In this document: positions 1-58,823 of the stretch, piece by piece | Layout of the letters: every line of letters starts with the position of its first letter | How positions within the stretch are numbered: the first letter of the stretch is position 1 | DNA from: Terriglobia bacterium | GTDB taxonomy: Bacteria; Acidobacteriota; Terriglobia; Terriglobales; Acidobacteriaceae | Length of the DNA: 58,823 nt | NCBI GenBank assembly: GCA_020073015.1 | Contig: JAIQFZ010000041.1 | Location: 1-58,823, forward strand | Direction of reading: 5' to 3' | Made by a program: the position numbers and the translations under genes | Notes under the pieces: generated by a model | Seen by the model: only the letters and a program-made list of their open reading frames with translations | Told to the model about the DNA's origin: nothing | The model's database searches: none

Positions 1-2
1 CC

Positions 3-182
3 CGTCATGCAATCGGGGACTGGGGCGAACTGGAGCCAACCGATGTCGCAGAGAATAAGTACAGCCTGATTCACGGGCTTCGGTTGCTGAGCAGCTACCA
101 GACATACGCCGGGGAGAGGCTGTGGATAATCACCGAAGCGGACCGGTCTGCAACCACTCTGCTGTTGCCGGACGAGTATTGA
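3..182 (+). CDS. C-terminal part of a small plasmid/ICE-type hypothetical protein (partial at window edge)
   Basis: The frame is open from the window edge to a TGA at 180-182 and encodes the last 59 residues of a protein whose start lies outside. The tail contains a GDWGEL segment and ends ITEADRSATTLLLPDEY. I recognise this ending from a family of small uncharacterised proteins found on plasmids and integrative elements, often near DUF932-type genes. No biochemical function is known to me. A DUF932 relic lies about 16 kb downstream, which fits remains of such an element. Family assignment is from memory of the motif; function is not inferred. Confidence 0.7.
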   Translation, partial: RHAIGDWGELEPTDVAENKYSLIHGLRLLSSYQTYAGERLWIITEADRSATTLLLPDEY

Positions 183-269
183 CGAGTTGCGGGCAGCCAG
201 AGCATTCGGTAGGCGAGGGCCGTTGCTCGGCTCGCAGCGAGCTCAGTAACCAATTTGCTGATTTCCAAG
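183..269. other. Short intergenic gap
   Basis: This gap separates the partial plus-strand gene from the 3' end of folE. A short GC-rich inverted repeat (GCTCG/CGAGC around 232-242) could act in folE termination on the minus strand, but it lacks a T tract. I see no gene here. Confidence 0.4.
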
Positions 270-866
270 CTAGAACGCGCTGGGTCTTGCCTGAATAAGC
301 GCGAGAAACTCGTCTCGCGTCTCCTTCTCACGGAACGCACCCAGCATGGAGGACGTGATCGTAGAGGAGTGTTGCTTCTCAACTCCGCGCATCATCATGC
401 ACAGATGCCTCGCTTCAACGACTACTCCGACGCCCAGCGGATTGATAGCACTCTCAATCGCTTCGCCAATTTGTGTCGTGAGACGCTCCTGCACCTGCAA
501 TCTACGCGCAAAGACGTCCACTAGACGAGGAACCTTACTAAGGCCGATCACTTTCCCTTGCGGAATATAGGCGACGTGGGCCTTGCCGAAGAACGGCAGA
601 AGATGGTGTTCGCAGAGACTAAACATCTCAATATCCTTGACGATCACCATTTCGTCATAAGCCACATCGAACATCGCGCCCCGCAGAGTTTCCTCTGGGT
701 TCTCCTGGTAGCCTTTGTTCAGATAGTGCAGCGAGCGTTCCATGCGTTCGGGAGTGCCTTGCAGGCCATCACGCTCGGGGTCCTCGCCAAGACGGACCAG
801 CATTTCCCGGATGAGTTCCTGCAGGTCCGTACTGGCTAACAACTGGGGTTCAAGTATGGTCTGCAT
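270..866 (-). CDS. folE: GTP cyclohydrolase I
   Basis: This enzyme converts GTP to 7,8-dihydroneopterin triphosphate, the first step toward tetrahydrofolate and other pterins. The 198 residues match the usual length of bacterial type IA enzymes. The zinc site is complete: C85 and H88 in the segment [14 protein letters not shown] and C156 in [10 protein letters not shown]. The GTP-binding segment [15 protein letters not shown] (residues 110-124) is intact. The acidobacterial-style neighbours offer no other folate genes, so it may serve as a second, accessory copy. It reads convergently with the partial gene at the window edge and in the same direction as the DoxX gene behind it. Identification is secure. 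Confidence 0.96.
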
Positions 867-951
867 CTCTTCTCACAATCCAAAAACTCGGCCTCTGAAA
901 ATTGGTAATTGATTTGCTACTGTCACACGTGATGATGTGCGGTGCTCCGCA

Positions 952-1392
952 TCATGCAGCTACAACAGCGTTTGCACTCCGTTCGTGTGACACATCGCTC
1001 TGCAGAGCATTGCGGCGGACCTCAGTCATGCGCGCAAGCACAAAAGCGGCCACGGCCATCTCTACGTCTCGCACTGCGACATCAAAGAACATTCCCGTCG
1101 AGACCAGATTGATGGCAATGGCTAGCAGCCATGCTGACGCAACATACGATCCCACGCGTGTCCACTTGGTCAGAATCGCGAGCCCGACGACCATCTCAAC
1201 CACGCCGACAATGTGCATGAAAGTTTGTACGCTGAACGGCAGTATTGTCAGGGCCAGCGGACTGATGTAGGCGGGCCAGTTGGCCAGGAGGTTGAAGTAT
1301 TTATCTAGGCCGGCCAGGAACGGTCTGACCCCAAGCCCAATGCGCAGTGCCCACCAGGCCTGGTCTAATCGTGAATCAAATCCCTTGTGCAT
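952..1392 (-). CDS. DoxX-family membrane protein
   Basis: A 146-residue integral membrane protein with four predicted helices. The opening DQAWWALRIGLGVRPFLAGLDKYF is followed by helices around FSVQTFMHIVGVVEMVVG and SYVASAWLLAIAINL. This is the layout of the DoxX/DUF417-like family, whose members sit in the inner membrane and have been linked to thiosulfate:quinone chemistry or redox stress. The exact role is not established. I chose the start at 1392, MHKGFDSRL, because an AAGGGGG ribosome-binding site stands just upstream; a longer reading to 1455 has none. The gene is divergent from the sigma factor at 1530. Confidence 0.8.
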   Translation of the reverse strand: MHKGFDSRLDQAWWALRIGLGVRPFLAGLDKYFNLLANWPAYISPLALTILPFSVQTFMHIVGVVEMVVGLAILTKWTRVGSYVASAWLLAIAINLVSTGMFFDVAVRDVEMAVAAFVLARMTEVRRNALQSDVSHERSANAVVAA

Positions 1393-1529
1393 GATTTCCC
1401 CCTTCACGAGAATAGAGCTGGCAGGGGCGAATCGGTTACAGGTCCACACGTGCATTTCTCTTTCTGAGCTAAGGCAGTTGGGCTGTAACCTTTATTGCTC
1501 TCGTGACTCCATCAGTTTGGAGGGTTTGT

Positions 1530-2246
1530 ATGGTCAGCCCAGCGGAAGTGGCCACTTCGCAAGAGCCCTTGAGCGACGAAGAAGTTGTGGCCCGAGTGTT
1601 GGCGGGCGAGACCGGGATGTTTGAAATCGTCATGCGCCGCCACAACCAGCTCCTGTACCGCGTGGCTCGGGCGATTCTGCGCAACGATGGCGAAGCTGAG
1701 GACGTAATGCAGGACGCCTACGTGCGCGCGTACGAGCATCTGGACCAGTTTGCCGGGAGGGCGAAGTTCTCCACCTGGCTGACACGCATCGCGGTGCACG
1801 AAGCTTTAGCGCGACAGCATCGCGGCAACCGATATCAGGAGTTGGAACCAATGTCAGAACGGGAGGGAGACCCCATGGACAGGTTTGCCTCTTTGGCGCC
1901 GAATCCAGAACAGCAAGCATCAAACTCGGAGATTCGCAGGCTGCTGGAGGACGCAGTCGAAAAGCTGCCGGACGCTTACCGGACCATTTTCATGTTGCGC
2001 GACGTAGACGAAATGAGCACGAGCGATGCCGCGGATGTCCTCGAGATCACCGAAGAAAATGTCAAGGTTCGCCTCCATCGAGCGCGGGCGTTGTTACGCA
2101 AGAGTCTTTACGCGCGTGCTGGAATGGAAAGAAAAGAAGCCTTCACTTTTCATGCCGTACGGTGTGATCGAGTTGTCAAGAATGTGTTTGAAAGAATTCA
2201 GAAGCAGGCCTCGAAGACAGAAAACTCCGCGGCGAAGGTACAGTGA
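1530..2246 (+). CDS. ECF-type RNA polymerase sigma factor
   Basis: A 238-residue sigma-70 family factor. Region 2 covers roughly residues 37-100, with the -10-recognition stretch AEDVMQDAYVRAYEHLDQF and the melting motif FSTWLTRIAVHEA. Region 4 covers about 138-195 (LPDAYRTIFMLRDVDEMS, then the helix-turn-helix ending VKVRLHRARALLRK). A short Cys-containing tail, FHAVRCDRVVKNVF, is typical of a subgroup of ECF factors. No anti-sigma gene lies next to it. The start at 1530 is set by a GGAGG eight bases upstream; the GTG at 1503 has no such site. It is followed at 73 bp by a flavoreductase, so it may control a redox or stress regulon, but that is inference. Confidence 0.9.
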   Translation: MVSPAEVATSQEPLSDEEVVARVLAGETGMFEIVMRRHNQLLYRVARAILRNDGEAEDVMQDAYVRAYEHLDQFAGRAKFSTWLTRIAVHEALARQHRGNRYQELEPMSEREGDPMDRFASLAPNPEQQASNSEIRRLLEDAVEKLPDAYRTIFMLRDVDEMSTSDAADVLEITEENVKVRLHRARALLRKSLYARAGMERKEAFTFHAVRCDRVVKNVFERIQKQASKTENSAAKVQ

Positions 2247-2319
2247 CAGTCCGCACGCTGCAGGAAGGACAGGCTGCCCTAAGAAGAGTCGGCATTGGCC
2301 GAAAGTCCAGGAGGTAGGC

Positions 2320-3063
2320 ATGGCCACTAAAGAAATTCCAATGGCTGGTTATGGAACCAAGTTGTTGAGCCGAGTCGAAGTTGCGGAAGGCACCATGGCC
2401 TTCCATTTCGAGAAACCATCGCAATTCGACTTCAAACCGGGGCAGTCCGCCGACGTGACACTATTCAATCCTCCAGAAACTGACTCAGAGGGGAACACGC
2501 GCACTTTTTCGATTGCCAGTTCTCCATTTGAAAACCAGTTGATGTTCGCTACCCGCATGCGCGACACAGCGTTTAAGCGCTCACTGAAGAAGGTGCCCCT
2601 GGGTACAGACGTGAAGATTGACTCGCCAATGGGTTCCTTCACGCTACATAAGAATTCAGCCAAGCCTGCCGTGTTCCTGGCTGGTGGAATCGGAATCACC
2701 CCTTTTGTCAGCATCGTGCGGCAAGCCGATCACGACCGACTCCCGCACACGTTGTATCTCTTCTATTCCAACCGGCGGCCCGAAGATACACCTTTTCTTG
2801 AAGCTCTCCAGATACTGGAAAAGAGCAATCCAAATTTCCAGTTGATATGCACCATGACCGAAATGCTGCAATCGCAGAAGGAATGGAAGGGGGAAACAGG
2901 TTTAATCAACAAAGAGATGTTGTCGAGACATCTCACCAACCTGCAGGGACCCATCTATTACGTTGCCGGACCTCCCGCCATGGTTGCGGCCATGAGGAAA
3001 ATGCTTGCGGGCGCCGGCGTTGACGAGGACGACATCCGAACGGAAGAATTTGGAGGGTACTGA
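2320..3063 (+). CDS. Ferredoxin-NADP reductase-type FAD oxidoreductase
   Basis: A 247-residue cytosolic flavoprotein with a minimal FAD and NAD(P) module. The FAD-binding signature RTFSIAS stands at residues 61-67, the pyridine-nucleotide loop GGIGITPF at 122-129 and a late VAGPPAMVAAMRKML helix near 215. The chain ends in an aromatic residue (EEFGGY), as in plant-type ferredoxin reductases. There is no iron-sulfur domain, so the electron partner must be a separate protein. The start at 2320 follows an AGGAGG site; the longer reading from 2026 overlaps the sigma gene and is discarded. It probably forms a unit with the sigma factor and the transaldolase. Confidence 0.88.
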   Translation: MATKEIPMAGYGTKLLSRVEVAEGTMAFHFEKPSQFDFKPGQSADVTLFNPPETDSEGNTRTFSIASSPFENQLMFATRMRDTAFKRSLKKVPLGTDVKIDSPMGSFTLHKNSAKPAVFLAGGIGITPFVSIVRQADHDRLPHTLYLFYSNRRPEDTPFLEALQILEKSNPNFQLICTMTEMLQSQKEWKGETGLINKEMLSRHLTNLQGPIYYVAGPPAMVAAMRKMLAGAGVDEDDIRTEEFGGY

Positions 3064-3133
3064 AGCGCGCCACCCCGTTGTAGGATGGCGGCCGGATCGA
3101 ACAAGAAAGAAGAGTGTTTCGAGGTGAACAGCA

Positions 3134-4018
3134 ATGCTGGCAAACAGGCCTAAGACTAAAATTCTAGTTGACGGTGGCGACCCTAGTGAGACCCTCCGGA
3201 TGAAGAGCTTGATCGGGTTTGTCGATGGGCAGACCACCAATCCATCCCTAATTGCAAAAAATCCGGAGATTCAGCGGCTCATTGCATCCGGGCACCGATT
3301 GAGCTCCCAAGAAGAAAAAGACGAATACAAGAAGATTGTGCAAAGTATCTCGCCACTCGTGGGAGATGCAGGGGTTTCGATTGAGGTATTTGCGGATGTT
3401 GGTACCAGAGCTGAGGAGATGGTTGCCCAGGGCCAAGAAATGTTCTCTTGGATTCCGAATGCCTATGTCAAGTATCCGTGCACGCACGAGGGTTTGCGTG
3501 CCGCACAAATGTCCGTGCATAAGAGCATTCGAGTCAACATGACACTCTGTTTTTCGCAGGAGCAGGCGGCGGCCGTATATGCCGCAACCCAGGGATCAAA
3601 GGAGCCAGTGTACGTATCGCCTTTTGTCGGCAGGCTCGACGATCGCGGCGAAGAGGGCATGGATCTTGTCAGAAACATAAAGAAGATGTACGAGCGCGGC
3701 GATGGCCATGTGCATGTCTTAGCCGCAAGCATACGTAATGTCAACCAATTGCTTTGTTCCTTTGCTCTAGGTGCTGAGCTTGCCACTGTGCCGACTAAAG
3801 TTCTAGACGAATGGGCGGCAACGAGCTTTCCAATGCCAGATCAAGATTTCAGGTACCAAGGGGCCGATGCGAGCGGCCAGCTTCTCAAGTCGATCCCGTA
3901 CAAAGCGCTGGATCTGAACCTTCCATGGGAGAGCTTTGACATCGCACATGAACTCACAACTAAGGGTATCCAGAAATTTGTGGCTGATTTTCAGAGCACA
4001 CTGAGACGATCGGCGTAG
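3134..4018 (+). CDS. tal: Transaldolase
   Basis: A 294-residue TIM-barrel enzyme that moves a dihydroxyacetone unit between sugar phosphates in the non-oxidative pentose phosphate pathway. Family marks are TTNPSLI (residues 34-40), the Schiff-base lysine K113 in AYVKYPCTHEGLRA, NMTLCFS near 137 and VSPFVGRLDDRG near 157. The length fits compact transaldolases closer to the TalC/fructose-6-phosphate aldolase side, so an aldolase activity cannot be excluded. A GAGGTG site precedes the ATG. It lies 70 bp behind the flavoreductase; linking NADPH supply and a reductase is a plausible reason for the pairing. Confidence 0.9.
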   Translation: MLANRPKTKILVDGGDPSETLRMKSLIGFVDGQTTNPSLIAKNPEIQRLIASGHRLSSQEEKDEYKKIVQSISPLVGDAGVSIEVFADVGTRAEEMVAQGQEMFSWIPNAYVKYPCTHEGLRAAQMSVHKSIRVNMTLCFSQEQAAAVYAATQGSKEPVYVSPFVGRLDDRGEEGMDLVRNIKKMYERGDGHVHVLAASIRNVNQLLCSFALGAELATVPTKVLDEWAATSFPMPDQDFRYQGADASGQLLKSIPYKALDLNLPWESFDIAHELTTKGIQKFVADFQSTLRRSA

Positions 4019-4223
4019 CGTCCGCGAGCCCGTTGGAGACATTCTTGTCCGCGCCTTTGCATCTCTGTCCACTTGGAGGTGCTGGATAACGCGTGTCAAG
4101 CGCCTGGTCATATCGACGGCGTGTTTGCGCACGCCGACCTCTTATTGAATACAAGAGTTCCGCGTTGTCGGTTACGGGAGGCGGAGATCTGTTCGGAGTA
4201 TCGCCATCGATTCTGGGCGTACC

Positions 4224-4570
4224 ACGGGCAACTCTTCCTTAATCTTGTAAGGTAAGGTTTGGCGACCATCCACTCGCGACTAATTCGATCTAAGATGCCG
4301 CCGCATCGCCGGCGAAAGCTCGAACCGCCTTGGGCTGAGGACGCAGCAGCAAATAGAATGCGACGACGTGCGTGATCATGAGCACGGGCACGTAGATGAT
4401 CGGGATCGCGTATGTGGCGCCCAACTGCCCCGCCAGCGCAGGAAGGCCGACCCTCCGCGACGTACATGCGCGCTATAACGCCGCGCTTTGCTTGTCCCAA
4501 AAATTCTGCTCGTGGTTTACGGGCAACTCTTCCCTAATCTGTAACGGAAGGGTTGCCGACCAACCGTCCG
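4224..4570. repeat. Two imperfect copies of a ~48-bp sequence flanking a gene relic
   Basis: Copy one (4224-4271) and copy two (4520-4570) both begin ACGGGCAACTCTTCC and continue with a similar TAATCT...GG(T/C)CGACCA course. Copy two folds into a hairpin: CAACTCTTCC pairs with GGAAGGGTTG apart from one G-U pair. The copies bracket the membrane-protein relic at 4290-4475. They may be remnants of a small mobile palindrome or of a duplication. The rest of 4019-4223 shows no recognisable gene. Confidence 0.6.
4290..4475 (-). pseudogene. C-terminal relic of a small integral membrane protein
   Basis: Read on the minus strand, the last ~55 codons before a TAG at 4290-4292 give a coherent membrane-protein end: GLPALAGQLGATYAIPIIYV followed by a helix PVLMITHVVAFYLLLRPQ and a short tail. 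A few codons upstream the coherent reading (MYVAEG) is in another frame, so a one-base change separates the two parts and no full gene can be read. I do not recognise the family. The relic sits between two copies of an imperfect repeat. Confidence 0.55.
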
Positions 4571-4636
4571 GAATCGTCGAATCTGCTGCGCATTGGCGAC
4601 CAGAAACGATGGGAGAGAATCCACGGCCCACATTCT

Positions 4637-4720
4637 CTAGGCCTTCTTGGGCCGGCTATCAGGCGGGATGATATTGTTCATGCGCAGGTATTCCACGAGC
4701 TGGCCCTAGTGATCTCGGGG
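4637..4720 (-). pseudogene. C-terminal relic resembling a DinB-family protein
   Basis: On the minus strand, ending at TAG 4637-4639, the frame reads GQLVEYLRMNNIIPPDSRPK. This is the kind of ending I know from DinB-like four-helix metal-binding proteins of Acidobacteriota (helix with GQxxxYLR, then N-x-I-x-P-P-x-S-R-P). Directly upstream, in the same frame, DH is followed by TAG at 4706-4708, so the conserved final helix is interrupted, and further upstream no coherent frame remains. The piece is short, so the assignment is tentative. The remaining sequence up to 4921 shows no other gene. Confidence 0.45.
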
Positions 4721-4921
4721 GCATTGCCCGCACAAGAGCTAACTTAAGAATTCCTTTCGGGTCGCCCGTTAACCTCCCATAGTCCGCGGCCACTCCCATG
4801 CTTCAACTGCGAAGGGAACCGCGTGGAGGGCGAACCGCGCACGCGATCATGATTGCTTGAGGGGGCAAATCTTCTGGAGATCCTGAAACGTGTCTATAAT
4901 CTTGAGGGCTGGAGGGGTGAA

Positions 4922-6544
4922 ATGGTCAGGGCTGCGGTCGTTGCGGGATTTGTACTGGCGCTGGCGGCGAGTTGCCAGGCTCAGGAGCACCAGCATGGGA
5001 ATAGCGAGAAGTTGGGGACGGTGCACTTTGCCACATCGTGCAACGAAGTGGCGCAGAAGGAATTCAACCGGGCGGTTGCGCTGCTGCATTCCTTCCAGTT
5101 CAGCCGTGCCATAGAAGGATTCAACGCGGTTCTGGGGGAGGACGCGACATGCGGAATCGCATACTGGGGAACCGCGCTCAGCGATTGGAGTAATCCATTT
5201 GCACCGGGAATGAAAGACAAGAGCCAGTTGCAGGCAGGACGGGAGAGCGCGGAACGCGGCAAGACCGTGGGCGCAAAGACGGAGCGGGAACGGGCGTATC
5301 TCGGGGCGGTAGGCAAGTTGTACAGCGACTACGAGGGCACGCCGCAGCGAGCGCGTTTGATCGCCTATCGCGATGCCATGGGGGAAGTCGCGGCGAAGTA
5401 TCCAGAAGATCATGAGGCGCAAATCTTCTACGCGTTGGCGATCGCGGCTTCGGAAGATCCCGCGGACAAGACGTACGCGGGGCGGCTCAAGGCAGGAGCG
5501 ATACTGGAAAAATTGTTCGAGCAGGAGCCGGCGCATCCTGGACTGGCACATTACATTATCCATACTTACGACGTGGCGGCGCTGGCGGGGCGGGCGCTGG
5601 TGGCGGCGCGGCGTTACTCGGAAATTGCGCCAGATGCGCCCCATGCGCTGCACATGCCATCGCATACCTTCACCCGCACGGGTTACTGGCAAGACTCCAT
5701 CGACAGCAACATAGCAGCGGCAGCGGCGGCGCGGCGCGAGGGTCAGACGGCAGAAGAGTTGCACGCCAGCGACTATGAAATTTACGCCTACCTGCAAACT
5801 GGGCAGGACGATGCGGCGCGGCGGATCGTGGATTCGTTGCCGGAGATCGCGTCACGCTTCGACCCGAAGGCGGTGATCAGCGGCGCTGGTAGCCCCTCTA
5901 CGGGATATTTTGCTCTGGCGGCGATCCCGGCACGGTACGCGCTGGAACGTCGGGAGTGGAAGCAAGCTGCGCAGCTCACACAACTAGAGACACCGTTTCC
6001 TCACACCGAGGCCATGACTTGGTTCGCCCGCGGACTGGGCGCGGGACAACTGGGGCAAGCGCAGGCTGCGCGCGAATCGGTGGCCGCGCTGAAGCAGATC
6101 CGCGAGCGACTGTTCAAGGTGGGCGAAAACTACTGGGCGCAGCAAGTGGAAATTCAGGAACTTGAAGTTGGAGCATGGGCGGCGCTAGCGGAGGGTAAGA
6201 AAGAGGAAGCACTGCGGCAGATGAAGTCGGCAGCGGGACTGGAAGATGGGACAGAGAAAAGCGCGGTGACGCCCGGGCCGCTCGCCCCGGCGCGCGAGCT
6301 ACTCGGCGAGATGTTGCTCGAAATGAAAGAGCCGGCGCAGGCACTGGAGCAATTCGAAGCTACGCTGACGAAAGAGCCGGGGCGATTGCGAGCGCTCTAT
6401 GGGGCAGGGCGTGCTGCTCAGTTGAGTGGAAGGCGCGAAGCGAGTCAGAAGTATTTTGGCGAGCTCTTGAAGGTTTGCGGACGTGCGGACAAGCCAGGAA
6501 GGGCGGAGATCCTAGAGGCACAGAGGGCGATTTCCCAGAAATAG
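4922..6544 (+). CDS. Secreted tetratricopeptide-repeat protein
   Basis: A 540-residue protein with a signal peptide (MVRAAVVAGFVLALAASCQA, cleavage near residue 20) and helical pairs of TPR type throughout. Early repeats carry NRAVALLHSFQFSRAIEGF, later ones LEQFEATLTKEPGRLRALY. A central HALHMPSHTFTRTGYW stretch is typical of a large uncharacterised family common in Acidobacteriota and related soil bacteria. It probably acts in the periplasm as a protein-binding scaffold; no catalytic site is evident. The start at 4922 follows GGAGGGG; a longer reading to 4853 would bury the signal peptide. It stands alone between relics and an AraC gene. Confidence 0.85.
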   Translation: MVRAAVVAGFVLALAASCQAQEHQHGNSEKLGTVHFATSCNEVAQKEFNRAVALLHSFQFSRAIEGFNAVLGEDATCGIAYWGTALSDWSNPFAPGMKDKSQLQAGRESAERGKTVGAKTERERAYLGAVGKLYSDYEGTPQRARLIAYRDAMGEVAAKYPEDHEAQIFYALAIAASEDPADKTYAGRLKAGAILEKLFEQEPAHPGLAHYIIHTYDVAALAGRALVAARRYSEIAPDAPHALHMPSHTFTRTGYWQDSIDSNIAAAAAARREGQTAEELHASDYEIYAYLQTGQDDAARRIVDSLPEIASRFDPKAVISGAGSPSTGYFALAAIPARYALERREWKQAAQLTQLETPFPHTEAMTWFARGLGAGQLGQAQAARESVAALKQIRERLFKVGENYWAQQVEIQELEVGAWAALAEGKKEEALRQMKSAAGLEDGTEKSAVTPGPLAPARELLGEMLLEMKEPAQALEQFEATLTKEPGRLRALYGAGRAAQLSGRREASQKYFGELLKVCGRADKPGRAEILEAQRAISQK

Positions 6545-6778
6545 TGTCGCGCTTAAGGCATTCGGTGTGAGCCGGCTCGTGGATAACCCGCAGGCCAGGA
6601 AACTCGTTTCGCGATTACTTCCGTGTAGCCGACAATTCGGCATTAACGCGGGGGACGTCAACGAGCAGCCTCACCTTTAATGAGGTCTGGCGTCTAAAGT
6701 TAGGGATGTGGATTTGATACCACCATCGCTGATGGGGGCCTCCATGCGACGGCAGGGAGCACGGTTCCACATTCAAAC
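6545..6778. other. Intergenic region before the AraC regulator
   Basis: These 234 bases separate the TPR gene from the regulator. I see neither a gene nor a convincing terminator. It presumably holds the regulator's promoter. Confidence 0.4.
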
Positions 6779-7462
6779 ATGCGAAGCAAGGTAGGACCGC
6801 AGATGCGCAAATGGCAAAGAATTAATACGTCGCAGTTAGGACGACATGTTCATAAATGTGCGTATGCAGCCCTTGTTCTGTCAGGCAGCTACGAGGAGGC
6901 GGGCGACCTTGGCCATTTACACGTGCAGGCGGGGGACGTCATCATTCACGACCGTTTTGAAGGTCACCTGAACCACTTTGCCGCATCGGGAGCTGTCATT
7001 CTCAATCTTGTCTTTGCAACTGACCGAGTCTTTCAGCCCGGCATCGGCAACGTGGCCGATCCTGACTCGATTGTTCGGATCGCGGAGAACAACGACGACG
7101 AAGCTGCCACACTGCTGATTGCGAGCATGCAACAAAGAGAACGAGGGTGCACCGATTGGCCCGATCAGTTGGCAAATACGTTGATACAGGATCCATCCCT
7201 GAGCCTGTCGTCTTGGAGCGAGGTGACCGGAATTGCCCCATGGACGCTGTCGCGGGGATTCGCTCAAGTATTCGGTATCTCCCCCCGGGCCTTTCGGGCG
7301 CGGACCCGAACCCGCCTTGCTTGGAAGGCTATTCTAAGAAGCCAAGAACCTCTGGCCGGAATCGCCGCGAGCCTGGGATTTGCCGACCAGTCCCACATGA
7401 GCCGAAGTGTCAAGGGGATGACTGGCCAGCGTCCGCAGTTCTGGCGCCACTCCTGCAAATAG
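6779..7462 (+). CDS. AraC-family transcriptional regulator
   Basis: A 227-residue one-component regulator. The N-terminal half is a cupin-like sensing fold (LVLSGSYEEAGDLGHLHVQAGDVIIHDRFEGHLNH, about residues 32-66). The C-terminal ~95 residues form the double helix-turn-helix DNA-binding domain: SLSSWSEVTGIAPWTLSRGF, then SPRAFRARTRTRLAWKAI, and a second helix pair GIAASLGFADQSHMSR. It resembles small cupin-AraC regulators that sense organic ligands; the ligand is unknown. The start may instead be the ATG at 6803 (MRKWQRINTS). The protease gene 208 bp downstream is the nearest possible target. Confidence 0.88.
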   Translation: MRSKVGPQMRKWQRINTSQLGRHVHKCAYAALVLSGSYEEAGDLGHLHVQAGDVIIHDRFEGHLNHFAASGAVILNLVFATDRVFQPGIGNVADPDSIVRIAENNDDEAATLLIASMQQRERGCTDWPDQLANTLIQDPSLSLSSWSEVTGIAPWTLSRGFAQVFGISPRAFRARTRTRLAWKAILRSQEPLAGIAASLGFADQSHMSRSVKGMTGQRPQFWRHSCK

Positions 7463-7670
7463 ATTCAAGACACGTGCATCAGCTGAGTGTACAACCACAA
7501 ATATGCACGGAGGAGCGACTGCCAGCATGTGCTGAGATAACTCACGAAAGAATGGTCGCCTTCGACGGGTACCATGGCAGAAGTACCTGCGCACTTGTCT
7601 TGCATTCGCGCCCGCCTTTCCTCTGAAAGTCGAGCTGTGAAAAGTACGGGCCTCGAGGAGGACGCATCAT

Positions 7671-8942
7671 ATGACCATAAAATCAGCAGCATCGCTGTTG
7701 TTCTGGGCGGTTTCTGCCGTTCTGGCTTTGTGCTGGCACGCTAACGGCGGAAACCCCGCTCAGACTTCAGCACCCAGCGCTATGGATGTTGGCACGTTTA
7801 GCTTTCCTGCGGGCAAGAGTGCGGTGCCGGTACCCTTCGAACTCCTGGCCAATGCGGTTTTTGTTTCCGCCAAGGTCAACGGCAAGGGCCCGTTTTTGTT
7901 CGCCATTGATACGGGTTCATCGGGCTCAGTATTTGCCAGCGAACTGACTGACGAGTTGGGGATGAAACCGCAGGGCGAGACGCAGGGCACCGGTGCCGGA
8001 GCAACCTACAAGATGGGCGTGGTCCGCGGGAAAATTGAATTTAACCTGCCCGGTGGCCTGAAACTCTCTACTGACGACGCAAACACTGTATCTATGGCGG
8101 GGCTGTGGCCACTCATCGGCCAGCGAATCTATGGCGACATCGGATACGACGTTTTGAAGGACCTCGTGGTCGAGTTCGATTACGAGAAAAAGCTGGTTAC
8201 ATTCTATGCTCCTGCCAACTACAACTACTCCGGGAAGGGCCAAGCTCTAGGGGCGACCCTCGAGATGAACTATGACCCTCAAATCGACGGCACTTTCGCA
8301 GTGATGGGAATGGCGGCTGTTTCAACCAGGTTCACTATCGATACGGGCGCTGGCGGCACGGTAATTGCGGCGCCGCTGGTCAAGGCGAACGATCTGTTCA
8401 AAACCGTGACAGACAAAATTCCTAGCCCCTCGCATGGGGTGGGTGGGGGCGAATCAAACGATGTAGTTGGCCGCATCGAAAGCATTAGCCTAGGCCCCTA
8501 CAAACTGCGGCAGCCTCTGGTGGCACTGTCGCGAGACACGACGGGGTCACTCACGATGGAGGATATAGGAGTGAACGTGGGGGGCAATATCCTGCGGCGA
8601 TTCGCTGTGATCATCGACTATCCCCGACGTAGGGTGATCCTTGAACCAAACTCGCATTTTGCCGATCCGTTCCTGGCGGATGCCAGCGGCCTTGTCTTGA
8701 AAGCTGAAGGAAGTGATTTCAAGACCGTCATAGTGCAAGGGGTCGTATCGGGCTCGCCTGCAGCAAACGCTGGATTGCAGGAAAATGACGTAATCACGGC
8801 TGTTGATGGCGAGCCGGCCGGCAAATACGCGCTCTGGGAAATCCAGGATCTTTTGAAGAATTCGGGGCATCATGTGAAATTGGCTATCAAGCGTGGGACT
8901 CGATCTCTTATCTGCGAGTTTGCTCTGCGGAGCTTGGCGTGA
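7671..8942 (+). CDS. Retropepsin-like aspartyl protease with C-terminal PDZ domain
   Basis: A 423-residue exported protein: a signal segment (about 1-22), two aspartyl-protease lobes and a PDZ domain at roughly 345-420 (VVSGSPAANAGLQENDVITAVDGE). Active-site triads are visible in both lobes: AIDTGSSGS (D80) and TIDTGAGGT (near residue 223). Having both DTG motifs on one chain suggests that it could fold as a single-chain protease rather than needing a dimer. The PDZ domain probably recruits unfolded or C-terminal peptides in the periplasm. A GAGGAGG site precedes the ATG. Substrates are unknown. Confidence 0.88.
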   Translation: MTIKSAASLLFWAVSAVLALCWHANGGNPAQTSAPSAMDVGTFSFPAGKSAVPVPFELLANAVFVSAKVNGKGPFLFAIDTGSSGSVFASELTDELGMKPQGETQGTGAGATYKMGVVRGKIEFNLPGGLKLSTDDANTVSMAGLWPLIGQRIYGDIGYDVLKDLVVEFDYEKKLVTFYAPANYNYSGKGQALGATLEMNYDPQIDGTFAVMGMAAVSTRFTIDTGAGGTVIAAPLVKANDLFKTVTDKIPSPSHGVGGGESNDVVGRIESISLGPYKLRQPLVALSRDTTGSLTMEDIGVNVGGNILRRFAVIIDYPRRRVILEPNSHFADPFLADASGLVLKAEGSDFKTVIVQGVVSGSPAANAGLQENDVITAVDGEPAGKYALWEIQDLLKNSGHHVKLAIKRGTRSLICEFALRSLA

Positions 8943-9076
8943 TGCGCAAGCGCGCGTGCACGGATCTGAGTGGGCGCGATCGACATTGGGCCCGCTGCTT
9001 TGCGGTGGTTGTCCACCTGACTCTTGTTTAGGAGAGAGCTTCGTACGCGAACCCGTTTTGAGATTGCGCCCGAGTG

Positions 9077-9164
9077 ACGCTAGTGCTTTTTCGGAGGCGC
9101 GCCCCGGTGTGCACTTGGGGTGGAACAGATGGTTGGGGGCGCGCGTTCGAAAAAGCACTAGCGT
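9077..9164. repeat. Long near-perfect inverted repeat between convergent genes
   Basis: The arm ACGCTAGTGCTTTTTCG (9077-9093) is matched exactly by its reverse complement at 9148-9164. After a three-base mismatch the pairing resumes with GCGCGCCCC (9097-9105) against GGGGCGCGC (9136-9144), leaving a 30-base loop. A total of 26 base pairs in 88 bases is far more than a normal terminator needs. It lies between the converging ends of the protease and MOSC genes, so it may stop transcription from both sides or be a MITE-like insertion. The rest of 8943-9292 shows no credible gene. Confidence 0.85.
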
Positions 9165-9292
9165 GATCGAGTGTCTATTGGAAGTGGCCGATCGCGCTCT
9201 CTACCAGATGATGCATATCGGCGGTGGAGCCGTGACAGGGCCCATCAGGTTTAACGCCGGCTTGGGCAGCCCTCCGGGACATTGTGTTTCAA

Positions 9293-10051
9293 TCACCCAC
9301 GGCCCTTTTTCTCGGTCGCCGCACGGAGGAGTATGGTCTGTCCGACCGCCAGTCGGCCGATGCGTGTGACCGCGCCGTAGATTCCCGCGTTGTTCTGGTT
9401 CGCTCGAACGACCGCCTTCATCACTTCTGGCGCCGGACTCGCTGAGTCGGGATCAAGGTTCACCATCGAGCAGCGTTTGTCGCGCATGGTGACGGCGATG
9501 GCGGGGGCGTCGTCCCCCTCGCCGAATGGGAGCACGCCGCCCACCCACTCGTCCTCCTGGAAGGGACCCGATCGCAGTAAACGAATCACAATATTCGGGC
9601 GAAATCGTCGCACGTCCAGGCTCCGACCCGCGAGTCGTCCGATCTCGCGCACGGTATCGAGAGCGATCACAGAGATGCTCGCTTCATCGAAGATGCCATG
9701 CCTCAGCTGCATCATCTCCACGGGCGCCCCGTACCGGCGTCCGATCTCCGTGGCCAATGCCTCCCCGAAGACAGGCAGCTCTTCGCCATCCGGCGTGCGC
9801 ACATGGGTGGGAAGGTGAAGGTCTCCCTGGGCACCGTCTTCACGACGCTGCGGAGCAAACCGTACCAGGTCGGGAAGCTTGCTTGCGGTCAGCCACGGCA
9901 TCCCGCTGCGGTCATCCATCCGCCGGAATGCCAGGCGCCGGTCACCCTCGACGCCGTACCAGCCCAGCTCGGCGGCCTCGAGTCGTTCGCCGCCCATGGA
10001 CTTCACGGGATACCGGAAGAGCGCCTCCACATGTCCGATTTCTATGAGCAT
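9293..10051 (-). CDS. MOSC-domain protein (YcbX/mARC type without ferredoxin tail)
   Basis: A 252-residue molybdenum-cofactor sulfurase C-terminal-like protein. The N-terminal beta barrel has the usual YPVKSMGGERL segment and GVEGDRRLAF. The MOSC domain contains FRPNIVI, a GGVLPFGEGDD loop and the conserved cysteine in MRDKRCSMVNLDPDS, which in mARC/YcbX relatives binds molybdenum. Such enzymes reduce N-hydroxylated compounds with electrons from a separate redox partner; the 2Fe-2S tail seen in E. coli YcbX is absent. I chose the ATG at 10051 (MLIEIGHVEALF); a TTG at 10072 is possible. The flavoreductase at 2320 is a conceivable but distant partner. Confidence 0.88.
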   Translation of the reverse strand: MLIEIGHVEALFRYPVKSMGGERLEAAELGWYGVEGDRRLAFRRMDDRSGMPWLTASKLPDLVRFAPQRREDGAQGDLHLPTHVRTPDGEELPVFGEALATEIGRRYGAPVEMMQLRHGIFDEASISVIALDTVREIGRLAGRSLDVRRFRPNIVIRLLRSGPFQEDEWVGGVLPFGEGDDAPAIAVTMRDKRCSMVNLDPDSASPAPEVMKAVVRANQNNAGIYGAVTRIGRLAVGQTILLRAATEKKGRG

Positions 10052-10471
10052 GCTCGATCCGATTCCGCCCAACAGATGGAGTTGTTTCCGTAGGCGCAGC
10101 GACGAGGATGTGAGTGCATGTGGGAAGCTGGTGCGGCTACGGAAATAGCCTGTTGGACTAAGCCGCGGAATTCACCGCGCATGGAGATTATAGGCCTGGC
10201 CCGTTCTTAACGGGTGGTCACCAATACGGCAGGAGTCCGCGGCCTCCATCACGAGATTAGTACTGAGAAGGCGGCTTCGAGGACATCGCCATCGGCCTCC
10301 CCCAAGCCCGTTTTGCCGCTTCATCGACGACCATGAAGACCAAGGAGCCTACTCCCAGGGTACAAGCTGTGCCAGCAACAATGCAGCCAAACGTCGGCCG
10401 GGCTGGATGCGATAAGCATGCTGCAGAGTAGCGGTTGGTAGCGACAGAGTCATTGACCAACGATTCTCGAA
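10052..10471. other. Intergenic stretch with no supported gene
   Basis: About 420 bases. A 67-codon minus-strand frame (10257-10460) includes a hydrophobic run (CTLGVGSLVFMVVDEAAKRA) that could be a relic of a small membrane protein, but it has no recognisable family or ribosome-binding site. I see no RNA gene or terminator. Confidence 0.35.
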
Positions 10472-12340
10472 CTACATTTCATTTTCCGGCAAGCCAACGC
10501 TGTGGACCAGTTCGACAAAACGCGGCTCTGCGCGAAGATTTCCGAACGCCCGGCTCAAGTTCAGCAGAATTAGAGAGGGAGAACGTTGTTGATTCGCTTT
10601 GTCCAACCAATCCAAGGCTTGATTCTTGTCCCCTACGGCGCCGTAGATCAACGCTAAATTAAAAGGAGAGACGTAGCGTTGTTTCGAGAGCTGTTTCAAA
10701 TCATCAAGCAGCTTGAGCGCCTGTTTCTTATTTCCCATTTGTGCGTGAGCTAGGGCCAACTCCGCAGTTGCCCTTGGGCTGCCGCCAGAGAGAGCGACTG
10801 CCCTCTCAAGTTCTGGAATCGCTTCCTGATTCATTCCTTTCAGAATGAAAATCTGACCGAGCCGATAATGAGCAAGAGCGAAATTTGGATCCATATCCAA
10901 TGTCTTGCGGCACTGTTCGATTCCCAAGTCATAGTGGTGAGCAACACCGAGAATAAATCCCAGGTTGGCGTTAATCACGAGAGACAAAGGGTCGAGGTCT
11001 CTTGCGCGATGGGCCTCGGCCACAGCTTCGTCGGGCCGCTGCATCCACAACAAGCTTTGGGCATACCAGATGTGGGCATTGGCGTAGTTGGGATTCAGTT
11101 CCAGAGCGCGTTTGTATTCGGCCTCGGAGACCGCCCAATCCCTGTCGTACAGGAATTTGAAGGTAGCAAGTGAGGCGTGTGCTTCGGCGAGGGTGTCATC
11201 GAGTTCCAGCGCCCGAGTCGCCGCGGCCTCGGCTCTGGGGAAAGCTTCGGTGGGAGGTACGGATTCCTGCAAAGCCTCCGCCAACGCAGGCGACGCGTAG
11301 GAGTCAGCCAATCCAGCGTAGGCGAGAGCGTAGGTGGGCTCTTTCTCGATGGCCAGCTGAAAGTATTCGATTGCCTTCTTGGTGGTAGCTTCGGTGCGCT
11401 TGCTCCAGAAATAGCGGCCCTTAAGGCACGCCTCGTAGGCCTCCGGATTTACGCGCCGCGTGGAAGCCAGGCGAGTTTGCTCCTGTGGGGTAAGTTGAAC
11501 GCGGATTGCGCGAGAGATCTCATTCGCCAGCTCTCCCTGCAAGAGCACCACGTCTCCCAGCGGCCGGTCGTAACTTTCCGCCCACAAATGTTGTTCTGGA
11601 TTGGCGCGAACCACTTGAACGGTTACGCGCACCCGTTCCGAAGAATGCGTTACTGTGCCTTCGACGACTGCATCCACGTTTAGTTCTCGGGCGATGTCAC
11701 TCAGAGACTTGCGCGTTCCCTTGAACCGCATGATCGATGTTCGTGAGATCACGCGCAGGGAACTGAATTTCGCCAATTGCGTAATCAGGTCATCAGTCAT
11801 GCCGTCAGCGAAATATTCCTGCTCGGGATCGCCAGATAGGTTTTCCAGCGGGAGTACGGCCAGAGAGTGAACCGGCATCGCGGTAGAACGATTTGATCGG
11901 CTTAAGTAAAGATAGCTGCTACCCATCACCAGCAGTAGCACAACCGTTGGCAATCCGAACTTAAGCCACAGCCTTGAAGACCGGTTTGCTGGGGGGAAAG
12001 CTGTAGGATTTACAGCCTCTGCGGCGACGACCCTTCTCACATCAGCGGCGAAGCGGTAACCGCGCTTTGGAACTGTGACAATCCACGGCTGGCCCTCGTT
12101 CTCCCCTAGAGCGCGGCGCACGCGGGAAATGTTTTCCGCCAGGGCTGCATCCTCGACAAACGTTCCCGGCCAGAGTTTTTGTACGAACTCGTCCTTTTCG
12201 ACCAATTGCCCATGGCGCTCTACCAGGAGCACCAGTGTGTCGAACACCTTGGGGGTCAAGCCAACTGCTATCCCCTTGCGAAGAAGAGTCTTATTGGCCA
12301 CGTCAAGGTGGAACTCACCGAATTCGAAACCTGGATCCAT
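10472..12340 (-). CDS. Membrane-anchored winged-helix regulator with TolB-like and TPR domains
   Basis: A 622-residue protein. Residues 1-100 form an OmpR/CadC-type winged helix (LTPKVFDTLVLLVERHGQLV, then the recognition helix VEDAALAENISRVRRALGE). A single membrane helix near 125-147 follows, then a TolB-like domain (LAVLPLENLSGDPEQEYFAD to AVVEGTV) and TPRs from about 300 to the end. The arrangement puts the DNA-binding part in the cytoplasm and the repeats in the periplasm, as in CadC-like one-component sensors. This architecture is strongly expanded in Acidobacteriota. It is divergent from the cytochrome gene at 12517, which it might regulate; that is inference from position. Confidence 0.9.
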   Translation of the reverse strand: MDPGFEFGEFHLDVANKTLLRKGIAVGLTPKVFDTLVLLVERHGQLVEKDEFVQKLWPGTFVEDAALAENISRVRRALGENEGQPWIVTVPKRGYRFAADVRRVVAAEAVNPTAFPPANRSSRLWLKFGLPTVVLLLVMGSSYLYLSRSNRSTAMPVHSLAVLPLENLSGDPEQEYFADGMTDDLITQLAKFSSLRVISRTSIMRFKGTRKSLSDIARELNVDAVVEGTVTHSSERVRVTVQVVRANPEQHLWAESYDRPLGDVVLLQGELANEISRAIRVQLTPQEQTRLASTRRVNPEAYEACLKGRYFWSKRTEATTKKAIEYFQLAIEKEPTYALAYAGLADSYASPALAEALQESVPPTEAFPRAEAAATRALELDDTLAEAHASLATFKFLYDRDWAVSEAEYKRALELNPNYANAHIWYAQSLLWMQRPDEAVAEAHRARDLDPLSLVINANLGFILGVAHHYDLGIEQCRKTLDMDPNFALAHYRLGQIFILKGMNQEAIPELERAVALSGGSPRATAELALAHAQMGNKKQALKLLDDLKQLSKQRYVSPFNLALIYGAVGDKNQALDWLDKANQQRSPSLILLNLSRAFGNLRAEPRFVELVHSVGLPENEM

Positions 12341-12516
12341 GATGGTTCGCTGGCCGCGGTGGGGAATTGTCAGGATTCTACCAGCAAAATTCCAGGATTT
12401 GGTTAAGACTTCCCGCCCGCGATCCGGCTACTTTCAGCCAGCCAGCAGAACCCAAGGCAGAAAAGCGCATATGAAGTACCCAGCGACAGCCAAAACACTC
12501 GCTCTCAGGAGGAGTT

Positions 12517-13887
12517 ATGACGCATTTCCCGTTCGTTCGATCTAGATCCATCTTTCGCAATTTGCTAGTGCTGGCAATCACGGCCAGCCCACTAACCGTA
12601 ACGTCACAAACTCAGCAGGATGGACGGTCAGCCTATCACGGAGAAGACGATGCAGTCGCGCGGGGACGGATCGCCTTCTTCCAACGCGACCTCCGAAAGC
12701 TTGGAGGCAACGGGCGCTCGTGTGCCGATTGCCACATGCCGACTCAGGAGTTCCAACTTTCACCAGCAGCTGCCAAGGCCCGATTTGACCTCTTACAGTG
12801 GATACGACGGTTCTTTCCCAAGGCCGACGATCCACTCTTCCGTCCGGTGGACGCGGATGATTTCCGCACGAACGGGGAACAAGCAAAGGACTTCTCAAAC
12901 CTCATCGAAAACGGTCTGATTCGCGTAACCATGCCGTTGCCGCCAAATGTGAAGTTAATTGATCCGGCAACTGGTCAGCCATCCGGTGAAACGTCGGTTG
13001 ATCTGTGGCGCGCGGTCATGCCCGTCCGCAACGTCGCCATCACTGGGCCGGACAACGTCCTGCCAATCTGGCCGCCGGCAGCACGAGTCCCAGTCGGAGG
13101 GCTGGATCCGAACGGTCCCAACCGGCAGGGCGGATACCAGCACGACGCGCGCTTCGCTACATTGCAGGAGCAAGCCCGCGGCGCTCTTTTCGCTCACGCG
13201 CAGGTAAAGACGGAACCGCCAGTCCAGATGCTGGATGATTTGACCGCATTCCAGCAGACCCTGTTTTCTTCCCACGGTGTCAGGAACCTGGCGGATGTGA
13301 TCCTTTCCGGCTCAAACATCTTCCCCGACCCCGACGGCGAACTGAACGAACTCGAACAGCACGGCAAGCAGGTCTTCATCCGCGCCTGCGCCCAATGCCA
13401 CGGCGGTCCGTTGCACCCGAGCACGTCTACGCCCGATGCCACCCTCGTGCGGCCCATTGTGCGTTATCACAATATCCAAAGTGCCTGTCCGCGTCCCGTC
13501 ACGGTGGATGGCTTCACCCCGTGTCCAGACCGGCTCGCTCGCAACGCACGCACTTACCAGATCACTCTCGCCAACGGCGCCACCCAAACCTTCACCACCG
13601 ACGATCCTGGACGATTGCTGCTCACCGGCCAGATCGCAGACCTAGGTGTGTTGGACAGCACCAATCTGTATGGAATCCGCAAGACCGCACCGTACTTCCA
13701 CAACAACTCCGCGGCCACGCTGGAGGAAGTGGTTGACCACTACGTCGCTTTATTCAAACGCGCGGCCCGGCTGAATCCACCGCCCAACCTGCCTCCGATC
13801 ATCTCGTCAAACGGCGTAGACCTTGATCGCGGATTCATAAACGGCGACGAGCGTGAGGCGTTGCTGGCATATCTGCGAAAGCTGTAG
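12517..13887 (+). CDS. Exported di-haem cytochrome c, peroxidase-like
   Basis: A 456-residue periplasmic protein with an N-terminal signal (about 1-30). It has two haem c attachment motifs: CADCH at 69-73 and CAQCH at 291-295. The spacing and the late YGIRKTAPYFHNNSAATLEE segment, which supplies the usual His/Tyr region, place it near the MauG/di-haem cytochrome c peroxidase superfamily, which reduces hydrogen peroxide or modifies partner proteins. It lacks some sequence features of classical CcpA, so peroxidase activity is not assured. The start follows GGAGGAG. It is divergent from the winged-helix TPR regulator. Confidence 0.85.
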   Translation: MTHFPFVRSRSIFRNLLVLAITASPLTVTSQTQQDGRSAYHGEDDAVARGRIAFFQRDLRKLGGNGRSCADCHMPTQEFQLSPAAAKARFDLLQWIRRFFPKADDPLFRPVDADDFRTNGEQAKDFSNLIENGLIRVTMPLPPNVKLIDPATGQPSGETSVDLWRAVMPVRNVAITGPDNVLPIWPPAARVPVGGLDPNGPNRQGGYQHDARFATLQEQARGALFAHAQVKTEPPVQMLDDLTAFQQTLFSSHGVRNLADVILSGSNIFPDPDGELNELEQHGKQVFIRACAQCHGGPLHPSTSTPDATLVRPIVRYHNIQSACPRPVTVDGFTPCPDRLARNARTYQITLANGATQTFTTDDPGRLLLTGQIADLGVLDSTNLYGIRKTAPYFHNNSAATLEEVVDHYVALFKRAARLNPPPNLPPIISSNGVDLDRGFINGDEREALLAYLRKL

Positions 13888-14180
13888 CAACTCGGAGACT
13901 CCCATCCTGGTCGCAATAATGAGCGACTGGGGTGGGGTACTCCTAAGTGGCCGAGCACCTCAAAGCGGCGGATCGGCTTCCGGCGAACTCTGCCCAGCAC
14001 GGTGCCTCGAATGGTCGCCGGGTCGCTGAACCAGCGCTGTGTGTCCTTCTGCCGCGCGAAAGGCTTGGCTCGCCGTTGACGGGTTTCTACGACGTTCCTC
14101 AACCGTGACGGGAACGTTTTATGGCCGAATGGGAATCTGTCCCACGAATGCTAAGCGTACACTGCTTGGTGAGGTAACCT
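13888..14180. other. Intergenic stretch, possible coding remnant
   Basis: On the minus strand a stretch around 13950-14070 reads KDTQRWFSDPATIRGTVLG, which looks protein-like, but the frame has no family I know and runs into the 3' end of the cytochrome gene. Apart from the promoter region for the cupin gene, nothing else is supported. Confidence 0.3.
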
Positions 14181-14795
14181 GTGAAAACAAGAGCAGCCCG
14201 GCACGTGGTTATAGTGGTGGTGGGAATGGTGTTCGCGCTCTGCAGCGCTTTCTCTCAATTGAATCAATCCAGCGCAGTTCCAAGTTCAGAGACTAATATT
14301 AAGCCGCTTCTGTTGGAAAGGAACGAAGGCGAGCTGCGGACTCGCCGCATTCACACAGACGCCAGTACCCCCGCCTCCTCTCAGTTCATGCTGAAGGTCA
14401 GCCCGAAAAACAACGGCTCTGAGCATCTAGTAGCGGGCACGGAGGTGCTTCCCCCAGGGGCAACCCTACCGAAGCACAGGCACTTGGTCCAGGATGAAAT
14501 CGTGCTGATCCACAGCGGAACGGCGCACGTTTGGCTCGGAGACCAGGAGCGTGATCTCCATGCCGGTGGACTTGTGTTTATTCCAGCCAATACATGGATA
14601 AGCGCGAAGAACATTGGTACCGAACCGATTAGCCTGACTTTCGTTTTCTCAGCGCCCGGATTCGAGGATACGATGCGATGCAATTCCGTGCTAGCCGGTG
14701 AAAGGCCCACTCCGATCACCCCAGAGCAGCAAAAAGACTGCGCCCACCTGGGACATGCCGAAAGCGCGAGCAGGCCAGAAGAGGCCAAGAAATAA
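14181..14795 (+). CDS. Secreted cupin-domain protein
   Basis: A 204-residue protein with a signal peptide (about 1-26) and one conserved cupin barrel at roughly 85-165. Cupin motif 1 is present as LPKHRHLVQDEIVLIHSGTA with metal-ligand candidates H-R-H and E, and motif 2 as LHAGGLVFIPANTWISAKN, where the usual final histidine is missing. It may bind a metal and a small ligand in the periplasm; no reaction can be named. The start is GTG behind GTGAGG. It precedes the MBL hydrolase by 141 bp on the same strand, so the two could be co-expressed. Confidence 0.82.
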   Translation: MKTRAARHVVIVVVGMVFALCSAFSQLNQSSAVPSSETNIKPLLLERNEGELRTRRIHTDASTPASSQFMLKVSPKNNGSEHLVAGTEVLPPGATLPKHRHLVQDEIVLIHSGTAHVWLGDQERDLHAGGLVFIPANTWISAKNIGTEPISLTFVFSAPGFEDTMRCNSVLAGERPTPITPEQQKDCAHLGHAESASRPEEAKK

Positions 14796-14936
14796 AACAG
14801 GCAAGCGTCGTTATCCGTGGTGAGTGGCCCGCGCACAACGCGCGTCTAGAGAGCATGTCTTTCTGAATTTGATGACAATGGATCACGCACTAAACAGGTC
14901 TGTTGCAAGCGCCCGTTTCAAACGGGGGATAACCCC

Positions 14937-15920
14937 ATGAGTACAAGACGGCAAAAACACTGTGCGATGGGATTAACGGTTTTGTTTCTCTTCGCCTGGT
15001 ATGGTTTCGCGCAGGTGCCAAGCAAAGAACCATCCAAGACGCAAATCATTCTCCTTGGTACGGGAACCCCCGCGCCAGATCCGGAGCGTTCCGGACCGTC
15101 TACCGCCATCGTCGTCAACGGTACTCCATATCTCGTCGACTTTGGCACCGGGGTCGTCAGGCAGGCTGCGGCTGCGCGCAAGAAAGGCGTCCGAGGGCTG
15201 GAACCAGTAAACCTCAAGATCGCCTTTCTCACCCACATCCATTCCGATCACACGCTCGGCTTCCCGGACCTGATTCTGACGCCTTGGATTGTGGGAAGGA
15301 AGCAACCACTTGAGGTTTACGGCCCTCCAGGAACCAGGGACATGGCGAAGCATATCCTCAAGGCGTACGAGGCTGACATCAAGGTCAGGTCGGAGGTTAA
15401 GAGTAAGACTGGGGACAACGAACATTCCAACACTAACGGGTACGAAGTGAACGTGCATGAGATCCTGCCAGGCATCGTTTACAAGGACCAAAACGTGACG
15501 GTAACGGCGTTTGCCGTACATCATGGCAAGTGGGCTCATGCGTACGGTTACCGGTTCGAGACTCCAGACCGGACCATCGTGATTTCAGGGGACACCAGTC
15601 CAGACGCCGCCATTGTGGATAACTGCCACGGATGTGACGTGCTGATTCATGAAGCTTATACACAAGCTTCGTTCGACATGGTCTCTCCGAAATGGAAGCA
15701 ATACAGGTTGGCGTATCACACATCCTCGAAAGAGCTAGCCGAGATTGCCAGCAGAGCGAAGCCGGGGTTGCTGATCCTTTACCATCGAGCGAATCCGGGC
15801 TGCGATCAAGCACACACCGACGAGTGCCGCCAGGCAGGAAGTGAAGAGCCACTGCTACAAGAGGTTCGTCAAGGCTACAGCGGCAAGGTAGTAGCCGGGC
15901 ATGATCTTGACATTTACTGA
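14937..15920 (+). CDS. Exported metallo-beta-lactamase-fold hydrolase
   Basis: A 327-residue protein with an N-terminal signal (FLFAWYGFAQ) and an MBL fold of the ElaC/arylsulfatase-like kind. The metal motif THIHSDHTLG (H-x-H-x-D-H) lies near residue 100, a further histidine in VHHGKWAHAYGYRF near 199, the bridging aspartate in VISGDTSPD near 220 and a last histidine in LILYHRAN near 283. These are all the ligands needed for a binuclear zinc site. The exported location argues against tRNA processing; hydrolysis of a small phosphodiester, sulfate ester or lactone is more likely. Confidence 0.87.
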   Translation: MSTRRQKHCAMGLTVLFLFAWYGFAQVPSKEPSKTQIILLGTGTPAPDPERSGPSTAIVVNGTPYLVDFGTGVVRQAAAARKKGVRGLEPVNLKIAFLTHIHSDHTLGFPDLILTPWIVGRKQPLEVYGPPGTRDMAKHILKAYEADIKVRSEVKSKTGDNEHSNTNGYEVNVHEILPGIVYKDQNVTVTAFAVHHGKWAHAYGYRFETPDRTIVISGDTSPDAAIVDNCHGCDVLIHEAYTQASFDMVSPKWKQYRLAYHTSSKELAEIASRAKPGLLILYHRANPGCDQAHTDECRQAGSEEPLLQEVRQGYSGKVVAGHDLDIY

Positions 15921-16134
15921 TGACAAACGGAGTACACGATATTGCTCGGAATAGGACGCCTATAAACTTGAACTCCTATGATCACGCAGTCAGCGACAGG
16001 TACAAGTGACCTCCTTCGGGGTCGGCTTGGGAGAAGTGTAGCGTCGCTGAACATCGATCCGCTCGACCTTTTCAAAGCCCGCTTCCGGGTTGGGCAACCG
16101 GAAGTTATTCCTGTCCAGAAGTCGGCATCGGGGA

Positions 16135-16560
16135 AGTTACCTCACAGGCACCCAGATCTTTGGGGACATTGTTCCAAGCGTGTTCACGCCGGTCCTCGCG
16201 AAGCATTCGAAGTCGTTCTCTCTGATCGACTGCATCTCAGTAGGGGTTGATCGGATGCAACGGAACTTCGATCCCATGAGGAAACAGGTGGAAGCCGGGC
16301 AGAAAAGCGAACGGTCCGACGTCACAGCGAAGGTGGTCATCTATGAAGCCTTTGTCGAGGGCAGACTGAGGCTCCCAAGCACCTCGCCCGCAGCGTGCAT
16401 GACCTCTACTTCGAGCCGAAGTACGAGGAATTCCGGCCGCGAACGATCTGGAGTCTTTCGAATGCATTCACATCGGCGTTCAAGGAACTCGAGCCCATCC
16501 CGCAGTTTAAGGCGACCGCGAAACTGGGCGAGTTTCTGGAAACGCGGTTCTCAATGTCGT
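16135..16560 (+). pseudogene. Frameshifted DUF932 relic from a plasmid/integrative element
   Basis: The first part reads IFGDIVPSVFTPVLAKHSKS and VGVDRMQRNFDPMRKQVEAG up to VEGRL. The continuation APKHLARSVHDLYFEPKYEE, RPRTIWSLSNAFTSAFKEL and IPQFKATAKLGEFLETRF is in the next frame from 16371. Loss of one G in CTG-(G)AG at about 16368 explains the break: restored, it reads L-E-A-P-K. These phrases belong to the DUF932 family of plasmids, phages and ICEs. The 5' part before 16135 is not recognisable. The neighbouring plus-strand sequence to 16618 is non-coding debris. Confidence 0.75.
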
Positions 16561-16618
16561 TCTCGGGAAGGGGCGGTATCGGCCGGCCGCCTCTTTTTCG
16601 TGGAAGACAGGAGACCAT

Positions 16619-17212
16619 TCACCATGCACCGAGTACGGCATTTATGGTCGGAGAGATCAATGAGCGGAACACGTCATTGATTTCTTTTGGCGCCAGGCGG
16701 CTCCTACGGTCCAGCCACCACGTCAAAACTGACAGGAAAGCGGAGGTGAGGTAGTGTACGAAGAGTTCTACTGGAACTTCTGAATCCGCCTTTCTAAGTT
16801 TGTGAATTTCGGCCTTGCATTCTCGCCGAATCAGTTCTTGTAGTATCTCCTGCAGCCGCTGTCGGAACAAAGGCCACCCCTGTGTGTGCAACAGGGCGTA
16901 GTAGACGTTCCGGTATTCATGGGCGTGCTCAAACATTGCGCCACTAAAGCCGATGGCGACATCATGCCGCTTCGTGGACAATCGTTCTTCTTGTAGAGCA
17001 GCGTCCAGTGTGTTGCGAAGATCGTCAGTACCCGAGAGCAACAGTTCATCCTTGCCATCGAAGTGCGCATAGAACGTAGATCGCCCGACATCGGCCCGAT
17101 CGAGAATTTCCTGGACCGTGAGCGAGTCGTAATTCTTCTCCAGGATGAGCGACATGAGTGCGTTGTGCAGGGATCTGTGCGTGCGGCGGACACGTCGATT
17201 CTTGCTTTTCAT
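16619..17212 (-). CDS. TetR-family transcriptional repressor
   Basis: A 197-residue repressor. The N-terminal helix-turn-helix is clear (YDSLTVQEILDRADVGRSTF then YAHFDGKDELL, residues about 28-58). The C-terminal half is an all-helical ligand-binding and dimer domain with a hydrophobic pocket region (LFVHYLTSAFLSVLTWWLDR). The start at 17212 follows GGAGGAACTAC; an upstream extension to 17869 overlaps the methyltransferase gene and is not credible. The intergenic region to the divergent methyltransferase holds an 18-bp perfect palindrome, so the pair very probably forms a self-regulated unit. The inducer is unknown. Confidence 0.92.
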   Translation of the reverse strand: MKSKNRRVRRTHRSLHNALMSLILEKNYDSLTVQEILDRADVGRSTFYAHFDGKDELLLSGTDDLRNTLDAALQEERLSTKRHDVAIGFSGAMFEHAHEYRNVYYALLHTQGWPLFRQRLQEILQELIRRECKAEIHKLRKADSEVPVELFVHYLTSAFLSVLTWWLDRRSRLAPKEINDVFRSLISPTINAVLGAW

Positions 17213-17250
17213 GTAGTTCCTCCGCTTTTTGCCGGACAATCGGGGCCAAA

Positions 17251-17268
17251 CTGTTCGGTACCGAACAG
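17251..17268. promoter_or_regulatory. Palindromic operator between tetR and the methyltransferase gene
   Basis: CTGTTCGGTACCGAACAG is a perfect 18-bp palindrome 39 bp upstream of the tetR start and about 98 bp from the divergent methyltransferase start. The flanks also hold an inverted pair, CCGGACA (17232-17238) and TGTCCGG (about 17328-17334). Length and position are those of a TetR operator. Binding by the adjacent TetR is inferred. Confidence 0.75.
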
Positions 17269-17365
17269 CCAAACACCATCTGTCCTCGCGACCCTGCGAC
17301 CGGAGTCGTACTATCATAATCGAACATATGTCCGGTAAGGAATAGATGTTTACATTGGAGGATGC

Positions 17366-18058
17366 GTGATGATTAGTATGGCTGCAATGAGCAAAGCTCA
17401 GCGAAGTTATCTGCCGGCGGCAGGGCGTGATCTGTTTCTGCCCGTATACGACCTCACGGCGAAGGTTCTGGGTGCTGATCGGGCCCGGCAAGTGTTGCTT
17501 GATCAAATACATTTTCGAGGGGAAGAACATGTGCTCGATATCGGCTGTGGAACAGGCACATTTGCTGTTTTGCTGAAGCGCCGTCTTCCAGCCGCCCAAA
17601 TCATTGGCCTCGACCCGGATCCGAAGGCGCTCGCGCGGGCAAAGAGCAAAGCTGAACAGGCGGGAGTGTCGCTGCGCTTCGATCAAGGTTTCGCGGATGC
17701 TCTTGAATATCCGGCAGAGACTTTCGATACGGTCTTCTCCTCGTTCATGTTCCACCACCTCCACAGCAACAATAGGGAAAAGACCTTGCGCGAAGTTGTC
17801 CGTGTTCTCAAACCTGGCGGGACTTTTTACCTGTTGGATTTCGAAACGTCCGAATCTAGTTCGGGTCACGGTTTCTTCCGTCTATTTCATGCAAACGAAC
17901 GGATGCGGGACAACTCCGAAAGCCGCATCCTTGCGCTCATGGACGACGCCGGCTTCGCGGACCGCGAGAAGATGGGCACCCGGCCCGTTCTTTTCGGACT
18001 TGCTCGTGCCGCGTACTTTCGAGCAGTCGCACCGGCTGTCGGCAGAGGACAGGCGTAG
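17366..18058 (+). CDS. Class I SAM-dependent methyltransferase
   Basis: A 230-residue cytosolic enzyme of the UbiE/Methyltransf_11 type. The SAM loop is HVLDIGCGTGTF (near residue 55), the acidic residue binding the ribose is in IIGLDPDPKALARAK, and the post-motif segments FDTVFSSFMFHHLHSN and VLKPGGTFYLLDFETSE follow. The acceptor cannot be told from sequence. Regulation by the divergent TetR through the 18-bp palindrome suggests a response to a small hydrophobic compound, possibly by methylating it. A GGAGG stands upstream; the exact ATG among three near 17366-17384 is uncertain. Confidence 0.88.
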   Translation: MMISMAAMSKAQRSYLPAAGRDLFLPVYDLTAKVLGADRARQVLLDQIHFRGEEHVLDIGCGTGTFAVLLKRRLPAAQIIGLDPDPKALARAKSKAEQAGVSLRFDQGFADALEYPAETFDTVFSSFMFHHLHSNNREKTLREVVRVLKPGGTFYLLDFETSESSSGHGFFRLFHANERMRDNSESRILALMDDAGFADREKMGTRPVLFGLARAAYFRAVAPAVGRGQA

Positions 18059-18106
18059 GTACGGACGGAGGCTCGTGTCAGTGAGGGCGGCAACGATTGT
18101 CACAGA

Positions 18107-18136
18107 CGGAGATGAGCAGGAAGAAGCTCATCTCCG
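18107..18136. terminator. Bidirectional hairpin terminator
   Basis: CGGAGATGAGC (18107-18117) pairs perfectly with GCTCATCTCCG (18126-18136) around an eight-base loop. It lies between the converging methyltransferase and DUF2231 genes. There is no long T run on either side, so termination strength is uncertain. Confidence 0.65.
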
Positions 18137-18152
18137 CCGTAGTGATCAACGA

Positions 18153-18704
18153 TTACCGCTCTTTGTCGTCGGCATCCGCAACTGCACGCCCTTTCTCGAG
18201 CAACCTCGTATCTGGATTCTTGTTGGGTCTGGCATTGGCGTTGTTGTCCGATGCGTAGGCTGTCGCCGCATTGTGGACATAGACGAGTTGACCACCCGCA
18301 TGGCCAACACGCACTGCGGCAACCGCGACGAGCAAGGTTCCAATTACCGTCATGCCGGTCAAGGCTCGAACGGCACCGGGCCTGCGCAGTATCAGAACAA
18401 GCGCCGCGGGCAACAAGGTGATGCCCGTTGCCCAAAGGAATTGCTCTGCAAGCTCCTCGTGTGTCTCCAGCGCAGGTTCCGGAACGATCGATTCAACCCT
18501 TTTTTCTTCACCTTGGCCGGTCTTCATCGCGAGAAGACCGCCCCCCAGTAGAAGGGCCTGCAGCACTACGATGGCTAGCCATGCGCGCGGCCGAACATGT
18601 CCTTTCCAGAGTGCCCACGAGAAGCCGAGGGCAAGAACTGGGAGGACGAACGCCAATCCAAGGGGTATGTGCACAAGGGCCGGATGCAGTGGTACAGATG
18701 TCAC
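18153..18704 (-). CDS. DUF2231-family membrane protein
   Basis: A 183-residue protein with four membrane helices. It opens with the family signature PLHPALVHIPLGLAFVLPVL, has further helices at AWLAIVVLQALLLGGGLLAM, TGITLLPAALVLIL and LTGMTVIGTLLVAVAAVRVGHAGG, and a polar, asparagine-rich tail. The histidines in the first helix and in GHAGGQLVY are conserved in DUF2231 and could bind haem or metal, but no function is established. It is transcribed alone and divergently from the LuxR-type gene. Confidence 0.88.
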   Translation of the reverse strand: MTSVPLHPALVHIPLGLAFVLPVLALGFSWALWKGHVRPRAWLAIVVLQALLLGGGLLAMKTGQGEEKRVESIVPEPALETHEELAEQFLWATGITLLPAALVLILRRPGAVRALTGMTVIGTLLVAVAAVRVGHAGGQLVYVHNAATAYASDNNANARPNKNPDTRLLEKGRAVADADDKER

Positions 18705-18813
18705 GGTGATCTCCTTTAGCGAATTTCTATCGCGTTTGCGTACGCGACTGGTCCGACACTACGATTGATGGCACGCGTTGTCATCGAACGTGCGTAAGAA
18801 GGGTTGTAACCAG

Positions 18814-19368
18814 ATGAAAACAGACGGGCTTGGATCGGGTGATCGCACGGATGTAGGATCCGGAACTCTGGTCCTTGCGATCGGACTGTTTGCCGTGATT
18901 GCCTCTCTCATCGGCTTCGACGTCCTCGCGGACTATCGCTCTGGCACCGAACCACCGCATCTGGTCACCGAGGGAGTTGTCATGGCACTTGCCCTGGTGG
19001 GTCTGGCGCTGCTGTGGAGGCAATTCAGATCCGTCCAACGGCGGGCCGAGCAGCTGACAGTCGACCTGGAATCCGCTAGACGCGAAGCACAACGCTTCCG
19101 CGAGGAGGCGCATGACGCGCTTCGGGGACTCGGCGAAGCCATAGACCGCCAGTTCACCCGCTGGGCCCTGTCTCCTGCTGAACGCGAGGTCGGTCTCCTG
19201 CTGCTCAAGGGGCTTAGCCACAGGGAAATTGCTCAGGTGAGGTCGACCACGGAGACGACCATTCGCCAGCAGGCGCTTGCGCTCTATCGCAAGTCAGGAT
19301 TGGGAAGCCGTGCAGAGCTATCGGCTTTCTTCTTAGAGGATCTGTTACTGCCCGTCGGCGAGCGGTGA
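18814..19368 (+). CDS. Membrane-bound LuxR-type helix-turn-helix regulator
   Basis: A 184-residue protein with two N-terminal membrane helices (VLAIGLFAVIASLIGFDVL and GVVMALALVGLALLWRQF), a coiled-coil linker rich in Glu and Arg (LESARREAQRFREEAHDALR) and a C-terminal LuxR/GerE DNA-binding domain (LSPAEREVGLLLLKGLSHRE, then STTETTIRQQALALYRKSGL). It is a one-component membrane regulator with no periplasmic domain to speak of, so the signal may be sensed in the membrane. The start at 18814 follows AAGGG. Targets are unknown; the divergent DUF2231 gene is the nearest. Confidence 0.85.
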   Translation: MKTDGLGSGDRTDVGSGTLVLAIGLFAVIASLIGFDVLADYRSGTEPPHLVTEGVVMALALVGLALLWRQFRSVQRRAEQLTVDLESARREAQRFREEAHDALRGLGEAIDRQFTRWALSPAEREVGLLLLKGLSHREIAQVRSTTETTIRQQALALYRKSGLGSRAELSAFFLEDLLLPVGER

Positions 19369-19402
19369 AACGCAAGCGTCTCTGTGACTTTTTGCGCTTT
19401 TG

Positions 19403-20527
19403 CTATTGGTGCCTTGCTTGCTGACTGCGCAAGATGATGCGTGCGATTTCTCCCCGGCTCCACAAGCGCATGCGAGGTCCCCAGGTGCCAGTACCACGAC
19501 AGACAATGATCGGCATTCCATTCACCTCATATCTGCCCGCCAGAAAAGGGTGCGTAAAGTGGACCAAGTATCTGAAAGGCCAAATCTGGCCTTCATGCGT
19601 GTGGCCCGAGAGCATCAGCCCCGCTCCCGAGTGCGCCACTGTCTCTACGTCCCACGGGGTATGCGACACAAATATGGTTGCCGCACCCGCAGGACGGCCT
19701 TCGAGCGCCTTTAGGATGAAGTTGCCGGTTTGGTTGCGCCGGCGCCGGCTCGTGAGGTCGTCAATTCCGGCCAAGATCAGGCCCGGCCGCAGCTCGGCCC
19801 AGCGATCATGCAGCACGTGAACGCCATTGTCTTCGAGCACGCTAGGGCTGCTTTTGTTTTCTTCATCGAACTCGTGATTGCCAGTGACTCCCCACACTCC
19901 AAGAGGAGCACGGAGAGTGCGCAACGAAGACAGCAGTTTGCTTTCTGAAGGATTGTCACCTTCAGCGATGTCACCCGCAAGGACAACTATGTCAGGATGC
20001 TCAGCCTGTACCTGCTGGATGCGGGCTTCAAGCCAATCCTTCCCAAGTTGCGCTCCTAAATGAAGATCCGAAACGAGGACGAGCACCGTGCCGTCCATTT
20101 CGACTGGCAGTCCCGCCAAACGGACTTCGTAGTTAGCAACCACTGGTTCACGATGACCTTGCACGAGCGCAATAACGGAAAGGAGCACACCGGCAAGAAG
20201 GGCCCAACCTCGGATGGCAGGCGCGAACCTTGGCCACAACCAGCCGAACAGGGTCACCAGATCCACCGCCAGCAACGCGACCAGCAGCAGGAACAGAATT
20301 CCGATCCAGTTGGCTCCGATGACTTCCAGTATTCGTGCCAGAACGCCCATACGGAAGTGATCGAGAATATGGGCGAGGATGTAGCTCGCCCACAGGAAGC
20401 AAGCCACCGCCGCAAGGAGATATCGAGACACGTGCCGGGAAATGACAGGAACAGATCTCGCACGCCAGAAAACGTAAACGTGCATCGCTGTCCATATCAA
20501 AAGCGCAACGATCAGAAAGAATCTCAT
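19403..20527 (-). CDS. Membrane-anchored calcineurin-like metallophosphoesterase
   Basis: A 374-residue protein with about four N-terminal membrane helices (residues 1-125) and a catalytic domain that faces the outside. The dinuclear metal motifs are all present: VSDLHLGA (D-x-H), LAGDIAEGD (G-D), TGNHEFDEE (G-N-H-E), a further histidine in VSHTPWD and SGHTHEGQ (G-H-x-H). The layout matches the YkoQ/YaeI group. Relatives act on lipid-linked or nucleotide phosphodiesters such as UDP-diacylglucosamine; the substrate here is not known. It converges on the LuxR-type gene at a 34-bp interval. Confidence 0.9.
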   Translation of the reverse strand: MRFFLIVALLIWTAMHVYVFWRARSVPVISRHVSRYLLAAVACFLWASYILAHILDHFRMGVLARILEVIGANWIGILFLLLVALLAVDLVTLFGWLWPRFAPAIRGWALLAGVLLSVIALVQGHREPVVANYEVRLAGLPVEMDGTVLVLVSDLHLGAQLGKDWLEARIQQVQAEHPDIVVLAGDIAEGDNPSESKLLSSLRTLRAPLGVWGVTGNHEFDEENKSSPSVLEDNGVHVLHDRWAELRPGLILAGIDDLTSRRRRNQTGNFILKALEGRPAGAATIFVSHTPWDVETVAHSGAGLMLSGHTHEGQIWPFRYLVHFTHPFLAGRYEVNGMPIIVCRGTGTWGPRMRLWSRGEIARIILRSQQARHQ

Positions 20528-20751
20528 CCGCCTCCCGTGGAGAATGCGCAGTCGCTCGCAGACCGCCGGCCGTCAAGTTCAGCATCGCTCCAGCGGCTTC
20601 GTTTCCGATGTGCACGGAGTCACTCGGCTCGGTGACGCGCTCCACAGGATGCGATTCGCGGGCTCGGTGAACTCTCCTGGAGCAGGTCTCGGACATTCAC
20701 GATGAGCCTAGAATTGAGGTAGGAAGAAGGCAGCCAGGAGGGCAAAGTGAG
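20528..20751. other. Divergent promoter region
   Basis: The 224 bases separate the starts of the metallophosphoesterase (minus) and the lytic transglycosylase (plus). It must contain both promoters. I see no small gene. Confidence 0.4.
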
Positions 20752-21948
20752 GTGTCCGGCACTCGTATTCTCCGAATCCTGACGGCAGTCTGTTTGGGTG
20801 CGCTGCTGTGCGCGTCGGGCTGGATTACGTTCCGAACCTGGCCGCGGAAGATATCGTTAGGCACAGGGCCATACCCTTCTGTTCATTTTGACCATGGCAA
20901 CATGGTCGTCCCCTTTCCAACTGAGACTCTGCTCGCGGAAGTCGGAAGGTTTGACGATGAACTTTCCGCCTACCTCTGGTTCGACTATCTGCGGAGCCGT
21001 CCAGGCATTGAAGGATCACAAGTTTTGCTCACGGTGGCGGAAAGGGAAGGGGCTCCGCTCTATCGAATTGAGATGGTGCTTCCGAACAATGCTCTGGTTG
21101 CGATTCCGTTTCTGGCGCAACTCGAAGCGAAGGCTTTTATTGAGGGCTTCGAGCTTGTGTTCGCAACCAGCCAGGGAGCGGAGCGCAGACGGGAACAGAC
21201 GAACCTATTTGTTGCAGCCTACAAGAGACCGGTCGAAAAAGAATTCAAGCTCCTGCCTCGAAAGCAGCTATTACGCTCCACGGTACATTTTTTGGTATTC
21301 AAGTCGCGGACCGACCCCCGTGTGCGCGGCAGGGATGAATCTCGACCGAGCAGCCTGAGCCACGAGCAGGCGACGGAACTGGCGGCTGACATTGTGGCAG
21401 TGGCAGAGTTTTATGATCTGCCTCTCGACGTGTTTCTCGGTATCGGCGCGATGGAAAACAACTATTTAAGCATCCGGGGTGATCTCAATCATGCCGTGTG
21501 GAAGAGGAAGGCGGCCAAGGACGACATCATCCTGAAGCGGCGCCGGGGAAGAGTTTTGGTCAGCAACTACTCGATCGGAGTGTGGCAGATTACACGCGAA
21601 ACGCTGCGCTATGCCCATGCTTTATACCTGACCGACAAGCGCGACTATTCTCAATTGCCGGAAAGGCTCCGGCCACCACCAACATTGGAACTGGACTTGA
21701 CCAATTCCCATGTATTGACCGCGTACGCGGGGTTGCTCCTCCGGGATCTCCTCGATCACTTCAATGGTGATGTTGACAAAGCAGTAGGAGCTTACAATGG
21801 GGGGCCTCGCAATCCCAATCTTCAATATGCCGCCGGAGTTGAAGCCGTGGCGGCGTATGCACGCAATATACTGGAGCGGGTCACAGCCGTGAACGAACAA
21901 GCGGCGACAGATACACTCGAGCGCGGGGTCAACACGAAAAAGGAATAG
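20752..21948 (+). CDS. Lytic transglycosylase (SLT domain)
   Basis: A 398-residue exported or membrane-anchored muramidase. An N-terminal helix (LTAVCLGALLCASGWITF) leads to an unassigned domain (about 40-200) and then the SLT fold. The catalytic glutamate is in IGAMENNYLS (near residue 230), followed by YSIGVWQITRETLRYAH and the late AVGAYNGGPRNPNLQYAAGV, which are the usual goose-type active-site segments. It cleaves the glycan strand of peptidoglycan, forming 1,6-anhydro ends. The start is GTG, with AGGAGGG 10-15 bases upstream. It faces away from the metallophosphoesterase. Confidence 0.88.
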   Translation: MSGTRILRILTAVCLGALLCASGWITFRTWPRKISLGTGPYPSVHFDHGNMVVPFPTETLLAEVGRFDDELSAYLWFDYLRSRPGIEGSQVLLTVAEREGAPLYRIEMVLPNNALVAIPFLAQLEAKAFIEGFELVFATSQGAERRREQTNLFVAAYKRPVEKEFKLLPRKQLLRSTVHFLVFKSRTDPRVRGRDESRPSSLSHEQATELAADIVAVAEFYDLPLDVFLGIGAMENNYLSIRGDLNHAVWKRKAAKDDIILKRRRGRVLVSNYSIGVWQITRETLRYAHALYLTDKRDYSQLPERLRPPPTLELDLTNSHVLTAYAGLLLRDLLDHFNGDVDKAVGAYNGGPRNPNLQYAAGVEAVAAYARNILERVTAVNEQAATDTLERGVNTKKE

Positions 21949-22087
21949 GCGGCATAAATCGGGGTTCGGTCGGGCGACGGGCCCGAATGGCATCGAATCC
22001 AAGTCACAGCAAAGATAGTGTTCGCATAAGCCGCCTGGCACGCAGTCCACACGGAGTTATGGCAACGGAAGGAAGTACGGGGGCCCC

Positions 22088-23023
22088 ATGAAGACGCCAC
22101 TGCCCAGCAGCCAGATTCTTCTGAAGAGCGTTCTTTTCGCCACGGATTTCTCGGCGGCCTCCATGCGGGCCTTGCCTTATGCCACCGACACGGCGACGCA
22201 ATACGGAGCTAGGCTATACGTCGCTCACGTGGTGCCGATAGAGTCCTATCTCCTGGGCGATTCGCAGGCGGTGGAACGCTTGCGACTGGCTCGGCAAGAA
22301 GCTGAATCGAGTTTGGCCAACATTGTGCGGTCCCCGTCCGTAGCCCGCATTTCCGGAACACCATTACTCGACAACGGCGATGTATGGGCGGTGCTGAGAG
22401 GGTTTATCGAACAGTACTCGGTGGATCTGTTGGTCGTCGGCACGACTGGGCGCACCGGGCTGGGAAAAGTTTTGCTTGGGTCGGTCGCAGAAGAGGCTAT
22501 TCGTGAATCGCCTTGTCCGGTCTTGGCTGTGGGTCCGAGAACGCCTGATGAAGCAGTGACCAGAGTGCAGAAGATCCTGTATGCGTCCGATCTCTCGGGA
22601 GACTCGTTGCTAGGGGCGCCATACGCGTTTTCTTGTGCGGAAAGATTCCACGCTCGTCTCACGCTGCTGCACGTGATGGCGAGCCTCCCCGAGTCGCCCT
22701 ACCTAGACGCGCAGATGGCAAGAGTCCGATTGGGCGAGATCGTCTCGCTTTATTCCCCACTCGCGACAGCACCGGATCTTCTGGTCGAGGTCGGATCGCC
22801 GGCAAATGTGATCTTGAAAGTTGCCGCCGACCTCGAGGCGGACCTGATCGTGATTGGAGCACGCGGAGCCGGCGCTGTTGCACGCCTGGCTTCTCACTTC
22901 GGGTCGATTGCACACAAGGTTGTCTCGCATGCACATTGCCCGGTGCTCACGGTCGGCGGATCCAGGGCTGAGTCGGCTGGTAGGCTACCGACAGCAACGG
23001 ATGCCACGCCGATTGGACGATGA
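22088..23023 (+). CDS. Universal stress protein with two UspA domains
   Basis: A 311-residue tandem UspA protein. Domain 1 starts LLKSVLFATDFSAASMRALP and ends with the ATP-binding segment VVGTTGRTGLGKVLLGS and CPVLAVG. Domain 2 starts VQKILYASDLSGDSLLGAPY and ends with VIGARGAGAVARLASHFGS and CPVLTVG. Domain 1 keeps the G-x2-G-x9-G-S pattern of nucleotide-binding members, domain 2 deviates. Such proteins support survival under stress or starvation. It stands alone between the transglycosylase and the chimeric exported protein. Confidence 0.92.
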   Translation: MKTPLPSSQILLKSVLFATDFSAASMRALPYATDTATQYGARLYVAHVVPIESYLLGDSQAVERLRLARQEAESSLANIVRSPSVARISGTPLLDNGDVWAVLRGFIEQYSVDLLVVGTTGRTGLGKVLLGSVAEEAIRESPCPVLAVGPRTPDEAVTRVQKILYASDLSGDSLLGAPYAFSCAERFHARLTLLHVMASLPESPYLDAQMARVRLGEIVSLYSPLATAPDLLVEVGSPANVILKVAADLEADLIVIGARGAGAVARLASHFGSIAHKVVSHAHCPVLTVGGSRAESAGRLPTATDATPIGR

Positions 23024-23060
23024 GTAGGACTGCCACTCGACAAGTCACAATGAGATTCCA

Positions 23061-25149
23061 TTGAGAAGATACCTGAACTCGGTCGCTTTGATTTTTGGCG
23101 CCACACTCTTCTGTCTCGGGCGCACTCCCGGTCCCGAGGAGTTTCTTCGCGCGCAAATGCACCTCTCGCCCAACCAGATTGCCGACATCCAAAACGGCAA
23201 AGCGGTGGCAACAATTCTTTCGTCTCCTAATCCATCTGACATCTTTGTATTCGGAGCCGTGTACGTCCGCACCAAGCCTGTCGCCTACCTTCAGTTAATG
23301 AGGGATGTCAACCGATTCAACAAACTGTCCGGGTATCTGGGTGCAGGAGAGTTCAGCAAGTCTCCAACGATGGAGGACATGGCCGGACTCTCCCTTGACC
23401 ATGACGACATTAAGGATCTTAAGAACTGTAGGCCCGGTAACTGCGAAGTGCAGCTTCCAGAGGAGTCCATGGAAGCCGCCCGGGCTTCGGTCAACTGGAA
23501 CTCGCCCGACGTAGCCGAACAGGTGAACGATCTCGCCAAGCGCAGGATCATCCGCCTCCTGGAGGATTACCAGTACAACGGTGATCGCGCTCTCGGAACC
23601 TACCGGGACAAGCGAGATCCATTGCCGGTTGCGGAACAGTTCAGATCCCTTCTGGGTCGCGTTGAATTGTTTCCCCAGTATCTCCCTGAACTGAATCGAT
23701 ACCTGTTGGACTACCCAGATTCGATGCCGGACGGAACACAGGACTTCTTTTATTGGGAAAAAGTTAATTTTGGCCTAAAGGCTACCATACGACTCAACCA
23801 TGGTGTGATCTATCGTGCTCCCGGCCTCGAACGCCGGGTGTATGTGCTTGCGATTAAGCAACTGTACGCCACGCACTATTTTCAAGCCGCGCTTGATCTG
23901 GGCAATCGAGAGGCGACCATAGAGAAGGAGATTCATGCGGAGCTCGTCGCTGAATCTTCGCCGGCCGCTGGCTTTGACAGCTATTGGCATTCACAACGCA
24001 GCCAAAAGGTTGGCGAGCAGTTCGGTTTCACGGAAGACGCGTGGAAAGTTGTGCAGCTGGGCAACTTCTCACCTGATTGTTTTGGTCCTGTCGCGGAGTA
24101 CGCATCCAGAAATCTAAAGAGCGAGGAACTGCAGGCGGTAAACGAATACATCTCGAATAATCCGCAAGTGCGCGGCGCCGCGATCTACCTCCATTTCGAC
24201 AACCTCATTGGTGATTTTCAACATAACTCCGATTTCGATTACCTTTTCAGCCATCTGCTGCAGAATGCGCAGCATGCCCTCGCTGATTACAATCGGCTTC
24301 ACGCGGATGAGCGCCTACGCAGGGTCTTGACACTAATTACGCTCGGCGCTTCGCTACACGCAGTGCAGGATTTCTACAGTCACTCCGATTGGATTCACAA
24401 CGACTTCAACGAAACCGATGTCAAGATGGTCAGGTTGCCCTCCGGCGAGCTTCGCGCGCCCACATGGTTTGAGTTCCGCAGCCGGCACGATCAGCCGGAC
24501 AAATGGCCGTTTCAGGTTCGGTCCGGTATTTACCCGCCCACCTCAGGTGCGCTAAACACGCGCACTCACATGAACCACGACAATTCTCGCTTGATGTTTA
24601 CGGAATACGAGAACCCTGGGCAGCCGCTAAGACCACAAGCGGAGTATCACAACGCTGGCCCGGTCCCTGCGCGTGGCGACGATGCCTCAGACCTCGCGCA
24701 CCAGCAGCGCGGTAATCACAGCGATGGCAGCCAATGTCGAGTGGGTCAAGAAGATTGAAGAAAATGCCGATGCGAAGAAGGCCATCGAGTCAGCTAAAGG
24801 CTGGAGTTTGAAGTTGCACGATCCTCACCTTTCCAAGGAATTGAAAGCGGGCGAGATTACCCAAATGGCACTCTCCTGCGCCGTTGGAAAATGGGATGGC
24901 GATAATCCTCCGAGCGAGCGCGGCGCCCTCTGCCGTTCAGTCTTAGACCGCAGAATGAATTCCGTCGGTGGAATGACCGGCTCGCAGCTTTGGTCCGACA
25001 TTATCGGCCTCGCCACGAATCTTCTCACACCTTTTGCCCTCAAGTTCACGGGTCTGTTCTGGGAGGTTCACGGGCAGTACCACATTTTGGAGCGCCTGGT
25101 GCAAGACATTGGCTCCAACTCTGGACACTACGCCTTCAGCAAGAAATGA
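23061..25149 (+). pseudogene. Exported chimeric protein with HetC-like C-terminal part, frameshifted
   Basis: The frame from 23061 (TTG; signal peptide, 565 codons) runs to 24758, but its coherent sequence stops near DASDLAHQQ. The continuation AVITAMAANVEWVKKIEENA proceeds one frame over to 25149. One extra base in cagcagCgcggtaatc near 24710 accounts for this, so the intact product would be about 695 residues. Residues 1-300 resemble a family of exported proteins of unknown function (NGKAVATILSS, MEDMAGLSLDHDDIKDLKNC). The later part has LGASLHAVQDFYSHSDWIHN, typical of HetC/zinc-phospholipase-C-like folds. A sequencing error or a programmed shift remains possible. Confidence 0.65.
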
Positions 25150-25253
25150 GTACGAATGCTTCGTTGCCGGAGACACGAGGGATTCCCTGTGCACCCTGAC
25201 GATGCGTGAGGCGCGGTTTTGTGAGTGCGGAAAAGCCGGTGTAGACTGCGTCT

Positions 25254-25739
25254 ATGGCTGCGAAAAAGAAAACCAAAAAGAAGCAGACGAGATCAAGAAG
25301 AACCGCCGACAAGAAGGTGGCGCCGACGAAGAAGCTGGCTAGGAAGGGGAGAACTTCTAAGAAGTTGACTAAGAAGAAGCCTGCTCCGAAAAGGGTGCCG
25401 GTGAAAACGAAGGCCGTCGGCAAGGAGGCGATCGGTGGGAAGACGGTTCGCGCGCTTAAGAAACGGGTTCGGGAGAAAAGCCAGAGCGTGGATACGGTGG
25501 CGTTGTCACCGGAGAAACCGGTAGCGCGCTCGGGTCGGCAATCGGGAGATTTGCAGGGATTGTCCAGCGTCGAGAGTGCAGATTCGGAGAGTGTCGGCGA
25601 TTTGCTGGAGGAAGGAAACGCGTTTGAAGCCGACGTAGTCACGGGCGTGGAAGCCGCCGGCAGCTCTGATCAGAAGGAAGTTCGCACGCATGAGGTGCCG
25701 GAGGATGACGTGCCCGGCGAATATCTGGATAAAGACTAG
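25254..25739 (+). CDS. Bipolar lysine-rich protein with acidic tail
   Basis: A 161-residue protein of strikingly uneven charge. The first ~75 residues are packed with Lys and Arg (MAAKKKTKKKQTRSRRT, then repeated K-K stretches with Ala/Pro as in histone H1 tails). The last ~60 are acidic and end EVPEDDVPGEYLDKD. I know the acidic C-terminus from small acidobacterial proteins of unknown function. The basic half could bind DNA or RNA non-specifically, and the acidic half could tune this. No folded domain is visible. A hairpin followed by six T residues ends the unit at about 25835. Confidence 0.75.
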   Translation: MAAKKKTKKKQTRSRRTADKKVAPTKKLARKGRTSKKLTKKKPAPKRVPVKTKAVGKEAIGGKTVRALKKRVREKSQSVDTVALSPEKPVARSGRQSGDLQGLSSVESADSESVGDLLEEGNAFEADVVTGVEAAGSSDQKEVRTHEVPEDDVPGEYLDKD

Positions 25740-25813
25740 TCGATTAGCGAAGGAAAGACGAAAATCTGCCAAAAAAGGCAGAGGCCAAAACTCGGGGGCA
25801 ACTCGGGGGCAAC

Positions 25814-25835
25814 AAGCGCCGAACGGGCGTTTTTT
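25814..25835 (+). terminator. Intrinsic terminator behind the lysine-rich gene
   Basis: AAGCGCC and GGCGTTT pair around a five-base loop and run into TTTTTT. This lies about 75 bases behind the stop at 25739. Just upstream is a 12-bp tandem (CTCGGGGGCAA twice, 25791-25813) and a small CTGCC/GGCAG hairpin at 25766-25781. Confidence 0.5.
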
Positions 25836-25870
25836 AGGGGTCTGTACGTTATCTAAGATATTGAAAACAC

Positions 25871-25939
25871 AGGGACGGTAAACCCGGAAACGGACTGTCA
25901 CGGCAGAGGCCGCGGGTTCGAGTCCCGTCGTCCCCGCCA
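25871..25939 (+). other. Damaged tRNA(Asp)-like sequence, probable attachment-site remnant
   Basis: The 3' half is tRNA-like: an anticodon-loop phrase CTGTCAC (GTC, Asp), a T arm CGGGTTCGAGTCCCG, the acceptor strand CGTCCCC, discriminator G and encoded CCA. Upstream, AGGGACG would pair with the acceptor except for the first base. But the D arm is about eight bases too short and the anticodon stem does not pair, so it cannot be a working tRNA. Orphan tRNA 3' ends of this kind typically mark the far end of an integrated element, which would then lie on the left side. No integrase is visible nearby. Confidence 0.6.
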
Positions 25940-26035
25940 TTCCTTTCAATGGTTTACAGGATGCCCCTCGCGGGCATTTTCTGTTTCCCCACAAATTCGG
26001 CGGCCACTCTAGTTCGGACGACAGTTCTCGAGTCG

Positions 26036-26180
26036 TCAACGGATCACGATCCTGCCGCTGACAGTGTGCACCTCAATGCGCGTTCCACTGCCATTGACCT
26101 TCTGGTGGAAGTGACGGGCATCAGAGTCCAGCCTTGCGAGGTCGTCACGATCGACGTACGGCGACTGCGACAGATCGTCT
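26036..26180 (-). pseudogene. Short C-terminal gene relic of uncertain family
   Basis: The minus-strand frame ending TGA at 26036-26038 reads SPYVDRDDLARLDSDARHFH and closes TRIEVHTVSGRIVIR. The T-V-S-G-R ending is common in DUF4097-type putative adhesins, but the fragment is too short to be sure. Upstream in the same frame the sequence is the out-of-frame shadow of the permease relic, so nothing longer can be rebuilt. Confidence 0.35.
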
Positions 26181-26208
26181 GAAAGTTTGTGCTGACGCCT
26201 CAAACTCG

Positions 26209-26922
26209 TCAACGCGAGAACCCGGGACTTCGATGCGCCCGTCGTTTCCCCGCCCAGTCCAACCACACTCCGATTAGCACCAGGGCTCCGCAGCCGCCGA
26301 CGATTTTGAAAACGGCGAGCGGCTTGTTCGGTTCGTCGGGTGGCGGCAGTACGGAGAGTGCGATGGTCAGCGCCGTGGTGGTGAATCCAAGGATCGAGAG
26401 CGCGTAAGCCGCTGGTCTCCCTCCGGGCACGCGAATCACGCCTGATCCGGCGGGCTCGCGTTGCAACTGGAACATCGGGATGAAGTATGTGATCACCCCC
26501 ATACTGAGGAGCGTCATAGGCGCCTTTCACGCTCGTCCCAGCCTGTCCGAGGAAGATGAACACCGCGCCCGATCAACGTTTGAGTCAGCAACGCGCCCCA
26601 CGGCGTTCCGCAGCGCGGATGCAGCGCGCCAAACGACGGCGGCAGATAACGATCGATGCCGGCGACAAAAGGCAGCCGGGCACAAGCCGCCAGATACCGC
26701 CGAGGCCCCGTTGTTGCTCAGTGCGATGAGAAATGCGGCGAGTGGAAGTACGCCTGGTACTCGGACGCGGCCCACAGTTTTTGCAATGGCCTGCACCAGC
26801 CCTTGCAGACTGTTGATTTCGCGAAATCCCATGACCCGCTTGGGGCGGTTCGGGTCCTCGGCTTCGGCGATGGAAAGTCCGGGTCCGACTACGGAAATCG
26901 GTGATGGCTCTGGGTCGTTCAC
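26209..26922 (-). pseudogene. Decayed APC-family amino acid permease
   Basis: Three frames together give pieces of one permease. The start reads PNRPKRVMGFRE and jumps at once to a mid-protein helix, GVLPLAAFLIALSNNGASAV, so much of the transport core is missing. VFIFLGQAGTSVKGAYDA follows in a second frame near 26560, then SMGVITYFIPMFQLQREPAG, LGFTTTALTIALSVLPPPDE and KPLAVFKIVGGCGALVLIGV in a third. Internal deletion plus at least two frameshifts make it non-functional. An intact permease of the same superfamily lies 67 bp upstream on the same strand but is not a close copy. Confidence 0.8.
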
Positions 26923-26988
26923 TCGCGGCTACCGTGGAGTTGAGCGGTAAGGATTAACAGAGAGTTGGGGGAAACGGCAAGGCGAATC

Positions 26989-28470
26989 TCAGTTGCCCGC
27001 GCTCGTCGCGCGGCTGCTTCGCTTCCAGAACAGATACCATGGAACGCCGATCAGGACGATGATTGCGCTCCCCAACGCTTCGGTTGGCCTTCGGATAACT
27101 GTGTTGAGGATCCAGACGATGGCAACCAGAACGTAGATCGCGGGTAGCCATGGGTATCCAGTACAACGATAGGGGCGGGGGGCGTCCGGCCGCTTCCAGC
27201 GCAACACGAACAGGCCGACAACGGTCAGCGTGTAAGAGAACATCATGCCAAAGATGACGTAAGTGTAAAGCCAGTCGTAGCGTCCGCTCACGGTCAGCAG
27301 CGCGGCCCAGAGGCCCTGGCCGATCAGGCTGAAGGCGGGCGTGCGCCACTTGGGATGGATGATGGCCATGCGCTTGAAGAAAACACCATCCTGCGCCATG
27401 GCGAGATAGACGCGTGCGCCGGAGAGCGTGCAGGTCGCGGCGGCGCTGAAGCAGGAGAGCGCGATCATGGCCGACAGCCACACTGCGGCGCCCGGTGAGA
27501 ACAGTGCGGACGCAGCGGCGTGTGCAATGGTCTCGTATTTCGACACCTCGCTCAGCGGCAGGGCGTAGACGTACGTCATGTTCATCGCGAGATAGATTGC
27601 ACCCACCGCCAGCACACCGAAAACCATGGCAAGCGGGACATTGCGGCGGGGTTCCTTTACCTCGCCGGCGACCCAGGTGATGTACACCCATCCGTCGTAA
27701 GCCCAGAAGACCGCAATCAAGCCCACGCCCAGCGCGGAAACTAACTGTCCGGGGCTCAGGCCCATGTTCAATCCGCCGGGCGCCTGCGCGCTGAAATTCG
27801 ACCAGTGTCCTTTTCCTATGGCGAAGCCCAGGACGACAAACGCCGCCATGGCAGTGAACTTGGTCCAAGTGGAGACATTCTGTAGCAGTGCACCCCAGCG
27901 CAGCCCGAAAACGTTGACCAAGGTGAGAATGACGATCAGCGCGAGTCCGACGGCGTGCGCTCGTGTGAAAACGATCGTGAATATAGGCCAGAGAACGTGA
28001 CCATGCGCCAGCATTGGATACGGCAGGTTGATGTTTGCAAGGACGTGCTCCTGAGAAATTGCCGGAACGATTCTCCCCATGTAGGCGGCGGACGCAACCG
28101 ACAGAGCAGCGATGGTGCCCCCGTTAGCCACCGCGAACAGCATCCAGCCATACAGAAACGCAATCAGGTCGCCGTAGGCTTCGCGCAGGTAGACGTATTG
28201 TCCGCCCGAGTCGGGGAACATCGAGCCCAGTTCCGCAAACGCGACGCAGGCGCACAGTGAGATCAGCCCACCGAGGACCCATACCAGGAAGAACAGTTTG
28301 GGATTGGGCAAGGGGCCGGCGATATCTTTTGCGGTCAGAAAAATCGAGGAGCCGATGATGCCGCTCACCAGCAGCAGCACGGAGTCCAGCAGGCTGAGTC
28401 CGCGCACGAGGCTGGGCTGCGGTTTCGTGCGGTCGGTGGTCGGGGCCGGAGCCTCGGGAGCCGGGTTCAT
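26989..28470 (-). CDS. APC-superfamily amino acid permease
   Basis: A 493-residue inner-membrane transporter with about 12 helices and polar ends. The first helix carries the unwound substrate-binding motif SGIIGSSIFLT (near residue 37), the second has FAELGSMFPDSGGQYVYLRE, and helix 6 has VFWAYDGWVYITWVAGEVKEP, all typical of the LAT/APA branch that exchanges or imports amino acids. The substrate cannot be told. Forty-seven bases upstream on the same strand lies the zinc-ribbon microprotein, so the two may form an operon. The dead permease relic lies behind it. Confidence 0.9.
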   Translation of the reverse strand: MNPAPEAPAPTTDRTKPQPSLVRGLSLLDSVLLLVSGIIGSSIFLTAKDIAGPLPNPKLFFLVWVLGGLISLCACVAFAELGSMFPDSGGQYVYLREAYGDLIAFLYGWMLFAVANGGTIAALSVASAAYMGRIVPAISQEHVLANINLPYPMLAHGHVLWPIFTIVFTRAHAVGLALIVILTLVNVFGLRWGALLQNVSTWTKFTAMAAFVVLGFAIGKGHWSNFSAQAPGGLNMGLSPGQLVSALGVGLIAVFWAYDGWVYITWVAGEVKEPRRNVPLAMVFGVLAVGAIYLAMNMTYVYALPLSEVSKYETIAHAAASALFSPGAAVWLSAMIALSCFSAAATCTLSGARVYLAMAQDGVFFKRMAIIHPKWRTPAFSLIGQGLWAALLTVSGRYDWLYTYVIFGMMFSYTLTVVGLFVLRWKRPDAPRPYRCTGYPWLPAIYVLVAIVWILNTVIRRPTEALGSAIIVLIGVPWYLFWKRSSRATSAGN

Positions 28471-28517
28471 GCGTTGAGTCGTTGATCGTCCATGTAGTGG
28501 TTCAGCCCGTTGTTTTT

Positions 28518-28691
28518 TCAGCCCATGGCCAGTTCGTCAGGAGATTCGAGCGGTGTTCCGCAACGTCGGCAGATAACGGCCGAACAGTCGCCGCACGTCA
28601 GAGGGTCAGTGACTTCTACGGAGCACACCGGGCAGTAGAGCACCTCGGGTCCTTTCTGGACAATCGGGGGTGTCGGCTGGCTGGGATCCAT
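28518..28691 (-). CDS. 57-residue zinc-ribbon microprotein
   Basis: A short frame from ATG 28691 to TGA 28518. It holds three CxxC pairs: CPVC (20-23), CGDC (33-36) and CRRC (41-44), in the order expected for a treble or paired zinc ribbon, followed by an acidic tail (SPDELAMG). Stop-free reading, regular Cys spacing and a position 47 bp ahead of the permease gene on the same strand support a real gene. It could bind nucleic acid or protein through zinc. I do not know a family name for it. Confidence 0.72.
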   Translation of the reverse strand: MDPSQPTPPIVQKGPEVLYCPVCSVEVTDPLTCGDCSAVICRRCGTPLESPDELAMG

Positions 28692-28780
28692 GCGGACGAA
28701 ACTTTAGCACACTGGCTTGGGGTCGGACTCAACTTTTGATGGCTGTCTGCCGATACCTTATCAAGAGGGCGCTCCATCTT

Positions 28781-29233
28781 ATGAAACGTGTGTTGATTGT
28801 GGTCGTGATGTTCACGGCGGTTCTAAGCGCGAAGGATGTTTCGCGCAACCATCTCGGAGTACTGTTGCGCATGGAGTCGGTACCCTGCGGCACAGTGGAG
28901 GGAAGTGGCTTCAGCAAGGCACTGCTGGGAGCACCCGCGCCGCTTCCGGTGCAGGATGATCGGCTCTGCCAGGAATACGTTCTGCGCTCGGAGGGACTCT
29001 ACTACCGAATCCGGTCACGAGATCGCAAGCACCCGGTTCTGTTGCCGATCGGCGAGCAGGCACAATTCCGTTTGCACCGGGATCGCATGCTGCTTCAGGT
29101 GGAGGATTTCGACTCCAAGGCATATGAATTCTCAGTGCTGGCGATTGTGCCGGAGAATCACGGGGATCGTTTGCGGCGGCAGCCGGTTGAGAACAAAGAC
29201 TCGTCTGACGCGTTGCAGGAGACTCTGCAGTAA
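28781..29233 (+). CDS. Small exported protein of unknown function
   Basis: A 150-residue protein with a signal peptide (MKRVLIVVVMFTAVLSA, cleavage near 17). The mature part is mainly beta-prone (GLYYRIRSRDRKHPVLLPIG, RLHRDRMLLQVEDFDSKAYE) and contains two cysteines, C33 and the one in DDRLCQEY, that could form a disulfide. I recognise no family. It is divergent from the zinc-ribbon/permease pair and converges on the exported protein at 29246, with 12 bp between stops. Confidence 0.7.
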   Translation: MKRVLIVVVMFTAVLSAKDVSRNHLGVLLRMESVPCGTVEGSGFSKALLGAPAPLPVQDDRLCQEYVLRSEGLYYRIRSRDRKHPVLLPIGEQAQFRLHRDRMLLQVEDFDSKAYEFSVLAIVPENHGDRLRRQPVENKDSSDALQETLQ

Positions 29234-29245
29234 CCGCGCCAGGGA

Positions 29246-29971
29246 TCAGTCTTCCCGCTTCCGCAGGATGACGTCGCCTTCGCTCGGCGGCAGGGAAAAT
29301 GGGAACTCCCAGACCTTGTCTTTCATCCACACGCTGAGCATGAAATCCTCGTGGCTTTTCCACGGGCCGATCCACTTATTGCTGGTTGAAAAGAAGACCC
29401 AACCATGGACTTCGGGATTCCCCGGCGTCAGGGTGGCGGGCTGAAGGCTCTGGGTACTGAGAAACTCGATGAATTCGGCAGCTTCCTTTTGGTACTCTCT
29501 CAGAGAAGCAGTTTTCTCTTCGGTTGTTTCAGGATTCTTCTTGATCTTGCGCTCCGTCTCGAACACCAGCGTGTCCACATCGTTCTGCAACCGGGTGGAG
29601 AACTGGGTTGGATCGAGAAAGCCCTCACGGACTTCGTGATGACGCAGGAAATCCATGCGCAGATCCGCGGGAAATTCAAACTTGCCCTTCCCCGTGTAAG
29701 TCACACTCATATACACGCCCAGAACGTGATAGAACCTTCGCCGGCTTTTTGACAGTTCCTGGGAATCCACCAGCAGGGTCAAATCCAGGTCATCGCCGAT
29801 CATCCTCCAGCGGTAGCGACCGTCGTCACCGCGCTGAAATTCGCACCTGGGAGCGCCGGCCGTCCAGCGCACGGCGGGCAGCGTTTTCTTGCTTGCGTGG
29901 CCCGGCACCACCGTCAGAATCACGCTGAAAGCCAGAGCCAGATTCCTGCAGAGAGTGCGGGCACATGACAT
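29246..29971 (-). CDS. Exported protein of unknown function
   Basis: A 241-residue protein with an N-terminal signal (LCRNLALAFSVILTVVPGHA). The mature part has GRYRWRMIGDDLDLTLLVDS, a long charged helical stretch (ERKIKKNPETTEEKTASLRE) and a C-terminal beta-rich part (WKSHEDFMLSVWMKDKVWEF). No family is known to me. The start at 29971 overlaps the last 52 bases of the upstream cytochrome gene in another frame, consistent with coupled translation. A much longer upstream reading in this frame lies inside the cytochrome gene and is rejected. Confidence 0.7.
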   Translation of the reverse strand: MSCARTLCRNLALAFSVILTVVPGHASKKTLPAVRWTAGAPRCEFQRGDDGRYRWRMIGDDLDLTLLVDSQELSKSRRRFYHVLGVYMSVTYTGKGKFEFPADLRMDFLRHHEVREGFLDPTQFSTRLQNDVDTLVFETERKIKKNPETTEEKTASLREYQKEAAEFIEFLSTQSLQPATLTPGNPEVHGWVFFSTSNKWIGPWKSHEDFMLSVWMKDKVWEFPFSLPPSEGDVILRKRED

Positions 29972-32100
29972 TGGAGCGAGTGTATCGCTTCTTCTCGAAA
30001 AGCGAACAGGGTAAATGGCCCCCCGGAGACAGGGAGTGCTCTTCTTAGCTGGAAAACGGAGGAATCCGCCTCCGGCGGCGCTGGCGGGGTGGCCTCCGGC
30101 TTGGCGGAGGTGTTGAGCCAGAAGCGCTGCTGCGTTCTGCGGATGTGCGGCATGATCGCTGGAGTGCCGATCGGAGGCGTGGTGATGTGCGATTGGGTCC
30201 AATCCACGTTGCCGAAAATAAACGGCGACATGATCGTCGGAGAGGTATTGTTGGAGCTGAAGTCGTACGGAGAGGGACGCGTGGAATGGCAATTGCGGCA
30301 CGAGCGCGCGATCACTCCGGAGTAAACATTCGCCGGAACCGTCTGACCTCGGGGCGGATCCGCTGCCCAGCCGCTGGCGACGAAATTGGTGTTCTGCGTG
30401 CCCGTGAGAGTCGCACCATTCTGGTTGAACGCTTGGCCGTACCAACCCTCGACCAATTCGATCAGCGTTAACAACAGGTTGTTGTTGTAATCCGGATTCT
30501 TAGTTTGGATGTTCAAGACGCTCTGGTTGAGCTGCCGGAAAGTATCTTGCTGAGCGTCCCGCGTGAACTGCGGGTTGGAAGAATACTGCAAGGCGTCCAG
30601 ATCAAAGGGCAGGAAGTGCGCGTGCACGTTCCCACCGGGGTTGGGATAGGGTTGCCCCGGGCTGACGTTGGCCGGGTTCTTGCCTCCATGGCAGACAATA
30701 CAAAGGCCGGGCAAGTATTTAGCACCGCCTCCGTCCAGATCTGCTTTGTTAACGCGGGGATTGTCGAGTTGCCCGGTAGCCGGGTTCACGACCTGCTGAC
30801 CGCGGTCATAGATGTAGAACTTGGTGAAGGTGTTGCCGGTGGTTGCGTCCGGCTGGAATTCCATGGCGACGGCGGCGATCGGATTGACATCGTTGACCGC
30901 GTCGTCGACCGTTCTGTGGTTGGTCACCACCCAGGCGGTGCCGTCTTTCGAAACAATCATGCGCCGTCCAAAACCAAGGTCGATGGCGTTGAAGTATCCC
31001 GCCAAGGTATAGGTGGTGGGATCGCCCAGATTGATGCCATTCCGCGTGAGCCAGTCTCCGAAGAAAATCTTCTGGTTGCCCGGATCGATAGCCTGGTAGT
31101 AGGCATCCGCCGTAGTCGAATCCGTCACATTGCTGAGAACGCCGTCGGCGCCGTAGGTGAGAAAGTCGTTCGGTTGCGCGGATGGATCGGTTAGTGCGAG
31201 AACGGGCCCGATGGCCAGTGTCGGATCCATGAGTGCGTTCGGATTCAGGTTCACGGTCACTCGGACAATGCGCTGTGTGGTGCCGGTTGCAGTCGAAGCA
31301 GTGAAGCGGAGCAGGTATTGTCCGGCGGTGTTGAAAATGGCGTCGGTGATCGGGCTGGTGGGAGCGCTGAACGAGACTTCTCCAACTCCGGTCACCAGGC
31401 CGCCCTGATGAAACCACTGAGAAGAGAAGGTGGCCGTGCTCGAAATCTTGCCCTTGAGATGGATATGGTTGGGCGCGGTAATCACAAAGTCATTGGGCGC
31501 CACCTTCGTGAAGCTACCGGATGGAACAACGTTCGCGGCGGGAACTCCAACGATTTGCAGGTTGATGTAGTCCGGAGAGTTCAGGCTGGAGAAATCGCCA
31601 CCTCCGATCAGGCTTCCGGTGATGCCGAGAGGCACGGTTGTGCCGCTCGGGAGCGAGCCCAGGCCAAGCGCCTGGACTACCGCGGGGAGGCTGAATTGCA
31701 GGAGCAGGTCCGTCCCGTTATTCGTAACGCTAGTGCAATTTCCCAGCACGTCTTCGACCGCGAGACCGCTCAGAACGAGGGACTTCGTGAGCTTGGGAAG
31801 AGGAGCGATGCTACCGATCGACGCGGTACCGGCCAGCTGCGCGCCGAGTGTCCCGAAGCCATCCACCACATGAAGTCGGATCGTGGTCAAATCCACGTTC
31901 GCCACGTTGAACGTGCTACTGCCCAGAATGGCTACCTTCAGGTGGCCCGTCGTGGCCAGGGGGTTGACAGCATTCTTACAGACTCCGGGCTTGACGTCGA
32001 TCTGCACGGCCGTTGTGGCCGAGGCCCCAACCGTCAACACAGACACGATCGCGAGCGTAAGGATGCGCCTTACGATGTTGACACAACTCGGGTGAGACAT
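29920..32100 (-). CDS. Large exported cytochrome c-like protein
   Basis: A 726-residue exported protein. After a signal peptide (about 1-28) comes a beta-rich region (VQIDVKPGVCKNAVNPLATT up to about 300, with immunoglobulin-like stretches), then a domain with two haem c motifs: CIVCH at 467-471 and CRNCH at 601-605. The Pro-rich segment near 675 and the odd final ~40 residues (ending SLQCHVPALSAG) may be a read-on past the original end. Such proteins accompany acidobacterial electron-transfer or oxidative secretion systems, but no partner is visible here. It probably forms an operon with the gene at 29246. Confidence 0.8.
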   Translation of the reverse strand: MSHPSCVNIVRRILTLAIVSVLTVGASATTAVQIDVKPGVCKNAVNPLATTGHLKVAILGSSTFNVANVDLTTIRLHVVDGFGTLGAQLAGTASIGSIAPLPKLTKSLVLSGLAVEDVLGNCTSVTNNGTDLLLQFSLPAVVQALGLGSLPSGTTVPLGITGSLIGGGDFSSLNSPDYINLQIVGVPAANVVPSGSFTKVAPNDFVITAPNHIHLKGKISSTATFSSQWFHQGGLVTGVGEVSFSAPTSPITDAIFNTAGQYLLRFTASTATGTTQRIVRVTVNLNPNALMDPTLAIGPVLALTDPSAQPNDFLTYGADGVLSNVTDSTTADAYYQAIDPGNQKIFFGDWLTRNGINLGDPTTYTLAGYFNAIDLGFGRRMIVSKDGTAWVVTNHRTVDDAVNDVNPIAAVAMEFQPDATTGNTFTKFYIYDRGQQVVNPATGQLDNPRVNKADLDGGGAKYLPGLCIVCHGGKNPANVSPGQPYPNPGGNVHAHFLPFDLDALQYSSNPQFTRDAQQDTFRQLNQSVLNIQTKNPDYNNNLLLTLIELVEGWYGQAFNQNGATLTGTQNTNFVASGWAADPPRGQTVPANVYSGVIARSCRNCHSTRPSPYDFSSNNTSPTIMSPFIFGNVDWTQSHITTPPIGTPAIMPHIRRTQQRFWLNTSAKPEATPPAPPEADSSVFQLRRALPVSGGPFTLFAFREEAIHSLQCHVPALSAGIWLWLSA

Positions 32101-32650
32101 TTTCTCCTCCTGTGGAGCTTGTCAGAACAGTTGACTGCCTTTTAAATGCAACGACGGTAGGGAAGGGGCTGGAAGAGAGGACTTAGCTCGCCCCCCACGG
32201 CCCCGCAGATTCCCCCCTTACTCGTACATGCGTAGTTCTAGAGCGATTTGGCTCACTCAGATCAAGTATTCTTGGCGGGAGTCCCACGTACCCACCCCGG
32301 CGAAAATCGTTGCATCTTACCACTCCAGGTCAAGCGTTTCTACCAGCTCTGGCGGAAGGTGTGCTGTGCGTCGGAAATCGTGCACCAGTAAGTCTGTCCT
32401 CCCTCCGGCCCTCTAGCAGGCACTCCGCCTCCGCAAGCTTGCGGAAATGCGTTGAGCGGGAACGACAGAGAAGAGCGGATATGGTAAAACATGGAAGGAT
32501 GGTAAAAGGTGAGCAGATGCAAGCCGGAACGGCAAAGATGATAGGGTACGGAAGCCGGAAAAGCGTGCAAAAGTCGCCTGAGTCGTCACCCGGAGTGCTC
32601 TTCTAAGATTAAGTATAGAATGGAGTTATCCCGGGAATGGGAGTAGGTGA
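32101..32650. other. Intergenic region between the cytochrome gene and tRNA-Lys
   Basis: The left end holds the cytochrome gene's promoter (minus strand) and a TTTCTCCTCCTG complement of its ribosome-binding site. Close to the tRNA, TATAGA at about 32615 is a plausible -10 element. Two short repeats of ATGGTAAAA occur near 32480-32510. I see no protein gene in it. Confidence 0.4.
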
Positions 32651-32726
32651 GGGCGCGTAGCTCAGGTGGTAGAGCAACGCCCTTTTAAGGCGTGGGTCGC
32701 AGGTTCGAATCCTGCCGCGCTCACCA
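32651..32726 (+). tRNA. tRNA-Lys (anticodon TTT)
   Basis: A complete 76-base tRNA with encoded CCA. The acceptor GGGCGCG pairs with CGCGCTC, the D arm is GCTC...GAGC, the anticodon stem ACGCC/GGCGT encloses CTTTTAA with anticodon TTT, and the T arm is GCAGG-TTCGAAT-CCTGC. All four stems close. It reads AAA and AAG lysine codons. Confidence 0.97.
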
Positions 32727-32807
32727 ACTTTGGCCCATGTCAGGCGCGCATTATGGAGCAGCTAGCGCGCCGGCGTGCTGGCATGTCGTCCTGCCGTTGC
32801 ATCCACG

Positions 32808-33218
32808 ATGAACCGACCACTCTGCGCAGTTCTGATCTGCTTCTTGTGCTCCATTTTGTTGCTCGCTTCAGCGCATCAGGATCAGGCCGCGGTTCTCGGA
32901 GCATGGGAGGGCGAATCGAAGTGCACCATTCCCACTTCCCCCTGCCATGATGAACACGTCATTTATCACATCGCGGCCGACGACCGCGTGCCGGGGAGGC
33001 TGTCGTTGGACGCATACAAGGTCGTGGACGGCCAGCAAGAGTTGATGGGGACACTTGGGTGCCAATACCGCTCGCGCGAAGCAGTGCTCACCTGCTCCGG
33101 AAATAGCGTGAAGGAAGACCACTGGGAATTCAAAGTTTCCGGAGACAGCATGACGGGCACTTTGACTATCGGAGATGTGAAGACTTTGTACCGAAGAATA
33201 AGTGTTCGCAGGAAGTAG
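32808..33218 (+). CDS. Small exported protein of unknown function
   Basis: A 136-residue protein with a strong signal peptide (VLICFLCSILLLASAHQ). The mature part begins LGAWEGESKCTIPTSPCHDE and contains four cysteines, two of which probably pair, with a beta-barrel-like pattern at the end (MTGTLTIGDVKTLYRRISVR). The LGxWEGxSxC opening recurs in small secreted proteins of soil bacteria that look lipocalin-like; no function is known. It lies 81 bp behind tRNA-Lys and slightly ahead of the phosphatase gene. Confidence 0.75.
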   Translation: MNRPLCAVLICFLCSILLLASAHQDQAAVLGAWEGESKCTIPTSPCHDEHVIYHIAADDRVPGRLSLDAYKVVDGQQELMGTLGCQYRSREAVLTCSGNSVKEDHWEFKVSGDSMTGTLTIGDVKTLYRRISVRRK

Positions 33219-33264
33219 GAACCGCCGGACGAATGGGTGGGCTCTGGGCGACGACTCTTTTCAA

Positions 33265-33945
33265 ATGCAAATTGCAGAGTTAGATGGGACGGCCAAGATC
33301 TCCTGCCAGGCCGTTCTGTTCGACATGGATGGCGTTCTCATCGACTCGACTCCAGCGGTCGCCCGGGTGTGGCATCGGTGGGCTCTTGAACATGGCCTCG
33401 ATCCCGAAACCGTGGTGCGCATGGCCCACGGACGTCCGAGTAGAACCACCATCCGTGACCTCTTGCCGGACTCCGATATTGATGCCGAGGATCGGGAGGT
33501 CGAGCGCAGAGAAATGAAAGACATCGAGGGCGTGGTTCTTCTGCCGGGCGCTCAACGGCTGCTCAACAGCCTGCCGCTGGAACGCTGGACCATCGCAACG
33601 TCCTGCACGCGGCCCCTGGCCGAGGTGCGTTTGCGGGCCGCGGGCCTGCCGATCCCGAAGAAGTTGATCACGTCCAGCGACGTGAAGAACGGCAAGCCGC
33701 ATCCCGAGCCCTATCAGAAAGCAGCCGCGATCCTCGGGTTTGCCGCTTCCGATTGCATCGTAGTTGAAGATGCGCCGGCCGGAGTTCGCGCAGGAAAAGC
33801 GGCCGGCGCGAGAGTGATCGGATTTCCCACCACTATGGACCTCCGCGAACTGGAGAGCGCTGGCGCCGATTGGATCGTGCCGAATTGCGCCGCCATTACC
33901 CTGCACAATGGTGATGGAGGATTGTTTCTGACCTTGGCACTTTAA
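33265..33945 (+). CDS. HAD-superfamily sugar-phosphate phosphatase
   Basis: A 226-residue HAD hydrolase with a helical cap. Motif I is FDMDGVLIDSTPA (nucleophile and acid/base Asp), motif II is the Ser/Thr in IATSCTRPLAE, motif III is the Lys in KNGKPHPEPY, and motif IV is VVEDAPAGVRAGKAAG. This is the pattern of the beta-phosphoglucomutase/glycerol-3-phosphatase/2-deoxyglucose-6-phosphatase subgroup. The start at 33265 is uncertain because no good ribosome-binding site is visible; an in-frame start at 33202 would overlap the previous gene's stop. Confidence 0.88.
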   Translation: MQIAELDGTAKISCQAVLFDMDGVLIDSTPAVARVWHRWALEHGLDPETVVRMAHGRPSRTTIRDLLPDSDIDAEDREVERREMKDIEGVVLLPGAQRLLNSLPLERWTIATSCTRPLAEVRLRAAGLPIPKKLITSSDVKNGKPHPEPYQKAAAILGFAASDCIVVEDAPAGVRAGKAAGARVIGFPTTMDLRELESAGADWIVPNCAAITLHNGDGGLFLTLAL

Positions 33946-34087
33946 GATCTTGCGTTCCTTTTTCAGACAGTCATTTGCGCGCGCCCGTCTACTCAACTAA
34001 AATCCTCAGTTCCTCAGAAGTTGCCCGCGAAGACGGCCCGGCGTTCGGGTGCTTTTTCGACGGGTGATTCCGATAAGGCAGGGCCTC

Positions 34088-35260
34088 GTGATTATCGGTG
34101 TTCCGAAGGAAAGTTATCCGGGCGAGCGGCGGGTTGCGCTGGTGCCGGCCGTTCTCCCAACGCTTACCAAAGCTGGTTTCGAAGTGCATGTACAGTCCGG
34201 AGCCGGGATCGAAGCCGGATACCCCGATGCCCACTACACCGACAAAGGGGCGAAGATTGTCGCCGACCGCGCGGCGGTATTCGGCGCGGCTGACATTATC
34301 GTTCAGATCCTTTGCTATGGTTCGAACGATTTGACGGGCAAGCAAGACGTCCCCCTCTTCCGGCGCGATCAGATCCTGATTGGATTTCTGCGCCCGTTCG
34401 GGGCGGCGGAAGTAGTGCAGGAGATCGCGCGCGCGGGGGTCACGTCTTTTTCCGTTGAACTGATGCCGCGCACCACGCGCGCCCAGAGCATGGATGCGCT
34501 CTCCTCCATGGGCACGGTCTGCGGGTACAAAGCCGTGTTGATCGCCGCGGATTCTCACCCGCGTTTCTTTCCGATGCTCACCACCGCCGCGGGCACGATC
34601 ACTCCGGCGCGTGTGTTTGTGATCGGGGCCGGGGTGGCGGGTTTGCAGGCGATTGCGACCGCGCGCCGGTTGGGCGCGGTGATTTCCGCGTACGATCTGC
34701 GTCCGGCTGCCAAGGAACAGGTGCAGAGCCTGGGCGGGCGCTTCGTCGAGCTTCCCATCGAAGCGAAAGACGCGCAGGACGCCAGTGGCTATGCCCGGGC
34801 GCAGGACGAGGATTTCTACCGCCGGCAGCGGGAGTTGTTGGGAAAGGTCGTGCAGGAGAGCGATGTGGTGATCACCGCCGCCGTGATTCCGGGCAAGAAA
34901 TCTCCGGTTCTGGTAACCGAGGACATGGTGAAGGGCATGGCGCCGGGTTCGGTGATCCTTGATCTGGCGGCTGAGCGCGGCGGCAACTGCGAAATTACCG
35001 AACGAGGGAAGACCGTCGTTAAACACGGCGTGACCATCATTGGAGCGATCAACGTCGCCACCGGAGTGCCCTACCACGCCAGTCAGATGTATGCGCGTAA
35101 CATTACTGCATTCCTTACGCATCTGATCAAAGACCAGAAACTGAACCTGAATATGGAAGACGAGATCGTGCGCGAGACACTACTGACGCGGGGCGGCGAG
35201 ATCGTTCATCCCCGTGTGCGCGAGTTCTTTGCCTTGCCGGCGCTGGTGGCGAAAAGCTGA
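34088..35260 (+). CDS. pntAA: Proton-translocating NAD(P) transhydrogenase, subunit alpha part 1
   Basis: This 390-residue soluble domain I binds NAD(H) and passes hydride to NADP in domain III. It starts VIIGVPKESYPGERRVALVP and carries the NAD-binding loop VIGAGVAGLQAIATARRLGA with the following acidic residue in YDLRP, the mobile loop region (DEDFYRRQRELLGK) and ITAAVIPGKKSPVLVT. The split into pntAA and pntAB is common outside enterobacteria. I favour the GTG at 34088 because it matches the family start; GTGs at 34049 and 34064 are alternatives. First gene of a three-gene operon supplying NADPH from the proton gradient. Confidence 0.95.
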   Translation: MIIGVPKESYPGERRVALVPAVLPTLTKAGFEVHVQSGAGIEAGYPDAHYTDKGAKIVADRAAVFGAADIIVQILCYGSNDLTGKQDVPLFRRDQILIGFLRPFGAAEVVQEIARAGVTSFSVELMPRTTRAQSMDALSSMGTVCGYKAVLIAADSHPRFFPMLTTAAGTITPARVFVIGAGVAGLQAIATARRLGAVISAYDLRPAAKEQVQSLGGRFVELPIEAKDAQDASGYARAQDEDFYRRQRELLGKVVQESDVVITAAVIPGKKSPVLVTEDMVKGMAPGSVILDLAAERGGNCEITERGKTVVKHGVTIIGAINVATGVPYHASQMYARNITAFLTHLIKDQKLNLNMEDEIVRETLLTRGGEIVHPRVREFFALPALVAKS

Positions 35261-35284
35261 CCGGGGCTGCCGGCTGGAGGAGAG

Positions 35285-35587
35285 ATGAATAGTTCGAGCC
35301 TGATTAACGCACTCTTTATTTTTGTGCTGGCGGGGTTCATCGGATTTGAAGTGATCCGGCGAGTCTCTCCCCTGCTGCACACACCGTTGATGTCGCTCAC
35401 CAACGCGTTGGACGCAATCGCGGTGGTGGGCGCGATCGTCCTGGTGGGCGAGCACAAATCCTCGCTCTCCGCCATCTTCGGATTCATTGCCGTGGTGGCT
35501 GCTACCAGCAATATCGTCGGCGGCTTTCTCATTACGGACCGCATGTTGAAGATGTTCAAATCGAGCCGTCCAGCGGCCAAGCCATGA
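35285..35587 (+). CDS. pntAB: NAD(P) transhydrogenase, subunit alpha part 2
   Basis: A 100-residue membrane subunit with three helices: ALFIFVLAGFIGFEVIRRV, TNALDAIAVVGAIVLVG and SAIFGFIAVVAATSNIVGGF. It contributes to the proton channel of the transhydrogenase together with PntB. The PLMSLTNALDAI segment is strongly conserved. A GGAGGAG site precedes the start, and its last codons overlap the pntB start by four bases (ATGA), so translation is coupled. Confidence 0.95.
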   Translation: MNSSSLINALFIFVLAGFIGFEVIRRVSPLLHTPLMSLTNALDAIAVVGAIVLVGEHKSSLSAIFGFIAVVAATSNIVGGFLITDRMLKMFKSSRPAAKP

Positions 35588-36981
35588 CCCCAGAATTCGC
35601 AGGAAGCCAAGTGGTGATCGAACTTCTTTATCTGATTGCGAGCGTGCTTTTCATCCTCTCGCTGCGCTGGATGAGTTCGCCGGCCACGGCTCGCCACGGC
35701 ATCTGGGCGGGCGAAGTGGGTATGCTGCTGGCCATCTGCGGCACCCTCTTGCACCACGGGATCGTAGACTATCGGTTGATTGCCATCGCGCTCGTGCTGG
35801 GCACGATCATCGGCGTGCCGCTCGGACGCGTCGCCATGACCGCCGTCCCCCAGCGAACGGCCCTGAGCCACGCGTTTGGCGCTCTGTGCGTGACGCTGGT
35901 CGGCTCGGCCGAGTTCTATCTGCGGTCGCCCGATATTTCCCGATTCATGATGTCGGTGCTCTCCCTCGAAGTCATCTTGGGCGGTCTGACAGTTACAGGC
36001 AGCTTGATGGCAGCAGGGAAGTTGCAGGAGATCCTGCCGCAGCGGCCGCTGACGTACAAGGGGCAGAACTTCGTCAATTTTCTGTTGCTTGCGGTCGCGC
36101 TCGCGCTCGCCGTGTCCCTGGTGCTGCATCCGGGAGCGCGTACGCTGTTTCCGTTCATGATTCTGGTTGCGTTGTCGTTCGGAGTGTTGTTGATCATCCC
36201 GATCGGCGGCGCGGACATGCCGACGGTCATCTCGCTGCTGAACGCCTACGCTGGGCTCTCGGCAGCGGCCATGGGCTTCGTTCTCGACAGCAAGTTGCTG
36301 ATTATTGCGGGCGCGCTCGATGGGTCTTCAGGTCTGATCCTCTCGATCATCATGTCGAAAGCCATGAACCGATCGTTTACGAATGTGCTGTTCGGGGCGT
36401 TCGGTCAGGTACAGGCTGCAGCGGCCGCGGGACAGGAAGCTCGGCCCGTACGCAGTGCAACACCGGAAGAAGCCGCCGCCATTCTTTCCGCCGCGAACCG
36501 GGTCATCGTCGTCCCGGGATACGGCATGGCAGTCGCGCAGGCGCAACACAAAGTGCGTGAACTGTACGATGGTTTAAGCAAGCGTGGCGTCGATGTCCGT
36601 TTTGCCATTCACCCGGTCGCCGGCCGCATGCCGGGCCACATGAATGTGCTGCTCGCGGAAGCGGATATCCCCTACGATCGCCTGATCGAAATGGATGAGA
36701 TCAACGGCGATTTCCCTCAGACCGACGTTGCCCTCGTGATCGGCGCCAATGATGTCACGAATCCGGCAGCCCGCACAGACACTACCAGCCCGATCTATGG
36801 CATGCCCATCCTCGACGTGGATAAATCCCATACCGTAATGGTGATCAAGCGAAGCATGAACCCCGGTTTCGCGGGCATTGATAACCCGCTCTACTATCTC
36901 GATAACACGCTCATGCTCTTCGGCGATGCCAAAGTTTTTGTGGGGAGTATCGTGCGGGAACTGAGTGGGGGACACACCTAA
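35584..36981 (+). CDS. pntB: NAD(P) transhydrogenase, subunit beta
   Basis: A 465-residue protein. The N-terminal half has about eight to nine membrane helices of the proton-conducting domain II (GGADMPTVISLLNAYAGLSA is the conserved helix). The C-terminal 175 residues are NADP-binding domain III: VIVVPGYGMAVAQAQ, RMPGHMNVLLAEADIPYDRL, VIGANDVTNPAA and KRSMNPGFAGIDNPLYY. All expected motifs are present. It is the last gene of the operon; with PntAA and PntAB it forms the complete enzyme. Confidence 0.96.
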   Translation: MTPEFAGSQVVIELLYLIASVLFILSLRWMSSPATARHGIWAGEVGMLLAICGTLLHHGIVDYRLIAIALVLGTIIGVPLGRVAMTAVPQRTALSHAFGALCVTLVGSAEFYLRSPDISRFMMSVLSLEVILGGLTVTGSLMAAGKLQEILPQRPLTYKGQNFVNFLLLAVALALAVSLVLHPGARTLFPFMILVALSFGVLLIIPIGGADMPTVISLLNAYAGLSAAAMGFVLDSKLLIIAGALDGSSGLILSIIMSKAMNRSFTNVLFGAFGQVQAAAAAGQEARPVRSATPEEAAAILSAANRVIVVPGYGMAVAQAQHKVRELYDGLSKRGVDVRFAIHPVAGRMPGHMNVLLAEADIPYDRLIEMDEINGDFPQTDVALVIGANDVTNPAARTDTTSPIYGMPILDVDKSHTVMVIKRSMNPGFAGIDNPLYYLDNTLMLFGDAKVFVGSIVRELSGGHT

Positions 36982-37080
36982 ATAGGCATTGGAAGGTAGC
37001 CTGCCTTGCGGCAGACATAAAGTTCGGCGGGCTTCAGCCTGGCAGGGGGAAGATTGCGCAAGCCGCAGCCCGCCTTCTGA

Positions 37081-37326
37081 TCAGGCGGCTTTCTTCATTT
37101 GCCGCATCTTGGCCCAACGTGCTTTCTGCGCAAGAGAAATTCTCCTGCGGCCTGCAGCGGAGAGAACGCGCTTCGCCCGGCGTTGCCCACCGGTATAAGA
37201 CGCGCCCTGGCCTCGGGTAAGCTTTTCCAGCACGGCAATCGCTTCCCCAAGTTTCTGCACTTCGTTTTGCGCTTCCCGGCGTTCCTCGCGGAGCCGCGAC
37301 AGCGCCTTAGCGATGTTTGTCATCAA
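37081..37326 (-). CDS. Small coiled-coil, basic-tailed protein
   Basis: An 81-residue protein (start ATG 37326 or 37323). The first half is a charged coiled coil (ALSRLREERREAQNEVQKLG), the second is strongly basic and ends in SAAGRRRISLAQKARWAKMR. The R-R-I-x-x-A-Q-x-A-R-W-A-K block is common in small acidobacterial proteins and looks like a DNA- or RNA-contacting tail. Function is unknown. Just upstream of the start, TACCGcCGGTA (37347-37357) is a small palindrome that could be an operator. Confidence 0.7.
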   Translation of the reverse strand: MMTNIAKALSRLREERREAQNEVQKLGEAIAVLEKLTRGQGASYTGGQRRAKRVLSAAGRRRISLAQKARWAKMRQMKKAA

Positions 37327-37641
37327 ATACCCCCTCGGGTAACTACCGCCGGTAATTGTATTACTTAGATTAGTTCTCTGCCAGTTTTATTGCTGCGGAC
37401 CAAAAATAGGTTGGCAGCTAAGATGACCAGGGGATAAGGTGAAGTCAGGCCAGAGCCCCAGCCCGGAGCCAACCGGAGGCCGGACGATCCAAAAAGAAAC
37501 AGGCCTTATACGGGAGAAAGAGAGATTGCGGCTAACGCTGGTGACGACCAACCGAAATCGCGGCTTCTGCGGCGTGGTCACCGGCGCGCGGCACCGAGAG
37601 CCTGACGCTTTCGACTCGCACTCGAAGAATCGTCCATGACA

Positions 37642-37688
37642 AAGGCCCTGCCGCAGGCTGGCGAATTCGCAGCCTGCGGCAGGGCCTT
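37642..37688. repeat. Perfect 19-bp inverted repeat
   Basis: AAGGCCCTGCCGCAGGCTG (37642-37660) is matched exactly at 37670-37688 around GCGAATTCG, itself nearly palindromic. No T tract follows on either strand. It lies 41 bp behind the minus-strand gene that ends at 37729 and may help to end its transcript or be an extragenic palindrome. The rest of 37327-37728 contains no gene I can support. Confidence 0.75.
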
Positions 37689-37728
37689 CGGCCGCTGGTT
37701 GACGGAACGAATCAAGACGCCCGCACGG

Positions 37729-38400
37729 TTAGTCGGTCGAGACCTTCCAGCCGTAGTAGTTCTTCACCAGCGCCACCGAGACTTTGGTCGGGCCCGCGTG
37801 ATAGAAGGTCGCGCCGTACTTGTCGATCAGCGTGGAGCGGTCCCAGGTGCTGAACTTTTTCACCGCTGGTCCCGCTGCATCGAATAGGTCGCCGGCCTTG
37901 GTCGGCTCCCATTTCCAGGAATACTCAACCACCGCTCTGTTTGGCGCCAGCATCGTGATCTTGCCGATTTCCAGTAGCTTTCTTTGCCCGAGGGGCACGG
38001 CGTAATCGTCATTCCCGTCCTTGTCCTTGGACTGTTTGACGCCGGCGATCTCAGCCAGGAATGCCTGGCCCTGGGGCGTCAGGGAAACTGGCGTCTTCGA
38101 GGCGGACTCCTTGCCGATCTTGAGGTAGCCCTCGTTTTCCAGCAGGCGATAATTCGGCTCACGCAGCTTGTCGCTCACGCTCGTGTTGATCTTTCCAGTC
38201 TGGAAATGCAGCACCGCCGGCTTCTGGCCCTCCAGCAGCGCCAGTACGACCGGCGTAGCCTCGGCCGTGCTCAGCACCTTCCTGCTCTCCGCTACGAAAT
38301 ACAGCGCGACGCCCACAATGCCGACGATCAACACTACAATCAGAAGTAACGGAACGATGGACGAAGTCTTTTTTTCCATCTCAAGCTCTTGTTCAAACAT
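37729..38400 (-). CDS. Membrane-anchored protein of unknown function
   Basis: A 223-residue protein with one N-terminal membrane helix (IVPLLLIVVLIVGIVGVALYFV, 15-36) and a periplasmic domain. The domain has a winged-helix-like stretch (NYRLLENEGYLKIGKESASK) and ends with a beta-rich part (PTKVSVALVKNYYGWKVSTD). It resembles a group of uncharacterised acidobacterial proteins. The start may be at MEKKTSS (38379). It shares the divergent promoter region, with its CRP-type box, with the TonB-like gene at 38673. Confidence 0.75.
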   Translation of the reverse strand: MFEQELEMEKKTSSIVPLLLIVVLIVGIVGVALYFVAESRKVLSTAEATPVVLALLEGQKPAVLHFQTGKINTSVSDKLREPNYRLLENEGYLKIGKESASKTPVSLTPQGQAFLAEIAGVKQSKDKDGNDDYAVPLGQRKLLEIGKITMLAPNRAVVEYSWKWEPTKAGDLFDAAGPAVKKFSTWDRSTLIDKYGATFYHAGPTKVSVALVKNYYGWKVSTD

Positions 38401-38672
38401 GACACCCTCCAGGCAAATCCCGCGTCCGCAAGAAGGACCGCGACTCCACCTTCATTTTCCGCCAAGCCGGCCCCGCGCCCTGTGACGTAGCTCACACTGC
38501 ATTGTTGGCAAAGTCACCGGAGCGGCTCCGCAACGGCGCAGCGTTCTCTCGATGACTTGCAAGGACTTTCATCTGCAACTGAAACAATGGATTCACTGAC
38601 GCTTGTAAGTTGCTGATGGAACTGTCTTTAATGATTTCGGAGCCTGGAAGATGAATTGCCATCCTACCAACG
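38401..38672. other. Divergent promoter region
   Basis: This region separates the genes starting at 38400 (minus) and 38673 (plus). Its one clear element is the CRP-like box at 38481-38496. No small gene is evident. Confidence 0.45.
38481..38496. promoter_or_regulatory. CRP/FNR-family binding site
   Basis: TGTGACGTAGCTCACA has the exact TGTGA-N6-TCACA symmetry of a CRP site. It is 80 bp from the minus-strand start and 176 bp from the plus-strand start. A regulator of the CRP family is not encoded in the window. Confidence 0.7.
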
Positions 38673-39152
38673 ATGAAGGGTCTGCGACCGGCCAAGAGGA
38701 CCATAACCGGAAAGGTGCTGGCGGGCGCCGCGCTCGTCGCGCTGGGCAGCACTGTGGCCTGGTGCGCTGCGGCCTTCTCGCAGAGTGTGGTTCCGCTCCG
38801 CACTTCACTGGCCCAGCGGGAACAAAACCTGCACCGCATGCCCGTGCATATCTCCGAGTTTTCGCTGATTTCCGAGCCGCACGCCTGGTCGGGCTGTGGA
38901 GAGGTTCGGCCCCCAGAAGCCTTGCTCACTCCAGACCCGCTGCTGCAGCTTCAGGATGACGGCCTCCCCGTACGGGTCAGCTTCATTGTGGGTTCCGATG
39001 GGCACGTGCACAGTGCCTTCATCCTCGACAGCGGCGGACCCTACCGGGACCAATTGATCCTGCGCGCGGTTCGCCGTTGGCGTTATCGCCCAGCACTCTG
39101 CAACGGGGTTCCGACCGATTCCGAAGCCCGCGTGCGATTCGCCCTCCGCTAA
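38673..39152 (+). CDS. Short TonB-type C-terminal domain protein
   Basis: A 159-residue protein with an N-terminal anchor or signal (LAGAALVALGSTVAWCAAAF) and a C-terminal TonB fold: VRVSFIVGSDGHVHSAFILD, then AVRRWRYRPALCNGVPTDSE. It lacks the proline-rich spacer of a true TonB, so it may not span the periplasm, and instead could bind a receptor or serve another periplasmic task. Three cysteines outside the signal (for example WSGCGEV and ALCNG) might form a disulfide. It lies next to the zinc-ribbon/NTF2 gene on the same strand (39 bp gap). Confidence 0.8.
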   Translation: MKGLRPAKRTITGKVLAGAALVALGSTVAWCAAAFSQSVVPLRTSLAQREQNLHRMPVHISEFSLISEPHAWSGCGEVRPPEALLTPDPLLQLQDDGLPVRVSFIVGSDGHVHSAFILDSGGPYRDQLILRAVRRWRYRPALCNGVPTDSEARVRFALR

Positions 39153-39191
39153 GTTGACAGTTTCTCCTACAATGGCATCGGTGAGGTGCAC

Positions 39192-40121
39192 GTGAGCCCA
39201 GAGAATCCGAATCCTCCAGACGCAGAAAAGGATCAACCGGGGGAGAACCGCGAGCTTGAGGAGTTCTTTCATCGGCTCCCAGCGAACTTTCGCTGGCCGA
39301 AGCCGAACGACGAGGCGATTGCCGCGGCCATGGAAGCGATCCAGCGCATGTCAGGCGGTGTCGCGGGTGCAGAACTCGCGGTGGGCGGCGGCACCGAGGG
39401 GAGTGCGTGCGAGGGATGCGGCGGCTTGCTGCCGGCGGGGGCACGGTTTTGCGTCTGGTGCGGTGTGCGCACACAATCGGATCGGTCAGGGGAAACAGGG
39501 GCTGCTCCCCAGCCTCGGGCCGGTGAGCAGCACCATTATCACCATCACTATCACCACTTCGTCCCGGCGCAAGCCAACGGATCCGCGGCGTCCCTGGCCG
39601 AGCTGGACACGTCGGCACGACGGGGTCGCGCTCCGGTTCCGGGTTCTACTCCCGGCTCCACCGGTGGCCGAGCGGAAGCGTCCGCTCGCCAGGTAGCCCA
39701 GGATTGGGCCCAGGCTTGTAACACCAAGCACATGGATGATCTGCTGGAACTCTACGCTGCCGACGCCACCCTGATCCGTTCCAGTGTTCCGCCGGTTCGG
39801 AGTCTTTCCGCCATCCGTGAGTTTCTGTTTTCACTGCTCGAGGCCGGGCTGGGCGATGTCGAGATGGAATCGCTTCGCACTGAGGTGATGGGCGAGATTG
39901 CCATGGACATCGGTCGCTGCAAGATGCTTGTGCCCGTCGCCATGGGCAAGCGCAGGGAAGAGCGTGGGAAATATCTGCTTGTCCTGGTCCGCCAGCCCGC
40001 CGGCACCTGGAAAATTATTGCCGATTGCTGGTCCGCCGACTTGGCCGTGAGTGCGCCGCCCGTTCCGGACGCTAGCAGGAAGGGAATGGAACCAAGCTTG
40101 CCGGCACGCAAGCCCCGCTAA
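39192..40121 (+). CDS. Zinc-ribbon and NTF2-like (SnoaL/DUF4440) fusion protein
   Basis: A 309-residue protein. A four-cysteine ribbon stands near 72-92 (CEGCGG...RFCVWCG). A histidine cluster (HHYHHHYHHF, near 113-122) follows, then a Ser/Gly-rich linker and an NTF2-like domain at about 165-295 (QVAQDWAQACNTKHMDDLLE, YAADATLIRSS, TWKIIADCWSAD). The NTF2 part resembles SgcJ/EcaC-like and ketosteroid-isomerase-like domains. There is no signal, so it is cytosolic. The start is a GTG at 39192 behind GTGAGG; a GTG at 39186 is possible. It converges on the DUF3179 gene with two bases between stops. Confidence 0.8.
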   Translation: MSPENPNPPDAEKDQPGENRELEEFFHRLPANFRWPKPNDEAIAAAMEAIQRMSGGVAGAELAVGGGTEGSACEGCGGLLPAGARFCVWCGVRTQSDRSGETGAAPQPRAGEQHHYHHHYHHFVPAQANGSAASLAELDTSARRGRAPVPGSTPGSTGGRAEASARQVAQDWAQACNTKHMDDLLELYAADATLIRSSVPPVRSLSAIREFLFSLLEAGLGDVEMESLRTEVMGEIAMDIGRCKMLVPVAMGKRREERGKYLLVLVRQPAGTWKIIADCWSADLAVSAPPVPDASRKGMEPSLPARKPR

Positions 40122-40123
40122 CC

Positions 40124-41137
40124 TCAGTGGCTGTACACCGTGGTTTGCGGATGGTAGTTCTTCCAGTCGAACCAGAAGTCTTTCAGAAAATTGATTTTCT
40201 CCAGGCACTGCCCGGTCGCGGGCCCACTGACCGCGCAGCCCTCAAAATTCCAGGCGCTACCATCTGAGTCGATCAGCCGCTCCTCCGCACTTTGCGGATC
40301 GCGGTAGAGTTCAATCTCCGATCCATTCCACTGCCGGCGAAAGGCTCGTGCCGATACGCCGTCCTTCCCGGTCACGAGCACGACCGGAATGCCCGCAATC
40401 TTGTCCTCGATCGGACTCTGTTTGAGCACGCGCTCCAGAGGAAATGCTCGCGCCTGTCCGCCCATCTCAATTCCCAGAATCACATCTCGATCCTTCAGCC
40501 CCTGCCCAGGAAAACTCACCGGGACCGGATATTTCGCAACTTCCTTCTCCCAGTCGTTGTCGTAGTCCTTCTCGCGACCAGCGACCGGAGCCAACACAAC
40601 GCCGTGCGGCGCGCCTGACTTCCAAAGTCCGAAAGACAGCTCGTCATAGGGCGCCAGTTCCAGCATCGCGCCTGCCAGCGGCCCGGAAATCGCCCGGCCT
40701 GTGACCTGCTGCCACCAGGAGCCGGTCTCGCGGTCGCGCATCAGAAAATTCTGGTTGTTGATCCCGGCGAGATAGAAATGTAATTCGCGTCCCTGCGCCG
40801 TCCGTTTCCACACCAGACCGGTGTGACAGAGCGTTCAATAGGTGACGACGATCGGCACCGCTCCCACCACGTCATTCAGAATGTGATGGTACGCCATCTG
40901 CCGGATCGGGTAGGCCCGCGCGTCCGGTCCCATCTGCACCGTCATCACCATTTCTTTGTCGGAAAGATGCGCATCGCCCGCCGCGATGAATCCGGCCGCC
41001 TGAATGGGCCGGAACATCCATTCAAAATAGTTCAGGCGAACCATGACTGCCGAACCTGCACTCAGCACCATGGCCGCGACCAAGCCGGTCCGCGCCATGC
41101 TGGAGGCGGTTCGCCACCGACTCAGGCAGAGCACCAA
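40124..41137 (-). CDS. DUF3179-family protein with in-frame TGA at its CxxC motif (candidate selenoprotein)
   Basis: Read through one TGA at 40835-40837 the frame gives about 337 residues. Before it come membrane helices and LNYFEWMFRPIQAAGFIAAG, MAYHHILNDVV and VPIVVTY. After it come TLCHTGLVWKR, RDRETGSWWQQVTGRAISGP and, in the second half, AFPLERVL, FEGCAVSGPATGQCLEK and FWFDWKNYHPQT. These are the marks of DUF3179, whose members have Cys where the TGA falls (VTYC-x-x-C). No frameshift accompanies the TGA. A hairpin with loop GGUCU begins 8 nt behind it. Selenocysteine (U-T-L-C) is the attractive reading; a Cys-to-stop mutation is the alternative. The 5' end is also disturbed. Start uncertain. 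Confidence 0.62.
40808..40826 (-). promoter_or_regulatory. SECIS-like hairpin behind the in-frame TGA
   Basis: On the coding strand, (T)CACACC-GGTCT-GGTGTG(G) forms six Watson-Crick pairs plus one U-G pair. The apical loop begins 16 bases after the TGA. Known bacterial SECIS elements place a short loop with G in its first two positions about 16-37 bases after UGA; the E. coli fdhF loop contains the same GGUCU. The stem also encodes the family-conserved H-T-G-L-V-W, so codon preference could create part of it by chance. Confidence 0.5.
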
Positions 41138-41250
41138 GACTGGTAGCGGAACGGCCGGATCACGAACGCCGGAATCAGAAAGAGTCCAACCCCCGCCACG
41201 GTCAGCAGAAGGACCAGAGCTTCCAGAACGCTATTCCGAGCCTTGGACAT
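41122..41250 (-). pseudogene. Probable detached N-terminus of the DUF3179 gene
   Basis: ATG 41250 opens a 42-codon frame: a polar start, one strong membrane helix (LVLLLTVAGVGLFLIPAFVI) and RPFRYQSW, then TGA at 41122. The DUF3179 frame begins in this overlap one frame over. The helix is what I would expect at the N-terminus of these proteins, so a deletion or frameshift between 41122 and 41165 may have split the gene. A separate small membrane protein translated with the main frame is the alternative. Confidence 0.45.
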
Positions 41251-41329
41251 GAACGGCAAAACTCCCCACGGTACGCAATGATGTTGAGGATACCATCCCC
41301 AGGAATTTAAGGTGGCCGTTGTCTACCCG

Positions 41330-41362
41330 AAAACAAAAGCCCCGATCCTCGCGGATCGGGGC
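41330..41362 (-). terminator. Intrinsic terminator of the pseudopilin operon
   Basis: GCCCCGATCC (41339-41348) pairs with GGATCGGGGC (41353-41362) around a four-base loop. On the minus strand it runs into TTTTGTTTT. It stands 25 bases behind the stop of the PilX-like gene. Confidence 0.9.
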
Positions 41363-41386
41363 GGCTTGGGTTGGTTGAGTTGACGT

Positions 41387-44300
41387 TTAGTATGTGCGAG
41401 CCGTGAAGAGTTGCCGGTAGCCCAGGCTGTCGACGTCGCGGAACAGCGGCGTTCCCGGCGGCAGGCCTGCGGGCAAGGCGAAATCCGAGTCGAAACTGTA
41501 ATTACGCGTGGGTGGCGAATATACGGTGGTGCAACACTTGTATATCCCGGTGTTGTATGTGGCGTAAAACAGGTTGACCAGCGAGCCCTTATAATTCAGG
41601 GTTTGTCCGCCCCAGTTTTCCAGGTAGCGCAGGAAGTTGTGTACACCTCCGTCGGTGCCCATATCTTGCGCACCCCAGCCCGGCTTCGGGAAAGTCATGT
41701 TCTTCCCACCGGCAATCGCAACGCGGTAGTAGGTGTTGGTGGCAACCCGATTCGCTGGGTTGGTAACAGTGCTCGTGCCGCCGATACCCAAGCTTTTCCT
41801 GTCGTCCCAGCTGTTCGAGAGGACCGTGACGGCGTCGGCGATGATAGCGGTAGCCGCGTGCCCGGCCTTATCCGCGCCGCCGCCCCAGGCGGTGTCCGTG
41901 GAGTTAGAGTTGTAGTCGCCCTGAATGTACACCGGGTTCTCCGACGCTACCGTGAATCCGCCGGTGTTCGGTGCGGCCGCGTCCGTTCTCAGGGGCACGT
42001 TGCCGAGTGATCCATCCACCAGCTTCAGTGCGTGGCGGGCCCCGCTGACCCAGTTTTTGCGGGCCGTGGTACTGCAACTCGCAATCCGGTTGCCGGCCGC
42101 GGTGCCATAGGGATCGTCCGGGGCTGCGGCGACGATGACGGCGTTCAGGTTCTGGGTCGGGCTGGCTTGTGTACCGTAGAAGCCTAATCCCAGATTGGCG
42201 GCTCCGAAGTTGTCCAACACGCCGTTCTGATTAACGTCCTCGGGCGAATAGGCTGTGTGGCCGGCCGATTTCGGTTCCAGCAATGCGTTGGGTGTACCAG
42301 CGGCACTGGCGGAGTTAATCACGTCTTCCAGGCCGGAGTCTCCGCTCTTCGTGTTGGCCTTGTTCGGATTCGGCAACATTCCGCGGCGATCCGAGAAATA
42401 CAGCACATAGCCGTTCTGGGTCAGGTAATCGACATTGCCGCCGTTCGTGCCAATACTGCCCTTCAGCCATCTCTTCAAGTTGCCCACGTCGATTTCGACG
42501 GCATTCATCACGCCGTTGACCGTGCAGCTGTTGTCAGCCACAGTATTGTCACGGGCCTCGCCTTCGCGCGCATCGTAGAAGTTGATGGGGTACCAGTTGT
42601 CACGGGCCTCGCCTTCGCGCGCATCGTAGAAGTTGATGGGGTACCAGTTGTACTGCGTGATGCTCTGGGCCGCCGGTGGGGCGCCGGCATTGTAAGTGCC
42701 AAACCGCCAATTGCCCCCTGCTGCATCCGCCGCAACCTCCGGTGCAACGCCCCCAGTCCAGGTTTGGCAGTATGCCTTACCACTAACCGTTTTCGTGGCG
42801 GTACAAGCTGGGGGAGTCCCGGTGGAGTTTAGCGCACCGTCAACATTCCGATCCGCAGGTTCCTGAAGCAGCAGAATCGCGTCCGGGTTCACATCGTTGC
42901 TCCCGGCAGCCGCCGGCGAACTGCCTCCCGGGGCGGTGGGAGAGGTTAAGTCCCGGGCAAAGCCGAGTTGCAGCCATTCCATGGTTACCGGGTGCCAGTT
43001 GCCCGCAGCATCCTTGTATTCCACCCGCAGGTAGCCATCGATGAGGTTCCAGTTATTGGAGCTGGCCGAGTTAGAAGGCGCTGCTCCGTTGGGCAGAGCG
43101 TAATACGGATACGTGCCAAGAGTCGCTGGACAGTTGGCAGGAAACGCGGGCGAGTAAAGCACTTTGGTCGCATCAAACACCGCGGCCGGCGGACAGAGGC
43201 TAATCGCCGGGGTTCCGTTATTCGCGTAGATTGGGGCACCCGCCGGTTGCAGCAGGGTTGCTCCCGTCCACGGCGCAGGCGCATTCGCCCAGTCGGAAGA
43301 AGTGCAGGCGGTGCCCGCGCAAGTGCTCGGCAGCGGGACCGCGTTCGACGCGGCGGCGAAGTAGGTCACATACGAGGATCCCGCCGGCGGCGCCGGCAAG
43401 CCGGCTGGGACCGAGGTCGCGATGCCAAACTGGTTGCTTGGAGTGGCTCCGCCGACGTTCGCCAGCCGGACGTTGTTTGCATCCGCCGCGCCGCCCGGCA
43501 ACTCTGCCGGATCGTCGGACAGCAGCACGTGAATCTGCGCCAGATTATATTCTCGCGATGCGCCCAGTGACGACGTGGCCGATTCGCCGGTCTGCGGCCG
43601 GCGAATAATTTCGTAAGGGAATAGCGTGCCGCTCACGAAGGGCAGCGAGAGCTTCTTGGCGCCCGTTCCGCCCGCATTTCCGTAGTTGCCATCGATAATA
43701 TCGCCGTTGTAGTAGCTCGAGGACAAAGAAACCGTGTTCCAACCCTGAGGAGAGGGCGTAGAGGTGTTCTGGCCCGACTGCGGCGGGATTCCACCCGCAC
43801 CCGTCACGCTGCCCTCCGACAGCCCGAGGGCTCGGCAGTGCGGCTTCGCTCCGTCACAACCCGCCGGTTGGGTCGGAATCTGTACCGTGCCGTTATATTG
43901 GGTGCCCGGGGGAAACCCATTGGCCAGATTGGCCCGAACCACGTTGCCGTAGACCGACACCTTGTCATGAAAAGTCAGGGTGCTGCCTGGCCCGACGAAG
44001 GGATACAAGTCCTGGTTGGTGTGTACGCGGCCGGCGAAATCAAAATCGGGACCGCTAAAGAACGAGAGATCGTTCTCCGAGAACACGCCGAACTGGAACA
44101 CCGGAATCAGCGCCACTTGCGCCTGCCGTGTCATGCTGACTTCTTGTCCGCCCGGTTCGGCCGCCGTGGCCAGCATGGTGACTGGAATGATCTGCGCCCA
44201 CAAGCCCTGGTTCGGTCCCGCCGTGATCTGCCCAAACTTCGCGGTCAGGGGACCCGAGCAACCCGAGGCCGGCGTCACCGAGTAGTCCTTCCACGTCACG

Positions 44301-44575
44301 CCCGGCATGGAGGGTTGCAGGGTGCCTAGGTTGCAGATCTGGCTGGCGGTGGGCGACTGCGCGTTCTGGAAGGTGGCCGCCAGGTTCGCGCTCATGTTCT
44401 CGATTCCACCCTCGGCGGCATGGTAGGCCGCGTTGTTCTGCAGATCCGTTCCGCCCACCCTGCTTTCGGTGTTCACCATCATCATCAAACCGATCGCGAT
44501 GCCCGACAGCAGCAACAGCAGCAACAACGACGCGATCAGCGTGAATCCTGGTGAATGATGTCTCATGCTCTTCAT
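41387..44575 (-). CDS. Large PilX-like protein of a type IV pilus minor-pseudopilin operon
   Basis: A 1062-residue protein. The N-terminus has a type III (prepilin) signal: a short basic leader, HHSPG|FTLIASLLLLLLLSG and a long helix, as in PilX. The position-5 Glu of normal pilins is an Ala here. A large extracellular part follows (GPDFDFAGRVHTNQDLYPFV, DVNQNGVLDNFG, TNTYYRVAIAGGKNMTFPKP). This gene is typically found as the last member of acidobacterial minor-pilin operons, in the place of PilX/PilY1. The start at 44575 follows GGGGGAG. A 17-residue segment, NWYPINFYDAREGEARD, is duplicated in tandem near residue 660. It may help in pilus initiation or adhesion. Confidence 0.82.
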   Translation of the reverse strand: MKSMRHHSPGFTLIASLLLLLLLSGIAIGLMMMVNTESRVGGTDLQNNAAYHAAEGGIENMSANLAATFQNAQSPTASQICNLGTLQPSMPGVTWKDYSVTPASGCSGPLTAKFGQITAGPNQGLWAQIIPVTMLATAAEPGGQEVSMTRQAQVALIPVFQFGVFSENDLSFFSGPDFDFAGRVHTNQDLYPFVGPGSTLTFHDKVSVYGNVVRANLANGFPPGTQYNGTVQIPTQPAGCDGAKPHCRALGLSEGSVTGAGGIPPQSGQNTSTPSPQGWNTVSLSSSYYNGDIIDGNYGNAGGTGAKKLSLPFVSGTLFPYEIIRRPQTGESATSSLGASREYNLAQIHVLLSDDPAELPGGAADANNVRLANVGGATPSNQFGIATSVPAGLPAPPAGSSYVTYFAAASNAVPLPSTCAGTACTSSDWANAPAPWTGATLLQPAGAPIYANNGTPAISLCPPAAVFDATKVLYSPAFPANCPATLGTYPYYALPNGAAPSNSASSNNWNLIDGYLRVEYKDAAGNWHPVTMEWLQLGFARDLTSPTAPGGSSPAAAGSNDVNPDAILLLQEPADRNVDGALNSTGTPPACTATKTVSGKAYCQTWTGGVAPEVAADAAGGNWRFGTYNAGAPPAAQSITQYNWYPINFYDAREGEARDNWYPINFYDAREGEARDNTVADNSCTVNGVMNAVEIDVGNLKRWLKGSIGTNGGNVDYLTQNGYVLYFSDRRGMLPNPNKANTKSGDSGLEDVINSASAAGTPNALLEPKSAGHTAYSPEDVNQNGVLDNFGAANLGLGFYGTQASPTQNLNAVIVAAAPDDPYGTAAGNRIASCSTTARKNWVSGARHALKLVDGSLGNVPLRTDAAAPNTGGFTVASENPVYIQGDYNSNSTDTAWGGGADKAGHAATAIIADAVTVLSNSWDDRKSLGIGGTSTVTNPANRVATNTYYRVAIAGGKNMTFPKPGWGAQDMGTDGGVHNFLRYLENWGGQTLNYKGSLVNLFYATYNTGIYKCCTTVYSPPTRNYSFDSDFALPAGLPPGTPLFRDVDSLGYRQLFTARTY
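42546..42651. repeat. 51-bp perfect tandem duplication inside the PilX-like gene
   Basis: The unit 42546-42596 is repeated without a mismatch at 42597-42647, and four further bases match. Being 51 bp long, it adds exactly 17 codons and keeps the frame. Perfect identity suggests a recent event or gene conversion. Confidence 0.95.
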
Positions 44576-44629
44576 GGTCGAACTCCCCCGTGTTGATCCC
44601 TGGCGTGTTGGGCCCAAGGCCAGTTCCCA

Positions 44630-45763
44630 CTACTGCGGATAGTCGTTCTTGAACGTCAGATCTCGTGCGCTGACCGATGTCTGTAAATCCAAACTCTGAT
44701 ACCCGCCCTTGGCCCCTTTCAGAGTGCTGTTCATGGCCATGTGCAGGATGTTGATCTTGGTGATCTGGCTCGGAGTCAAGCCCTGCGACGCGCCACCGTC
44801 CGCCTGGTTCGGCAAAGCGGCCGCGGTGGCGGAGTTGTACAGGTCATAGCTGAACTGCAGATACACGACGTTCTCTGCGACCGGCATCGGGGTATGCCCG
44901 CTCACCTGCCGCATGAGCCGCGGCGGACTGATCGTGTTATCGATGTAATAGGTGATGACCAGAAGGCGGTTGGCGAAACCGGTCCAGCCCACGAATGTCT
45001 CGATTGCCCCGCCTGTGGTGCCGGTTTGGTTCATCCTGAGCGCGTCCGCCGTGCCGAAGGTGACGTTGTAGGTATTGGTTCCCGCAGTCGCAACGTTGGT
45101 GACTTCTCCAATCACCGGCGCCGTCGTGGCTCCCGAGCCGGAGCCGGTCGTAACCGTGAACCAGACCAGATCGCCCGGTGTAAGCCCAACCACCGAATCA
45201 TTGACGTCTTGCGGGGCGGTGACTCCGGTCGGCAAAACACAATTTGCCGGCAGAGGTGAATTCAGCTTGAATTGCACGACCGTTGCGCTGCTCACAGTGA
45301 CCGAGTAGCAATTCAGAAAAAAACTCGAGTCCGTATAGACCACCGTGACGGTGTCGGTGGCCGGCTGCGAGGCGTTCATGATCGGGCCAAACTTCCATCC
45401 CGGCATGAGTCCGTAGAGATACGGGTTCCCGCCCTGGGTTGGATACGCAGCCCCCGTGCCGTTGAGATAGCAAGTCGTCTGACTGCAGCCATACACCGGC
45501 AGTGTCCCCGTTCCGGCCGGCAATGCGATCTGTACGTTGTTTCCCAATCCCGAGCCCGCCAGGCTGAGGTCTCTCGTCAGCATGTCCGCGGCCGCGCGAA
45601 AATCCTGCTGCATCTCCGCGCGCTGGGAAATCGTCCACGTCGCGTTCACGCCCTGACTGTAGAGTTGGACCGCCGCGCTCAGCACGACCAGGCCCAGGGC
45701 CATCGCCACCATCATCTCGATCAGGGTGAATCCACGTTCGCGTGTTCTTGAGCGAGAGCGCAT
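44630..45763 (-). CDS. pilW: PilW-type minor pseudopilin
   Basis: A 377-residue prepilin with leader RERG|FTLIEMMVAMALGLVVLS; Glu5 is present. The following ~340 residues include RAEMQQDFRAAADMLTRDLS, typical of PilW, and beta-rich modules. Peptidase cleavage after the Gly and methylation of the Phe are expected. Third in the operon, 16 bp behind pilV and 54 bp ahead of the PilX-like gene. Minor pilins of this set prime pilus assembly with the PilBCMNOPQ machinery, which is not in the window. Confidence 0.88.
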   Translation of the reverse strand: MRSRSRTRERGFTLIEMMVAMALGLVVLSAAVQLYSQGVNATWTISQRAEMQQDFRAAADMLTRDLSLAGSGLGNNVQIALPAGTGTLPVYGCSQTTCYLNGTGAAYPTQGGNPYLYGLMPGWKFGPIMNASQPATDTVTVVYTDSSFFLNCYSVTVSSATVVQFKLNSPLPANCVLPTGVTAPQDVNDSVVGLTPGDLVWFTVTTGSGSGATTAPVIGEVTNVATAGTNTYNVTFGTADALRMNQTGTTGGAIETFVGWTGFANRLLVITYYIDNTISPPRLMRQVSGHTPMPVAENVVYLQFSYDLYNSATAAALPNQADGGASQGLTPSQITKINILHMAMNSTLKGAKGGYQSLDLQTSVSARDLTFKNDYPQ

Positions 45764-45778
45764 ATTTCCTCTTTGTCG

Positions 45779-46372
45779 TTACCGGAACTGCGAAATAAAC
45801 GAAGTTAGAACATACGTCTTAGCCACGCCCAGCCGGGGAGTCGTGTACTGGACCGTGACGTTGATGGCGCGCAGGCTCGCCACCACATTTCCGTTGGTGT
45901 CGAGTACGGGTGAAATCACGACCTGGCGCTGATAGTTACTCAATGGCAAATGCACATCATCCGAGGTCCCATAAATTCCGTCTGAGCCTGGTTCGGTCAA
46001 CATCTGCGGCCCGGCCGTGGCATCATCGGTTGTCCCCACAATTCCGTCGGCGCCGGCCAGGTTGATCGGCTGAAGCGCGGTGAGGAAAATTCCCGTACCA
46101 CTGCCCACATTCTGTACTTGGTCCCATTGCAACTGCGAAGTGTTGCGCGCGGTGACAATACTCTCCAGCGCTTCGTTGGCTAACTGTTTCGCAATCATGT
46201 CCTGCTGCGAAGTTTGCGTGGCCGCCATCGCCAGCCCAAAGACCCCCAGAAGACTAACCAGCCCGATCGTGAGCACCGCCATCGAGATCACGACCTCGAT
46301 CAGCGTGAAACCGCCCGCCGTTGGCGTTTGCACTCGATGACTTCCGCCGCGCCTGGCTATTGACGTAGCCAT
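45779..46372 (-). CDS. pilV: PilV-type minor pseudopilin
   Basis: A 197-residue prepilin with leader TAGG|FTLIEVVISMAVLTIGLVSL and the usual PilV follow-up (AATQTSQQDMIAKQLANEAL). Glu5 is present. The rest carries Asp-rich turns (GADGIVGTTDD, SDGIYGTSDD) that look like calcium-binding loops. The start at 46372 follows AGGAGG and overlaps the end of the FimT gene by 16 bp, so the two are translationally coupled. Confidence 0.88.
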   Translation of the reverse strand: MATSIARRGGSHRVQTPTAGGFTLIEVVISMAVLTIGLVSLLGVFGLAMAATQTSQQDMIAKQLANEALESIVTARNTSQLQWDQVQNVGSGTGIFLTALQPINLAGADGIVGTTDDATAGPQMLTEPGSDGIYGTSDDVHLPLSNYQRQVVISPVLDTNGNVVASLRAINVTVQYTTPRLGVAKTYVLTSFISQFR

Positions 46373-47028
46373 TGATAGCCTCCTGACCCATTGCTGTACA
46401 AGCGCCAGCCACGAATGCGGCCGGTCCCGCCCCACACCGTGATGGCGCGCGAACTCGTCAACTCTCCCGGGCGCGCAATGTAAACCACCCCGCTATTCCA
46501 ATTCCCGGCACAGTTCCCAGCCCCGTTGGTTGCGTCCTGCGCCGTGCCGTCCGGGCAGAAATACAGATCCGTCGCTCCCCCGGTACTTGTTCCTTGAGGC
46601 TTGTAGCCAAAGTCAATCGGCGCCGTTCCCGAACCGAACCCATCCGGAGTACTGCCCGTTGGAATTCCCGCCAGGGCGGAGAATGCGACATCGATCGGCA
46701 ACGCATAGCTCACCGTATTCTGCGCGCCTTGAAACGTAGAGAGTGTTGGAGACACTGTGATCGTGTCCGACGTCGTGGTGTGGGTGAATTGCACGTGGTA
46801 CGACGTGCGCTGCGCCACCGCGTTGTCGCGGGCTTGCCGCAACGCTCCCATCGTGGTGTTGTACGCGTTCGTGACGCGTTGCGCTTTCAACGACGGTTGC
46901 AGGCTCATGAACCCAATCGACGCCATCACGATCACGAGCGCCATCACCATCGCCATTTCCAGCAAGCTGAAGCCGCTGGCTCGATGCCGGCCCTGCTCTG
47001 GATTGCATCTCAGGTTTGTCATTCTCAT
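46357..47028 (-). CDS. FimT/GspH-type pseudopilin
   Basis: A 223-residue prepilin with leader RASG|FSLLEMAMVMALVIVMASIG; Glu5 is present. The C-terminal domain follows the GspH/FimT course (YNTTMGALRQARDNAVAQRT to the end) and carries a Cys pair (LYFCPDG, GNCAGNW). It is the first gene of the operon. The start is an ATG at 47028, with a second ATG at 47022. Upstream lies a GTACCGGGGTAC palindrome and the putative promoter. Confidence 0.87.
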   Translation of the reverse strand: MRMTNLRCNPEQGRHRASGFSLLEMAMVMALVIVMASIGFMSLQPSLKAQRVTNAYNTTMGALRQARDNAVAQRTSYHVQFTHTTTSDTITVSPTLSTFQGAQNTVSYALPIDVAFSALAGIPTGSTPDGFGSGTAPIDFGYKPQGTSTGGATDLYFCPDGTAQDATNGAGNCAGNWNSGVVYIARPGELTSSRAITVWGGTGRIRGWRLYSNGSGGYQWLRQ

Positions 47029-47170
47029 TCGCCGATCCCAGTGGCTGTTCCTGTGAAGGTCGTCCACAATTCTTGACTCAACTCCACGCAATACGGCCTC
47101 GCTTCGCTACCCTTTGGAACCGAGGCGTAATCAGCTTTTAATGGTAGGAACCTTTTGGGGATGGGTCAAA

Positions 47171-47182
47171 GTACCGGGGTAC
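47171..47182. promoter_or_regulatory. Short palindrome upstream of the pseudopilin operon
   Basis: GTACCGGGGTAC is symmetrical around two G bases, 143 bp upstream of the FimT-like start and 58 bp behind the neighbouring gene's stop. It might be an operator. I looked for a c-di-GMP riboswitch here and saw none. Confidence 0.3.
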
Positions 47183-47239
47183 ACAGCACCTTCGCACACT
47201 GTCCGTTAGTAAGGTAATCGTCGGGGAATTACGGGTGTG

Positions 47240-47653
47240 CTAGGCTCCGCCGGCCTGCGCGTAAGCAGCGGCTTTTCCCGTGCTCCGGCGGGTGCTCGGA
47301 ACATACGCGCACGCGCGAAAGTCATAGTGGTCGCCCAGGCAGCCGCCGCACAGGTGTACTTGGTGCACTCGGCATTGGATCACCGGCTCATTCTTACCGC
47401 ACCGGTCGCAGTTTGCCTTCCGGCCCCGCTTGGTCTGGGAGGCAGCGCCGCTGGTAGCCCCTTGTCGAATGACTCCCGCCTTGAGATACAGGCCTCCTGA
47501 CACCAGCATCATGCCGGTCGACAGAACCGTCAGGCCTGCGCTCAGCAAAGTCTTGTCCGGGTTCGGCTCAAACGCCGCCGGGAACGCACAGAATCCAAGG
47601 AAGGCGATGCAACCGCCGATACCGATCATCCAGGTTGCGATTTTCGTTGCCAT
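47240..47653 (-). CDS. Membrane protein with zinc-binding C-terminal region
   Basis: A 137-residue protein with two membrane helices (WMIGIGGCIAFLGFCAFPAA and LTVLSTGMMLVSGGLYLKAG) and a cytoplasmic tail with C-D-R-C, C-R-V-H, C-G-G-C and a last D-H...C, a spacing like a B-box zinc finger. I do not know a family name. It lies upstream of the pilin operon on the same strand (212 bp) and is divergent from the PilZ gene, so it may link the two, but that is speculative. Confidence 0.7.
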   Translation of the reverse strand: MATKIATWMIGIGGCIAFLGFCAFPAAFEPNPDKTLLSAGLTVLSTGMMLVSGGLYLKAGVIRQGATSGAASQTKRGRKANCDRCGKNEPVIQCRVHQVHLCGGCLGDHYDFRACAYVPSTRRSTGKAAAYAQAGGA

Positions 47654-47811
47654 GCCAATTCGTCCTGGTTGTTAGGATCTGCGTTCAGGGGCCTGACATT
47701 GGAACGCGATTTCAGCTTAGACCGAGTGTTCAGGAAACTCCAAATGACCAAAGTTTTCCGTTCCAAAGGTAACTTGTCGCTGGTACCGCTCTCCCCTAGG
47801 ATGCTGTCATC

Positions 47812-48915
47812 ATGGATTTGCGCGTCCTCCTGGTGTGCCCGGATCAAGATTCAGCGAACTTGCTGAACCTGATTCTGCCCGAGATAGGGATGGTGGCGGA
47901 GCACGCCCCAGCCATCTCTCGTGCGTTGCAGCAACTCGACGAACAGCGGTTCGACGCCATCATCCTGGACTATCGCTCCGATCCCAGTTCGCAGGAATTT
48001 CTCACCCGGTGGCGGCAATCAAGGAAGAACCGTGGCACCATGCTCATCGCCATCGTGGATGGAGAATTCAATGCCCGTCCCGCGTTTGGGATGGGCGCGA
48101 ATTTCGTGCTCTACCGGCCGCTCTCGGCGGAACGTACCCGCGTCAGTTTGCGCGCCGCTCGCGGCTTGATGCGCCGCGAACGCCGCCGCGCGCCGCGCAT
48201 TTCCCTGAAGTCTCCCGCCAGCGTGGCCTATCCCGGCGCGGGCGAACTCAGCGCCACCTTGAACGATCTCAGCGAGGGCGGCACTCTACTGACCACTGCG
48301 GACCGCCTTCCGCCCGCTTGCAAGGTCTACTTCGAGTTCGCGCTTCCGGGCCAGCAACAACTGGTCCGCTTATCCGGAGAGGTTGCCTGGCAGGACTCCA
48401 CGGGCCGGACCGGAATTCGCTTTCTCGATGTGCCGCAGGCTTCCCGCCGCCTGATGCAGGCGTGGCTCCAGCACAACGGTTCCGGCAAGACTCAAGCCCA
48501 GCCGGGTCGGCCCGTATCCGCGCCAGTCCTGGACCGCTCAGCTAAACAGAAGACCACTCCTGTACTTGCCTCGAACAGCGGGAATCGCCGGGGCGAGCTC
48601 CGCCTCGCCTGCAAGATCGGGGCGGAAGTCTATCGCCTCGGCACGACCGTCCCCAATCGCTGTACCCTCTCCGACATCAGTGAAGGGGGCTGTTACGTGG
48701 AGATGCCATCCCCGCTCGGCGGGCAGTCCGGGGTCGAGATTCTGGTTCGCACTTCGGAAATGAAATTGAAGATTCGTGGCGAGGTGCTGGCCACCCACCC
48801 GGGCTTCGGCATGGGGGTGCGTTTCGTGTTTCGCGATTCTGCCGAGCGGGAAGAAATCCTGCAGTTGCTGGCGGTTCTTGCGGCAGGCCCGTCTCTGGAC
48901 GAAATTCCGCACTAA
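47812..48915 (+). CDS. Degenerate receiver followed by two PilZ domains
   Basis: A 367-residue cytosolic protein. Residues 1-120 fold like a response-regulator receiver (LRVLLVCPDQDS, DAIILDYRSDPSSQ), but the conserved Lys is replaced in LYRPLSAER, so phosphorylation is doubtful. The first PilZ domain (about 122-220) has RRAPRISLK and LNDLSEGGTLL. The second (about 258-355) has RRGELRLACK and LSDISEGGCYVEM, an intact RxxxR plus (D/N)xSxxG c-di-GMP signature. It probably reads c-di-GMP to adjust motility or polysaccharide output. Pilin genes and UDP-sugar genes flank it. Confidence 0.87.
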   Translation: MDLRVLLVCPDQDSANLLNLILPEIGMVAEHAPAISRALQQLDEQRFDAIILDYRSDPSSQEFLTRWRQSRKNRGTMLIAIVDGEFNARPAFGMGANFVLYRPLSAERTRVSLRAARGLMRRERRRAPRISLKSPASVAYPGAGELSATLNDLSEGGTLLTTADRLPPACKVYFEFALPGQQQLVRLSGEVAWQDSTGRTGIRFLDVPQASRRLMQAWLQHNGSGKTQAQPGRPVSAPVLDRSAKQKTTPVLASNSGNRRGELRLACKIGAEVYRLGTTVPNRCTLSDISEGGCYVEMPSPLGGQSGVEILVRTSEMKLKIRGEVLATHPGFGMGVRFVFRDSAEREEILQLLAVLAAGPSLDEIPH

Positions 48916-48949
48916 TCTGCTGCGATCGCTTGGGATCTGAAACCCACCC

Positions 48950-49909
48950 TCAAGCAGACTGTGCCTGGTCCCCGAACACGGCCTTGCGAAAATAATCGAG
49001 CGACAGTTTGAGCCCGCTCTCCAGATCCACTTTCGGCTCCCACCCCAGCAACCGCTTCGCCTTCGAGATGTCCGGCCGCCGCTGCTTGGGATCATCCTGG
49101 GGCAGCGGTTCGAATTGAATCGTGCTCGTACTGCCCGTCACGGCCATCACCTTGTGGGCGCACTCCAGAATCGTAAACTCCGTCGGGTTCCCGATATTGA
49201 CCGGTTCATGCTCCGACGACCGCGCCAGCCGCACGATGCCATCGATCTCATCGCTGACGTAGCAGAAGCTGCGCGTCTGGCTGCCATCGCCATAAACCGT
49301 CAGGGTTTCTCCCCGCAGCGCCTGCCCCATGAAGTTCGGAATCACCCGCCCGTCGTTGAGCTGCATGCGCGGTCCGTAGGTGTTGAAAATGCGCAGAATC
49401 CTCGTGTCGACCTTGTGATAGCGGTGGTAGGCCATCGTGACCGCTTCGGAAAAGCGCTTGGCTTCGTCATACACCGACCGCGGCCCGATCGGGTTTACGT
49501 GTCCCCAATACGATTCCGTCTGCGGATGCACCAGCGGATCGCCATAGCACTCCGAGGTCGACGCCATCATGAACTTTGCGCCGTATCGTCGCGCCGTTTC
49601 GAGCGATTCAAACGTCCCGTAGGACCCGACCCGCAGGGTCTCGATGCCGTGCGCGGCATAGTCCACGGGGCTGGCGGGGCTGGCGAAGTGGAAGACGTAT
49701 TCCACCGCGCCGCACTCGATCGGATGGCAGACGTCCCGTTCCACAAACTCGAAACGCGAGTCGCTCCGCAGGTGTTCGACGTTCGCCAGCCGCCCGGTGA
49801 GCAGGTTATCGAACGCCACCACCGTGTAGCCTTCTCCCAGCAGCGCATCGCACAGATGCGATCCCAGAAAGCCCGCCCCACCGGTCACCAGCGCGCGTCG
49901 ACTTGGCAT
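48950..49909 (-). CDS. uxs: UDP-glucuronate decarboxylase (SDR family)
   Basis: A 319-residue extended short-chain dehydrogenase that turns UDP-glucuronate into UDP-xylose. The NAD loop is [17 protein letters not shown], the active-site residues are in [11 protein letters not shown] (Ser/Thr, Glu) and [12 protein letters not shown] (YxxxK), and [12 protein letters not shown] with the late [17 protein letters not shown] match bacterial UXS. It begins four bases behind the stop of the UDP-glucose dehydrogenase gene, which makes its substrate; the two form a clear metabolic operon. A start far upstream, at 50041, would lie inside that gene and is rejected. Confidence 0.93.
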
Positions 49910-49913
49910 GAAC

Positions 49914-51320
49914 TCAGGCGCGCTCCCTTTTCTTGGACTGGACCTCGGTCGCGCCCTCCAGTACTGCCGCCGGACGGCCCACACTGTAATAACTGAATCC
50001 GTGCTCCACCATGGTCGCCGGATCGTACAGATTCCGCCCATCCAGAACCATCGGATACTTCAGCAATTTACGCAGCCGGTCCAAGTCCAGGCAGGCAAAC
50101 TCCTCCCATTCGGTCAGGATTAACAACGCGTCCGCACCGGTCGCAGCCTCGTAGGCGTCTTTCGCAAACTCGACGCCTGATTTCAGCACCTCTTTCGCGT
50201 GCTCCATAGCTGCCGGGTCGTACGCACATACCTGACAGTGCTCGCGCAGCAGTTCCTCCACCAGCAGCAGCGCCGGAGACTCGCGAATATCGTCCGTACC
50301 CCCTTTAAACGCCAGCCCCAGCACCCCCAGTCGCTTTCCCCGCAAAGTCCAGAGCACCGCGCGCACCTTGCGCAGAAAACGGTGTCGCTGCTCCTCATTG
50401 ATGCGAATCACTTCGTCGAGCAACCGGAAGTCATACCCGTTTTCCTTGGCGACTGCCCGAAACGCCATCAGGTCCTTCGGGAAGCACGAGCCGCCATACC
50501 CGATCCCCGGATTCAGGAAGCGCGGCCCGATCCGCGAATCCGTTCCAATCCCGTCGCACACCTGCCCGACATTCGCGCCCACCGATTCGCAGATCGAGGC
50601 CACCGCATTGATAAACGAAATCTTCATGGCGAGAAACGCATTGGAGGCATGCTTGATCAGTTCCGCGCTCTTGGTGCTCGTGATGATCAGCCGCGGCGGC
50701 ACCGTTGCCCGGTCGGGACGCGGAATCGCGTCCGCTCGCCCGTAATAGGCCCCGCTCGTCAGCGGCTCGTAAATCGCGCGCAAAACCTCCGCGCACCGCT
50801 CGCTCTCCACTCCCACCACGATGCGGTCGGGATACAGAAAATCGGTGACCGCCGTCCCTTCGCGCAGAAACTCCGGATTCGATGCCACATCGAACGCCGC
50901 TGGATTGGCTCCATTTCTCAATATGACCGTGCGAATCCACTGGCTGGTGTACACGGGAACCGTGCTCTTCTCTACGACAACTTTGTACCCGTCGACCGCC
51001 CCCGAAATTTCCCGCGCCACCGACTCTACGTACGACAGGTCGGCATCGCCGGTTTCCGTCGGAGGTGTCCCCACCGCGATAAAAACTGCCTCGCTCTCCC
51101 GCGTCGCTGCCTGCAGATCACCCGAAAATTTGATGTGCTGTCCCCGATGCCGCCCCAGCAGTTCCCGCAGGAATCGTTCATGAATCGGAACCGCACCGTT
51201 CCTCAGCGCCGTCAACTTCTGTTCGTCGTTATCCACCAGGACAACTTCGTGCCCCAGATCCGCAAAACACGCGCCCGTGACCAGACCTACGTACCCGGAA
51301 CCAACCACCGCAATGCGCAT
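49914..51320 (-). CDS. ugd: UDP-glucose 6-dehydrogenase
   Basis: A 468-residue enzyme that oxidises UDP-glucose to UDP-glucuronate with two NAD. The Rossmann loop [20 protein letters not shown] is complete, the catalytic cysteine is in [16 protein letters not shown] and the central lysine in [20 protein letters not shown]. The C-terminal UDP-binding part has [17 protein letters not shown]. The length fits the bacterial norm. With the following uxs gene it provides UDP-glucuronate and UDP-xylose for exopolysaccharide or glycolipids. Confidence 0.96.
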
Positions 51321-51480
51321 AGCGAGCCTTTCTCCTTAAGAGTTTGGTCGATGCACGTCCGGCTCGTCGGAGGCGTGCAGTTCCTTTACTTTAGCAGCAC
51401 TTCCCAGGGGCACGGCAGGTTTCATGGGGTTGCTGAGGCAAGTCCCGGCCAGAAACGGGAATCGAAACCTCACAGAGCCC

Positions 51481-51496
51481 GGTGACCTGGGTCACC
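51481..51496. promoter_or_regulatory. CRP-like palindrome ahead of a small membrane protein
   Basis: GGTGACCTGGGTCACC is symmetrical, with half sites GTGA and TCAC at the N6 spacing of the CRP family. It lies 45 bp before the ATG at 51542. The sequence at 38481 has the same core. Confidence 0.55.
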
Positions 51497-51541
51497 GATC
51501 TTGTGTTCACTCCGCTTCACAATGCGGATCAGGAGGGAACT

Positions 51542-51676
51542 ATGCCCATCCTGATGCTTGCTCTCATCGCACTCGCCGCGTTCGGATTGATCGGCCTGTT
51601 GCTCGTTTTGGCGGTTTCGCTCGAACAGAAGAAAAAGATCAACGCACCGGAACCGCACTCCGGCAAAGCCGCGTAG
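51542..51676 (+). CDS. 44-residue single-span membrane peptide
   Basis: A short gene with an excellent ribosome-binding site (AGGAGGG, six bases before ATG). The product is one helix, MPILMLALIALAAFGLIGLL and onward, then a lysine-rich stretch (EQKKKINAPEP). A CRP-like palindrome stands 45 bp upstream. I do not recognise the family; small membrane peptides of this shape often modulate a transporter or a sensor. It converges on the MFS gene. Confidence 0.72.
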   Translation: MPILMLALIALAAFGLIGLLLVLAVSLEQKKKINAPEPHSGKAA

Positions 51677-51761
51677 CGCCGGCGTCCCGCCGGCCAACTG
51701 TCCTGGCTTCGGTCGCAAAGTCCGTGTCCATTGCGAAGCCTTCGCAAACCATCCCCGCCCG

Positions 51762-52991
51762 TCACCCGGGCCGCTCCCGCGCGACAAAGTCCTTGCCCTT
51801 GCTCTCCGGTCCCAGGCTCACCACCAGCGCCAGCAGGCTGATCACGGCGATTTCGAATCCCGCCAGCGCCCACGAATATCCCAAACGATCGCGCAATGCG
51901 AACTCGATCGTATTCACCGGCGACGCAACGAAATTTCCCAACTGATACGCCAGCCCCGGTAGCAGCCCGCGCACCGCCGCCGGCGACAGCTCATTCAGAT
52001 GCGCCGGTATGATTCCCCAGGCTCCCTGCACTCCCACTTGCATCAGGAACGCGCCCATCGCCAGCACTCCCAAGCTCTTTCCAAACGCCCATGCCGGGAT
52101 GATGCACAACGCCAGCAGGGTTGCGCACACCAGGCTGCGCCGCCTCCCGATGCGTTCCGAAAGCCGCCCAAAGGTCAGCGCCCCGACCAGCGCACCAACG
52201 TTGTACAAAATTGCCAGGTTCGCGGCCGTCGAAATCGTGAAACTGCGCGGTGCCGACTGCAGAAAATGCGGATACAGGTCCTGTGTTCCGTGCGACAGGA
52301 AGTTCATCAGGGCCATCATTCCGATCAGGTACAAAAACAGTTTCCAGTGCGCCGCCGCCGCTTTGGCAATCAAACCGAATCCCGGCATGCGATTCTGTTT
52401 CCACGCTTCCGTCTCGGTCACCTTCCAGCGGATGTAAAACGCCAGCAGCGCCGGTAACCCGCCTGCCCAGAACATTGCCCGCCAGCCCCACAACGGCAGC
52501 ACAACCTTCGCCGCTACCGCCGCCAGCAGATAGCCGCACGAGTATCCCGACTGCACGATCCCAGAAATCGTTCCGCGCCACTTTGCCGGAACACTCTCCA
52601 TCGCCAGCGAAGATCCTACGCCCCACTCGCCGCCCATCCCGATCCCGTAGATCGTGCGCAGCACCAGGAACATGGTGTAATTCGTTGAGAAGCCGCACAG
52701 CAGTTCGACCACCGAAAAGAACACCACGTTCGCCATCAGCGGTGTGCGCCGCCCGTAGCGGTCCGCCAGAAACCCGAAAATCAAAGCTCCCAGCGGCCGC
52801 ATTGCCAGCGTGGCCGCCGTCGTGAAGATGATCTTCGAAGGTGGCACATGAAACTGCGCCGCCAGAACGTTCACCAGGAACACAGCCACGAAAAAATCGA
52901 ACGCGTCCAGCGTCCAGCCCAGAAAGCTGGCGCTGACCGCGTGCCATTGCCGGGGATTCAGTGAGGTTCGCAGAGAACCAGAGGTTGCCAT
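51762..52991 (-). CDS. MFS transporter, sialate/lactate-type carrier
   Basis: A 409-residue, 12-helix secondary carrier. The loop 2-3 motif is ADRYGRRTP, and loop 8-9 carries GRLSERIGRRR. The opening FLGWTLDAFDFFVAVFLVNV and GIGMGGEWGVGSSLAMESVP are typical of the sialate:H+ symporter/monocarboxylate branch (NanT, lactate carriers). The substrate is therefore probably an organic acid or acidic sugar, but this cannot be settled by sequence alone. No linked catabolic gene is seen. Confidence 0.88.
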   Translation of the reverse strand: MATSGSLRTSLNPRQWHAVSASFLGWTLDAFDFFVAVFLVNVLAAQFHVPPSKIIFTTAATLAMRPLGALIFGFLADRYGRRTPLMANVVFFSVVELLCGFSTNYTMFLVLRTIYGIGMGGEWGVGSSLAMESVPAKWRGTISGIVQSGYSCGYLLAAVAAKVVLPLWGWRAMFWAGGLPALLAFYIRWKVTETEAWKQNRMPGFGLIAKAAAAHWKLFLYLIGMMALMNFLSHGTQDLYPHFLQSAPRSFTISTAANLAILYNVGALVGALTFGRLSERIGRRRSLVCATLLALCIIPAWAFGKSLGVLAMGAFLMQVGVQGAWGIIPAHLNELSPAAVRGLLPGLAYQLGNFVASPVNTIEFALRDRLGYSWALAGFEIAVISLLALVVSLGPESKGKDFVARERPG

Positions 52992-53132
52992 TTCGATGAG
53001 GGCGCCTGGACGGTCAGCATTCTAGCAGGCCGCGGAGGGATACCTGCCGAAGGAAAGGGGGACGGCTTTCTAATGTGTGCATGAAAGCTTGTCTTTGGGC
53101 AACCCGTTGGATTGAAAAGGTGGAGAATCCAG

Positions 53133-53212
53133 CCCCGGTAGGGGCGAGCCAGCTTAGCCCCGCGCTTCAACGCGGGGTGAAATGGGAAAAATCAGTGAAG
53201 TCCCGGAGGGAC
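53133..53212. repeat. Cluster of three short palindromes (REP-like)
   Basis: CCCC-ggta-GGGG (53133-53144), CCCCGCG-cttcaa-CGCGGGG (53158-53177) and GTCCC-gga-GGGAC (53200-53212) follow one another. The phrase TCCCGGAGGGACGAC is one I know from extragenic repeats of Acidobacteriota. The remaining intergenic sequence (52992-53446) shows no gene; its right end must hold the promoter for the TonB receptor. Confidence 0.7.
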
Positions 53213-53446
53213 GACCCAGTCTTCACGCACACTCTTTATCCCCTGAGAGGCACGTTCTCGACCCTCTCAGTGGATTTTCCGAAACCAGAGATCGTTTCCG
53301 GCCCCTCGGATCACCAGCATCCTATTCTGTCCCCTCTTCTGTCCCCTCGGCACCAGAAGTACTAGCGCCATCGTCCTCCATCCCCCTCCTCGAGCGCGAT
53401 AAAATAGGCCGTACGCGGGCGCGTTTTCGCCGCTTGGAGGATCTCG

Positions 53447-55822
53447 TTGAACCGCGCCCTCGCCAACGCCGGACGTTTGTTACTCCTCCTGCTCTCCCTG
53501 CCGCTCGTTTCCCGCGCGCAGGATCGCTCTGGGGAACTCCGTCTCTCCGTTACCGATTCTTCCGGCGCAGCCTTGCCCGCCCATGGCACGCTCCTCAGCC
53601 AGGCCAGCCACTTTGAGCTGACTTTCGACACCGGCCCCACCGGCGAATACACGGTCAAGAAACTGCCCCTGGGAAATTACCGGCTGAGCCTCGAGCATCC
53701 CGGATTCGCGCTCTACAGTTCGCTGATCGAGATTCATTCGGAATTGCCGCTGAAGTTTTCCGCCGCCCTCACCGTTGCTGCCGTGACCCAGAGTGTGAAC
53801 GTGCAGGATTCCGACACGTTGCTCGACACCACCAACCCCGGCAACAGCTATCAACTCGGCGCGCCCACGCTGCGCGATTGGGCCGCCACCGTGCCCGGCC
53901 GCCAGGCAATCGAGGTCGTTCAGGCCCAGCCTGGCTGGCTGCTCGAGGCCAACGGAGTTCTCCATCCGCGCGGCTCCGAATATGACACACAATTCGTCGC
54001 CGACGGTTTGCCCATTCTTAACAACCGCTCGCCCGCGTTCTCGCCCTCCGAAGATCTGGACGATGTGCAAACCGTCAAAACCTACACCTCGGGCATTCCC
54101 GCCGAGTTCGGCCGCAAAGTTGGTGGAGTCGTCGAAACCGTCACTGACCGTAATCCCGCCCGCGGACTTCACGGCACGGCCATCCTCGGCGGAGGCAGCT
54201 TCGACACCGAAAACGGCTTTTTCGGGACCAGCTATTACGATGGCCGCAACGTCTTCGGCGTGAGCGTGAACGCCGGACGCACGGATCGTTTTCTCGATCC
54301 CCCCGTCGCCGAGAACTTTACTAATCGCGCCACCATTGCCGGAGTTAAGGGAAACTTCGAACGTGACCTCACGCAGAAGGATCGTCTCCGACTCTCGCTC
54401 AGTTTCGATCGCGCCGGTTTTATGGTTCCCAATGAACTGATCCAGCAGGGAACTCAGCCAGGAGAAGCGCAGCGCCAGGACCGCAACAATAAAGAAGTCT
54501 CAGGCCAGCTTGCCTATCAGCACACCTTCTCATCCAGCGTGCTGGGTACACTGCAGGGGCGCGTCCGGGACTCCGAAGCGGGGCTGACGTCCAATTCGTT
54601 TTCCACGCCCATCGAGGCGTTTCAGGACCGCGGCTTTCGCGAAGGTTATTTCAGTGGCACCGTTGCCGCCGCGTTCAACCATCATGAAATCAAGGCGGGC
54701 GTCGATGCCATCTACAGCTTTGTTCACGAACAATTCTCCTACCACATCACCGCCACCGAGATTTGCGAGCCGAGCGGGATTTGCCAGCCGATCTTCGATC
54801 CCTCCACGCCCATCGACTTTGCATTCCACGAGTCCGGCGACGACCGCGAGCAGGCCTTCTTCATCCAGGACAACGCCCACTTCGGCAACCTGAACCTCGC
54901 CGGCGGAATTCGCTTCGACCACTACAGCGTGCATGTGACGGAATCCGCCTGGAGCCCGCGCGTCGGCTTTTCCTGGTACGTTCCCAAACTCGGCGTCGTC
55001 TTTCGCGGATCGTATGACCGCGCCTTCGGCACCCCGGCCATTGAAAACCTGCTGCTCAGCACGTCAGCAAAAGTACGTACACTCAACAACAATGTGGCCC
55101 AACTGACTTTGCAACCCTCGCGCGCCAACTATTACGAACTCGGCGCCACCAAGGAACTGCTCCGCAAAGCGCACATGTCCGCCAACGTTTTCCGCCGGAG
55201 CATCCGCAATTTCCCGGACGATGACGTCCTGCTCGACACCGGCATCAGCTTTCCCATCGCGCTCCGCTCGGCCAATATCTATGGAGCAGAAAGCCAGCTT
55301 GCCGTCCCCGAGTGGGGCCCATTCTCGGCGTGGTTGAACTACTCCTACATGGTTGCCTCCGCCCGTCTGCCCGTGGTCGGGGGCTTGTTTCTCCGAGAGG
55401 ACGCTTCCGCCTTGCTCAATTCCAATGCGCGCACCTGGGTTTCGCAGGACCAGCGCCACACCGCGCACGGACAGATCCGCTATCAGCCGTGGTCCCGCTT
55501 CTGGACCTCACTCGGTGCCTCCTACGGCACCGGCCTTCCCGTCGACCTGAACGGCGAGAGCACGGCCACGCTGGTCGAACAATTCGGACAGGCCGTGGTC
55601 GACCGCGTAAACTTCAGCGCCGGACGCGTTCGCCCGTCGCTCGCCATCGATCTCTCCGCCGCCGTCGATCTGTACAAGAAAGAGTCGCGCGCTCTGCGAC
55701 TCCAGGGTGACATTCGCAATCTGAACGACCGCCTGAACCTGATCAACTTCGCCAGCGTTTTTTCCGGTACTGCGATTGCCCCCCCTCGCACCTTTTCTCT
55801 TCGCGTTAGGTTCGACTACTGA
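53447..55822 (+). CDS. TonB-dependent outer-membrane receptor
   Basis: A 791-residue protein. Signal peptide about 1-24 (LLLLLLSLPLVSRA), then a carboxypeptidase-regulatory-like beta domain (25-110; GEYTVKKLPLGNYRLSLEHP), a plug (about 120-240; YDTQFVADGLPILNNRSPAF) and a 22-strand-type barrel to the end, which closes with APPRTFSLRVRFDY (terminal aromatic). This is the SusC/CarboxypepD-type architecture expanded in Acidobacteriota; substrates are probably oligosaccharides or siderophores. The start is TTG with GGAGG before it. A TonB-like fusion protein follows on the same strand at 222 bp. Confidence 0.92.
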   Translation: MNRALANAGRLLLLLLSLPLVSRAQDRSGELRLSVTDSSGAALPAHGTLLSQASHFELTFDTGPTGEYTVKKLPLGNYRLSLEHPGFALYSSLIEIHSELPLKFSAALTVAAVTQSVNVQDSDTLLDTTNPGNSYQLGAPTLRDWAATVPGRQAIEVVQAQPGWLLEANGVLHPRGSEYDTQFVADGLPILNNRSPAFSPSEDLDDVQTVKTYTSGIPAEFGRKVGGVVETVTDRNPARGLHGTAILGGGSFDTENGFFGTSYYDGRNVFGVSVNAGRTDRFLDPPVAENFTNRATIAGVKGNFERDLTQKDRLRLSLSFDRAGFMVPNELIQQGTQPGEAQRQDRNNKEVSGQLAYQHTFSSSVLGTLQGRVRDSEAGLTSNSFSTPIEAFQDRGFREGYFSGTVAAAFNHHEIKAGVDAIYSFVHEQFSYHITATEICEPSGICQPIFDPSTPIDFAFHESGDDREQAFFIQDNAHFGNLNLAGGIRFDHYSVHVTESAWSPRVGFSWYVPKLGVVFRGSYDRAFGTPAIENLLLSTSAKVRTLNNNVAQLTLQPSRANYYELGATKELLRKAHMSANVFRRSIRNFPDDDVLLDTGISFPIALRSANIYGAESQLAVPEWGPFSAWLNYSYMVASARLPVVGGLFLREDASALLNSNARTWVSQDQRHTAHGQIRYQPWSRFWTSLGASYGTGLPVDLNGESTATLVEQFGQAVVDRVNFSAGRVRPSLAIDLSAAVDLYKKESRALRLQGDIRNLNDRLNLINFASVFSGTAIAPPRTFSLRVRFDY

Positions 55823-55869
55823 CGGGGCTGACTTGGTTCTTCCCTCGCCCAGGGTGCTGGCGCAAAATC

Positions 55870-55887
55870 GCCGCTCCAAGGAGCGGC
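55870..55887. terminator. Possible hairpin terminator behind the TonB receptor
   Basis: GCCGCTCC and GGAGCGGC face each other with only two bases between (effective loop of four). It follows the receptor stop by 47 bases. No T tract is present, so the call is weak. Confidence 0.35.
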
Positions 55888-56044
55888 CGTTCCTATGCTA
55901 TGCCTCCGAAGTGTGGCAATTCTCAGCGAGCGGAATTCCCCCTCAGTCACAAATTGCTCCCTTGCCAATTGACTTCCCCAGGAAATCGCGGCAAACTCAA
56001 CTTTAGAGCCTGTTTCCCCCCGCGCCAGGCGTCAGGACACCACC

Positions 56045-57370
56045 ATGTGTCCGCTACCCATGTCGAGGACCGAGCCCGAACCAGTGGATGCAATTCTTTC
56101 CACCCGGCCCGATCTGAACCGCATTATCGAGCAGCAGGTTGAGGCCGGCTTTCCGCCCGAACTCGCTCTCGATCTCGTCCTGAATGAATTGGTCGTGCGC
56201 GCCGTCGCTGCCACCAGCGCTAGCTCCGCCGCTTTGGCGCTTGTGCGCGGCAACGAGATGGTTTGCCGCGCCGCCACCGGACTCCACGCCCCCGATCTCG
56301 GCGTTCCCCTCAACACCCAGGATGGCCTCTCCGGCGCGTGTCTCCACACCCGCCAGCCCCAACTTTGCGCCGACACTGAATCCGACCCGCGCGTCGACGC
56401 CGCCATCGCGCGCCGCCTCGGCATTCGTTCCATGCTCATCGTTCCCGTCCTCGACGACGACGACCTCATCGGCGTGTTGGAAGTCTTTTCTTCGGAGCCG
56501 GCAGCGTTCTCCGAACAGGATCAGGCTCTGCTCGAAGCCTCGGCTCGCGACTGTGCCCGCGTCCGGCTCGCCGCGGCCGACCTGGGGAAGCGTCCGCCCG
56601 CGGCGTTCACACTCGTCCCCTCCGATCAGCCACAATTGCAGGTCGAGACGCCCCTGCTCTCGTCGCCAGCCCTCGAAGCCCCTGCATCCCGCCGCAAGGC
56701 TCAACCTCTGTACGAGAGCTGGACCTTGATTCTCGGAGCGCTCGCCATCCTCGCTGCCGTTGCCCTCAGCTTCATGGTCGGCTTCCGCACCGGATGGTGG
56801 TTTTCATCACCGCCTCCGGCTCAAGTCAGGGTTCCCCAATCGTCGTCATCCGAGGCAGCAACGCCCGGCGCTCCGCCGGCCGCGCCCGCCGGAAAATCTG
56901 CCTTGCTCAGTCCGCCGGCAGCCTCCGCGTCAACCGCACACCCCGGTCCCACTGCCCCCGCGGACGAACTGGTGGTCTACGATCACGGCAAGGTCATCTT
57001 CCGCATGGGGCCGGCCACCAAAAAGACAGCCACCAGCCCCGTGGTAGACGCATCCGAGAGCACCAGGATCGTGCCCTCGCCGGGCGTCTGGCTCGCTCCC
57101 GATCAAGCCGAACGCCGTCTCCGTAATCGCATCGAGCCCCAATATCCCGCGGATGCCTTGGCCGCCCATCGCTCCGGTGATGTTGTGCTCGAAGTCCTGG
57201 TAGCCGAAGACGGCTCGGTCGCCTCGATTCGCACCCTGAGTGGAGACCCGCTCCTGGCCGCCGCCGCCACCGAAGCCGTCCGCCAATGGCGCTACGAACC
57301 CTATCGCCAGCACGAACAGCCATCCCCGTTTCAGACCGACGTGATCCTGAAGTTTTCTCTGCCCAACTAG
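56045..57370 (+). CDS. GAF-domain protein fused to a TonB C-terminal domain
   Basis: A 441-residue protein. Residues 20-185 form a GAF domain (NELVVRAVAATSASSAALAL, GLSGACLHTRQPQLCADTES, RSMLIVPVLDDDDLIGVLEV). A membrane helix lies near 228-250 (LILGALAILAAVALSFMVGF), then a Pro/Ala/Ser-rich spacer (about 255-305) and a TonB domain (about 355-440; GDVVLEVLVAEDGSVASIRT and AVRQWRYEPYRQHEQ). Thus a cytoplasmic sensor is joined to a periplasmic energy-transducing module. It follows a TonB-dependent receptor. The start is ATG 56045 or 56060. No ExbBD genes are near. Confidence 0.85.
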   Translation: MCPLPMSRTEPEPVDAILSTRPDLNRIIEQQVEAGFPPELALDLVLNELVVRAVAATSASSAALALVRGNEMVCRAATGLHAPDLGVPLNTQDGLSGACLHTRQPQLCADTESDPRVDAAIARRLGIRSMLIVPVLDDDDLIGVLEVFSSEPAAFSEQDQALLEASARDCARVRLAAADLGKRPPAAFTLVPSDQPQLQVETPLLSSPALEAPASRRKAQPLYESWTLILGALAILAAVALSFMVGFRTGWWFSSPPPAQVRVPQSSSSEAATPGAPPAAPAGKSALLSPPAASASTAHPGPTAPADELVVYDHGKVIFRMGPATKKTATSPVVDASESTRIVPSPGVWLAPDQAERRLRNRIEPQYPADALAAHRSGDVVLEVLVAEDGSVASIRTLSGDPLLAAAATEAVRQWRYEPYRQHEQPSPFQTDVILKFSLPN

Positions 57371-57406
57371 TGTGGTGACCCGCAAGTTCGGGGCACAAAG
57401 CCACCC

Positions 57407-57482
57407 TGTCATCCTGAGCGAAGCGAAGGACCTATGTACTTGAATTCGCGATGCACAGGTCTTTCGCTTGCTCAAGATGACA
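57407..57482. repeat. Imperfect inverted repeat of a widespread extragenic type
   Basis: TGTCATCCTGAGCGAAGCGA and onward (57407-57433) is mirrored by the strand at 57457-57482 with a few mismatches. The phrase TCATCCTGAGCGAAGCGAAGGA is common between genes in Acidobacteriota and other soil bacteria. On transcription it folds into a long hairpin and may help end the preceding gene. Confidence 0.8.
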
Positions 57483-57622
57483 ACCGAAACGGAGGTAGCC
57501 AATTTCCGGGACACGACGCCAGCAGGCTGCTGAAAAATTAGATTTGCGCCTGATTTTGGGTGGCGCAGCGCTTCAGCGTGTGCGTGAGAACTCGCATTCG
57601 ACCATTGTGGTGGAACCGAATG

Positions 57623-57678
57623 GCCGCTTCTCAGCCGCGAAGCGGCGCAAGAATACAGCCCACGGCGTAAGCCGTGGG
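57623..57678. repeat. Two adjacent short hairpins
   Basis: GCCGCTTC/GAAGCGGC (57623-57646) and CCCACGGC-gtaa-GCCGTGGG (57659-57678) stand one after the other just outside the insertion sequence. They resemble extragenic palindromes. The stretch 57483-57622 has no gene; CAGCAGGCTGCTGAAAAA there is a phrase I associate with insertion-sequence ends. Confidence 0.6.
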
Positions 57679-57690
57679 TGCAAAGTGGTC

Positions 57691-58823
57691 CAGACCGGGC
57701 ACATAGTTGACAAACCAGACCGGGGACATGGTTGACAGTTTGGTCCGTTCACCGAAGGCAGCTACAAAAGAGCATGCCTTGGAAAGTGAGCGGAGTAGTG
57801 GAGAAGCGCAGGTGGTTTGTGGAGCGGCACCAGCACATGCGCTGGGGTCCGCGGAAGCTGAAGGTGGTGCTGGCAGGCAAGCAGCCGGAGGTGAGTTGGC
57901 CGGCCGCGAGCACGATGGGCGAGTTGTTGCGCCGCGAAGGGTTGGTGATTGCGCGCAAGAAGCGCCGCCGCGTCGATCCTTACAGGGCGCCGTTTGCCGC
58001 GGCCACTGAGCCGAACCGCGTGTGGTGCGGTGACTTCAAAGGTTGGAGCCGCACGCAGGACGGAGAACGCGTCGATCCGCTGACCATCACGGACGCCTGC
58101 ACACGCTATCTGCTGCGCTGCCAGGCGGTGGAGAAAACAGACACGGCGCGCGCGCAGGCCATCTTCGAGGCCGCGTTCCGCGAGTACGGCCTGCCGGAGG
58201 CGATTCGCACCGACAACGGAGCGCCTTTTGCTTCGCGCGCCCTCCGCGGCTTGTCGCGGTTAGCGGTATGGTGGATGAAGCTGGGCATCGTGCCCGAGCG
58301 CATCCAACCGGCGCATCCGGAGCAGAATGGACGGCACGAACGCATGCACTTGACGCTGCAGCAAGAAACCATGACGCCGATGGCCGCCAACCGCCGCGCG
58401 CAGCAACGCCGCTTCGACCATTTTCGCCGGGAATACAACGAGCAGCGCCCCCACGAGGCGCTGGACATGCACCCGCCGGCCAGTTGCTACACGCCCTCGC
58501 CGCGTGTCTATCCAGCCCGCGTGCCCGAACCCGAGTACGACACGACGATGATGGTGCGCCGAGTGGCACCGGGCGGACAGTTTGCCTGGAAAAGCCGCGA
58601 AGTCTTTCTCAGTGAAACCTTGCGGGGAGAACGGATCGGATTGCAACCGATCGACGATCGCTGGTACACGATTTACTTCGCCCAGTTTCCCTTGGGGCGC
58701 TTCGACGGCCGGACCTGCAAGGTCCATCGACTGGTGCCAGCCCAAGTCTTCGACAGAGCTGATGCAGGGGAAGGGGAACCGCCCCCTTCCCCTGCACCCC
58801 ATCCCCAAAACCCGGACCGAAAA
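57691..58823 (+). mobile_element. IS481-type insertion sequence, left end and truncated body
   Basis: The left end carries two tandem near-copies of a 23-bp sequence: CAGACCGGGCACATAGTTGA (57691 on) and CAGACCGGGGACATGGTTGA (57716 on). Such GACCGGGGACATxGTTGAC repeats are usual for the ends of this IS group. The transposase gene starts at 57774, and the right end lies beyond the window. Confidence 0.75.
57774..58823 (+). CDS. IS481-family transposase, lacking its helix-turn-helix part, cut by the window end
   Basis: A 350-codon frame open to the window end. It starts MPWKVSGVVEKRRWFVERH and then passes directly to MRWGPRKLKVVLAGKQPE, so the helix-turn-helix region of about 90 residues expected between them is absent while the frame is kept. 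The catalytic core is complete: WCGDFKGW (D), IRTDNGAPF (D) and QNGRHERMHLTL (E), the DDE triad of rve integrases. Later parts (FRREYNEQRPHEALDMHPPA, CKVHRLV) are typical. Loss of DNA-binding helices probably makes it inactive. The stop is outside the window. Confidence 0.85.
   Translation, partial: MPWKVSGVVEKRRWFVERHQHMRWGPRKLKVVLAGKQPEVSWPAASTMGELLRREGLVIARKKRRRVDPYRAPFAAATEPNRVWCGDFKGWSRTQDGERVDPLTITDACTRYLLRCQAVEKTDTARAQAIFEAAFREYGLPEAIRTDNGAPFASRALRGLSRLAVWWMKLGIVPERIQPAHPEQNGRHERMHLTLQQETMTPMAANRRAQQRRFDHFRREYNEQRPHEALDMHPPASCYTPSPRVYPARVPEPEYDTTMMVRRVAPGGQFAWKSREVFLSETLRGERIGLQPIDDRWYTIYFAQFPLGRFDGRTCKVHRLVPAQVFDRADAGEGEPPPSPAPHPQNPDRK

Follow-up and report, generated by a model that had tools for sequence, protein, structure and literature searches.

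What does it mean when a bacterial gene carries an in-frame TGA exactly where its protein family has an invariant cysteine; has the gene been broken by a nonsense mutation, or is the codon read as selenocysteine (Sec)? The question is raised by a DUF3179 gene on the minus strand of a 58,823-nucleotide stretch of DNA from a soil bacterium of the Terriglobia (contig JAIQFZ010000041.1 of assembly GCA_020073015.1), which was analysed as a whole and is referred to here as the window. A plain list of open reading frames splits this gene in two at its TGA, which means that a protein of this kind in Acidobacteriota can be overlooked or called broken. A first-pass annotation, made from the letters of the window, had proposed that the TGA replaces the first cysteine of the CxxC motif of DUF3179 and gives a selenoprotein, and had left open whether such a form was new; judging from the available parts of two reviews, it had already been described (see the last section). 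Comparison with relatives indicates that the window's DUF3179 gene is very probably a selenoprotein gene in an acidobacterium. The best joint explanation, which we consider likely, is that UGA is decoded as Sec by means of a SECIS element together with SelA, SelB, SelC and SelD, and that the product is a DUF3179 selenoprotein that presumably acts as a periplasmic, Rieske-like selenol enzyme.

The TGA codon and its counterparts in relatives

The DUF3179 coding part (40124-41098, minus strand) is taken to begin at an internal ATG, ends with the TGA stop at 40124-40126 and would encode 324 residues with one Sec, at residue 88; the ATG at 41098 is a candidate start, the region 5′ of it being disturbed. 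The TGA that would be read as Sec88 lies at 40835-40837 (minus strand), at the position that comparison with homologs gives as the family's invariant cysteine. The minus-strand frame reads ...ILNDVVGAVPIVVTY-[TGA]-TLCHTGLVWKR..., with a recoded site of V-T-Y-U-T-L-C-H-T-G, and Cys91 (40826-40828, minus strand), the second residue of the U-x-x-C motif and a candidate resolving cysteine, is found at 98 of 98 TGA loci. The coherence of the frame across the TGA, which had been seen at first pass, was borne out: the frame 3′ of the codon stays open for 236 codons, up to the second TGA at 40124-40126, and Pfam family PF11376 matches on both sides of the internal TGA, spanning it with 215 bits (cut-off 27; model positions 10-292 of 292). 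A search of the whole genome gave a single DUF3179 match, that of the window's gene, at 208 bits and with '1 TGA' inside. With an E limit of 10, no NCBIfam model was listed for either the window protein or that of L068, one of the window's nearest relatives, and a sequence search of solved structures with the window protein likewise returned none at that limit.

Which codon do relatives have at this site? Among 120 genomes of the window's family, its own genome included, DUF3179 was found in 21, and the family search gave 20 loci with a readable site, 18 with TGA and two with TGC. A scan of named genomes, covering the best 80 of 158 relatives, gave TGA in 80/80 loci, a rate that is biased because the peptide patterns of the scan were taken from the window protein and favour the Sec type, some TGC relatives not sharing them; the record titles of these genomes are those of groups that we take, in part from general knowledge, to belong to Acidobacteriota. 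The two sets together have TGA at 98 of 100 loci, a count in which some genomes appear twice, the 20 own-family loci and the 80 named ones sharing identical rows. At two loci, L104 and L112, a decoy was matched before the true TGA. In another genus of the window's family, TGC occupies the site in all eight further loci, which brings the TGC loci known to ten, two from the family search and eight from this genus; the extra set from which they come held 15 stretches, of which 13 sites were read (eight TGC, five TGA), L162 giving a decoy only and L164 no site. TGA and cysteine codons are thus paired at one column among relatives, as had been proposed, and the case in which relatives would have TGC or TGT and the window's strain alone TGA is excluded by the TGA in relatives. 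As a separate observation, nine other acidobacterial DUF3179 loci (L046, L048, L050, L056, L057, L059, L063, L064 and L067) likewise carry TGA at this position, in the form U-P-L-T/V/A/C, and six of these nine are without the second cysteine.

The sequence beyond the TGA has been kept as protein. Against the four nearest relatives (L068-L071, 77-79% identical), dN/dS 3′ of the TGA is 0.10-0.16, and against four more distant relatives it is 0.19-0.26; in the former comparison, 88-107 of 236 third codon positions differ, versus 28-41 at each of the other two positions. By these measures, the DUF3179 part after the TGA is under purifying selection.

The hairpin after the TGA and the selenocysteine machinery

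Directly 3′ of the UGA, comparison of the loci points to a bacterial SECIS (40808-40826, minus strand) with the stem (U)CACACC / GGUGUG(G) and the loop GGUCU. Since own-family and named loci overlap, the hairpin was counted on 88 distinct windows of the 98 TGA loci. Of these 88, 86 have the apical loop GGTCT and two have GGAAT, and each of the six core pairs is retained in 85-88; the innermost C-G has become G-C in L108 and L146, a compensatory swap, and L090 and L105 each break two of the six core pairs. The codons of the hairpin, +4 to +8, have a codon entropy of 0-0.32 bits over 86 rows, versus a mean of 1.69 bits and a minimum of 1.29 for 42 other conserved four- and six-fold columns in the same rows. 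For two-fold columns, His at +4 has 0 bits and 31 others have a mean of 0.86 and a minimum of 0.32, the latter at Tyr -1; low codon entropy is also found at Tyr -1 (0.32) and Thr +1 (0.28). With its synonymous positions nearly fixed, the hairpin is, on this comparative evidence, under selection at the RNA level. Folded singly, the window's hairpin is unremarkable (z -1.3, with 20 of 200 shuffles equally stable), and so the case for a SECIS rests on comparison.

How does this hairpin fit what is expected of a bacterial SECIS? The criteria given in the available part of PMC13188914 are a loop of 3-9 nt with a G within its first two positions, a stem of 4-16 bp, a spacing of 16-37 nt and a minimum free energy of at most -7.5 kcal/mol. 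The window has a 5-nt loop, GGUCU, that begins with GG, on a stem of 6-7 bp, and the 45-nt stretch folds at -15.7 kcal/mol; the spacing from UGA to loop is 15 nt if GGUCU is the loop or 16 nt if the inner G-U is closed, which places it at the short edge of the model. Rfam, run over 39000-42000, gave six matches, every one under its gathering score. At TGC loci the loop is less constant: the two own-family TGC homologs have GGGCT and GGACT, and GGTCT is kept in one of the eight further TGC loci. Among TGA loci beyond the 88, L158 has the loop GGAAT and L159 the loop GGCGT; altogether, GGAAT or GGCGT replaces GGTCT at L127, L147, L158 and L159, and these loops are possibly matched to a different SelB.

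The genome from which the window comes, a draft of 245 contigs that is 99% complete, holds the machinery that decoding would require. Its best match to tRNA-Sec (selC) scores 71 bits, with the anticodon tca in ARAGORN, and a second match, at 47.3 bits, is barely above the cut-off of 47; SelB is found at 374 bits, above its cut-off; SelA lies in two pieces on two contigs, the larger of which is above the cut-off; and SelD (G000 C228:15600-16586, locus L149) is present with one in-frame TGA, which makes it probable that SelD is a selenoprotein too. In 14 well-known genomes used as controls, the SelB cut-off was passed in two and is thus discriminating, and the tRNA-Sec model gave weak matches in all 14 and passed its cut-off in five. 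The computational checks named in the first-pass annotation, namely an alignment of homologs (98/100 loci TGA, and ten TGC loci at the same column), a search for selA, selB, selC and selD (all present) and a SECIS check, which was made against the published model rather than with a SECIS program, have in this way lent support to its selenoprotein reading.

The distribution of SelB adds a further strand of evidence. In the window's family, all 18 TGA genomes have SelB above the cut-off, and it is absent at that level from the two own-family TGC genomes (2/2); no SelB was found at E 1e-70 in the eight genomes (8/8) of the TGC genus, whose DUF3179 has no stop. That genus has nine genomes with a DUF3179 match, of which a weak one (G454) was left out, and the 18 TGA and 10 TGC genomes are related to one another and so do not amount to 28 independent events. 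SelB is also found in 12 of 15 tested family genomes without DUF3179; being common there too, SelB alone predicts little. In a wider sample of the phylum, SelB was found in 39 of the 44 genomes whose DUF3179 match contains a TGA, versus 24 of 36 without. These 44 TGA and 36 other genomes were hand-picked among the matches listed, from 133 with a DUF3179 match; for most of the 44, the TGA was placed within the DUF3179 match, its position relative to the Sec site unread, and the 36 are single-match genomes. SelB was not found in five of the 44, three of which are 63-75% complete and two 93% complete, and with misses in two such complete genomes the link between Sec and SelB is an imperfect rule in the wider phylum. 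G420 (locus L050) and G452 are both about 93% complete, with an in-frame TGA in the DUF3179 match and no SelB found; the missing SelB may reflect an assembly gap or a recent loss.

A tree built from 82 of 132 rows and rooted at midpoint places the acidobacterial subfamily in one clade (100/100). Five of its rows (L045, L072, L093, L135 and L159) were picked at a wrong motif, and four of them have very long branches. Nine of the subfamily's ten TGC rows form one clade (97/90) among TGA rows, with L031 apart. This arrangement, read on a midpoint root only, suggests that Sec was replaced by Cys together with the loss of SelB; lineages without SelB would then have retained the protein with Cys instead of Sec. 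Sec with SECIS and SelB on the one side, and Cys where SelB was not found on the other, offer a natural test of what selenium contributes.

The 5′ end of the window's copy and its neighbourhood

The 5′ end was described as disturbed at first pass, and it is: relative to L068-L071, a stretch of 76 bases that would fall within the N-terminal membrane region is missing from the window at 41137/41138, and the frame is shifted. An out-of-frame remnant of the N-terminal membrane part (41122-41259, minus strand; ...LFLIPAFVIRPFRYQS...) resembles the start of intact relatives, and the window's copy may be broken or misassembled. As a separate observation, the adjacent pilus-type gene (41387-44617) contains a perfect 51-base tandem repeat of 2.1 copies at 42546-42651 that duplicates a stretch of its protein; the region with this repeat and the adjacent 76-base gap may be unstable or misassembled.

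Does this lesion speak for decay, and decay of what? A TGA that arose from TGC or TGT by nonsense mutation in a decaying gene would go well with a frameshifting gap of 76 bases in the 5′ part of the window's copy, and the lesion had been cited at first pass as making that course of events less far-fetched. The lesion is not seen in the four nearest relatives, L068-L071, and so does not count against Sec in the family. Since the TGA itself recurs in 98/100 loci, the codons after it evolve at a dN/dS of 0.10-0.16, the hairpin is under selection at the RNA level and the genome has the full Sec machinery, we regard a nonsense mutation as extremely improbable here; for the family, the conserved TGA, dN/dS and the codon constraint in the hairpin rule it out. 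A narrower reading, in which the family is a selenoprotein and the window's copy has recently been broken, leaving a pseudogene without a complete membrane-anchored product, deserves more weight, and we consider it somewhat unlikely. The N-terminal frame does stop out of frame at 41122, and translation of the DUF3179 part would have to begin internally, for instance at the ATG at 41098, leaving by eye one hydrophobic segment; against this, the remaining gene is under purifying selection and has kept a consensus SECIS, and the lesion is a single gap in a draft of 245 contigs, for which an assembly error is as likely as a real lesion.

The surroundings of the gene were compared in 81 loci, the window and 80 others that differ in length, with neighbours judged by eye from their translations and the window entered with a one-base offset; no neighbour cluster occurs in more than 26/81. 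The most frequent are a regulator-like gene (26/81), a zinc-ribbon-like gene downstream on the other strand (22/81), a gene for a large secreted-looking protein (22/81), pilus-type genes upstream on the same strand (17-23/81), a gene for a short secreted-looking protein on the other strand (19/81) and, downstream on the same strand, a HAD-like hydrolase by eye (18/81, ten of them within 2.5 kb; not in the window), which was noted about 1.3 kb past the DUF3179 Sec codon. Among these frequent neighbours in the 81 loci, no hint of a redox partner or substrate was seen by eye. In the window, a run of pilus-type genes lies upstream of DUF3179 on the minus strand (41387-47100); in L069 and L070 as in the window, a terminator-like hairpin can be made out by eye between them, and so the pilus run and DUF3179 are probably not one operon.

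Predicted fold, possible function and known systems

What kind of protein would use this Sec? Six residues are invariant over 38 acidobacterial DUF3179 rows, near-copies included: His71, Cys/Sec88, Gly112, Asp122, Trp129 and Gly139. The second cysteine is replaced by Thr, Val or Ala in nine of the 38. Because it varies, the shared centre would be one Sec or Cys plus a His, with U-x-x-C confined to some branches, the window's among them. In relatives with an intact start, three hydrophobic segments are predicted before the DUF3179 part (5/5 N-termini checked), and these N-terminal helices would anchor the protein in the inner membrane with its N-terminus inside and its DUF3179 part in the periplasm.

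An AlphaFold2 model of the window protein, made with 60 aligned sequences, has a mean pLDDT of 88.9, and a model of the first half alone has a pLDDT of 89.8. The domain is internally duplicated, with hhalign aligning repeat 1 with repeat 2 at a probability of 99.4 and E 8.3e-22. The first predicted Rieske-like beta domain (residues 57-156; 40631-40930, minus strand), supported by the AlphaFold2 models and VIA-align, carries Sec88; the second (residues 206-315; 40154-40483, minus strand), assigned by hhalign and its Rieske match, has no Sec. In VIA-align, residues 57-159 of the full model match the NirD-like 3c0d (Z 9.3, rmsd 3.8, 96 aligned), residues 57-156 the ferredoxin 2qpz (Z 9.1, rmsd 3.1, 92 aligned) and residues 211-309 PetC3, 5cxm (Z 8.4, rmsd 2.6, 91 aligned); for the first half modelled alone, the best Z is 8.3 (3gce; rmsd 3.0, 95 aligned). 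By title, the 50 entries that were listed for this single domain are Rieske ferredoxins, Rieske oxygenases, other Rieske proteins, NirD, an arsenite oxidase B chain and bc1 complexes; in the last, the matching chains are taken to be the Rieske subunit. In Foldseek searches of the PDB, the Rieske rows had probabilities of up to 1.00, yet E-values above 0.001, with nothing at E 0.001 or under; for the full model, its first two rows are unrelated chains with probabilities under 0.1. Against eight Rieske proteins, the repeats also score weakly by sequence (repeat 2, probability 19 and E 0.0012; repeat 1, probability 0.2). Because of these Foldseek E-values and the modest Z of 8-9, we rate the fold as likely, short of proof: the models point to DUF3179 as, likely, two Rieske-like domains that lack the cluster ligands, since neither repeat has a C-x-H / C-x-x-H pair and hhalign, in its register for repeat 2, has an Asp where motif II has its Cys. 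A placement of the Sec at the Rieske cluster position, which the fold matches had suggested, was dropped, as the hhalign register puts U-x-x-C in the turn that precedes motif I. In the model, Sec88 sits in a turn between strands 81-88 and 93-98. Judged by strand order, this turn would share one end of the domain with His71 and the 114-117 turn, remote from the loops that formerly held the cluster.

From these features, we infer that the protein functions as a periplasmic selenol redox enzyme. Sec88 would sit in a tight turn, close to the Asn-Asn-Gln-Asn turn (114-117) and to His71, which is invariant; most likely, His71 would activate the Sec88 selenolate, which would attack an oxidised or electrophilic substrate. 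The resulting selenenyl intermediate would be resolved as an Se-S bond by Cys91 in the window's subfamily and by an outside thiol in relatives without the second Cys, and the enzyme would be re-reduced by a periplasmic thiol system. The most specific version of this picture, a membrane-anchored periplasmic oxidoreductase built on a duplicated, cluster-less Rieske fold with its Sec(Cys)-His pair at the opposite end of the barrel, is one that we put forward tentatively, as possible rather than probable. Were it true, an iron-sulfur site would have been dropped in evolution, and there would be a selenol oxidoreductase outside the thioredoxin fold, the fold used by the majority of known prokaryotic selenoproteins.

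Both parts of this picture, the chemistry and the fold, face an alternative. Sec88 might instead be a metal ligand, with His71/His72, Cys91 and His92, which would make DUF3179 a metalloprotein or metal carrier and not a selenol redox enzyme. The invariance of Cys/Sec88 and His71 in 38/38 rows would suit such a role, as would the cluster that the matched fold holds in Rieske proteins and the several branches of the family without a second Cys, which mean that a UxxC redox pair is not general. The Sec turn, on the other hand, would lie away from the Rieske ligand loops, a placement that carries a weakly supported hhalign register over from repeat 2 to repeat 1, and we think the metal role unlikely; the exchange of Sec for Cys where SelB is missing is compatible with metal and redox roles alike. 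As to the fold, the Rieske match may reflect a common beta arrangement, a reading to which the Foldseek E-values above 0.001 and a Z close to the level often reached by models without a clear match give some room. That the 50 single-domain entries listed are Rieske-type, NirD, arsenite oxidase B chain or bc1 chains and that both repeats match Rieske domains separately argue for the Rieske-like fold, and a DUF3179 part that is not Rieske-like seems to us rather improbable. The selenol redox enzyme remains our preferred reading, and, taken together, the fold prediction and the invariance of Sec and His give DUF3179, a domain of unknown function, an active site that can be tested.

Each DUF3179 repeat resembles Rieske ferredoxins and NirD (2qpz, 3gce, 3c0d, 4aiv) in predicted fold and differs from them in having no C-x-H / C-x-x-H ligands, in occurring as tandem copies and in carrying its Sec/Cys in another turn. 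The SECIS of E. coli fdhF is a hairpin after the UGA with a GGUCU loop, and the window's hairpin is like it in both respects. Compared with the published bacterial model (PMC13188914), the window's loop begins 15-16 nt past the UGA, and the range of the model is 16-37 nt.

The kind of selenoprotein itself is already known, from the listings in reviews and from a RefSeq name. PMC9312934 and PMC13188914, in the parts available, list a DUF3179 domain-containing protein (pfam11376) as a prokaryotic selenoprotein of the type UxxC/T and credit it to Zhang and Gladyshev 2007, from an Olavius algarvensis symbiont; the word 'Acidobacteria' is absent from the main text of both. The available part of a 2025 paper gives three known selenoprotein genes for the acidobacterium Occallatibacter riparius, and that of a 2006 paper four selenoproteins of three families in Acidobacteria, and DUF3179 may be among those counted. 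Among the matches listed in our literature search, at the level of listings, no paper dealt with the acidobacterial subfamily or with a Rieske-like fold of DUF3179. In the haloarchaeon Salinirubellus, a plasmid (NZ_CP147842.1) encodes a product that RefSeq names 'DUF3179 domain-containing (seleno)protein'; it is of the same family as the window protein and its name allows for Sec, but it is archaeal, 30% identical, and known by annotation rather than by its codon. What we add is the acidobacterial subfamily with its predicted membrane helices, its SECIS, the switch between Sec and Cys with SelB, and a likely fold. As far as the available parts of PMC9312934 and PMC13188914 describe it, the listed DUF3179 selenoprotein and the window's share the Pfam family and the UxxC site, which in the window is U-T-L-C with Sec at the U, whereas the acidobacterial subfamily is set apart by its U-[TS]-L-C-H motif and its predicted N-terminal membrane helices.
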